In this document: positions 1 through 32,434 of the stretch, in pieces | Layout of the letters: the number at the start of each line of letters is the position of its first letter | Position numbering within the stretch: position 1 is the first letter of the stretch | IMG/VR virus record: IMGVR_UViG_3300025110_000067 | Coordinates: 1-32,434 of that record | DNA from: a virus | Length of the DNA stretch: 32,434 nt | Reading direction: 5' to 3' (one strand) | Program-made: the position numbers and the translations under genes | The notes under the pieces: generated by a model | Databases searched by the model: none | Seen by the model: only the letters and a program-made list of their open reading frames with translations | Told to the model about the DNA's origin: nothing

Positions 1-251
1 ATTGCTTTTGCAAGCTTTCCATTGGCATCGATGTAAACAACATCGCCAATTGCTAAATTCTCTGCTGCGGTCAATTCAATTTCAAGAGCAGAACCACCCA
101 TTCCAGCAATTGCGGTTTGCAATGCTAGTAAAGCTTGGATAATTCCGCCCGTATTGTGGTTGTATGCCGTTGTCAATGTACCTCCTGCTGCAACGATGCA
201 AGCTTCGATGGCAGATATAATTCCACCAGTATTTTCAGGGTAAGCCGCCAT
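1..251 (-). CDS. Partial structural-type protein, C-terminus outside window
   Basis: An open frame starts at ATG 251 and runs off the left edge, giving 83 complete residues. The N-terminus begins MAAYPENTGG. Two internal segments resemble each other, NTGGIISAIEACIVAAGG and NTGGIIQALLALQTAIAG, suggesting a short duplicated helical unit. The visible end reads LAIGDVVYIDANGKLAKA, a small beta element of the kind found in phage head or tail proteins. It is the last visible gene of the leftward structural operon, 19 nt after the 473-residue gene. The family is not recognised; a virion role is inferred from context only. Confidence 0.65.
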   Translation of the reverse strand, partial: MAAYPENTGGIISAIEACIVAAGGTLTTAYNHNTGGIIQALLALQTAIAGMGGSALEIELTAAENLAIGDVVYIDANGKLAKA

Positions 252-270
252 TCTTCTATTCTATTAACTT

Positions 271-1692
271 CTAAGGAATGATTATTGGAGCAGTTGTCGA
301 TCCTCCCTCTACTACCTCAATCATTGGGTAACTAACACCTCCAATTGTTACCGTGCTTTCAAATTGTTGAGTCGTTGCATTGAAGATTCTTATCTCTTGA
401 GTTCCTCTTTTACACCACCAATCATTTTGTCTGCACCAGCTTGCTTCCGGTTCTTCGTGGTCGTTCCAGAGCATGGGTCTATTGTCTGATCTTATATTGT
501 TTCTTACGTCTGTCCCAGGAAAGAGTTCTAGCCCTACAACTTCTGCTAAAGCCAATGCATATCTATCATAATTGACCCGATGTCTTGCGTTGTATTCGTC
601 GTAGACTTCATCACTAAATTGTCTTTCCATACTTGAATCCGTCATCATTCCGCTCGGATTATCTCCGTAGTATTGAGTTGGGAAATCATTTGGTTCATAC
701 CAAGGAATACCACACTCCCATCTCATCGCATGCATATGTTTGCATTCACGACGTTCATCTATCCGACTTTGCAATGAACGCCATTGCCTGTAATAACCAG
801 CACCCTGTCTTTCCCATGCAGCTCGAACAGTTCTACTGGCGTTAGGTAGTGGGAACATATCTTGGTCAATTTCTCCTTTCGGAAACTCAAGGTTTGCTAA
901 TGCTCCACCTAAGTGGTCAGGGCAGCAGCAGAACATTTTTGTTGAAGAGCAAAGATGACGCGTTCCATCTGTTTTCCAAATATTTGGAGAAGATGGATCG
1001 TAATCAAGTTTTTTCCAATAGATAGTGTTGTTTACTTTGACTCGTCCATATGCTTTAGACAGATCAAACACTAAAGTCATTGAACCTGTGTTTGCTGCAA
1101 TCAATGTCAACGCAACGCTGCCCTCTGGCTTGGAAACAATATCGTCGGGATAGTTTGGTCCAGAGGCTGTGTCTTCGAATTGATCACCGATAAAAATAGA
1201 AAAAATACCAACTTGCGATGAAGTTAATACTCCGCTGACGTTATAAGTCAACGTATGATTTATAGGGTCAGGATCACTCGTATTTGTTGATATCTGCGAT
1301 GATGTCAAAGCATTTGGCAGGATGATGCTTCCTCTCGTTCTTTGCCCTACATACCAAGTTCTCTCAGGACTAGTCTCACTTGGGAACATTGTGACAATAT
1401 CTTTTGATACGCCACTAACAGCTCCTGTTGTGAATCGACTATTACTGTAAATCGAAAGATCATCCCAGCTTCTACCTGTACCGAAATAATATGCCTGTCC
1501 TAATTGCCATCTAGTGTAATCACTCTGACGATTATATGACTCAAGAATTGTAGGGAACTGAGCAGTTCCGTAAACACCTAATCCTTTGCCTTTACTTGGA
1601 TATAAGCCTTTAGCTTTATTTAGCCCTATTCCTTCGGTAATAGGTTTTAAACCGAAACTTTTCGCACCTAGACTCCCTAAACCTTTAGGCAT
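271..1692 (-). CDS. Unknown virion-type protein, 473 aa
   Basis: The start is ATG 1692, 10 nt after the stop of the DUF4214 gene. The first 45 residues are rich in Gly and Lys (KGLGSLGAKSFGLK, NKAKGLYPSKGKGLG). The middle looks beta-rich. A cluster of cysteines follows around residues 247-256 (CSSTKMFCCCPDH), unusual for a phage structural protein and possibly metal-binding or disulfide-forming. The C-terminal third is polar and aromatic (WYEPNDFPTQYYGDNPSG; WCRQNDWWCKRG), which could suit a receptor- or neck-associated protein. The family is not recognised. Position at the end of the capsid-side operon suggests a virion component. Confidence 0.7.
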   Translation of the reverse strand: MPKGLGSLGAKSFGLKPITEGIGLNKAKGLYPSKGKGLGVYGTAQFPTILESYNRQSDYTRWQLGQAYYFGTGRSWDDLSIYSNSRFTTGAVSGVSKDIVTMFPSETSPERTWYVGQRTRGSIILPNALTSSQISTNTSDPDPINHTLTYNVSGVLTSSQVGIFSIFIGDQFEDTASGPNYPDDIVSKPEGSVALTLIAANTGSMTLVFDLSKAYGRVKVNNTIYWKKLDYDPSSPNIWKTDGTRHLCSSTKMFCCCPDHLGGALANLEFPKGEIDQDMFPLPNASRTVRAAWERQGAGYYRQWRSLQSRIDERRECKHMHAMRWECGIPWYEPNDFPTQYYGDNPSGMMTDSSMERQFSDEVYDEYNARHRVNYDRYALALAEVVGLELFPGTDVRNNIRSDNRPMLWNDHEEPEASWCRQNDWWCKRGTQEIRIFNATTQQFESTVTIGGVSYPMIEVVEGGSTTAPIIIP

Positions 1693-1702
1693 ACAGCTCT
1701 AC

Positions 1703-2914
1703 CTACTGTCTAAAGTTTCCTTCTTTGTCGAAGAACGTGCTTCCAGTTGAGTATCCACCTCTTATTCCACGAGGCGCATAAGGTCTATCATCTCTGACTT
1801 TTGGTCCAGCAGTGATTTGACTTCTATTTCTTGATCGATCTGAAGTTGCTGTTGAGCCAGAACGTAAGTCTTTTCCTGATCCAGGAAATCCCCCAATAGT
1901 AAAACCTGTTGCTAATCGGGAGGTTGCGAAGTCACGTTTGTCACCGAACTCGGAATCATACGTCCTTCTTAAGTCTTCGTAATCAGATTTGAGTTTTTCA
2001 TATCTTTCATCGTATACATCTCCTACTGACGGGTCATCTCCCATCCATGTTCCTGCATCATTGTCTTTTTCAGGATCAGGATTGACTGGACCAGGATCTG
2101 GGTTTACTGGATCAGGATCTGGGTTTACTGGATTAGGATCTGGGTTTACTGGATTAGGATCTGGATCTGGGTCTGGGTCTGGGTCTAGGTCAGGATCAGG
2201 ATCAGGGTCTGGAACGATAGGAAGTGTAGTTAGAAGATGTCTTTCTAAATTTGCTCGTACTTGCTCTCTCGTTTGCTTAGGTCTTTCTGATTGTCCATAT
2301 TTCGTATCTGTATCTCCTCTCAAATCACCCATCCACCATTCTCTGCCTTTCTCGTCTAGGTCTCGACCAAATAATTCTTGATACTGATCACCTAACCATT
2401 TCTCATTACTACGTTCGATATTTGCTTTAACTTGAGCACGGGTCTGACCTTTACCTAAATCACCTAGCCAATAGGCTTTCCCCTCATCTCCTAAATCACG
2501 TTTTAAAATATTCTGATACTGATCTTTCAACCACTCTTCATCACTTTGCGCGGGGGTATTGTTGTTTGAATTATCATTAAAGGCTGCAACCGTGGTATTT
2601 ACGGTGTTGTTATAGTCTGATGCTGCATCATAAGAGTCATTGCTACCAGTTGTAGTAATAGTTTCCTTCGCCTCGTTACTCGCTTTAGCTTTCTGGAATG
2701 AAGTGTTATCAGCGGTACCTACTTCGATTCCTCTATCACTACGATCCTGTGCCTCCTCCGAAGCGTCGAAAGCTGCTGCGACACTAGAAGCAGTTGCTTG
2801 ACCTGAATCTAATTTACCTTGCCAATAAGCTTTCCCTGCTGCGTCTGGTGCTCTTCCAAATTTTTCTTGATAGAGCTGATCTAAATAAGCACCAGTATTA
2901 GCGTATGAAGCCAT
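1703..2914 (-). CDS. DUF4214-repeat protein with Asp-Pro repeat linker, 403 aa
   Basis: Three DUF4214-like units are visible: residues about 10-55 (LYQEKFGRAPDAAGKAYW), about 125-170 (QYQNILKRDLGDEGKAYW) and about 172-228 (QYQELFGRDLDEKGREWW). Each has the signature of Gly-Arg/Lys-Asp, a spacer, then Trp followed by a Gly-rich loop. DUF4214 is known in cyanobacterial secreted and surface proteins and in some phage virion proteins; its function is not settled. Residues about 235-290 form a Pro-Asp/Asn-Pro-Val repeat, probably a stiff spacer. The basic C-terminal tail contains Gly/Ser/Arg segments. A second DUF4214 gene lies at 21476-22900. A fibre, adhesin or tail-associated role is an inference. 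Confidence 0.75.
   Translation of the reverse strand: MASYANTGAYLDQLYQEKFGRAPDAAGKAYWQGKLDSGQATASSVAAAFDASEEAQDRSDRGIEVGTADNTSFQKAKASNEAKETITTTGSNDSYDAASDYNNTVNTTVAAFNDNSNNNTPAQSDEEWLKDQYQNILKRDLGDEGKAYWLGDLGKGQTRAQVKANIERSNEKWLGDQYQELFGRDLDEKGREWWMGDLRGDTDTKYGQSERPKQTREQVRANLERHLLTTLPIVPDPDPDPDLDPDPDPDPDPNPVNPDPNPVNPDPDPVNPDPGPVNPDPEKDNDAGTWMGDDPSVGDVYDERYEKLKSDYEDLRRTYDSEFGDKRDFATSRLATGFTIGGFPGSGKDLRSGSTATSDRSRNRSQITAGPKVRDDRPYAPRGIRGGYSTGSTFFDKEGNFRQ
2075..2212 (-). repeat. Asp-Pro-coding tandem repeat
   Basis: This is a degenerate array of units of 12-24 nt built on GGATCTGGGTTTACTGGA on the plus strand, inside the DUF4214 gene. On the coding strand it gives Pro-Asp-Pro-Asp and Pro-Asn-Pro-Val-Asn runs. 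Such arrays change length easily by slippage or recombination, so the spacer length probably varies between relatives. Confidence 0.8.
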
Positions 2915-2917
2915 AGC

Positions 2918-3454
2918 CTAGAAAAATCCTCCTTGAGCAAATACGTGAACTCTTGTGTTCGCGCTTGGAGCAGCAATTGCTTGGTCAACCCCGACGTAAA
3001 TTAATGCACCAGAAGGAACATAAAGTCCTGTATTCTTCTTGTCAGTCTCGCTTGGATATGCTGCGGCTGTTGCTGCTGGACTTGCCAAATTAGGAACAGG
3101 AACACTTAACGGTGGTAAAGGTATATTCGTCCTTTGTCCTTTTGCCGTTGATCCAATAGTCGCACCAGCTACATACGCCGAATTAGCAGTTGTTATGGAC
3201 GTAGCAGTTGTTGAGGTACTCAAGAAAACAAGAACATTACGAGCAGTCGTACTCGCTTCCATTGCCACGATGGACAAGCTATCAATAACCGCTCCATCAT
3301 TTGACGAGCAATCAACCAGCAAGGAAAAACCCGCAGGGGCTGGTGTATTGAAATTCGTAGCTGCGGTTAATGCTGCTGTTCCACCAACAGTGGCAAATGA
3401 ATGCATTGGCCTATCGACCAATAAGGGCATTTTATTTGAACTACTCGTTGCCAT
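2918..3454 (-). CDS. Probable virion decoration-type protein, 178 aa
   Basis: The start is ATG 3454; the stop is 3 nt before the DUF4214 gene. The protein is rich in Ala, Thr and Ser and predicted by eye to be nearly all beta strand. It ends SGALIYVGVDQAIAAPSANTRVHVFAQGGFF, which resembles C-termini of small beta-sandwich proteins annotated as structural in marine phages. There is no signal peptide and no hydrophobic helix. The position among head genes supports a capsid decoration or head-surface role, but the family is not firmly recognised. Confidence 0.7.
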   Translation of the reverse strand: MATSSSNKMPLLVDRPMHSFATVGGTAALTAATNFNTPAPAGFSLLVDCSSNDGAVIDSLSIVAMEASTTARNVLVFLSTSTTATSITTANSAYVAGATIGSTAKGQRTNIPLPPLSVPVPNLASPAATAAAYPSETDKKNTGLYVPSGALIYVGVDQAIAAPSANTRVHVFAQGGFF

Positions 3455-3478
3455 TTAATTACCTATCTATTTAAAGTT

Positions 3479-3494
3479 TAATGAAATTTCATTA
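3479..3494. repeat. Perfect 16-bp palindrome in intergenic gap
   Basis: TAATGAAATTTCATTA is perfectly self-complementary and lies in the 54-bp gap between the genes at 3454 and 3509. A second short inverted repeat (TTAGC/GCTAA) adjoins it. It could be a weak hairpin or an operator; there is no T-tract, so it is not a typical terminator. Confidence 0.35.
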
Positions 3495-3508
3495 GCTAAA
3501 AATGCTAA

Positions 3509-3946
3509 CTACATTGGAGAGATATCCCTGAGAGGACCAGCTTTCATCAGCCCAACAGAGGTACTCATTCCTTTCCTTTTATCTTTTGAATCCTCACGTT
3601 TTACTTTTCCTTGTCTCTCGACTGGAACTGGTGGAGGGTCAAAAGAAGAACCTCTCTGATTTGGTCGTGTAAATATTGGTGCTTCGTTATTAATAACCTG
3701 CTCACCATCACCGTATGGATTCTTCCTCACCACCTGATCACCTTGCATAGATAATGATGGATCCGCTGGTGCTGCAATAGGCATGAAGGACTGAAAGTTT
3801 TGTGGGTTGTTTGGAACTCCACCTTTCTGTCCTGTGAAATAACGATTGGCTTCACCTTCCGCTTTCTTGTTGACGTACCACTCGTTAGGTCTAAAGGAAC
3901 GTTTTGTTCCTTCCTTGTACTTCATGTGATCTGGTTTACTAGTCAT
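3509..3946 (-). CDS. Unknown hydrophilic protein, 145 aa
   Basis: The ATG at 3946 overlaps the stop of the upstream gene by 4 nt (ATGA), so translation is probably coupled. The sequence is highly polar, rich in Pro, Lys and Arg, and likely disordered in its second half (PNQRGSSFDPPPVPVERQGKVKREDSKDKRKG). It has no membrane segment or recognisable motif. A minor virion or assembly factor is the likeliest role from position. Confidence 0.65.
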   Translation of the reverse strand: MTSKPDHMKYKEGTKRSFRPNEWYVNKKAEGEANRYFTGQKGGVPNNPQNFQSFMPIAAPADPSLSMQGDQVVRKNPYGDGEQVINNEAPIFTRPNQRGSSFDPPPVPVERQGKVKREDSKDKRKGMSTSVGLMKAGPLRDISPM

Positions 3947-4737
3947 ACTGTGATTGCTCCGCTAGCTAATGCGTTTGGAATACGTATATTTTTAAATTCA
4001 TCTAATAAACTTTTCGTTTTTGATTGAGCGTTCAATGTATTTGCTTCGCTATCACTTGTGCCTGGATTGATAATGTGAGCGTTCATCACGCCTTGCTCAT
4101 TATTTGGAGTGAATGTATTCAGCTCAGTTGTTTCGCCTGGACTTGTATTAGATGCTTGAGAGAAGGTTGCATCTTCGCTAAATGCACCAGAGATATTACT
4201 TGCTTGATTTTCTTTTGGATCTGTAATGTTATCCCCTAATGGAAATTGATAAAAAATATCACTGTTATTAGTATCCTGATCCGAGCCTGGACCAACCCCT
4301 AGGCTTGATTGATCAGCATTTTGTTCCTCCAGTTCAGTACTGGGAGTTTCTTGGCCTTGCCCCTTATTGCCTAGCATCTGCTGCAAGATTGCCGCTCCAC
4401 CTGCGGCGAGAACAGCATTCGTTAATTTCGATTTATTGTCATCACCAGTAAATACTGTTGCTCCCGCTGCTGCGATCATTGGCAACCCGATCTTGTCATT
4501 TAATAATCCTTTAAAGCCAGCGTTATCAGGAATACCTGCGTTGCCTTTCATTTCATTTAACGCTTCCGCCTTATTTCTCTCCGCACTACCTTCTCCGTTA
4601 TTGCCATCCCAGCCACCACCTGGATAGCTAATTTGGTTGATTTCCTGTTTGAGTTTACTTCCATCAATCAACTTTTTCCTCATAGCTCTTTCTTCTGTAG
4701 CGCTTTGTGGAAAATCGTCGTAACTCAATGTTGCCAT
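3943..4737 (-). CDS. Unknown protein with one hydrophobic Ala/Gly segment, 264 aa
   Basis: It starts at ATG 4737. The N-terminal 75 residues are charged and include a Gly/Asn-rich stretch (YPGGGWDGNNGEGS). A moderately hydrophobic region follows at about 85-120 (GLPMIAAAGATVFTG, LTNAVLAAGGAAILQQMLG), which could be one or two membrane-interacting helices. The rest is an acidic, Asn/Ser/Thr-rich tail. It resembles in style the small membrane-active virion proteins of the 21-28 kb operon. No family is recognised. Confidence 0.65.
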   Translation of the reverse strand: MATLSYDDFPQSATEERAMRKKLIDGSKLKQEINQISYPGGGWDGNNGEGSAERNKAEALNEMKGNAGIPDNAGFKGLLNDKIGLPMIAAAGATVFTGDDNKSKLTNAVLAAGGAAILQQMLGNKGQGQETPSTELEEQNADQSSLGVGPGSDQDTNNSDIFYQFPLGDNITDPKENQASNISGAFSEDATFSQASNTSPGETTELNTFTPNNEQGVMNAHIINPGTSDSEANTLNAQSKTKSLLDEFKNIRIPNALASGAITV

Positions 4738-4739
4738 AA

Positions 4740-5225
4740 TTACCTCCAGTTTTGTGATCCAACGGCTTGTGCAACTCTTGTCCCTACTGCCGTATCGGCT
4801 GGACCTTTAATTGCCATGATGTATTCAGACCCTGAGCGATCAAAAGCGTATCTTCTTACCTCGTCACGTCGATAATTAGCGACATACAATGTCTCAGCTA
4901 AGCGATCAACTTCACGTAGATAAATTTCTCGATATGTTTTGTCAGCTTTAATAGGATCTGACTGCATGATCTGCCTGTCAGTATCCCCTGTAATCCGCTG
5001 GATCATATTAGGTTGAGGCGATGTCTCAGATTTGAATACCTGAGAAAGCCTGTATGCCTTATCACAGCGATTTAAGTGCTCGACAATTCTTTCAAAGAAG
5101 TAACTGTCAGGGACTCTTGCCATCGCCTCTTCAAGACGAGCGATATCACCTGCTGGTAAATTCGCGCCAGTGTTATAGCCAAGATGGAACCGCGTACGGC
5201 TTTTGTCGTAGTCGTTAAGTTCCAA
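4740..5225 (-). CDS. Conserved-type head/connector candidate, 161 aa
   Basis: The only start that keeps the full N-terminus MELNDYDKSRTRFHLGYNTGA is a TTG at 5225; no ATG occurs in frame until about residue 36, and no strong Shine-Dalgarno is visible. The protein is mainly alpha-helical, with heptad-like spacing at 100-130 (IYLREVDRLAETLYVANYRRDEVRRYAFDRSG). Its position between capsid and minor structural genes fits a head-completion or connector protein, but I do not recognise the family with certainty. Confidence 0.65.
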   Translation of the reverse strand: MELNDYDKSRTRFHLGYNTGANLPAGDIARLEEAMARVPDSYFFERIVEHLNRCDKAYRLSQVFKSETSPQPNMIQRITGDTDRQIMQSDPIKADKTYREIYLREVDRLAETLYVANYRRDEVRRYAFDRSGSEYIMAIKGPADTAVGTRVAQAVGSQNWR

Positions 5226-5261
5226 TCGACAGAAAAGATGACTTTCGCTTTATTCTAGGAG

Positions 5262-5693
5262 CTATGAGATATAGATTAAATCTTCCTTGAATACTTCATC
5301 CCAATCAACCCTGCTGATCTTTCTTAGTTGCTCTAAGTTCTTGAATCTTTCTCCAGGTAACGAGAGTCGTAATTCAACAATTTTCTTTGCGGTTGCATAA
5401 CCAATACCTTTGACTTGCTTGGCTAATGCTTCAGCAGTGGTCACGTTTAGATTCAATCTTGTATCTAAAGGTATGACTGCTTCTGGAATCTTGTCTTCAT
5501 CCTCTTTCTTGAGGATATCAGGAGTTTCAATGGTTTGACCTGTACGTCCTTTACCTGCTTCGTATGAAACTAAATCATTCAAAGCAACATACTGAACAAC
5601 ACCTGTTGCATTCTTCACCATTGCCCAGTCTTTGTCGTGATGTCCAATGAACTCAACGACCTGACCGTTCTTTTGATTTTGATATAACGCCAT
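5262..5693 (-). CDS. Helix-hairpin-helix protein with small beta N-domain, 143 aa
   Basis: The start is ATG 5693. Residues 79-143 match the ComEA-type helix-hairpin-helix layout: RLNLNVTTAEALAKQVKGIG, then YATAKKIVELR, then a second helical unit (FKNLEQLRKISRVDWDEVF). In that family the GIG turn and following helix contact the DNA backbone without base specificity. Residues 1-45 look like a small SH3/KOW-like beta barrel (GQVVEFIGHHDKDWAMVKN...VQYVALNDL). It is set apart from the capsid genes by a terminator just upstream. A role in binding packaged or entering DNA is an inference from the motif and neighbours. Confidence 0.72.
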   Translation of the reverse strand: MALYQNQKNGQVVEFIGHHDKDWAMVKNATGVVQYVALNDLVSYEAGKGRTGQTIETPDILKKEDEDKIPEAVIPLDTRLNLNVTTAEALAKQVKGIGYATAKKIVELRLSLPGERFKNLEQLRKISRVDWDEVFKEDLIYIS

Positions 5694-5701
5694 AAATTAA
5701 A

Positions 5702-5727
5702 AAAGGCATCCCCTTTGAGATGCCTTT
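5702..5727 (-). terminator. Rho-independent terminator after capsid decoration gene
   Basis: A 9-bp perfect stem (AAAGGCATC / GATGCCTTT) with an 8-nt loop is followed on the minus strand by TTTT. It sits between the 211-residue gene and the helix-hairpin-helix gene, so it would cut off or attenuate capsid transcripts. The A/T flanks also allow some function on the plus strand. Confidence 0.85.
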
Positions 5728-5750
5728 ATTGTAGTGAGAAACCTAGTGAT

Positions 5751-6386
5751 TTAGGTCTCTGTGATGTAAGGAATAAATGTACTATCTACATCAGCTACTT
5801 CATCATCGACGAAATAAGATACTTCTACGATGATTGGCGTACCACCTGTTTGTGTAGAGGTGATAGCTGTACCTGCTCCATTACCTGCTGCGTTACGAAC
5901 GTAGACCTTAAGAGTCTCTGCTCCTGCAAGAACTGCTGCGGTTACGATTCCTTTCTTCGCGGATGCTGGTGCAATAGTTGTACTAGCAACTGCAATGGTA
6001 GGAGAAGAAACAACAGAAGTTGTGATGCTACCCGCAGCGGATGCTGCTGCATCTTTAACAGCGATGGTGTCTGTATTAGTACCAACGATGCCAGATGCGG
6101 CTGTGCCTGCATCTTTATTCTTCCTCATGTCAGGAACACGAATACCTACGTGGTATACGGAAGCTCCTGCTGGAATAGTTAATCCAGTGATATTTGCACG
6201 AACTTTATCATCAGCTCGCATATCAGGACTAGGGATGGTTATTGCAAACTCAGTTCCGCCTGTCGCGTCAACTAATGCATAACCAACTTTGTGGTAGTAC
6301 ACTCTACCTGGACATGCCACCACTGGCTGCCCTTGATAACTACTGAGTGCTGTGACCCAGTTGCCAGGATAAATCTTTTTAGCCAT
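5751..6386 (-). CDS. Probable capsid decoration or minor head protein, 211 aa
   Basis: The start is ATG 6386, 18 nt after the capsid gene, and a terminator follows directly. The N-terminus reads MAKKIYPGNWVTALSSYQGQPV. The chain is rich in Ala, Thr, Val and Ile and appears beta-rich throughout, ending GGTPIIVEVSYFVDDEVADVDSTF. Cotranscription with the major capsid protein and the composition fit a head decoration or cement protein. The exact family was not identified. Confidence 0.72.
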   Translation of the reverse strand: MAKKIYPGNWVTALSSYQGQPVVACPGRVYYHKVGYALVDATGGTEFAITIPSPDMRADDKVRANITGLTIPAGASVYHVGIRVPDMRKNKDAGTAASGIVGTNTDTIAVKDAAASAAGSITTSVVSSPTIAVASTTIAPASAKKGIVTAAVLAGAETLKVYVRNAAGNGAGTAITSTQTGGTPIIVEVSYFVDDEVADVDSTFIPYITET

Positions 6387-6403
6387 AATTGTTAGTTACC
6401 TCC

Positions 6404-7561
6404 TCAATATACGAATGAGTAAGCAACAGTTATGAAGTCCTTATTAAGGATTTCAAAACCAGCAAAGAGTGACCAAATCATAATGATGAAGCGTGAAAAG
6501 TCATCATTATTGTTTAATAAGATTTGGGCATTATTGCCACCAATTCCTACACCAACTGCCTGTGGTCCAAAGAATAACATTGGAGCAATATTGTAATTAG
6601 CTGCACCAGCATTTGCTGTGTCAACTGCAATATTTGCATTGATAGTCTTTTCAGGTAAGTTGGTTGACTCGAACCATCTGACTCCCTCGAACAGGAAGCC
6701 TGTTGGCATGACAGGTTGTCCAGCTACGAAACCAGCTTGTCCGTATGCTGGGCCCATGCCCTGGAAGAAGTTAGCGTTAGGAGCCTGCTCTGGAGACATA
6801 GGATTGACCATCCCATTGCCTGCATATCGTGCGATTTCTCTGAACGCGTCGTTCTGCCTCAGATGCATCATGGCGGTCGGATCCGCTATGCATCTGTAGT
6901 AGCCGTCTGAGAAAGTCGGAACGTTTCTCTTACGCATGTCTTTGACGACCTGAAGAAGGTCTGTCTTGACATCGAACTTAGCTGAAACATTAGCTCCGTA
7001 GGTGAAGACTGGGTTTCCTGCTGCTTTAGCACTTCCACCTGGGAAGTAGTATCCACCCTGTGCATCGGATGAATTACCATTCGCTTCAGCTTTAAATAGC
7101 TCATCTGCGAATACTCTATCTCTCCAACGTCTGTAGTCGTCCAAGAGGGTCAGACTACCAATTGACTGGTGAAAAACGTTGAGATTACCAGTATCTAGGA
7201 GTAGGCGTTGTGCAGTTAACAATGTTTCACGAGCAACCTTAAAGGTTGAAGGTGAAGTTGCATCGCCTGGATCTGCTGGGCCTGTGTACTCCTTAAGGTT
7301 CACTAGAACCTTGTCTTTAACAATATTTCTACTAGAAGCCGTACCGAGTGTTTGATCCGCTGTACGTTCTCTGGAATCCTTGTTGCCAGGATTTCCCCAG
7401 AATCTATAACGGTCGAGTTGCACGGTCTGTCCAGGTTGCTTGGAAAAATCATGCACCACTACGGGCTCTACAGCCATCTCGATTATGTAACCGGGATGCG
7501 GGCGATAAAGCTCGGCCCCCAGTAGTTTTGGAACGTGAAACTCCCTTATTTCTAAGGGCAC
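6404..7561 (-). CDS. Major capsid protein, N4-gp56-like; 5' end altered by intron
   Basis: The protein forms the icosahedral head. The 385-residue frame shows the N4-gp56-like capsid pattern: LLGAELYRPHPGYIIEMAVEPVVVHDFSKQPGQTVQLDRYRFWG near the N-terminus, a repeated aromatic/Arg helix (LTLLDDYRRWRDRVFADELF), and GYYRCIADPTAMMHLRQND. The length suits the family. The apparent start is GTG 7561 with no Shine-Dalgarno and a stop two codons upstream. A group IA intron core ends just before it, and a probable P9 hairpin covers codons 2-6. The true coding exon therefore probably begins near 7540 (FHVPKLLG), with the first codons on an upstream exon. If the intron lies wholly in the leader, GTG could still be used. 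Capsid identity is firm; the N-terminus is not. Confidence 0.85.
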   Translation of the reverse strand: MPLEIREFHVPKLLGAELYRPHPGYIIEMAVEPVVVHDFSKQPGQTVQLDRYRFWGNPGNKDSRERTADQTLGTASSRNIVKDKVLVNLKEYTGPADPGDATSPSTFKVARETLLTAQRLLLDTGNLNVFHQSIGSLTLLDDYRRWRDRVFADELFKAEANGNSSDAQGGYYFPGGSAKAAGNPVFTYGANVSAKFDVKTDLLQVVKDMRKRNVPTFSDGYYRCIADPTAMMHLRQNDAFREIARYAGNGMVNPMSPEQAPNANFFQGMGPAYGQAGFVAGQPVMPTGFLFEGVRWFESTNLPEKTINANIAVDTANAGAANYNIAPMLFFGPQAVGVGIGGNNAQILLNNNDDFSRFIIMIWSLFAGFEILNKDFITVAYSFVY

Positions 7562-7834
7562 CGACTATATCATCTAAGTAAAAAACTTTTGTCTTAAAGT
7601 CTTCCAACTTAGCTGGACGCTCTTGCCTGTTATTAAGAGAACTGTATCTCTCAGGTAGTCTGTGAACCTTCTAGAGATGTATCTCTAGCTTGGCTGCTGA
7701 TTGCCTTATCTCTCGACTTAGGTTTCCAGCAGTTCATCCAGTTTTAAATGATCCTAGAGTCTTACGACTGAATCATTATCAATCCACATTGGGATTTATA
7801 ACTCCGAAACTTATAGGGAACAAATACACACCTA
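7541..7834 (-). ncRNA. Group IA self-splicing intron core
   Basis: Read on the minus strand, all conserved elements occur in order. P3 is CTGGATG (7741-7735) with CGTCCAG (7619-7613). P4 is CTGCTG (7732-7727) with CAGCAG (7699-7694), next to the classic GGAAACC and GCAATCAGCAGCC boxes. P6a is CTAGAG/CTCTAG. P7 is GACTA (7660-7656) with TAGTC (7567-7563), inside GGTTCACAGACTA and GATATAGTC. P7.1 is CCTG/CAGG and P7.2 is AGAGA/TCTCT; P8 is CTAAGT/ACTTAG. The P7.1/P7.2 insertion marks subgroup IA, as in the T4 td intron. A P9 hairpin, CCCTT/AAGGG (7558-7543), enters the capsid ORF; two P2-like hairpins lie at 7796-7781 and 7776-7748. The 3' splice site is inferred after G7541 and the 5' site at 7835/7834; both are tentative. 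Confidence 0.85.
7813..7823 (+). promoter_or_regulatory. ATAGGGAACAA motif upstream of LAGLIDADG gene
   Basis: CTTATAGGGAACAAAT lies 12 nt before the first LAGLIDADG ORF. The same 11-mer occurs at 31250-31260, 31279-31289 and, on the minus strand, 8071-8061. The TATAGGGA shape resembles the start of T7-class phage RNA polymerase promoters. It also overlaps the 5' part of the intron on the other strand, so a structural RNA role is an alternative. Confidence 0.4.
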
Positions 7835-8572
7835 ATGTGTGTTGTCTATATCATAAATACATCTCATAGGGTAAAACTATTGGAGGCTACCGACGTTCGC
7901 GGAATCCTCGGATTATTGATAGCAGATGGAAGTCTTGTCGCATATCGCACTCCTAGCGGTGGTTACATACAACTCACACTTGTAGCTGGTGCGACCGAGT
8001 CTGCTTTTCTAGAGGAAAAAGTTAAGGAATTTAATCAATTTATTTTCACAAAGGCAAAAATTGTTCCCTATAAAACAAAAGCAAGATCAAGCGGTAATTC
8101 GACTCCAATTCTTCGTTTTAGGGTTTCAACCAATAAATTACGTCCTGTCTACAACCTTCTTTATCCAATTGGCGAAAGGCAGATTACTCAAACCACTCTT
8201 GATTTATTAGGAGCTAAAGCTGCTGCATGGTTATGGGCAGAAGGAGCGAAAGTCTTAAAGGATGGCTCTTCTCTGCTCTCAAGAGTTGGAAATACATTCG
8301 AAGAGACTCTAATGATTCAAAGTTGGCTCCAGATGCTCGTTGGAGCAGAAGGAGTTATTGATGAAAACTACGTTCGCCCAAGAATTCAATTCGATATAGA
8401 GAATACCCAGAAAGTACAAGAAGCACTTATCAGTTACGCACCCCAAAGTCGTTTACACCTTTTCAAACAGGAGCAATGGAATGTCAGCGCAATTCGTAGT
8501 TCACGCACTGAGTTACAGTTTGGGAAAGGGGAAAATCAATCTCAAGGGGAAAAGGCAACGTCCTTGGCTTGA
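7835..8572 (+). CDS. LAGLIDADG_2-type homing endonuclease, first copy, 245 aa
   Basis: The layout matches the single-chain LAGLIDADG_2 family: a first motif GILGLLIADGSL (about residues 23-34) with the acidic residue kept; a beta region and helix ending LRFRVSTNKLRPVYNLLYPIGERQI; and a second motif AAAWLWAEGAK (about 130-140), where the usual MDDGS is AEGA, leaving Glu as a possible catalytic acid. Such proteins cut intronless alleles and move their intron, or free-stand beside it. It reads opposite to the intron and capsid gene, which is unusual. ATG 7835 has no clear Shine-Dalgarno; TTG 7880 is an alternative start. Its 3' end overlaps the second copy by 92 nt in another frame. Activity is unknown. 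Confidence 0.75.
   Translation: MCVVYIINTSHRVKLLEATDVRGILGLLIADGSLVAYRTPSGGYIQLTLVAGATESAFLEEKVKEFNQFIFTKAKIVPYKTKARSSGNSTPILRFRVSTNKLRPVYNLLYPIGERQITQTTLDLLGAKAAAWLWAEGAKVLKDGSSLLSRVGNTFEETLMIQSWLQMLVGAEGVIDENYVRPRIQFDIENTQKVQEALISYAPQSRLHLFKQEQWNVSAIRSSRTELQFGKGENQSQGEKATSLA
8061..8071 (-). promoter_or_regulatory. ATAGGGAACAA motif facing the capsid gene
   Basis: On the minus strand TTTATAGGGAACAATT repeats the 11-mer found three times on the plus strand. Here it points leftward, toward the intron and capsid gene, from inside the first LAGLIDADG ORF. If the motif is a phage promoter this copy would start the capsid transcript about 200 nt upstream of the intron. It could also be chance within coding sequence. 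Confidence 0.3.
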
Positions 8573-9071
8573 AATTTCCAGAAGTGAAATTGATCGTACT
8601 TATTTAGATCACCAACTAAGAACACTTAGATATTCTCATGACGGACCAGTTGATTATTTCTGGGATCGCATTGCAACAGATGGCTTCTACGACAAGGAAC
8701 GTTTTAGATTCCAAGGAGAGTTACTTTGGAGGGCTTATGAATTGCTTTATCCAAGAGATCTATTTTCAATTAACAGAGAAGTTCTTAATATTGCTGGATT
8801 AAAAGGAGCTGCTGCTCTTTGGATTGATCAAGGCAGAATTACTGGTAAGAAGGGATCTATTAGAGGTCGATATTCTGAGAATGATTATTTAGAACTGGAA
8901 TCATGGTTTAACGATCTTAGTATCCCTGCAAAAATCCATCGAAACAATATGAGTGTTGTTCAATTAAGTTTTAAAAAAGATTCTCTGATTGCTTTGCTTG
9001 AATTAATTAAACCATTCATACACATCAATATGAAGAAGACATTAAAGCAACAGTTCTCGAAATTCAGGTAG
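8481..9071 (+). CDS. LAGLIDADG_2-type protein, second copy, 196 aa
   Basis: The ATG at 8481 has a good Shine-Dalgarno, AGGAG at 8469-8473, with a 7-nt spacer, so it is probably translated in its own right although it overlaps the first ORF by 92 nt in the +1 frame. The C-terminal 110 residues repeat the second half of the first copy: LLWRAYELLYPRDLFSI, AAALWIDQGRI, YSENDYLELESWFNDL and SLIALLELIKPFIH, all in LAGLIDADG_2 order. The first motif is degraded to FWDRIATDGF, and the second has Gln where the catalytic acid is expected. It looks like a tandem duplicate now serving as a partner subunit, a maturase or a decaying copy. Confidence 0.68.
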   Translation: MSAQFVVHALSYSLGKGKINLKGKRQRPWLEISRSEIDRTYLDHQLRTLRYSHDGPVDYFWDRIATDGFYDKERFRFQGELLWRAYELLYPRDLFSINREVLNIAGLKGAAALWIDQGRITGKKGSIRGRYSENDYLELESWFNDLSIPAKIHRNNMSVVQLSFKKDSLIALLELIKPFIHINMKKTLKQQFSKFR

Positions 9072-9117
9072 ATTGAGCATGCCCCGAAGAAGAACTACGA
9101 CAGGGGTTTCAGTGAAG

Positions 9118-9195
9118 TCAGGAGTTCTGGTTTTTGTAGTTTCCTAGAGCTTTAAATTGATCCCTGTGCGTTTAGCTAACGTGCAGGGCTCCTGA
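9118..9195. other. Structured intergenic element
   Basis: The 164-bp gap at 9072-9235 has no convincing gene. An 11-bp stem with two G-U pairs, CCCTGTGCGTT/AACGTGCAGGG (9162-9172 and 9178-9188, loop TAGCT), is enclosed by a perfect 7-bp helix TCAGGAG (9118-9124) with CTCCTGA (9189-9195). No U-tract follows on either strand, so it is not a standard terminator. It could be a processing or attenuation signal between the LAGLIDADG genes and the next unit. Confidence 0.45.
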
Positions 9196-9212
9196 TAGGT
9201 GATATTCACTAA

Positions 9213-9231
9213 AATACGACTATACAAGGGA
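9213..9231 (+). promoter_or_regulatory. T7-promoter-like sequence before the CP12-like gene
   Basis: AATACGACTATACAAGGGA keeps the TACGACT block and GGGA start of the T7-class consensus, one base shorter between them. A host-type reading (TATACA as -10) is also possible. If the GGGA is the transcript start, the leader before ATG 9236 would be only about 8 nt. It marks the start of a rightward unit, 9236-11183. Confidence 0.45.
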
Positions 9232-9235
9232 TTTC

Positions 9236-9364
9236 ATGTCTATGAATGACTCTCTTGACCAAGACGACCTTGACTCACCAACGATTTCCCCTCAACGTAG
9301 ACGGTACTTAGAGTATTGCGAAGAGAACCCGTCAGACGAGGAATGTCGGTTATATGAGTGCTAA
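9236..9364 (+). CDS. CP12 C-terminus-like microprotein, 42 aa
   Basis: The start is ATG 9236, with AAGGGA 4 nt upstream; the stop is TAA 9362-9364. The second half, YLEYCEENPSDEECRLYEC, matches the C-terminal pattern of cyanobacterial CP12 (Tyr-Cys-x2-Asn-Pro-x3-Glu-Cys-Arg-[Ile/Val/Leu]-Tyr-acidic). The two cysteines, C28 and C37, are spaced C-x8-C as in the CP12 C-terminal disulfide loop that docks GAPDH. The N-terminal part is acidic and lacks the first CP12 Cys pair and the PRK-binding helix. Cyanophages are known to carry full-length cp12, whose product restrains the Calvin cycle. A GAPDH-binding or redox role here is inferred from the motif. The extra Cys at the end (C42) is unusual. 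Confidence 0.65.
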   Translation: MSMNDSLDQDDLDSPTISPQRRRYLEYCEENPSDEECRLYEC

Positions 9365-9369
9365 TTTTC

Positions 9370-10158
9370 ATGACTTCAGTAACTGACTCGCTAGACAAAT
9401 TGAGAGGTTCTTATGGAGGGAGCGAAAAAACGTCGCCCTCTTTTTTAAGGCCGCAGCATGTAAAGTACAACACACCTGCAAAGGCTAGAAAGCTTGGTAC
9501 AGTTGATAATCTCGCTCAAACAATTACTGGATCTCTAGGATCTCAAGATGGTGCTAATACTCTTTACTTCAAAGTAGTAACGAATGGGAAGTCAGATTTA
9601 AGAATCACGAAGAATGTTTTAAATAAGCACGAGGATAAGTATTTAGCAGTGGGGATTCTTAATAGTAATTACGATCCTCTGCAATTAAATGAATATGGTT
9701 TTACTCATTTCAATGAGATTGAAAATACAGTTCCACTAGAAGCAATCCTTCAGCAACCGAAAGGGACTTATTACTTCACGGTTACAAATTCTCAATGGCA
9801 ATCCATACCTTTCAGTATCAATGTTCAAGTTATTAGATATGTCCTACTTGATGGATCAACAGAGGATAAACATGGGTTAAGCGGTCGTATTGCTCTGGTC
9901 AAGCTTTACGGTGTTACTTCTGGAACCTCAGAAAGCACTCTTACATTCCTTCCTACCAGTCAATTGAAGGTGATGAATGGAACATCCCTTGGTATTGATC
10001 AAACGACAGGTGCTCTAACCATAATGAAGGGTACTGTAACGATGTCTGATCAGACTTACGGAAGACTCAGAATGACATGGCGAATTAATGGAACAGCCAG
10101 CGGTTCAAGTTCAAATACGGCTACACTAACAGTTACATCCCCTGGCGGTGGTTATTAA
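9370..10158 (+). CDS. Unknown protein with beta-rich domains, fibre-like, 262 aa
   Basis: ATG 9370 is preferred over the in-frame GTG at 9358, which overlaps the preceding stop; no strong Shine-Dalgarno supports either. Residues about 55-160 look like a pre-peptidase C-terminal-style or jelly-roll beta domain (TVDNLAQTITGSLGSQDGANTLYFKVVTNGKSDLRITKNVL...GTYYFTVTNSQWQSIPFSINVQVIRY). The rest is a Thr/Ser/Gly-rich beta region ending SGSSSNTATLTVTSPGGGY. This composition is typical of phage fibre or appendage tips. It lies in the rightward island with another virion-type gene. A host-recognition role is an inference. Confidence 0.65.
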   Translation: MTSVTDSLDKLRGSYGGSEKTSPSFLRPQHVKYNTPAKARKLGTVDNLAQTITGSLGSQDGANTLYFKVVTNGKSDLRITKNVLNKHEDKYLAVGILNSNYDPLQLNEYGFTHFNEIENTVPLEAILQQPKGTYYFTVTNSQWQSIPFSINVQVIRYVLLDGSTEDKHGLSGRIALVKLYGVTSGTSESTLTFLPTSQLKVMNGTSLGIDQTTGALTIMKGTVTMSDQTYGRLRMTWRINGTASGSSSNTATLTVTSPGGGY

Positions 10159-10208
10159 CAATACGTCTACCAATCTTGCCAGAATGTAGATGATGAACTG
10201 AAGATTTA

Positions 10209-10631
10209 ATGGCATTTTCTCAATATCTAGCAACTAAGGTTCTGAGCTGGTACAAGAACTCATCTTTTCCTACAGCTTTAACGAATGTTTATGTTTCGCT
10301 GCATACAGCGGATCCAGGAACTGCTGGAACTAATAATGATTCAACTGCGTCAATTATTGGCAACGCAACCCGTGTTGGCATAGCGGCTACTGGTTTCAGC
10401 TCAGTAGGTGCTGCTGGAGGTGGTGGATTTCAAGTCACCAACTCTGGTGTCTGCCAAATCACGACCAGTGCTCAAAATTCCAGCGGAATAACTGTCACGC
10501 ATTTTGGACTATGGGACGCAGCTACGTCAGGAAACTTCCTAGCATCAGGTTCGTTGACAACCAATGTTGACGTTCAGCTAGGCGACACCGTCCAATTCAA
10601 TAGCGGTGCGATGGCAATTAAAGTGATTTAA
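10209..10631 (+). CDS. Virion or fibre-associated beta protein, 140 aa
   Basis: The sequence fits a small family annotated in many phages as tail-fibre or structural protein: YLATKVLSWYKNSSFPTALTNVYVSLHTADPGTAGTNN near the N-terminus, and ITVTHFGLWDAATSGNFLASGSLTTNVDVQLGDTVQFNSGAMAIKV at the end. The LHTADPG and GLWDAATSGN blocks are the recognisable parts. It lies 50 nt downstream of the preceding gene and 3 nt upstream of the next. A role at the virion tip or fibre base is inferred from the family. Confidence 0.72.
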   Translation: MAFSQYLATKVLSWYKNSSFPTALTNVYVSLHTADPGTAGTNNDSTASIIGNATRVGIAATGFSSVGAAGGGGFQVTNSGVCQITTSAQNSSGITVTHFGLWDAATSGNFLASGSLTTNVDVQLGDTVQFNSGAMAIKVI

Positions 10632-10634
10632 ATT

Positions 10635-11183
10635 ATGACCCAGCAGAGATGGCTCCTTCTTGGAGCTGGCATAGCTTTTGGAGCTTCTAATCTTTTTGCA
10701 ATCTTAATGCTGGGGCGCAATCAAAGTGGATTACCGAAATTCAATTTACCAGTAAGTCAATATTCTTCTTACAGCATTGATGTTTTCAAGTCTGACGCAG
10801 CTCAGTCTTATAACATCAAGCATCGGATGCATGATCCTAAGATAGTAGAGGAGCTAAGAACAATAGAAAAGCCTGCTGGCTTATTTGGGAAGGGGAAATC
10901 TGATACCTACATACTCAAACAATCGCCTGTTGGAGATGAATTTAATCAATCATCAATTCACAGTCCCGAACTCACAGCAAAGCAAATTGCCTGTATTGAA
11001 GCAAGTGGCTCTGGGAAGAACACGGGAAGACTCGTTGGATCCGCAGTGGGAACGGCTGCTGCGCCTGCATTCGCCGGAGTGCCAATCCTAGGGCCATTCC
11101 TTTCTGGAGCTGCTGCGATGTTCGGAATGGATAAGGGTGCTGAGATCGGATCTCAGATGGCAAAAGACTTCAAGGATTGTTGA
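10635..11183 (+). CDS. Membrane protein beside endolysin, 182 aa
   Basis: Residues 5-27 (RWLLLGAGIAFGASNLFAILMLG) form one membrane helix. Residues about 130-170 (GRLVGSAVGTAAAPAFAGVPILGPFLSGAAAMFGMDKGAEIGSQMA) form a Gly/Ala-rich hydrophobic hairpin with glycine-zipper spacing. The middle is soluble and polar. The gene converges on the endolysin and their 3' ends overlap by 31 bp. Two membrane segments beside an endolysin raise the possibility of a holin-like lysis role. The size and architecture do not match a holin family I know, and a virion membrane protein is equally possible. Confidence 0.6.
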   Translation: MTQQRWLLLGAGIAFGASNLFAILMLGRNQSGLPKFNLPVSQYSSYSIDVFKSDAAQSYNIKHRMHDPKIVEELRTIEKPAGLFGKGKSDTYILKQSPVGDEFNQSSIHSPELTAKQIACIEASGSGKNTGRLVGSAVGTAAAPAFAGVPILGPFLSGAAAMFGMDKGAEIGSQMAKDFKDC

Positions 11184-12298
11184 GGTCGTTTAGAGAAGGC
11201 ACCATTCTTTCGACTATCAATATGTACATATCCTTTTTGCTTGTTAGGAAGAAATCCTCCTGTCCATCTCTTGGCGAGCCAACGAGAGAATTCAATTAGG
11301 CAATCTTGAACTGGGTAGATATCTAAAGCCATTCCTTTGGAGTGATAGTTATCTTTAATCTTCTCTTCGGGTCTATAACCACCCACTACCCCTATAGGGG
11401 CTCCCCAAGCCTCTCTAATGCCGTCGAATTCCTCCGCAAGCTTCAATAGGTTCTTTTCATCCGTACTGCCCTCTATAGGGGCACGTCGAGGGTCGTAGGC
11501 TAACACCTCTCCAACTGTTAGATATTTACTAACTCGATCCTCCATCGCATACCAATCCACCTTCTCTGCTTTCTTGGTGACAAAGTTATTAGCTACTTGT
11601 TCTCTCCAATGAGTCTGATTAATAATCCATCGCTTGCCACTGCCATAGATTGTAATCCAAGCATGGCAATCTCTTGGAATTTCTTCTAAGCGAGATACCA
11701 GTAATTCCTCTTCAACTTCTATATATTCCTTTCCTGAGTCAGATAACAATAGATCATCAATTGGTGCTTTCTTTAAGAACGTATCTTGTGATGCTGTCAG
11801 CTTCAGTGGTCTGATAGTTTCCTTATTCCATTCCTTTGATTCCACCTCCCGACGATACATCAGTCCTGGCAATTGTTCTCCATAGGATTTTGAATAGAGA
11901 CCAAAGATACAACCAATATCTTCATACGCTTCAGGATGATCTACCCCTTCTTTCAATGCTTCTTGCATGTCTTCGAATCCCTCAACCTCAAAAAAGTTGA
12001 AGCCCATATTCCAAGCGAAACTTATCAGTGCTGATTGCCTGTTAGATCCCAAATTATCCCACCCTGGAATCTTGGACACTTCAGGTAAAACATCTCTTTC
12101 AATTTGCTCTTTTGTATATTCAGTGCAAATGGATTCATAGCAAACATCTCCCATCCTCACACGTTCTCCATTGGAATACTTTGTCATTCCAGTACACAGT
12201 GTTGGAACACCCAGTGGATCTAAATAAGCTTCAACCTCTATGCCCTCGAACAATTCAATCAGAGCTGCTGCCTTCGTTATCGTCAGCGGATGTGTCAT
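11153..12298 (-). CDS. Modular endolysin: GH24 lysozyme plus M15 peptidase, 381 aa
   Basis: It degrades peptidoglycan for lysis or entry. Residues 1-160 follow the T4-type lysozyme (GH24) pattern: catalytic Glu18 in ELFEGIEVEAYLDPLGVPT, with Asp27 and Thr33 in the expected positions, and SALISFAWNMGFNFF. Residues about 165-235 are a linker or SH3-like region. Residues about 265-365 match D-Ala-D-Ala carboxypeptidases of the M15A type: NYHSKGMALDIYP with His319 and Asp326, and YVHID with His359, the three zinc ligands. The two activities cut glycan and peptide respectively. There is no signal peptide, so a holin or virion delivery is expected. Its start overlaps the upstream gene by 44 nt. Confidence 0.85.
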   Translation of the reverse strand: MTHPLTITKAAALIELFEGIEVEAYLDPLGVPTLCTGMTKYSNGERVRMGDVCYESICTEYTKEQIERDVLPEVSKIPGWDNLGSNRQSALISFAWNMGFNFFEVEGFEDMQEALKEGVDHPEAYEDIGCIFGLYSKSYGEQLPGLMYRREVESKEWNKETIRPLKLTASQDTFLKKAPIDDLLLSDSGKEYIEVEEELLVSRLEEIPRDCHAWITIYGSGKRWIINQTHWREQVANNFVTKKAEKVDWYAMEDRVSKYLTVGEVLAYDPRRAPIEGSTDEKNLLKLAEEFDGIREAWGAPIGVVGGYRPEEKIKDNYHSKGMALDIYPVQDCLIEFSRWLAKRWTGGFLPNKQKGYVHIDSRKNGAFSKRPQQSLKSFAI

Positions 12299-12521
12299 CG
12301 TAAATCTTTGCGAATCGTACGGACTTCTTAGCCATTGGCTCTTTATTCAGAGTCATTCTTTCGGCAACATTGAAAGCCCCACTTTCACTGTATCCTTTTG
12401 ATTTTAAATTTTCGTAAGTTTCCATAAATATATCCAAATCATCACCAGCAAATTTCCTGTCACCTCCCTCTGGACATGATTCATCCCAGTCCCAATTAGA
12501 CCCACCGCTTGCGAAGCGCAT
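12255..12521 (-). CDS. Unknown acidic protein, 88 aa
   Basis: The ATG at 12521 reads MRFASGGSNWDWDESC. A helical region (LDIFMETYENLKSKGYSESGAFNVAERMTLN) is followed by an acidic Ser/Asp tail. The last 44 nt overlap the endolysin start in another frame, suggesting coupled translation. The N-terminus MRFA echoes the MRFAG start of the gene at 15405. No family is recognised. Confidence 0.6.
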   Translation of the reverse strand: MRFASGGSNWDWDESCPEGGDRKFAGDDLDIFMETYENLKSKGYSESGAFNVAERMTLNKEPMAKKSVRFAKIYDDTSADDNEGSSSD

Positions 12522-12563
12522 TAGGTACTTACGACTACTTTTTAATGTTAACGATTGAAGTTA

Positions 12564-12896
12564 TTAACTGAAGAGAAAATCTAGGCTATTTGGGTGATCC
12601 TGAAGATGCTGGGCTACTGCAATGTGAGCATCTTGCCCCACACCAGCAGCTTTCCTCATCTCTGAATTCATGTAGTGAGCCATCGTAGCTCCCTGATGTT
12701 CTTGCTGTGAAAGCCTCTGTGCTGCTGTTTTAGCAATATTCATCGCCTGAGCAGTATCTTGAGTATTTGATATCTGATCGTATACCTGAGCTGTAGACAC
12801 AGCCTGATGGCCTCGCTGGTTATTGACGTATGAAGATGGTGACCCAGCGGGATCATTTAACGTCTTAGCAATAATATTTCTAGGTGGAAGATTCAT
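12564..12896 (-). CDS. Unknown helical protein, 110 aa
   Basis: The start is ATG 12896, 39 nt after the psbA stop, with a stem-loop between. The sequence is rich in Gln, Ala, Asn and His, without hydrophobic segments, and mostly helical (YDQISNTQDTAQAMNIAKTAAQRLSQQEHQGATMAHYMNSEMRKAAG). No motif is recognised. It is probably carried on the psbA transcript. Confidence 0.6.
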   Translation of the reverse strand: MNLPPRNIIAKTLNDPAGSPSSYVNNQRGHQAVSTAQVYDQISNTQDTAQAMNIAKTAAQRLSQQEHQGATMAHYMNSEMRKAAGVGQDAHIAVAQHLQDHPNSLDFLFS

Positions 12897-12904
12897 ATAT
12901 GGTA

Positions 12905-12922
12905 GCCCCGTAAAAACGGGGC
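12905..12922 (-). terminator. Stem-loop between psbA and next gene
   Basis: A perfect 7-bp stem GCCCCGT/ACGGGGC with a 4-nt loop lies 13 nt after the psbA stop. No U-tract follows on the minus strand, so it may act as a 3'-end stabiliser or partial terminator rather than a full stop. This fits a high psbA message level with some read-through. Confidence 0.5.
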
Positions 12923-12935
12923 GATATTGTCTCGG

Positions 12936-14021
12936 TTAGCCAATTGCAGGTGCAAGTAGAGCTACTTCACTAGTTGCTGTAGAAGCAAGATCTAGAGGGA
13001 AATTATGAGCATTACGCTCGTGCATAACTTCCATTCCGAGGTTAGCGCGATTTAAAACGTCTCCCCAAGTAGGAATGACTTTACCTTTATAGTCTACGAC
13101 AGACTGATTAAAGTTGAATCCATTTAGATTAAAAGCCATTGTGCAAATGCCCATACTTGTAAGCCAGATACAGATAACAGGCCAGCTAGCAAGGAAAAAA
13201 TGCAAACTTCTTGAGTTATTAAATGACGCGTATTGGAAGATTAATCTTCCGAAGTAGCCATGTGCAGCCACGATGTTATAGGTCTCTTCTTCTTGACCAA
13301 ACTTATAACCATAATTCTGAGAAGTTAAACCAGTGGTTTCTCTTATCAAAGAAGAAGTTACAAGTGAGCCGTGCATTGCTGAGAACAAAGCACCTCCAAA
13401 CATTCCTGCTACTCCAGCCATATGGAAGGGGTGCATTAAAATGTTGTGTTCAGCCTGAAATACGAACATAAAGTTGAATGTTCCAGATATTCCTAAAGGC
13501 ATTCCGTCAGAGAAAGAACCCTGACCAAAAGGGTATACAAGGAATACAGCGAATGCAGCAGATACTGGTGCTGAGTATGCAACACAGATCCAAGGACGCA
13601 TTCCTAGACGGTATGACAGCTCCCACTGTCTTCCCATATATGCAGATATTCCAATTAAGAAATGAAATACAACGAGTTGGTAAGGACCACCGTTATATAA
13701 CCATTCATCTAACGTCGCCGCTTCCCATATGGGGTAGAAATGTAACCCAATTGCGTTACTACTAGGTACAACAGCACCAGAAATAATGTTGTTGCCATAT
13801 AAGAATGAACCAGCTACTGGTTCGCGGATACCGTCAATATCGACTGGTGGTGCAGCGATAAAAGCGATGATGAAACAAGTTGCAGCAGCTAACAAGCAAG
13901 GAATCATTAAAACTCCAAACCAGCCAACGTAAATGCGATTACTGCTTGAGGTAACCCAATCAGTAAACTCGTCCCATCCCTTTAATAGGCCACCACCTCT
14001 AATTGAGGTTGATGTAGTCAT
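12936..14021 (-). CDS. psbA: Photosystem II D1 protein
   Basis: D1 carries the photosystem II reaction centre in the thylakoid membrane; phages supply it to keep host photosynthesis running during infection. The 361-residue frame is uninterrupted. Key residues are kept, offset by +2 from standard numbering: Tyr163 (YZ), Asp172, Glu191, His192, His200, His217, Ser266 (QB site), His274, His334, Glu335, His339, Asp344, and the processing site after Ala346 (NFPLDLA), with a 15-residue tail. Residue 132 (standard 130) is Gln, the low-light form. The stromal D-E loop reads [14 protein letters not shown] instead of the usual host RETTETESQNYGYK, replacing an acidic segment near where damaged D1 is cut. 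Its leader carries a structured element shared with the next gene upstream. Confidence 0.98.
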
Positions 14022-14054
14022 CTTAAGAAAAAAGTACGGTTGAAACTTGTATGA

Positions 14055-14103
14055 TGAGAGACTTTTCCCCGTGGTCTCGGTTAGGGGATGCTGATACGTC
14101 TAA
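14055..14103 (-). ncRNA. psbA leader element with pseudoknot potential, copy 1
   Basis: On the minus strand the leader reads TAGACGTAT, GCATCCCC, GAGACCA, GGGG, AAGTCTCTC in order. CCCC can pair with the later GGGG, and GAGAC with the later GTCTC. The two helices interleave, as in an H-type pseudoknot. The same blocks, with different connecting bases, occur upstream of the beta-barrel-like gene. RNA motifs upstream of psbA (PhotoRC motifs) have been described in cyanobacteria and cyanophages; I cannot tell whether this is one. Confidence 0.6.
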
Positions 14104-14126
14104 CAGCAAATTTAATTGTAGACAAT
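14094..14126 (-). promoter_or_regulatory. Candidate psbA promoter
   Basis: TTGTCT, 17 nt, then TAGACG on the minus strand, immediately after the U-tract of the preceding terminator. The other leader copy has TTGATT, 17 nt, TAGACG. Conservation of both blocks and the spacing supports a promoter ahead of the structured leader, although TAGACG is a poor match to a standard -10. Confidence 0.45.
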
Positions 14127-14154
14127 AAAAAACCACCGCTACTTGAGCAGTGGT
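14126..14154 (-). terminator. Terminator after beta-barrel-like gene
   Basis: The stem is ACCACTGC/GCGGTGGT with one G-U pair and a 7-nt loop, followed on the minus strand by TTTTTTAT. It lies 16 nt after the stop of the 14170-14532 gene and just before the psbA promoter, so psbA is a separate transcription unit. It resembles the terminator at 15815-15848 in sequence and in being followed by TTGTCT. Confidence 0.85.
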
Positions 14155-14169
14155 CTTATGTGTCTATGA

Positions 14170-14532
14170 CTAGAAGGTGAACTTTCCGCCTAACTTCAAA
14201 CCATATCCATTGTCAGTATCTTCTGAAGATACACCAGAAAACTCACCATATGCTGAAACCTTTTCAGTTAATGCATAAGACGCTCCCACTTTTCCACCAA
14301 GTTCTGTAGAACCTTCACCAGATGTTGGGTAAAGAATAGATGGACCACCTTGTACGTAGTAACCAAGCTTTTCATTTGCTTGTCCTTCAAAACCAACGTG
14401 TAGATCTAAAACAGATCCAATTGGGTCATTACCAACGTATCCTTTGTTGAACTCTGGATTTACATAAAAACCAGCCATAGCAGGCATACCAGCAGTTGCA
14501 AGAGCTGCGGCTAATGTCGCTTGTTTAAACAT
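14170..14532 (-). CDS. Secreted outer-membrane beta-barrel-like protein, 120 aa
   Basis: A signal peptide is clear: MFKQATLAAALATAGMPAMA, with cleavage expected after Ala20. The mature 100 residues alternate polar and hydrophobic positions in beta-hairpins (KLGYYVQGGPSILYPT, STELGGKVGASYALTEKVSAYGEFSGVS, GYGLKLGGKFTF) and end in Phe, as outer-membrane barrels do. About six to eight short strands would fit a small OmpX/OmpW-like or incomplete barrel. It is a single-gene unit next to psbA and shares its leader element. Altering the host envelope, for example to block superinfection, is an inference; a periplasmic role is also possible. Confidence 0.68.
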   Translation of the reverse strand: MFKQATLAAALATAGMPAMAGFYVNPEFNKGYVGNDPIGSVLDLHVGFEGQANEKLGYYVQGGPSILYPTSGEGSTELGGKVGASYALTEKVSAYGEFSGVSSEDTDNGYGLKLGGKFTF

Positions 14533-14567
14533 TGTATTGAGAAAAATACGAATTAAAATTGTTCGTT

Positions 14568-14621
14568 TATTACGAGAGACTTAACCCCTTGGTCTCAATT
14601 TGGGGGATGCCAATACGTCTA
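14568..14621 (-). ncRNA. Leader element with pseudoknot potential, copy 2
   Basis: This is the same ordered blocks as in the psbA leader: TAGACGTAT, GGCATCCCC, GAGACCA, GGGG, AAGTCTCTC. The pairs CCCC/GGGG and GAGAC/GTCTC are kept while linker bases differ (AAATT against AACC; AGGGGTTAAG against CGGGGAAAAG). About 36 nt separate it from the ATG of the beta-barrel-like gene. Two copies in one genome argue for shared control. Confidence 0.6.
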
Positions 14622-14640
14622 CTAGCTACATGTAGTGTAA
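14612..14640 (-). promoter_or_regulatory. Candidate promoter of beta-barrel-like gene
   Basis: On the minus strand TTGATT is followed after 17 nt by TAGACG, matching the arrangement before psbA. The 174-bp gap at 14533-14706 holds only this promoter and the structured leader; no further gene is visible there. Confidence 0.4.
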
Positions 14641-14706
14641 TCAATTTTTCAAACCTCCTTTTGTGCCAATTAGGTCATCGGTCCTACTATGACTGTTTTT
14701 ATAGCT

Positions 14707-15405
14707 CTATTTGCCTCTGCTTCTATTGCTCATACCTGAGCCTGAACTGTTATGTCCACGCTTATTAGTCTTATTGGATTTGCTCTTATTTTTCGCACGA
14801 GCTGATGCTGCTTTCGCACGAGATGCTGCTTGCCCACGTTTTGCATGTGCTGTTCCACCCCCTTTCCCTACGGAGTAAAAATCACTCCCTTCTAATCCGC
14901 CTTCTTCGGGCCAGTAGCAATCGCTTGGAATACTTGCATGCTTATCGCTACTTGTCGTAGTCCTACATTTACCAAATGCTCTTGCCCAATCCTCTGGAGT
15001 AGTTGCTGGGTTGTATTTCATTTTCGCTGCTAATTCGTCGTCTGTCAGTGACTGACCCCCGTATAAATTTTCAGTAAATTTTCGTCCATCTGTTTTTTCG
15101 TCTACTGGATCTACTGGATCTGGATCTACTGGCTTAACTACTTCTTCTTCCTTCTTTTCTGGCTTTTTCCACGGGTCTGAGTGCTCTTCGAAACCTTCTA
15201 GTTCTTTCCTTTTTGTATCTAAATAATCGCTATATGTTCTACCTCTGCTACTGCCTGTTTCAGCAAGTGATTCTATATAGGGCATTTCAGACTGACTAGG
15301 ACTCACATACGGAATACTTCCTGCATCCGATGGGTCAGTTTCTAATGTCCCTGTACGACGCAATTTTCCAAATAATTTAGATAAGTCTGCACCAGCGAAT
15401 CTCAT
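14707..15405 (-). CDS. Unknown protein with basic tail, 232 aa
   Basis: The ATG at 15405 overlaps the upstream stop by 4 nt. It starts MRFAGADLSKLFGKLRR, similar to the upstream protein's MEFAGKLASLMDKIL, so the two may share a short N-terminal helix. A central acidic and Pro-rich linker (EKKEEEVVKPVDPDPVDPVDEKTDG) is followed by a possible folded segment (LTDDELAAKMKYNPATTPEDWARAFGKC). The last 50 residues are strongly basic (KRGQAASRAKAASARAKNKSKSNKTNKRG), a likely nucleic-acid-binding tail. No family is recognised. Confidence 0.62.
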   Translation of the reverse strand: MRFAGADLSKLFGKLRRTGTLETDPSDAGSIPYVSPSQSEMPYIESLAETGSSRGRTYSDYLDTKRKELEGFEEHSDPWKKPEKKEEEVVKPVDPDPVDPVDEKTDGRKFTENLYGGQSLTDDELAAKMKYNPATTPEDWARAFGKCRTTTSSDKHASIPSDCYWPEEGGLEGSDFYSVGKGGGTAHAKRGQAASRAKAASARAKNKSKSNKTNKRGHNSSGSGMSNRSRGK

Positions 15406-15782
15406 GATCTGTCAATCCCCAAAGCTCTGTCCCAGTTAGTTCTAAACCCCTGATTGTCCGTACCTGCATAAGCACCTGGATCGTGCACGTCATAAAGCAT
15501 TCGAATGACATTGTCACTGAGCTGACCCGTACTTATTAAATTATTTACTCCTTCGCCTGATATTTGCCCTCCTAACATCATTTGCCAAATGCCAGTAGCC
15601 ATAGCTCTGTCAGCTTCTTTATCTCTTTTTGCATCTCCATAAATTAAAGATGCAAAATGATCTTCTGTTAAGTCAGGACGACCCCATTGATTAAGAGGTA
15701 TATTTTTATTTCCGTAACTACTGTTTGCCCCGTCAGGAAGAATCTTATCCATCAATGACGCAAGCTTTCCTGCGAATTCCAT
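15402..15782 (-). CDS. Unknown protein, 126 aa
   Basis: The start is ATG 15782. It is largely helical, with no hydrophobic segment (DKEADRAMATGIWQMMLGGQISGEGVNNLISTGQLSDNVIRMLYDVHDPGAYAG). It is the first gene after the terminator of the packaging unit and is probably expressed from the TTGTCT-type promoter just upstream, together with the gene it overlaps. A small virion protein is a guess from position. Confidence 0.62.
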   Translation of the reverse strand: MEFAGKLASLMDKILPDGANSSYGNKNIPLNQWGRPDLTEDHFASLIYGDAKRDKEADRAMATGIWQMMLGGQISGEGVNNLISTGQLSDNVIRMLYDVHDPGAYAGTDNQGFRTNWDRALGIDRS

Positions 15783-15787
15783 ATTTT

Positions 15788-15815
15788 ATTAGTCTTTTCT
15801 TTTAATTTTAGACAA
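15788..15815 (-). promoter_or_regulatory. Candidate promoter after packaging-unit terminator
   Basis: On the minus strand, directly after the terminator U-tract, TTGTCT is followed about 17-18 nt later by TAATAA. The same TTGTCT block follows the terminator at 14126, so terminator and promoter appear to be used as a paired module. Confidence 0.45.
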
Positions 15816-15848
15816 GAAAAAACCACCACCAAATTAATGGCAGTGGTT
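15815..15848 (-). terminator. Terminator after scaffold gene
   Basis: A 10-bp stem AACCACTGCC/GGTGGTGGTT (two G-U pairs) with an 8-nt loop is followed on the minus strand by TTTTTTCTT. It lies 17 nt after the scaffold stop and closes the terminase-portal-scaffold unit. Confidence 0.85.
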
Positions 15849-15864
15849 CACTCTATTTCTGAAT

Positions 15865-16917
15865 TTATTCCTCAGAAACTAACACCTTACTTCTAAGCTG
15901 ATCAGGTGTTGCTTGGCTTAAAGCTTGCCATGCAGCCGCTGGGTTTTTGTCGCTTAGATTTGAAAATGTTGCCCAAAAATCTCCCTGTCTAGCAGTTTGT
16001 GCGCCTGGTGCAGGCATATCCATTTGAGGACGCTGGAAAGACTGCTGTTTTGGTGCTTCTGTCTGTGGAGCTACTTGTGGAGCTACCTGAGCAGAAGGAG
16101 GAGCGAAAGGCTGAGAACGTGCTTCGTTTGCTGCAACTTCAGCAGCTAGACGATCTTGTGGCAACTCAACTGGGTGAGGACCATTAGGACCGAAGAATTC
16201 GTTGACGTATTCCGATAACATGTCGGGATTGGTCAACATTACATGGTATGCAGCGTTATCTTCTGCTGCTGCTGTGACAACCTTCTTAGCTCCTTCAATT
16301 GACTGAGTTAGCTTTTCAACTTGCTGCAAACCATCAGCAGTTTGCTTCGCTTGGTTGATTAATGCATCTTCGACAGTACAGGCATAACGGTTAAGTAATG
16401 CTGGTGCTTCTATACCAAAGTGCTGTATTACTTCAAGACTTTCGTCGCTTACTGCTCCTAGATACCCGTCTTGCCCTTGTGCGTTCTGCTGCTGAATCGA
16501 GGGCTGCGCCTGTACCTGTGGTGTCTGGGAGTACGCCTCTGTTGCTTGGGGCAGATAAGTCTGCATCCCCGAAGTTGATGGAGCCGCTTGGTATGTCGGT
16601 GCCTGAGAGGGATAACTGGTTAACTCCTGTGCCTGTGGGGTCGGCGTTGAGTAAGCTGCCTGCGGTTGGGAGCTTTGCTTCGCGCTCAGACTGTCGCTGA
16701 GTTTGTTGAACGCCTCCTGCCAAGGACTCTGATCCTGTACCTGAACCTGCGGTGCCTGGGGCTGTGCCTCCACTTGTGGAGCCGAAGGTATCTGGTATGA
16801 AGGTTGGGCGCTCTGGACCTGTGTCTGTTGGGAGACCGCTTGCGGCACGGGCTCGCTCGACGGAATCGAGTTCTGTTGGCTCTCCTGAGCCTGTGTCATC
16901 TGAATAGGAACCTGCAT
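15865..16917 (-). CDS. Probable capsid scaffolding protein, 350 aa
   Basis: The ATG at 16917 lies inside the portal gene, so the first 161 codons overlap its 3' end in the +1 frame. Residues 1-160 are extremely Gln/Pro/Ser/Ala-rich and disordered. Residues about 165-260 form a helical region (SDESLEVIQHFGIEAPALLNRYACTVEDALINQAK...LQQVEKLTQSIEGAKKVV), and the end is a short amphipathic segment (NPAAAWQALSQATPDQLRSKVLVSEE). A Gln-rich, non-membrane protein between portal and capsid genes is typical of phage scaffolds. A later internal start, such as Met118, would shorten but not remove the overlap. The scaffold call is by position and composition. Confidence 0.7.
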   Translation of the reverse strand: MQVPIQMTQAQESQQNSIPSSEPVPQAVSQQTQVQSAQPSYQIPSAPQVEAQPQAPQVQVQDQSPWQEAFNKLSDSLSAKQSSQPQAAYSTPTPQAQELTSYPSQAPTYQAAPSTSGMQTYLPQATEAYSQTPQVQAQPSIQQQNAQGQDGYLGAVSDESLEVIQHFGIEAPALLNRYACTVEDALINQAKQTADGLQQVEKLTQSIEGAKKVVTAAAEDNAAYHVMLTNPDMLSEYVNEFFGPNGPHPVELPQDRLAAEVAANEARSQPFAPPSAQVAPQVAPQTEAPKQQSFQRPQMDMPAPGAQTARQGDFWATFSNLSDKNPAAAWQALSQATPDQLRSKVLVSEE

Positions 16918-18652
16918 AAGTTAATTCTCGCTTAAGGAATTCAAGTGCTCGATATACATATGGCGTTAAATCAAGCTTCGGATCAGCAAGCAGTGGTAAA
17001 TCAGGAGCTTGCGGATGTGGGGTCTGTCGCATGTCGTTTATCAGCGACAGGAATTGACCAATACTTTGCTGTGTTGCCTGAGCCATCCTAAATGGATAGC
17101 CACTCAACATTGCACTGCGTTCTTCGTCCGTTTTATCGGGGAAGAGATATCGCAACGCCTCGATACTGTTTACACCGAGTTCTTGTAGGTTGCGAACAAC
17201 AATACTTGAATTCAGTATATCCTCGGTCCCATCTTCAAAGACTGGACCTGTCCACCTCCATTCTACTTTTCTATTTCCGTCGGGGATTAAACCAACGACT
17301 CCTGGAGGTAGCTCTGTATTTTGTACAGCTTCTCTAATTCTATTATCTAATTCATTTTCAAATTTTCTTTCAGCATCGCGATACTCCTGAAGATACTGTT
17401 CATACAGTTGAGGATCGTTGATTTCCTCTTCAATTGGAACGGCTGGCTTGACTAGACCTACTGCTGCTGCAAATGAATCTCTGAATATTTTTTCTTCGTG
17501 ATAAATAATTAATGAGAATAATTTACATAATCCATAGGTCAACAATCCTCTACATCTACGGTTGGCACTAGTGCTAGCACGTCCATATAAACTTTTGATT
17601 TCATATGCAGTCGCACCAGAGCTGATACCTAGCTCATCCACACCGCCTAAAGCAGTTCTTAATTCTTCCCGATATTGCCTTGCATATAAATTCTGGTCTC
17701 CAGAGACAGCGTCAGGTGTTAGGTATACAGCTCGGTCAGTTGGCTCGACATTGGCTATCACTCTTGGAACTTTCATACCACCTGTTCCAGACCCTGCTGG
17801 TTCGCTTAATCGCGTTGACGGTCTATTCGCTGAATAGAACCCAGCTTGGGAGCTTATCGTTGGCCTTAATTGATCATCGCTACCTGACTCAACCAAGTCA
17901 TGCTTGGGTCTACTAGAGACCAGTGTTGGATTACCAAAGAAATGAATATTTGTACGAATGTTCTTAACTAAGTCATCATGTAAAACTATCTGTTCCGCTA
18001 ACCAATCAAAATCTCCAGTGGAATCCATTCCAGTGGATCTCATATTATTGAACGACTCAACTGCTGGAATAAATCCCAGACTGTTAGTTAATGTCCTTGT
18101 TTGATTCGGAGCCCAACTGAAATTATTTCCTACTCCTTGCTCAAATGAAGGTCTTTCAGTCGTGATTGATTCTTTAATTACATCACGTCTAACTTGTAGC
18201 TTGACCCATCGCTCACTTCCGTTTTTAGAATTTGGTGTTGCAAGTGCTCCAAGTCCTGATCTGACTGAGAATGAGTAAATTAATTCAATCTCTTCCAATT
18301 GTGACTGTGAATCATAATATGCCCTGTAATTATCCTTGCTAAACCACATCAGCCTATAGGTATCGTCTACAGGTCTGAAATAAAATAATCCTTTTCCATC
18401 GATCAAGAAATCATCAATTATCCCCTCTAATCTCGTATCAATTTCATTCTCCTCTACCAGTTGTGTCAGGAACATCTTCCTGAAACCATAGGTATCTTGT
18501 GCTGGGAAGAATTCAAGCCCTTGACGAAGCATGAAAAGCTTCATCTGAGCTAGGTGGCTATTGACAAGCATTGTGTCAGTGCCACTCATGCCGTCACGCT
18601 TACGTGCGGCTTCTAAGATTTGACGAAATCTTTCTGTTGCTGGAACGCTCAT
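16433..18652 (-). CDS. Portal protein, 739 aa
   Basis: The portal forms the dodecameric ring at the head vertex through which DNA is packaged and released. The N-terminal half has portal-like features: alternating helices and beta stretches (LEGIIDDFLIDGKGLFYFRPVDDTYRLMWFSKDNYRAYYD) and the stem/clip region (ELGISSGATAYEIKSLYGRASTSANRRCRGLLTYGLCKLFSLIIYHEEKIF). It follows the large terminase by 9 nt, the usual order. The last 161 residues are a Gly/Ser/Thr-rich tail with a basic end (RRVSRSSKRRKS); this segment is also read in another frame by the scaffold gene. GGAG lies 13 nt before ATG 18652. Confidence 0.85.
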   Translation of the reverse strand: MSVPATERFRQILEAARKRDGMSGTDTMLVNSHLAQMKLFMLRQGLEFFPAQDTYGFRKMFLTQLVEENEIDTRLEGIIDDFLIDGKGLFYFRPVDDTYRLMWFSKDNYRAYYDSQSQLEEIELIYSFSVRSGLGALATPNSKNGSERWVKLQVRRDVIKESITTERPSFEQGVGNNFSWAPNQTRTLTNSLGFIPAVESFNNMRSTGMDSTGDFDWLAEQIVLHDDLVKNIRTNIHFFGNPTLVSSRPKHDLVESGSDDQLRPTISSQAGFYSANRPSTRLSEPAGSGTGGMKVPRVIANVEPTDRAVYLTPDAVSGDQNLYARQYREELRTALGGVDELGISSGATAYEIKSLYGRASTSANRRCRGLLTYGLCKLFSLIIYHEEKIFRDSFAAAVGLVKPAVPIEEEINDPQLYEQYLQEYRDAERKFENELDNRIREAVQNTELPPGVVGLIPDGNRKVEWRWTGPVFEDGTEDILNSSIVVRNLQELGVNSIEALRYLFPDKTDEERSAMLSGYPFRMAQATQQSIGQFLSLINDMRQTPHPQAPDLPLLADPKLDLTPYVYRALEFLKRELTYAGSYSDDTGSGEPTELDSVERARAASGLPTDTGPERPTFIPDTFGSTSGGTAPGTAGSGTGSESLAGGVQQTQRQSEREAKLPTAGSLLNADPTGTGVNQLSLSGTDIPSGSINFGDADLSAPSNRGVLPDTTGTGAALDSAAERTRARRVSRSSKRRKS

Positions 18653-18661
18653 ACGTCTATT

Positions 18662-20194
18662 TTATCTCCATTCAATTTGTGCTCCCCCTCGTTTCATTAA
18701 ACCCTGTACAACTATGTTAAGTGAATCAGCACAGTCATCATGAGGGGCATGACCAAAGTTGACGACTTCATCAACCATGTAACTGAAATCACGATATTTA
18801 TTGAAAATAATCTTCTTACCCTGGAAGAGACCAATAATCCCTCTAAGGCGAGCAAGCTTGTCTCCCCTAAAACCTTTTACAGGACTGACACTTAAATTAT
18901 AGAGCTGCCACTCGTTGAATAGAATCCTCTTCATATCTCCTTCAAAACTTTTCTGATAAGCAACAACTTCAGGCCATATCACGACAGGTGAATCTGTTTG
19001 AAAATATTGACCATCATCATTCATGGTTAATAAATTCCACTCCATCAATAGCTCACACAACGCCTCTATCTTTTCAATGTTGCCCATTGACCGCATTCTT
19101 TTGTAGTCAATGATGTAGACCTTATCTTCGACTCGTCCGGCAAGTGTGAAGACAGTCCAATCATTCCTCTCGCTCATACCAGCAGAGAGGTCGATTCCAA
19201 CACCTATTACGTCGTAATCATCTGGAACCTCACCCCTTACAAATAATTCAGGAGATAATCCTAGTTCTGTTGTTTTAACTGGTTGATTTAAATACTGATA
19301 AGAAAAAGCAACTCGATCTTCAGCTTGTAATTTCAATAAATACTTAACCGACCACATCTCGTCCCAATAAGACTTTGGTGTTCCTGCGTCTGTATAACTT
19401 AAAGCTCCTTGCGTAATCACTTTCCAACCACGTTTCTCACAGAAGGTTGTTGTGAATAAATCATCAAAATGGAATCTCGTACCAAGGGCAATTGCACGAG
19501 CCCCTTGGAACATGGTTGGAACAATCACATTATTCCAGTTTGCTTCCATCTCTCGCCTGATATCTGGATTCGCGATTGCTGCTGCACTTTTTATTGCGTC
19601 ATCAACGATGATCAGCGAACTACGTTTCGATGTAATTGTTCCTTTTAAACCAGCGCAAGCAACCGTAAAAGCATCTTCTCCTCTGACATCTATCTCAGCA
19701 AAATCGAAATCAATGGACCACAGCTCATCGCTCGTGCGAGCCTTCGATAAACGAACTGTCGGAAAAATTTCCTGAAATTCCTTGTTCATTATCAGGTTTT
19801 TTATCGCAGCACTCTTGTTCCTTGAAACATCAACGTTATAAGAAACATACAGTGTCCTTAGTAGCTTCTTCTGCTCTGCATGCCTACCAATTAACCATGC
19901 GACAAGCAAACCTATAACTGTTGATTTTGCACTGCCCCTGGGGCTTAATAAGCAGGTGTTAGGACCAGCGATATCTGATAAGTGTTCATTGCTTTGACCT
20001 GTTAAGAATTCTCGATGCCATGTCTTCATATGACGGGCTGGCTTCTTGCCCATTAATTCGCAAAAGTACGAAAAACTTTCTCTTGCTTTTAATAACTTTG
20101 GATCTACAACTTTTACTTCAGGTTCAGTTGTTATTGCTTTCGCAGCTAGTTGTGCGCTACGTCTTCTCGCTAATGCAATAGATGAATTTGGCAT
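18662..20194 (-). CDS. Large terminase subunit (ATPase and nuclease), 510 aa
   Basis: It powers DNA translocation into the prohead and cuts the concatemer. Walker A is SPRGSAKST (residues 84-92), Walker B is LIIVDDA (194-200), and a coupling motif follows at ALGTRFHFDD (236-245). The RNase H-like nuclease half has its first acid in GVGIDLSAG (Asp335) and the C-terminal acids in APHDDCADSLNIV (486-490). The length is normal for the family. A small gene sits 3 nt upstream and the portal 9 nt downstream. No frameshift or missing catalytic residue is seen. Confidence 0.95.
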   Translation of the reverse strand: MPNSSIALARRRSAQLAAKAITTEPEVKVVDPKLLKARESFSYFCELMGKKPARHMKTWHREFLTGQSNEHLSDIAGPNTCLLSPRGSAKSTVIGLLVAWLIGRHAEQKKLLRTLYVSYNVDVSRNKSAAIKNLIMNKEFQEIFPTVRLSKARTSDELWSIDFDFAEIDVRGEDAFTVACAGLKGTITSKRSSLIIVDDAIKSAAAIANPDIRREMEANWNNVIVPTMFQGARAIALGTRFHFDDLFTTTFCEKRGWKVITQGALSYTDAGTPKSYWDEMWSVKYLLKLQAEDRVAFSYQYLNQPVKTTELGLSPELFVRGEVPDDYDVIGVGIDLSAGMSERNDWTVFTLAGRVEDKVYIIDYKRMRSMGNIEKIEALCELLMEWNLLTMNDDGQYFQTDSPVVIWPEVVAYQKSFEGDMKRILFNEWQLYNLSVSPVKGFRGDKLARLRGIIGLFQGKKIIFNKYRDFSYMVDEVVNFGHAPHDDCADSLNIVVQGLMKRGGAQIEWR

Positions 20195-20197
20195 AAG

Positions 20198-20431
20198 CTA
20201 AGTAAGAATAATTCTTTGCTTGGTTCTCCAGCCTTTTCTATCTACATACTCAGAGAACTCAGCCTTGGCTTCTGGTGTCAGATATCCGAAGATTCGATTT
20301 AAAGCATGTTTTAAGGCGTAATTTTTATCATCGAACTTCTCAAGTTCCAACCCCCCTTGTAAGGCACAACAAGCATCCAAAAGATCGTACATTGGTATTT
20401 CTCGTACCACTTGCTGCTGCTTTCCATCCAT
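20198..20431 (-). CDS. Unknown small protein before terminase, 77 aa
   Basis: ATG 20431 is preferred over the in-frame GTG 20437 because GAGG lies 5 nt before it. The protein is helical (MYDLLDACCALQGGLELEKF; NYALKHALNRIFGYLTPEAKAEFSEYVDRKGW). It is directly upstream of the large terminase and could be a packaging accessory, but the gene at 20669-21178 is the better TerS candidate. No family is recognised. Confidence 0.6.
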   Translation of the reverse strand: MDGKQQQVVREIPMYDLLDACCALQGGLELEKFDDKNYALKHALNRIFGYLTPEAKAEFSEYVDRKGWRTKQRIILT

Positions 20432-20440
20432 CCTCACCTC

Positions 20441-20458
20441 TTCAGGGTTTCCCCTAAA
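20441..20458 (-). promoter_or_regulatory. Leader hairpin with GAAA tetraloop
   Basis: On the minus strand TTTAGGG, GAAA, CCCTGAA form a 7-bp stem (one G-U pair) closed by a GNRA tetraloop, just upstream of GAGG and ATG 20431. It would cap the 5' leader of the packaging transcript and may stabilise it. Confidence 0.5.
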
Positions 20459-20460
20459 GT

Positions 20461-20480
20461 TTAAATGTTTTCCCTATATT
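20461..20480 (-). promoter_or_regulatory. TATAGGGAAAA motif upstream of packaging genes
   Basis: On the minus strand AATATAGGGAAAACAT resembles the ATAGGGAACAA family and the T7-class initiation box. Transcription from here would give a leader of about 40 nt with the GAAA hairpin and feed the terminase, portal and scaffold genes. Confidence 0.4.
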
Positions 20481-20496
20481 ATGAGGATTATCTCTA

Positions 20497-20679
20497 TTAA
20501 CTCGTCGTAACTTTTTCGACAACTCTTAATAAGCCGTCTGCGTAGAAGCCTAAAAGACTAAAACCGATAGCCATAGATATTAATGTTGCATTCTTATTAT
20601 GTTGATCAATAGCAGAATCGATCATCTGTTTTACTTCAGCTTTATTCACGAGCTTCAGGTTTAATGGATTAGCGTTCAT
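20497..20679 (-). CDS. Single-span membrane protein, 60 aa
   Basis: A polar N-terminal half (KLVNKAEVKQMIDSAIDQHNKNA) is followed by one hydrophobic segment at about 33-50 (LISMAIGFSLLGFYADGLL) and a short charged tail. The start overlaps the upstream TerS candidate by 11 nt. Small single-span proteins of this type occur in many phage genomes as lysis or structural accessories; no family is recognised here. Confidence 0.6.
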   Translation of the reverse strand: MNANPLNLKLVNKAEVKQMIDSAIDQHNKNATLISMAIGFSLLGFYADGLLRVVEKVTTS

Positions 20680-21178
20680 CGACTAGCAATTGCCACACTG
20701 ATTCATATGCTAAATCCAATGCTTTAATAACGTCGTCATTACCTTTAAATATAGATTTTAATTCCCTCATAACTTTGTCTGCACCAGACAAGACTAAACC
20801 TCTTCGATCTGAGGATTTTGTCATCCTCTCAACCTCTACGACATGTCCTCTCAATTCCTTAGAAAGGTGTGCAATCCTAGTCGCAGCCGAGTCTGGTTTC
20901 ACAATATCTGCTTGAACCTGTTGCCTCAGAAAATCGATATCTGCTTCTAATTTGACAATTTCTGCCAACATTAGTTCTCTTCTGTTTAACTTGGGATAAA
21001 AACATTTGACCCACTTTTCTAGTGCAATAAACCCATCGTCGTAGCCAAGTAGACCTGCATAAAGATATATCTCATAAATAGAATATGTATTCTCTACATA
21101 AGACAAGAATGCTTCCCTTTGCCCGTGATCCAAAGCATTCAAAAATGCTTTAATCTCAGTCGGTATTTCCTTTACCAT
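20669..21178 (-). CDS. Small terminase subunit candidate, 169 aa
   Basis: The length, all-helical prediction and position upstream of the large terminase fit a TerS. The N-terminal part resembles a DNA-binding helical domain (STYSIYEIYLYAGLLGYDDGFIALEKWVKCFYP pattern, residues about 30-62). A coiled-coil segment follows at 65-115 (RELMLAEIVKLEADIDFLRQQVQADI...RIAHLSKELRGHVVEVERM), and a helical C-terminus would contact the large subunit. TerS diverges quickly, so the call rests on architecture rather than a sequence signature. Confidence 0.6.
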   Translation of the reverse strand: MVKEIPTEIKAFLNALDHGQREAFLSYVENTYSIYEIYLYAGLLGYDDGFIALEKWVKCFYPKLNRRELMLAEIVKLEADIDFLRQQVQADIVKPDSAATRIAHLSKELRGHVVEVERMTKSSDRRGLVLSGADKVMRELKSIFKGNDDVIKALDLAYESVWQLLVDER

Positions 21179-21190
21179 TTTCTGGTAATT

Positions 21191-21469
21191 CTATTGCAAT
21201 AATGATCCTATTGCTTGTGGTAAACCGAGTGCCTTATTGATTTCCTCTAATTCGCGCTCTTTCTCATATTCAAGTGTTTGAGGCATGTTTTTATAGTTCC
21301 ACTCTGGACCACTCTTAGGAAACAAACCAGAGTCAGGATTATATTCGTGCATTCTTTCATAGTTATATTTTCCAGAATGTACATCTTGTAAGTAGTCGTC
21401 TGCTTGACCGCTCAATACCTTAACGAGATCCATCGGAGATAGACCAAACTTTGCGCCTGCAATTTCCAT
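21191..21469 (-). CDS. Unknown small protein, 92 aa
   Basis: The start is ATG 21469, 6 nt after the collagen-like/DUF4214 gene. It begins MEIAGAKFGLSPMDLVKVLSGQADDYLQ and ends with a charged helix (TLEYEKERELEEINKALGLPQAIGSLL). There is no membrane segment. It is the last gene of the leftward 21-31 kb operon. No function can be assigned. Confidence 0.58.
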   Translation of the reverse strand: MEIAGAKFGLSPMDLVKVLSGQADDYLQDVHSGKYNYERMHEYNPDSGLFPKSGPEWNYKNMPQTLEYEKERELEEINKALGLPQAIGSLLQ

Positions 21470-21475
21470 GATTAG

Positions 21476-22900
21476 TTAACCAAAGAATCTGGAACCTGAT
21501 CTTCTGATCGCTCCTCTTGCGTCTGCTCTCATCTTGCGGTCTTCACGATACTTATCTCTTTGAGTCTTGCGCTCTTGATCTCCTGTTTCTCTAGTCAGCA
21601 TACGATCTTGTAGTCCCTGTGTTTGTATACCTGCTCTATTCTCTTGACCTGCAACTCGTAACCCTCTCCTTTCTTGATCTCCTCTTTCACCAATCTGACG
21701 ACTCTCTATATCGCCCTGTTGTCCCTGTAAATCTTTAAGGATGCCTCCTTCGGCAGCCATCAGTTTCATCGTATTACCTGTCTTTAAATTCTCTAGTCCA
21801 CCAATGTATTCAGCACGTTGAGACATCTGACCTTTTTGATATAAAAGATCAAGTCCCATGTTCATCATGGTTTGACTGGAATCTAGTTTAGAACCTGAGA
21901 TAAAACCTTGTATCGCTTTATTGTCCTTGAACTTATTACCCCAGGAAACCATGTTTCCCCATCCTTGATTGAATAGGTTTCCTCCAGCGGTCCCTGGACT
22001 ATATGTACCGAAATCAGATGACTTTTTAGATTTTCCTTTCGATGTGTCTGCACTAGCCGTATTCGCCGGAGCAAATCTCGACATATCTGCTGGAGCGTAC
22101 TTAGTCGGTGTATATGATGTCGTTAATTTTTGAGTAGAATTTGCTGTCTTCTTAGCACTCGCTTTCTGCTGTGAACCACCCGCAATACCTAGATCAGCAT
22201 TTTGATCAACTAATTGCCAACCTGTTCCTGCTTTTGGAGATTTACCAGCAGTGACCCATGTCTTTTCACCTGTGGTTGGATTTACGTAATCCTGCATTAC
22301 TGTCAAACTCCCTTGACCAGGGTTGCTCCACTCAAAATCCCTGTCAGCTATCTCCTTGTTAAAACCTCCACCGCTATTAATTTTCTTTTGGTTTTGATCG
22401 TTATAAAAATCTAACCAACCCCTTTCACCTCCTTCGGGAGATCTAGGTCTTCCTCTCTCTCTCATATTTTTCTCTTTTTCCTTTCTTAAATTATTTCTAG
22501 CTTCGTCAGACTGCTCAAAAGAGCGTGTTATGTCATCACGACTCATCCCAGACTTTAGTTGGTTATCCCAGTATTCCATCCCCTCTTTATCCCCCTCTCT
22601 CCCAAGCATGCCCATATATCTGCTTTTTATGAAACGAGTACGTCCTTCATCTGAATCTTGGATATTCTTCTTAACCTGATCAATCGTTTGATTACCAGTC
22701 TCTAATTGATTCGCCCAGTAATCGAGACCTTCCTTGTCTGCCTCTCGACCTAACTCTGTCTGATAAATTTCCTTCAACCTTCCCCTGTTATCGACAGGTG
22801 GTCTAGGCCGACGACCAGGGAATCCAGGCCAACCAGGGAATCCAGGAGGTCCATCTTGTCCAGGTTTTGATGGATATCCAGGTAGCATAATTTCTGACAT
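21476..22900 (-). CDS. Collagen-like, DUF4214 virion-type protein, 474 aa
   Basis: A strong Shine-Dalgarno (AGGAGG) precedes ATG 22900. Residues 8-32 are collagen-like Gly-x-y with Pro (GQDGPPGFPGWPGFPG). Two DUF4214 units follow at about 42-85 (IYQTELGREADKEGLDYW) and about 90-135 (RYMGMLGREGDKEGMEYW). Residues 205-330 are a Thr/Ser/Lys linker. The C-terminal 120 residues are a charged helix with a repeated GDQERR/GDQERK unit and a basic end (ARGAIRRSGSRFFG). DUF4214 also occurs in the gene at 1703-2914. The mix of collagen, repeat and coil modules suggests an extended tail or fibre component, by inference. Confidence 0.72.
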   Translation of the reverse strand: MSEIMLPGYPSKPGQDGPPGFPGWPGFPGRRPRPPVDNRGRLKEIYQTELGREADKEGLDYWANQLETGNQTIDQVKKNIQDSDEGRTRFIKSRYMGMLGREGDKEGMEYWDNQLKSGMSRDDITRSFEQSDEARNNLRKEKEKNMRERGRPRSPEGGERGWLDFYNDQNQKKINSGGGFNKEIADRDFEWSNPGQGSLTVMQDYVNPTTGEKTWVTAGKSPKAGTGWQLVDQNADLGIAGGSQQKASAKKTANSTQKLTTSYTPTKYAPADMSRFAPANTASADTSKGKSKKSSDFGTYSPGTAGGNLFNQGWGNMVSWGNKFKDNKAIQGFISGSKLDSSQTMMNMGLDLLYQKGQMSQRAEYIGGLENLKTGNTMKLMAAEGGILKDLQGQQGDIESRQIGERGDQERRGLRVAGQENRAGIQTQGLQDRMLTRETGDQERKTQRDKYREDRKMRADARGAIRRSGSRFFG

Positions 22901-22909
22901 AATTTCCTC

Positions 22910-23479
22910 CTATTGAAGTTGAAGACCAAGAAAAATGTTTTTAATTAAATCCATATTTTGCTGACGTGCATTCCCTTGATTAATCTTGTTCAAAATATTG
23001 TCTTGCATGTCATAAGAAGAGCCGCCCATTATCCGCAAGTTTTGATCAGTTTTAAAACCACCTTTTGCCTTTTCCTGTTGAGCGATTATTTCTGCTAGAG
23101 ATTGTGGATTACCTTCTGGATCACGAAACTCATCTCTCTTTCTGTGCATATCGTAGAGAGCCTCTACGTTTAACTCCTTTTCTGATTTCTTATCGATATC
23201 ATATTTTCCTCCTTTCCCATCACCACCAAAAGGCCACCATTGGTTGTTCAATTTATCCTTAATCGTATTCTCTGTCTGAATAACGTCTTGCTTTAAATTA
23301 TTCAACTCTCCACGCTTTACATCAATCTCACCTAAGAGCTGATTGAACTGTGCATCACTGATTCCTGCACTGTTGTTAGGGGTGAAAGTTGGTTGCTCTG
23401 ATGGTGGCCTCCATGTTTCAGTCTGAGGGTCATACCCCTCGATCTGTAGAGCTTTTAACCTTTCCTGTAATTTGCTCAT
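22910..23479 (-). CDS. Unknown coiled-coil protein, 189 aa
   Basis: The start is ATG 23479. A predicted coiled coil spans about 42-75 (AQFNQLLGEIDVKRGELNNLKQDVIQTENTIKDKLN). A polar region follows (WWPFGGDGKGGKYDIDKKSEKELN), then helices ending MDLIKNIFLGLQLQ. It has no membrane segment and belongs to the tightly packed leftward operon. No family is recognised; a virion-associated role is inferred from context. Confidence 0.6.
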   Translation of the reverse strand: MSKLQERLKALQIEGYDPQTETWRPPSEQPTFTPNNSAGISDAQFNQLLGEIDVKRGELNNLKQDVIQTENTIKDKLNNQWWPFGGDGKGGKYDIDKKSEKELNVEALYDMHRKRDEFRDPEGNPQSLAEIIAQQEKAKGGFKTDQNLRIMGGSSYDMQDNILNKINQGNARQQNMDLIKNIFLGLQLQ

Positions 23480-23481
23480 CC

Positions 23482-24042
23482 TTACTTAGTTGGAGGTTTC
23501 CAACCCATCTCCTCTAAGAGTTTCAGGGTCTTTTGATCTAATAATCCTTTTGATTCTAATTGACTCCCAGAAGTAGGCATTGGAATATTTGTATCTAGCT
23601 TATACAAACTAGAATAGGGGTCACTTGCTCTATTTGCTTCGTTCCACTTATTCACAGTTCCTATCGGATCCTTAGCAAAACCTCCCCCTGGCAAACCTCC
23701 AAGAACTGCATTGTAATTATTTAGTCCAGAAAGCAGGCTAGATGATCCTCCAGATTTTCCACCAGTCATTAAATTCACTAACAAGTTATTTTTCTTCTCT
23801 TTTGCTGTTTGCTCCAATGTTGCCATTAAGACATCATTGACCATTTCTCTTTCTTTTAAATCTCCTTCAATCCCTAAAGCCTTTGCAGCTAAATTTCCCG
23901 CAAGTGCTTGGTTCTGAGCTTGAACTGAAGCTGCTAATGCTTTACCGTCTTCTGACAGTAATCCAGCTTCCCCTAGACTCTTGAAGCCGTACTTACCAGT
24001 ATCAAAGCCCCGCGCATAACCTGCTGCTACATCGAATGTCAT
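23482..24042 (-). CDS. Unknown helical protein, 186 aa
   Basis: Its ATG at 24042 overlaps the upstream stop (TAATG). The first 90 residues are Ala/Gly/Leu-rich and helical (ALAASVQAQNQALAGNLAAKALGIEG). A Gly/Ser-rich stretch follows (MTGGKSGGSSSLLSGLNNYNAVLGGLPGGGFA). The style matches the neighbouring membrane-active candidates, but no clear transmembrane helix is present. Unknown family. Confidence 0.6.
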   Translation of the reverse strand: MTFDVAAGYARGFDTGKYGFKSLGEAGLLSEDGKALAASVQAQNQALAGNLAAKALGIEGDLKEREMVNDVLMATLEQTAKEKKNNLLVNLMTGGKSGGSSSLLSGLNNYNAVLGGLPGGGFAKDPIGTVNKWNEANRASDPYSSLYKLDTNIPMPTSGSQLESKGLLDQKTLKLLEEMGWKPPTK

Positions 24043-24542
24043 TAATATCCTGTAAGAGAATTCATATAGCTATTGAATATTGCTGCTTCTCTTTGCTTCT
24101 GCAACTGATCGTTTCTCTGTACATTTAAGACTTCATTCATTGCTTCTGCTTTTGCCATATCAATTTCATTCTGTCTCTTGACCTGCCTTACTTTATGATC
24201 TGTAACTCCATCTGGGTTTAGACCTTCGTATATTCCACCACCTGCTTGCTTACCAACTTTACCGACGTAAGGAGCAGCTAATGCCGCAATGATAGGAACT
24301 GCTGGTGCTGCTGGTGTTGCTAGCAAGGGTGAGAGTAAACCCATCGTTCCCATATAACCAGCACCGTAGCCACTAAACGTGCCTAATGCTTCTGCTGCAT
24401 TTTTTCCGAAAGGATCATTCCTATCAGTCAAATTACTAAGTGCATCTATCCCCGCAAAGGTGACTCCAAGTCTTGGACCCAGTTTCTCCATCGCTGCAAC
24501 AAAACCAGGACCACCTGCTATTGTCGGATTAATTACTTCCAA
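24042..24542 (-). CDS. Unknown protein with hydrophobic Pro/Ala segment, 166 aa
   Basis: The full frame needs TTG 24542 as start; Met18 (MEKLGPRLG) is the alternative, and neither has a strong Shine-Dalgarno. Residues about 60-100 are hydrophobic and rich in Gly, Ala and Pro (GAGYMGTMGLLSPLLATPAAPAVPIIAALAAPYVG), likely membrane-inserting, and are followed by a charged helix (KVRQVKRQNEIDMAKAEAMNEVLN). This hydrophobic-then-coil pattern suits a protein ejected into the host envelope with the DNA; that is an inference. Confidence 0.6.
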   Translation of the reverse strand: MEVINPTIAGGPGFVAAMEKLGPRLGVTFAGIDALSNLTDRNDPFGKNAAEALGTFSGYGAGYMGTMGLLSPLLATPAAPAVPIIAALAAPYVGKVGKQAGGGIYEGLNPDGVTDHKVRQVKRQNEIDMAKAEAMNEVLNVQRNDQLQKQREAAIFNSYMNSLTGY

Positions 24543-24585
24543 GACACTACGAATCTACATATACCTCAATTCTAGTAGTTATTAA

Positions 24586-24999
24586 CTATGCAACTGGGGC
24601 ACCTTGCGTTGCTGCGTATAATTTTAACCCTGTTGAGACTAAACCAAGCAAACCACTGCTCTTACTTTTCTGTGCTCTTTGTAGTGCTTCTATTTGTTCT
24701 TTCTTCTTTCCTGCTGCGTAGAGCTGGTCTTCGTAATACTGAATATCCGCAATATCTTTTACTGCATTTGCTTGTTCCTTAAAAGCATCTCCGTAAAGAG
24801 CTTGTTTCCCCTGGTTCCCAGAGATACTTTCAATTCCAGAAAATTCTTCATCCTGATAATCTTTGTCTGCGTAGTGTTTCTTGGAAGAATCAAAATCAGA
24901 AGACATGAAATTGATGTCTCCTACCTTGCTGAACTCATCTCTTTTTTCTCTCTGTTTCTCTTTCCAGTAATCTTGGAAGTCAAATGGTGCAGTCGCCAT
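24586..24999 (-). CDS. Unknown protein with short hydrophobic C-terminus, 137 aa
   Basis: ATG 24999 overlaps the upstream stop (TAATG) and is preferred over an in-frame GTG at 25008. The N-terminal 100 residues are charged (DYWKEKQREKRDEFSKVGDINFMSSDFDSSKKHYADKDYQDEEF). The end is mildly hydrophobic (SKSSGLLGLVSTGLKLYAATQGAPVA). Unknown family; it belongs to the same coupled operon. Confidence 0.62.
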   Translation of the reverse strand: MATAPFDFQDYWKEKQREKRDEFSKVGDINFMSSDFDSSKKHYADKDYQDEEFSGIESISGNQGKQALYGDAFKEQANAVKDIADIQYYEDQLYAAGKKKEQIEALQRAQKSKSSGLLGLVSTGLKLYAATQGAPVA

Positions 25000-25349
25000 T
25001 AGCCCCACCCCGACAAGATATCACCAAGTCCTTTCGTGACTGGTTCTTTGTTTTTGAAACTATCAAATAACCCCAGATCATCCAAACTTCCAACAATACC
25101 TAAACCTTTCTCCAGATTTGATTGAAAAATATCCCCATCAGTTAGACCGTATTGCATCTTTGTTAGGCCAAGAGCAGCATCTGCGTTTTGGTCTGCGATA
25201 TCTCTTGAATACTCACTTCTTAACTTAGTTCTTTCTAGTGCGCTCTTTGCTGCTCTATTAATGCTATCGAGCTGAGACATACCGTCCAATGCATCGCTGG
25301 ACATTACGCCATCTTTTATAGATTTAAAATCTAGTCCACCAAAAGCCAT
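24999..25349 (-). CDS. Unknown small protein, 116 aa
   Basis: The start is ATG 25349, 6 nt after the 447-residue gene. It begins MAFGGLDFKSIKDGVMSSDALDG, which echoes MAFGYDNKDTRSILDAAIKN of the gene at 27253, hinting at distant relatedness. It is helical and polar, with Gly-rich turns (GLTKMQYGLTDGDIFQSNLEKGLGIVGSLDDLGLFDSF). No function can be assigned. Confidence 0.6.
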   Translation of the reverse strand: MAFGGLDFKSIKDGVMSSDALDGMSQLDSINRAAKSALERTKLRSEYSRDIADQNADAALGLTKMQYGLTDGDIFQSNLEKGLGIVGSLDDLGLFDSFKNKEPVTKGLGDILSGWG

Positions 25350-25355
25350 GAGTTC

Positions 25356-26699
25356 CTACACGTCCTCCTGAGACATACTACGTCTCCCTAATTCTAGAGC
25401 TTGTCCAACTAGACCTGCTCCACCTCCATAAAGTGATCCATAAAGTAGCGATTGACCTAAAGCTTTGCCTTGATTTTTCTTCTCCAAATCCTTTAAGTCC
25501 CTCTCTAACTTCTGTGATTTTTCCTTTGTTTGCTTGTATGTCGCAGGATCAACTTCTGGGCTGATATTTTCCAAGTCACGCTGTATTCTCGCTCCTTCGT
25601 TTCTTAGTTTTTCCGCTCTTTGTAAGTCTCCTGATTCCTGTAATCTTCTACCCGCAGTTCTAATACCTCTTCTAATTCCTGCAACTGCTGCTGCTGTTGG
25701 CAATATGCCAGTTAATACTGGAATTGACTTACCCATAAAGTTAACTTCTGGACCATGAATACCATCTGTTGTTGCTCTTAATGCTCCTAATACATTTAGA
25801 TCTCCATCTAATGGATTTAAATCTGTCTGCTTATTGAATAAATACGCCTTATATCTGTTGTATTCCCCTTGAGATACGTCAGGTCTTTCTTTAGCAAATT
25901 CTGCATAGGGGAGAAGCTTACCTGTTCTACCAAGGAAATACCTGCTGACTGCCTCTGCTACTGGCTCATCTGTTCTCCTTGGATCCGCATCACTTGGTAA
26001 GACTGTTTTATACCCAGCAGGTCTGCCAATATTTCCGATTGCAGTGGACATTGCTATCACCGCTGGTGCTGTTGCAGCCATCCTTAATTGTCTGTTTCTA
26101 ATTAAAGTTGGATTTTCTAAGCCTTTTACATATGGCTGAGCAGCCGAATGAACTGCTTGTAATCCAGCAATGTTGGCAACTGCTTGTGGAGCATTCAAAA
26201 ACCACCAAATATTCCTAAGTCCATCACCCATTGCATCGGCACTGGCGACTCCTGCTGTCTGAGCTGCCTTTGCTCTAAAGCTATCTGTTGTTGCCTCTGG
26301 TCCAGCTTTGGTTCTGTATTTTCCAGCCTCTACTGTGTTCTGCCTGACATTTTCGTTTGCCGCACGTATATCTTCAATTCTTCGTTTTGTCTCATTAGAG
26401 AAACCACCTAAAGGAATATCTCCAAGAGCATTCGCAACTCTTCTTTGGAATCCAGCTTTATTATCTAGATCTGCGTTAGGTAGTTGTGATTTTAAATCGT
26501 TATACCAATTCGTATTTCCTACTTTTTCTGGTAGTTGCTGTCTAATGTAATTCAGCAGTTGAGACTGATCGCCCATTTCAGCAAAAGGGCTTCTATTGAC
26601 TCCAGTACCTATATCAATATTTTTAGGATTGGATGTCGCAGCATCAGTAAAGATCCTTTTGAGATCTTCCCAATCTGGATCAAAACGAGCTTCTGCCAT
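25356..26699 (-). CDS. Virion/ejection-type protein with hydrophobic segments, 447 aa
   Basis: It starts at ATG 26699, overlapping the upstream stop (TAATG). The N-terminal 150 residues are charged helices. Three Ala/Gly-rich hydrophobic stretches follow at about 205-225 (RMAATAPAVIAMSTAIG), 325-345 (SIPVLTGILPTAAAVAGI) and 415-435 (LLYGSLYGGGAGLVGQALE). A long coiled coil lies between the last two (LQRAEKLRNEGARIQRDLENI...KEKSQKLERDLKDLEKKN). Hydrophobic stretches mixed with coils are typical of podovirus internal proteins that form the ejection conduit. Family unrecognised; the role is inferred. Confidence 0.62.
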   Translation of the reverse strand: MAEARFDPDWEDLKRIFTDAATSNPKNIDIGTGVNRSPFAEMGDQSQLLNYIRQQLPEKVGNTNWYNDLKSQLPNADLDNKAGFQRRVANALGDIPLGGFSNETKRRIEDIRAANENVRQNTVEAGKYRTKAGPEATTDSFRAKAAQTAGVASADAMGDGLRNIWWFLNAPQAVANIAGLQAVHSAAQPYVKGLENPTLIRNRQLRMAATAPAVIAMSTAIGNIGRPAGYKTVLPSDADPRRTDEPVAEAVSRYFLGRTGKLLPYAEFAKERPDVSQGEYNRYKAYLFNKQTDLNPLDGDLNVLGALRATTDGIHGPEVNFMGKSIPVLTGILPTAAAVAGIRRGIRTAGRRLQESGDLQRAEKLRNEGARIQRDLENISPEVDPATYKQTKEKSQKLERDLKDLEKKNQGKALGQSLLYGSLYGGGAGLVGQALELGRRSMSQEDV

Positions 26700-27256
26700 T
26701 ACATCACTGTCCGTCTAGCTAAAGCTGCTGAAGCAGGCATATTACCGAGACCAGCAGCAAGACCACCACCTGCAATCATTGCCTGTATGGCAAGTTCTAA
26801 TTCCTCTCTTGCTTTAGCCTTCGCTTGTGCTTCTACGAATTGCTGCTGTTCTAAACCTGCTTTTTGTAAGGCACCTGTATACAGAGGTCTTGGCGCAACC
26901 ATTTGAGCTACTCCAGCCGCAAGGTCTCCACCAGTCTGTAATCCTTCTGCCAATGCTGGATTGTTATATTTTGCTGCCAACCTATTTCCTAATTTTCTAC
27001 CGCCATATTGTCCAACACCTGAACTTAATAAATTTATCCCTAAGTCCTCTACGAATGCACCAGCTCTATCTCCAGCCGTTGCGCCTTCGGGTAATGTTGA
27101 TGCTGCAAATACTGGGTAGGCAATATCAGGTCCATACCTCAAAATTGTATTAATAGACGAAGCTCCCGTGGAAAAATCTGGTTTAACAACTTTCCAGAAA
27201 TCCTTACCAGCTCTCCCCAGTAATTTTGCAAGTTTTTGTGCAGCAAATGCTTTCAT
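26699..27256 (-). CDS. Unknown Ala/Gly-rich membrane-active candidate, 185 aa
   Basis: ATG 27256 overlaps the upstream stop by 4 nt (ATGA). Moderately hydrophobic segments occur at about 40-60 (YGPDIAYPVFAASTLPEGATAG) and 150-175 (LELAIQAMIAGGGLAAGLGNMPASAAL). A helical Gln/Ala/Lys-rich region between them is probably coiled (LQKAGLEQQQFVEAQAKAKAREELE). The style matches the other operon members. No family is recognised. Confidence 0.6.
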   Translation of the reverse strand: MKAFAAQKLAKLLGRAGKDFWKVVKPDFSTGASSINTILRYGPDIAYPVFAASTLPEGATAGDRAGAFVEDLGINLLSSGVGQYGGRKLGNRLAAKYNNPALAEGLQTGGDLAAGVAQMVAPRPLYTGALQKAGLEQQQFVEAQAKAKAREELELAIQAMIAGGGLAAGLGNMPASAALARRTVM

Positions 27257-27555
27257 ACCATTGTCTCCTCTGGTGCTCCGAATAGGTCGTAGTTCAGTCG
27301 GCTATTGAAATATTGTTGAGCAATGGTGCTTGCATTTTCTTGATTCTCTGGCTGCATAAGCCATTGACCAAATTCACCCTCAAGACCAAGACCACGCCCT
27401 GCCATTTCTGTTTTATGAAATTCTGGATCAGTAGGTTTTCTAGGTGAACCAGAAACATAGCCTGCTGGACCTGGCTGTTCTTTCAGAATGTCTCGATTTT
27501 TTATGGCAGCATCTAAGATACTTCTCGTATCTTTATTGTCGTATCCAAAAGCCAC
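27253..27555 (-). CDS. Unknown small protein, 100 aa
   Basis: The frame starts with GTG 27555 (MAFGYDNKDTRSIL); no ATG is available near it. The protein is polar and Pro/Gly-rich in the middle (EQPGPAGYVSGSPRKPTDPEFHKTEMAGRGLGLEGEFGQWLMQPEN). It ends in ATGA overlapping the next gene, so coupling is likely. No function can be assigned. Confidence 0.58.
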   Translation of the reverse strand: MAFGYDNKDTRSILDAAIKNRDILKEQPGPAGYVSGSPRKPTDPEFHKTEMAGRGLGLEGEFGQWLMQPENQENASTIAQQYFNSRLNYDLFGAPEETMV

Positions 27556-27583
27556 ACCAATACTGCACTATTTATTACTTATC

Positions 27584-27835
27584 TTAACTGTTCTCTTTTT
27601 TCGAAATTATATTTTTGTAGAAGTTAGCTTTCCTTACCATCTTAGGTGAGTAGCTATCCCGCTTAGCGAGTACCTCTTTTGCGAATTTTAATCGTTCTGA
27701 CGGAGAGTCATCATACCCAGCTTTAGTTGCAGCGGCTGAAAAAGTACCACCTGTTCCACCTTTACTGGCTGGTTTACTCATTTTCTTAAAAGCCTGTGCA
27801 AGAGACTTTGCTTTTTCTTTTTTCTTATCGCTCAT
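27584..27835 (-). CDS. Unknown basic protein, 83 aa
   Basis: ATG 27835 overlaps the upstream stop (TAATG). The composition is strongly basic (MSDKKKEKAKSLAQAFKKMSKPASKGG; LKFAKEVLAKRDSYSPKMVRKANFYKNII). A small DNA-binding or virion-packaged protein is plausible. No recognised domain. Confidence 0.6.
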   Translation of the reverse strand: MSDKKKEKAKSLAQAFKKMSKPASKGGTGGTFSAAATKAGYDDSPSERLKFAKEVLAKRDSYSPKMVRKANFYKNIISKKENS

Positions 27836-28131
27836 TAGTAACTTAAATATTGGGAAGCGAAAGGGACATCAACTACACCTGAGTCGGTAAACCCTTCGCG
27901 CAGATTTTTTCCAGTCAATTTTTTACTGGCAGCATTTCCTAAAAACAATGCGGGATGTCCTGCATTAAGTGAATCGATTACATTTTCGCCTAACGAATTA
28001 TCTTGATTCGTAAAGGCTCTTGAGCCAATAATACTTTTGCCAAACGTTTTAAAGAATGCATCACTTCCTAGTAAATTTTTAATTAAATCTAATTTCGATG
28101 CATTACCTGCAAGCTGTATTGGAATTGACAT
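27835..28131 (-). CDS. Unknown small protein, 98 aa
   Basis: ATG 28131 overlaps the stop of the 989-residue gene (TAATG). The sequence is mixed and non-membrane (LAGNASKLDLIKNLLGSDAFFKTFGKSIIGSRAF; NAGHPALFLGNAASKKLTGKNLREGF). Coupled translation with both neighbours suggests it works with them. No family is recognised. Confidence 0.6.
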   Translation of the reverse strand: MSIPIQLAGNASKLDLIKNLLGSDAFFKTFGKSIIGSRAFTNQDNSLGENVIDSLNAGHPALFLGNAASKKLTGKNLREGFTDSGVVDVPFASQYLSY

Positions 28132-31100
28132 TAGAGACCTCTTCTTAGTTTTGCTATGCGTTGAGCTTGTATAGCCATTGCACGATTCTGAAGATCACTT
28201 CCTAATTCTGCTCCAGTTAAGTTTGCAACAGCTCGGTAATCTTTATAAGGAATTTCTCCGTTACTTGAAACTGGTGCATTTAAAGCATTACTTGGTGGTA
28301 GGTACTTGGCACGTATTTCATCAGCCAAACTTAATTCTTTTCCAGTTAAGCCACGACCTACGACTCCGCCAAATCTTGGATCTGCGTCCATATAACTAGT
28401 GTTAACTCCTGTACCTCTCCACTTAGGATCGCCAGCTCCGATTGGATTTCGACCTTCTTCACCAAACCTTGTACCTGAAATATAATCATCGCCTTTTAGT
28501 CCATATCCATTACCGTTATAAACCTCCTTCCTCATCTCTCCATTATCAGAGCCGCCATTTGTTGCCTCGTCATAAGGCTTTTCTATTGGTGCATCTTCGA
28601 ACATTTCCTGTATATCCGCTGTACTTGACTTGCCATAATCTGCATCTGGTCCAATCGCTTCCTCGCTAAAGAGATCTACTTCTCTTCCACCTGCTGATTG
28701 TTCTATAAGTGCTTGATTTAATAACGTCCTTGCATTACTTCCTTCTGGATGTCTGGCAGCAAAGTCGTTGTATATCAACTTCACTTGCTCATCACTTACT
28801 CCAAGTTCTGGACCATTAAGAATGATATTTGCAAGATCATTTAAAGCTCGCTGTGTACCCTCTACAGGTTGCTGAGTAAGAGCGCCTTTTGCTAGTGCAT
28901 CAATATACTGATTAAATTTTTGTCCACCTAGTTCTTCTGCTTTAGTTCTTATCCCTTTCACTTTTACTTCAGTAGCCGCATCGCCTCGTTGAGTCAGCGT
29001 CGGGGCTGGTCCTGTTGCGTATGACTCGAATGAATCTGAGACGTAATAACCTGTCCTTCCTTGATCTGTAAATGGTATTAATTTTGTAGTTGATCCATCT
29101 TTCCGAGCAATAACCAATGCATCACCTTCTCTACCTTTAGCTTGTATTTGTCCTCTATTAATTGCGTTATCCAATTCTTGCTGCGTAATTGTCGTCTTAG
29201 CTCTTCGACCTAAAGCACCTCGTTTTGCTCGACCTGAAATTGTGGATCCATCTAACTCAGCCAAGGCTTCTCTCACTGCGTCATTATCGAGAGCAGTTGG
29301 TCTTCCAACCCGATATAAAAGTTCTTCTACTGCTGCTAAATTTGAATTTATTCTCTCAGTCTTAAGCTGTTCTCCAGTCCTTGTATCCATTGCTCTATAG
29401 ATATTTGTCTCCTCTACACCACGATCTCTAGCTCTTAATCCAGCAGCAGAGACCCCCATTTCAGCAGAGGGCTGTAGTTGAGCATTTGCTTTAACGGATG
29501 CCCTTGGATCTGTCTTTAACGACCGCATAATCCCAATAAAAGAGCCAATTTTGTTTGGATTAACCCCTGCTTTGATCAATTGTTCTTTTGATAAGTTTTC
29601 TGCTCGCGTTAATTGCCCTTTTCTAAGTTTTTCATTTAAAACATTTCCACCAATTAATCTTGTTTTAAATTCATTTTTGATTTCCTGTGCTCTTTTTCCT
29701 AGAGATATTTCTTTATCACGCAAGAAACTAGCCGTTGCATCTGGATTAACTGTTCTTTGTTCTACGATCCTTGTCGGATCAACTGTTCCGCCTTGTTTTA
29801 GCTGCTTATCACCCCCTCTTTCGACAACATCCAACGTAAATGCAGGGCCAATTTCTCCAGATTTCTTTTGAACATTAACTGTAGAGGGATCTACTGGGTC
29901 ATTTCCTGGATTATCTAACTGATCTTGTGTTTTTTGGTAAATACTTCTTTGTAAATCATCTAATTCACCCGCATTTCTCTTAAATCCACCAACATAATCA
30001 CCGTACATAAGGTCATACGCAGGACCATCCGTACCTTTTGAGTATGGAATTTGATTTATTCTTTCTTGTCTATCGTATTTCCTCTCTCCACCAACAGTTC
30101 CAGTTGGGGTTTGAGCGATTATGTCACCAGGAATCTCCCTAGGTGGTCGAGTTCTTCTTGGTTTGTATGTACCTCCTTCAGGTTCTTTACGTACATTTTC
30201 AAATCGACCTGACAACATTGATGCTTGCCTAACAATTCCGCTATTTGCTTCACCTCTAAGGATTTTTGCAAGATTACTCTCTTGTATTTGACCTGATGTT
30301 TGACTTTCTACTGGTTCTGTCCGAATTTTGTTTTGTAATCGGCGGTTTACTTTTTCAATAGTTGGCTGTTCATCTGCAAAATCCTGCTGTAATTGATCGC
30401 CTGCTTTGCCAGGTGTTTGAAAAGGCCAAGGAGATTTCAAGGGTCTACTTGTTTTACTTGGCAAACCAGGAATATTTTGAGCTTGAGGAACAGGAGTATT
30501 TCTTCTGGAGTCGAATGGATCACCAATGTATCTAACTTTTCCAATACCACCTTGCTTTGCTGGACTTGGCTCTACTGGCGAACCTTTTCCTCCGATATTT
30601 CCAAGAGCTAAGAAATCATAGGAGTCTCTTTCTTTCTTCCAGTTTTGCTGAGTCTGCGACGCAGCGGCCTGTTGTTCTGCTGTAGGTGCAGATGGCGTTT
30701 CGATTATGTTGCCAATACCGCCAATTTTTTGGACAGGCTTACCTGCTGGCGTTCTTTTAACTTCACTTAAATTTGCTTGTCTTAATGTTTCTGCTAGTCG
30801 TTCAAATGTATCTCGTCCTCTCAGGGATTTCGTATCTGCGTCATCTGTTAGTCGTGAAAATAATACACTTTTAACTCGTTCTTGCGCTGGTGTTACTTGT
30901 CTTGTCGCCTTATCAATAATCCCTGCTATTTGCTCTTGTTCTGTTAATGCTGGTTTTCTTCCTGAATAAGGCAGCTCGTAATCACTCCAAACAGCAGCTT
31001 CACTAGGTTGATCTCTTCTCAGGCTTCTACCTTGGAGTTCTTTTAAACGTTGACTACGCCAAGCATCAAAGTCTTCTCCTGAAATCCTAATTTCAGCCAT
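28131..31100 (-). CDS. Large internal-virion or tail protein candidate, 989 aa
   Basis: This is the first gene of the leftward operon and the longest in the window. It starts at ATG 31100 after the control region. It is hydrophilic and rich in Arg, Gln, Gly and Pro, without membrane helices. Residues 1-120 are charged helices (FDAWRSQRLKELQGRSLRRDQPSE). Residues about 130-420 are low-complexity and probably disordered (GGIGNIIETPSAPTAEQQAAASQTQQNW; RKTRPPREIPG style). About 480-800 is a mixed alpha/beta region. The C-terminus ends in a basic helix (NRAMAIQAQRIAKLRRGL). The size and position fit an internal core or tail-hub protein. No catalytic motif was recognised. Confidence 0.65.
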   Translation of the reverse strand: MAEIRISGEDFDAWRSQRLKELQGRSLRRDQPSEAAVWSDYELPYSGRKPALTEQEQIAGIIDKATRQVTPAQERVKSVLFSRLTDDADTKSLRGRDTFERLAETLRQANLSEVKRTPAGKPVQKIGGIGNIIETPSAPTAEQQAAASQTQQNWKKERDSYDFLALGNIGGKGSPVEPSPAKQGGIGKVRYIGDPFDSRRNTPVPQAQNIPGLPSKTSRPLKSPWPFQTPGKAGDQLQQDFADEQPTIEKVNRRLQNKIRTEPVESQTSGQIQESNLAKILRGEANSGIVRQASMLSGRFENVRKEPEGGTYKPRRTRPPREIPGDIIAQTPTGTVGGERKYDRQERINQIPYSKGTDGPAYDLMYGDYVGGFKRNAGELDDLQRSIYQKTQDQLDNPGNDPVDPSTVNVQKKSGEIGPAFTLDVVERGGDKQLKQGGTVDPTRIVEQRTVNPDATASFLRDKEISLGKRAQEIKNEFKTRLIGGNVLNEKLRKGQLTRAENLSKEQLIKAGVNPNKIGSFIGIMRSLKTDPRASVKANAQLQPSAEMGVSAAGLRARDRGVEETNIYRAMDTRTGEQLKTERINSNLAAVEELLYRVGRPTALDNDAVREALAELDGSTISGRAKRGALGRRAKTTITQQELDNAINRGQIQAKGREGDALVIARKDGSTTKLIPFTDQGRTGYYVSDSFESYATGPAPTLTQRGDAATEVKVKGIRTKAEELGGQKFNQYIDALAKGALTQQPVEGTQRALNDLANIILNGPELGVSDEQVKLIYNDFAARHPEGSNARTLLNQALIEQSAGGREVDLFSEEAIGPDADYGKSSTADIQEMFEDAPIEKPYDEATNGGSDNGEMRKEVYNGNGYGLKGDDYISGTRFGEEGRNPIGAGDPKWRGTGVNTSYMDADPRFGGVVGRGLTGKELSLADEIRAKYLPPSNALNAPVSSNGEIPYKDYRAVANLTGAELGSDLQNRAMAIQAQRIAKLRRGL

Positions 31101-31150
31101 ATTTCGCTTTCTAAAAGTTAATACCTATATAAATTCTATCGAGATCGTAG

Positions 31151-31170
31151 ATACGACTACTTCATAGAGA
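31151..31170 (+). promoter_or_regulatory. T7-promoter-like sequence
   Basis: ATACGACTACTTCATAGAGA keeps the ATACGACT block and an ATAGAGA start region similar to the T7-class consensus. It lies upstream of the hairpin at 31196. It is weaker than the other candidates because GAGA replaces GGGA. Confidence 0.3.
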
Positions 31171-31195
31171 CGCGTATGTAAGTCATAAGTCAGCA

Positions 31196-31217
31196 AGGGT
31201 GCTCGCGGGTGCCCTTT
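31196..31217 (+). terminator. Rightward terminator in control region
   Basis: AAGGGTGC, six-base loop, GTGCCCTT form an 8-bp stem (two G-U pairs), followed on the plus strand by TTGACTTTTGATTTTT. It could stop rightward transcription initiated nearby, or insulate the divergent units. Confidence 0.6.
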
Positions 31218-31247
31218 TGACTTTTGATTTTTGAAAATATTTAGCCG

Positions 31248-31292
31248 AAATAGGGAACAACTTTTCAGGTCGATCCAAATAGGGAACAACTT
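31248..31292 (+). promoter_or_regulatory. Direct repeat with ATAGGGAACAA, two copies
   Basis: AAATAGGGAACAACTT occurs at 31248-31263 and 31277-31292, 29 bp apart. The core 11-mer also occurs at 7813 and, on the minus strand, at 8071. Tandem copies in a control region suggest promoters for a phage RNA polymerase or binding sites for a regulator. Confidence 0.5.
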
Positions 31293-31782
31293 CCTGATGA
31301 AGCATATTTACCCTATTGAGTGCTTCGCGGGAAATATCGAGATTTTATTGCGCCGCGCCCTATACATTAAACACCCCCCACTAGGTCCGAACCCCCTCAA
31401 ACAAAAAAATAAGGAGGCACTTGTCCAACGAATGTGTACTTAATTTTTACCCAGCACACGTTCAGACCGACCACGTATGTTAATACCCACGCTTCTGATG
31501 TTAACCACTGTTAACTAAAGCCCTAATGTTACGCACGAATAGTTATACAAATGTATTCAATTGATTCTTCGTTGGTTTCTAACCTAAGTACACACGAGTA
31601 CTCATATGATTATTTCTTTTGTTCCTCTTCTGGACCTATGTAAGCTACAGCTTCCGAGTACACTTGTATGTCTATAGCGTAACTGTGGCATGCCACTCCC
31701 CTTTGTACAAACCTAGGTCTGAACTACTGACACCGACAGAATCACTGTGCTTTCACTGGGGTGTTCCTTTATATATCCACTG

Positions 31783-31806
31783 TAATACACACGAATAGGG
31801 TAAGAC
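31783..31806 (+). promoter_or_regulatory. T7-promoter-like sequence ahead of rightward cassettes
   Basis: TAATACACACGAATAGGG followed by TAAGAC resembles the T7-class promoter (TAATACGACT block, then TATAGGG), two bases shorter in the middle. It lies about 160 nt upstream of the first cassette gene and points toward it. Confidence 0.45.
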
Positions 31807-31943
31807 TTATCCTCTCTCCGCTCACGATTTTACACACTAAATATATATCTACGCTTTGTAGTCGTTACTTTTGAAACGTCACCCAATGATGTTAGTGGAG
31901 AGCCTTTGTCTGTTAGTTCGATGTTAGTCCACTTGTGAATACT

Positions 31944-31959
31944 TTCAACAGTGCATTTC
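31944..31959 (+). repeat. 16-bp box at start codon, copy 1
   Basis: TTCAACAGTGCATTTC ends 2 nt before ATG 31962. An identical copy lies at 32160-32175, 1 nt before ATG 32177. No Shine-Dalgarno is present in either leader, so the box may act in transcription, translation or both. Confidence 0.75.
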
Positions 31960-31961
31960 TC

Positions 31962-32108
31962 ATGAACTTTATTTCCGATGATATCTTCTTAGATTCTGAT
32001 GGAACTTACTACCGTTATGTGGACAACTCTGATTGCAATGCCCCGCCAGAGGATTATCCCTTAAAGATAGGTCCAGGTCAAAAGTACAACCCTGAAATCC
32101 CTTTCTAG
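31962..32108 (+). CDS. Small acidic protein in first cassette, 48 aa
   Basis: The start is ATG 31962, directly after the 16-bp box; the stop TAG is 8 nt before a strong terminator. The sequence MNFISDDIFLDSDGTYYRYVDNSDC... is acidic and Tyr/Asp-rich, ending KIGPGQKYNPEIPF. There is no membrane segment. The box-ORF-terminator context makes it a real small gene. Such monocistronic rightward genes are often early host-takeover functions in phages; that role is inferred. Confidence 0.62.
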   Translation: MNFISDDIFLDSDGTYYRYVDNSDCNAPPEDYPLKIGPGQKYNPEIPF

Positions 32109-32115
32109 CACTAAT

Positions 32116-32149
32116 CCCTGCTTCGATTCTTTCGAGGTGGGGGTTTTTT
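32116..32149 (+). terminator. Terminator of first cassette
   Basis: An 11-bp stem CCCTGCTTCGA / TCGAGGTGGGG (three G-U pairs) with a 5-nt loop is followed by GTTTTTT. A near-identical copy ends the second cassette. Confidence 0.88.
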
Positions 32150-32159
32150 AGTGAATCAA

Positions 32160-32175
32160 TTCAACAGTGCATTTC
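32160..32175 (+). repeat. 16-bp box at start codon, copy 2
   Basis: TTCAACAGTGCATTTC is identical to the copy at 31944-31959 and abuts ATG 32177. The genes downstream are unrelated in sequence, so the box, not the gene, has been duplicated or conserved. Confidence 0.75.
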
Positions 32176-32176
32176 A

Positions 32177-32392
32177 ATGAGAACTTCTTCGTTCCTTTAT
32201 CCACTCTGCGTAACCCTCTTCTCATGCGGTTCCATCATGCTCATCAATCAACTGGTTACTGGTCTCACCTTTGCAACTCAAGCCCAATGTATGGGTATTG
32301 AATATGTCAGAGGTGGTCGTGATCAAGCATTGGTGGACTTCTGTAGTGACAGCGGTTATTACGTTGGTCATCACCTGCAATTCCAGCAATGA
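32177..32392 (+). CDS. Small secreted or membrane-anchored protein, 71 aa
   Basis: An N-terminal hydrophobic segment at residues 6-33 (FLYPLCVTLFSCGSIMLINQLVTGLTFA) reads as a signal peptide or membrane anchor, with a possible cleavage after Ala36. The remaining 35 residues (QCMGIEYVRGGRDQALVDFCSDSGYYVGHHLQFQQ) contain two cysteines that could form a disulfide in the periplasm. It starts directly after the 16-bp box and is followed by a terminator. The family is unknown. An envelope-directed host-modifying role is an inference. Confidence 0.62.
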   Translation: MRTSSFLYPLCVTLFSCGSIMLINQLVTGLTFATQAQCMGIEYVRGGRDQALVDFCSDSGYYVGHHLQFQQ

Positions 32393-32400
32393 AACCAGAC

Positions 32401-32434
32401 CCCTGCTTCGATTCTCTCGATGTGGGGGTTTTTT
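32401..32434 (+). terminator. Terminator of second cassette
   Basis: CCCTGCTTCGA, five-base loop, TCGATGTGGGG, then TTTTTT at the window edge. It differs from the copy at 32116 by only a few bases, one of which creates a T-T mismatch in the stem. Confidence 0.85.

Follow-up and report, generated by a model that had tools for sequence, protein, structure and literature searches.

The DNA analysed here, hereafter the window, is a complete IMG/VR virus record, 32,434 bases long. Its major capsid gene lies on the minus strand and is interrupted close to the 5′ end by a short group IA intron, while two overlapping open reading frames with LAGLIDADG-like character lie on the plus strand. In addition to an uninterrupted psbA (12936–14021), the window encodes a terminase and a structural protein of the portal region. 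The capsid product matches the phrog_1357 major head protein (E 4.3e-21), and the Synechococcus phage S-EIV1 provides its sole match among cultured phages (71% identical). Because psbA, a terminase, a portal-region protein and an S-EIV1-matching capsid are all encoded in it, we assign the window to an S-EIV1-like cyanophage. The S-EIV1 record itself (L081, KJ410740) splits the capsid between two annotated hypothetical proteins (60784–61545, minus; 61540–62010, plus), one of which is placed on the wrong strand; our alignment indicates a single capsid gene that extends from about 60859 past 61989.

The splice sites were derived from intronless members of a set of capsid-gene relatives (n = 80), most of which are uninterrupted and begin MWIDNDFPKLLGAELYRPHP, giving a protein that starts MWIDNDF. 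On the minus strand of the window, exon 1 (7771–7789, ATGTGGATTGATAATGATT) ends in U and equals the start of the intronless L003 capsid gene, and exon 2 (6404–7533) opens TTCCAAAACTACTGG and extends from the second position of codon 7 to the stop. Since positions 7789–7771 joined to 7533 onward read MWIDNDFPKLLGAELYRPHPGYIIEM unbroken and in register with L003, the intron is placed at 7534–7770 (minus strand), an ORF-less element of 237 nt with C7770 as its first base and G7534 (omega) as its last, inserted between the first and second bases of codon 7. The exon–exon junction after splicing is GATAATGATT^TTCCAAAACT, and the joined exons encode a 382-aa major capsid protein beginning MWIDNDFPKLLG. 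Supporting this assignment, a cmscan search returned a full-length match to Rfam RF00028 at 7542–7790 (minus strand; 81.3 bits, E 2.2e-19); no other RNA family was found in the window, even with a permissive Rfam scan. The RF00028 model begins about 20 nt early because exon 1 is taken as the 5′ part of the intron. An earlier, sequence-only reading of this DNA had proposed limits of 7541–7834, which include both exon 1 and the 5′ leader (7790–7834). It had also described the capsid gene as lacking a Shine-Dalgarno sequence, and it contained neither P1 nor the true start codon. The leader does carry a likely ribosome-binding site, GGAG at 7802–7805 (minus strand), which precedes the ATG (7789) by 12 nt; in an alignment of ten relatives, most retain it.

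Group I introns have a P3–P8 catalytic core with P7 as the G-binding helix, and they self-splice in a guanosine-dependent manner; the 5′ exon ends in a U paired with a G in P1, and the last base of the intron is G. Subgroup IA is marked by a P7.1/P7.2 insert between P7 and the 3′ strand of P3. In the window intron, P1, its extension, P3, P4, P5, P6a, P7, P7.1, P7.2, P8 and P9 all pair without mismatches, and P10 appears weak by eye. P1 consists of the last seven bases of exon 1 (AAUGAUU, 7771–7777), fully paired with the internal guide sequence (IGS; GAUCAUU, 7747–7753), with a U-G pair at the splice site (U7771). Downstream on the same strand are the 5′ strand of P3 (7735–7741, pairing with 7613–7619), P4 and P5 (7694–7732, with the GGAAACC and CAGCAGCC boxes), the 7-bp P6a hairpin (7671–7688), the 5′ strand of P7 (7656–7660, pairing with 7563–7567), the P7.1 and P7.2 insert (7626–7655), a P8 hairpin longer than in most relatives (7574–7612), and a P9 hairpin with a GAAA loop (7543–7558). 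P9, which had been located inside the first capsid codons, is thus within the intron, just before exon 2. The P3–P8 core, with its RF00028 match, pairing and covariation, together with the U-G pair in P1, omega-G7534 and the restored reading frame, places the element among the group I introns, and the P7.1/P7.2 insert places it in subgroup IA, as the sequence-only reading had proposed for this strand.

The fold is more stable than those of shuffled sequences, with a z-score of −4.2 and none of 200 shuffled sequences equally stable. Among eight distinct site-A intron sequences, standard pairs make up 99.0% of cells, compared with 89.8% in shuffles, and double-sided changes occur in 22 pairs, compared with 9.7; none of 500 shuffles matched the observed pairing or the observed number of double-sided changes. 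P6a accounts for double-sided changes in 6 of its 7 pairs and P7.2 in 3 of 4. When the partner strand was slid by one base, a control that keeps the relatedness of the sequences as the shuffle control does not, pairing fell to 41–43%. Compensation extends to the exon, since in L088 and L091 exon 1 has GAC instead of GAT and the IGS reads GGUCAUU instead of GAUCAUU, giving a C-G pair.

Among cultured phages, the window intron matches the psbA introns of S-SRM01 and S-PM2. Alignment of S-SRM01 psbA to the uninterrupted psbA of the window reveals three inserts, at nt 282, 756 and 1008; in its record (L187, 207378–209800) that gene is annotated as two D1 fragments and an endonuclease, and the paper describing the record mentions one intron. 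The window intron is 71% identical to S-SRM01 psbA-756 over 205 columns and 85% identical over a 136-nt core. In a joint tree, the site-A capsid introns form one clade with S-PM2 psbA-1008 and S-SRM01 psbA-756 and psbA-1008 (96/100), which excludes every other capsid site sampled. This shared clade shows that the intron lineage has passed from one of these two genes, psbA and the capsid gene, to the other, in one direction or the other. A group I intron with identical 19-nt core letters (GGTTCACAGACTACCTGAG) is also present in L089 (7891–8110), an 87-kb contig without a capsid match in the stretch examined.

Capsid introns in the relatives were mapped by spliced alignment and Rfam, and positions are given as the capsid CDS nucleotide preceding the intron. 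For the survey of 80 loci, the query was the neighbouring gene on the downstream side of the capsid, which keeps recovery independent of capsid introns. Group I introns occupy ten capsid sites in S-EIV1-like phages (12, 19, 51, 107, 144, 397, 418, 696, 849 and 1049), with site 19 falling at 18 in L066, L162 and L164. At least one capsid intron is present in 33 of the 80 loci, some genes being partial. The complete gene of L123 has five (107, 144, 397, 696 and 849), and its joined reading is stop-free over 382 aa; L119 and L122 have four each, and L057, L128, L131, L132, L165 and L088 at least three each. Five of the ten sites fall within the first 144 of ~1,149 nt, near the divergent LAGLIDADG gene, a clustering noticed post hoc. 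All extracted introns end in G after a U-ending exon, a choice that the aligner rewarded and which is therefore not independent evidence. Two apparent sites from the spliced aligner, I (690) and I2 (696), were merged into one at 696, where by eye the IGS fits TTGCGT. Runs of adjacent inserts in L158, L176, L177 and L178 proved to be artefacts of the aligner's 520-nt limit, each locus having one insert of ~1–1.2 kb. The inserts of L158, L176 and L178 contain LAGLIDADG genes, antisense to the capsid gene in L158 (1312–2259, minus) and L176 (2290–3267, minus) and sense in L178 (2348–3205, plus).

Comparison of close relatives points to a mobile element. The capsid proteins of the window and L003 are 99% identical, and only the window has the intron; the same intron occurs in the separate contigs L001, L002, L092 and L095. 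Because it is present or absent at the same site among close relatives, we regard the intron as mobile. Since no endonuclease gene lies within it, movement in trans is probable, either through homing driven by a free-standing endonuclease or through reverse splicing and recombination.

Endonuclease-driven homing is plausible for the window's intron, and a possible, tentatively held form of it is collaborative homing, in which the neighbouring LAGLIDADG pair, or that of a relative, would cut an intronless capsid gene near the site, with the intron riding on the repair and protecting its own copy. ORF1 (7835–8572, plus strand, 245 aa) is divergent from the capsid gene, starts 45 bp from the capsid ATG and resembles LAGLIDADG_2 homing endonucleases (PF03161, 29.8 bits, E 6.9e-7). 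It is overlapped in another frame by ORF2 (8481–9071, plus strand, 196 aa), which has a LAGLIDADG-like stretch by eye and no Pfam match. No relatives of ORF1 were found in the PDB or in phage records. Both frames are under purifying selection (dN/dS 0.07–0.24 for ORF1 and 0.03–0.25 for ORF2), and all twelve loci that were translated, with identities as low as about 63%, show the overlapping two-frame layout, which rejects a sequencing error as the source of the break. Conserved as a pair across the clade to about 60% identity, the two ORFs may represent a two-subunit protein that has been split, or else a case of programmed frameshifting. Nor is the LAGLIDADG gene part of the intron: its position is outside the element, on the upstream side of the capsid ATG, and intronless phages have it too. 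Consistent with collaborative homing, related LAGLIDADG genes lie inside the capsid inserts described above, and identity between the window and L003 is 82% in the 100 nt downstream of the site and 90–100% in the upstream flank, a pattern that fits a co-conversion tract. There is also precedent in F-CphI, which lies beside the S-PM2 psbA intron (PMC5931967; PMC3984707). However, intronless phages (L003, L004, L010 clade) have the pair just as often, L066, L087, L091 and L094 lack it next to the same site-A/A′ intron, and identity dips of similar size are found elsewhere. The occurrence of the pair in both intron-plus and intron-minus phages means that it does not tie down the means of mobility.

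Alternatively, the introns may spread mainly by IGS-guided reverse splicing at the RNA level, including to new sites within the capsid gene, although we consider this rather unlikely as the main route. Site B (nt 107) and site E (nt 1049) hold introns that cluster in the trees (93/88 in IQ-TREE; 87/50 in the joint psbA tree); both have ACGACTT as upstream exon letters and GAGTC as IGS, but their downstream exons differ, a hint of IGS-guided reverse splicing inside the capsid gene. Introns C and F likewise share ACCGT and the IGS GCGGT. Against this, support for B and E is moderate, and C and F, drawn as sister lineages by FastTree, were not resolved as such by IQ-TREE. Moreover, most capsid sites hold their own intron lineage: the introns group by site with 12 label changes against a minimum of 11, and none of 200 shuffles grouped them as well. 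Grouping of this kind is expected of site-specific elements. Whichever route applies, presence or absence at ten mapped sites makes the movement of ORF-less introns, by homing in trans or by reverse splicing, directly testable.

The window intron resembles known systems in part. The psbA introns of S-PM2 and S-SRM01 belong to the same lineage, and that of S-PM2 is likewise short with a free-standing endonuclease nearby; it is reported to splice efficiently during infection, its splicing responds to light, and it interrupts the target of F-CphI (PMC5931967). The window intron differs from these in its host gene, the major capsid gene, in its 5′ exon and IGS, and in the neighbouring endonuclease, LAGLIDADG-like here and F-CphI in S-PM2. 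In the mycobacteriophage LittleE, a probable group I intron interrupts the major capsid gene and is spliced in infected cells (PMC3706429). The likeness extends to an endonuclease gene in opposite orientation, but the LittleE insert is 819 bp long, contains an HNH endonuclease and occupies a single site, whereas the window intron has 237 nt and no ORF and occupies one of ten sites. The group I introns of T4 td, Twort and Bastillevirinae are mostly IA and number up to three per gene (PMC11878797). They share with the window the subgroup IA fold and the occurrence of several introns per gene; those described interrupt DNA polymerase, terminase and nucleotide-metabolism genes, among others, in contrast to up to five in one capsid gene here. 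Unusual here are the host gene and the intron density; a phage capsid-gene intron was already known from LittleE (PMC3706429). A literature search for introns in S-EIV1-like capsid genes gave no match, and in the part of the literature covered, three group I introns were the most reported for any phage gene. Within the limits of that search, it is well supported that this capsid gene, with ten sites and five introns in one copy, is the most intron-loaded phage gene known.

Based on the fold and the splice sites, we propose the following course. The RNA of the capsid transcript would fold from P1 to P9, guanosine would attack the U-G splice site at the end of exon 1, and exon 1 would then attack after omega-G7534, releasing a ligated mRNA that reads MWIDNDFPKLLG. 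Splicing in the cell is predicted here from sequence. Unspliced, the frame from the true ATG reads MWIDNDSVVRL, 11 codons, and stops at codon 12, and splicing restores the conserved N-terminus. As this RNA is an 11-residue dead end, functional capsid would require splicing, in agreement with the dependence that the sequence-only reading had inferred. We therefore consider it very probable that the element is an ORF-less phage group IA intron, homologous to psbA introns and inserted after the first base of capsid codon 7, whose removal is needed for functional capsid.

Few products are in greater demand during a phage infection than capsid protein; an intron in its gene would thus persist only if splicing were fast and near complete, and a capsid gene with up to five introns amounts to a natural stress test of phage group I splicing. 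Splicing might further act as a regulatory gate that links capsid production to light or energy state. Light-dependent splicing is reported for the S-PM2 psbA intron (PMC5931967), of the same clade as the window intron, while the presence or absence of the intron among near-identical phages argues for its dispensability; such gating, drawn by analogy with S-PM2, is speculative, and we judge it improbable. The joint claim that an ocean cyanophage capsid gene is the most intron-loaded phage gene known and that its introns gate capsid by light or energy state is likewise improbable as a whole.

It is highly improbable that the intron is inactive and that capsid translation begins, without splicing, at an internal codon such as the GTG at 7561–7559 (minus strand). 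In the window and in some relatives the frame from this codon does stay open as far as exon 2, but the equivalent frame is stopped in L087, L088, L091 and L094 and shifted in L066, L162 and L164, the conserved N-terminus and the GGAG go with exon 1, and compensatory changes maintain the ribozyme fold, as they would not in a dead remnant. This GTG, previously taken as the start of the capsid ORF, is intron sequence, and its open frame is not conserved; intronless relatives start MWIDNDF. Annotation ORF by ORF fragments such capsid genes, as happened in that reading.

Between the divergent genes, the leader also contains an inverted repeat, ACACAC...GTGTGT (7810–7840, minus strand), which overlaps the start of ORF1. 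At the same place relatives have CACG...CGTG, and the repeat appears to covary.
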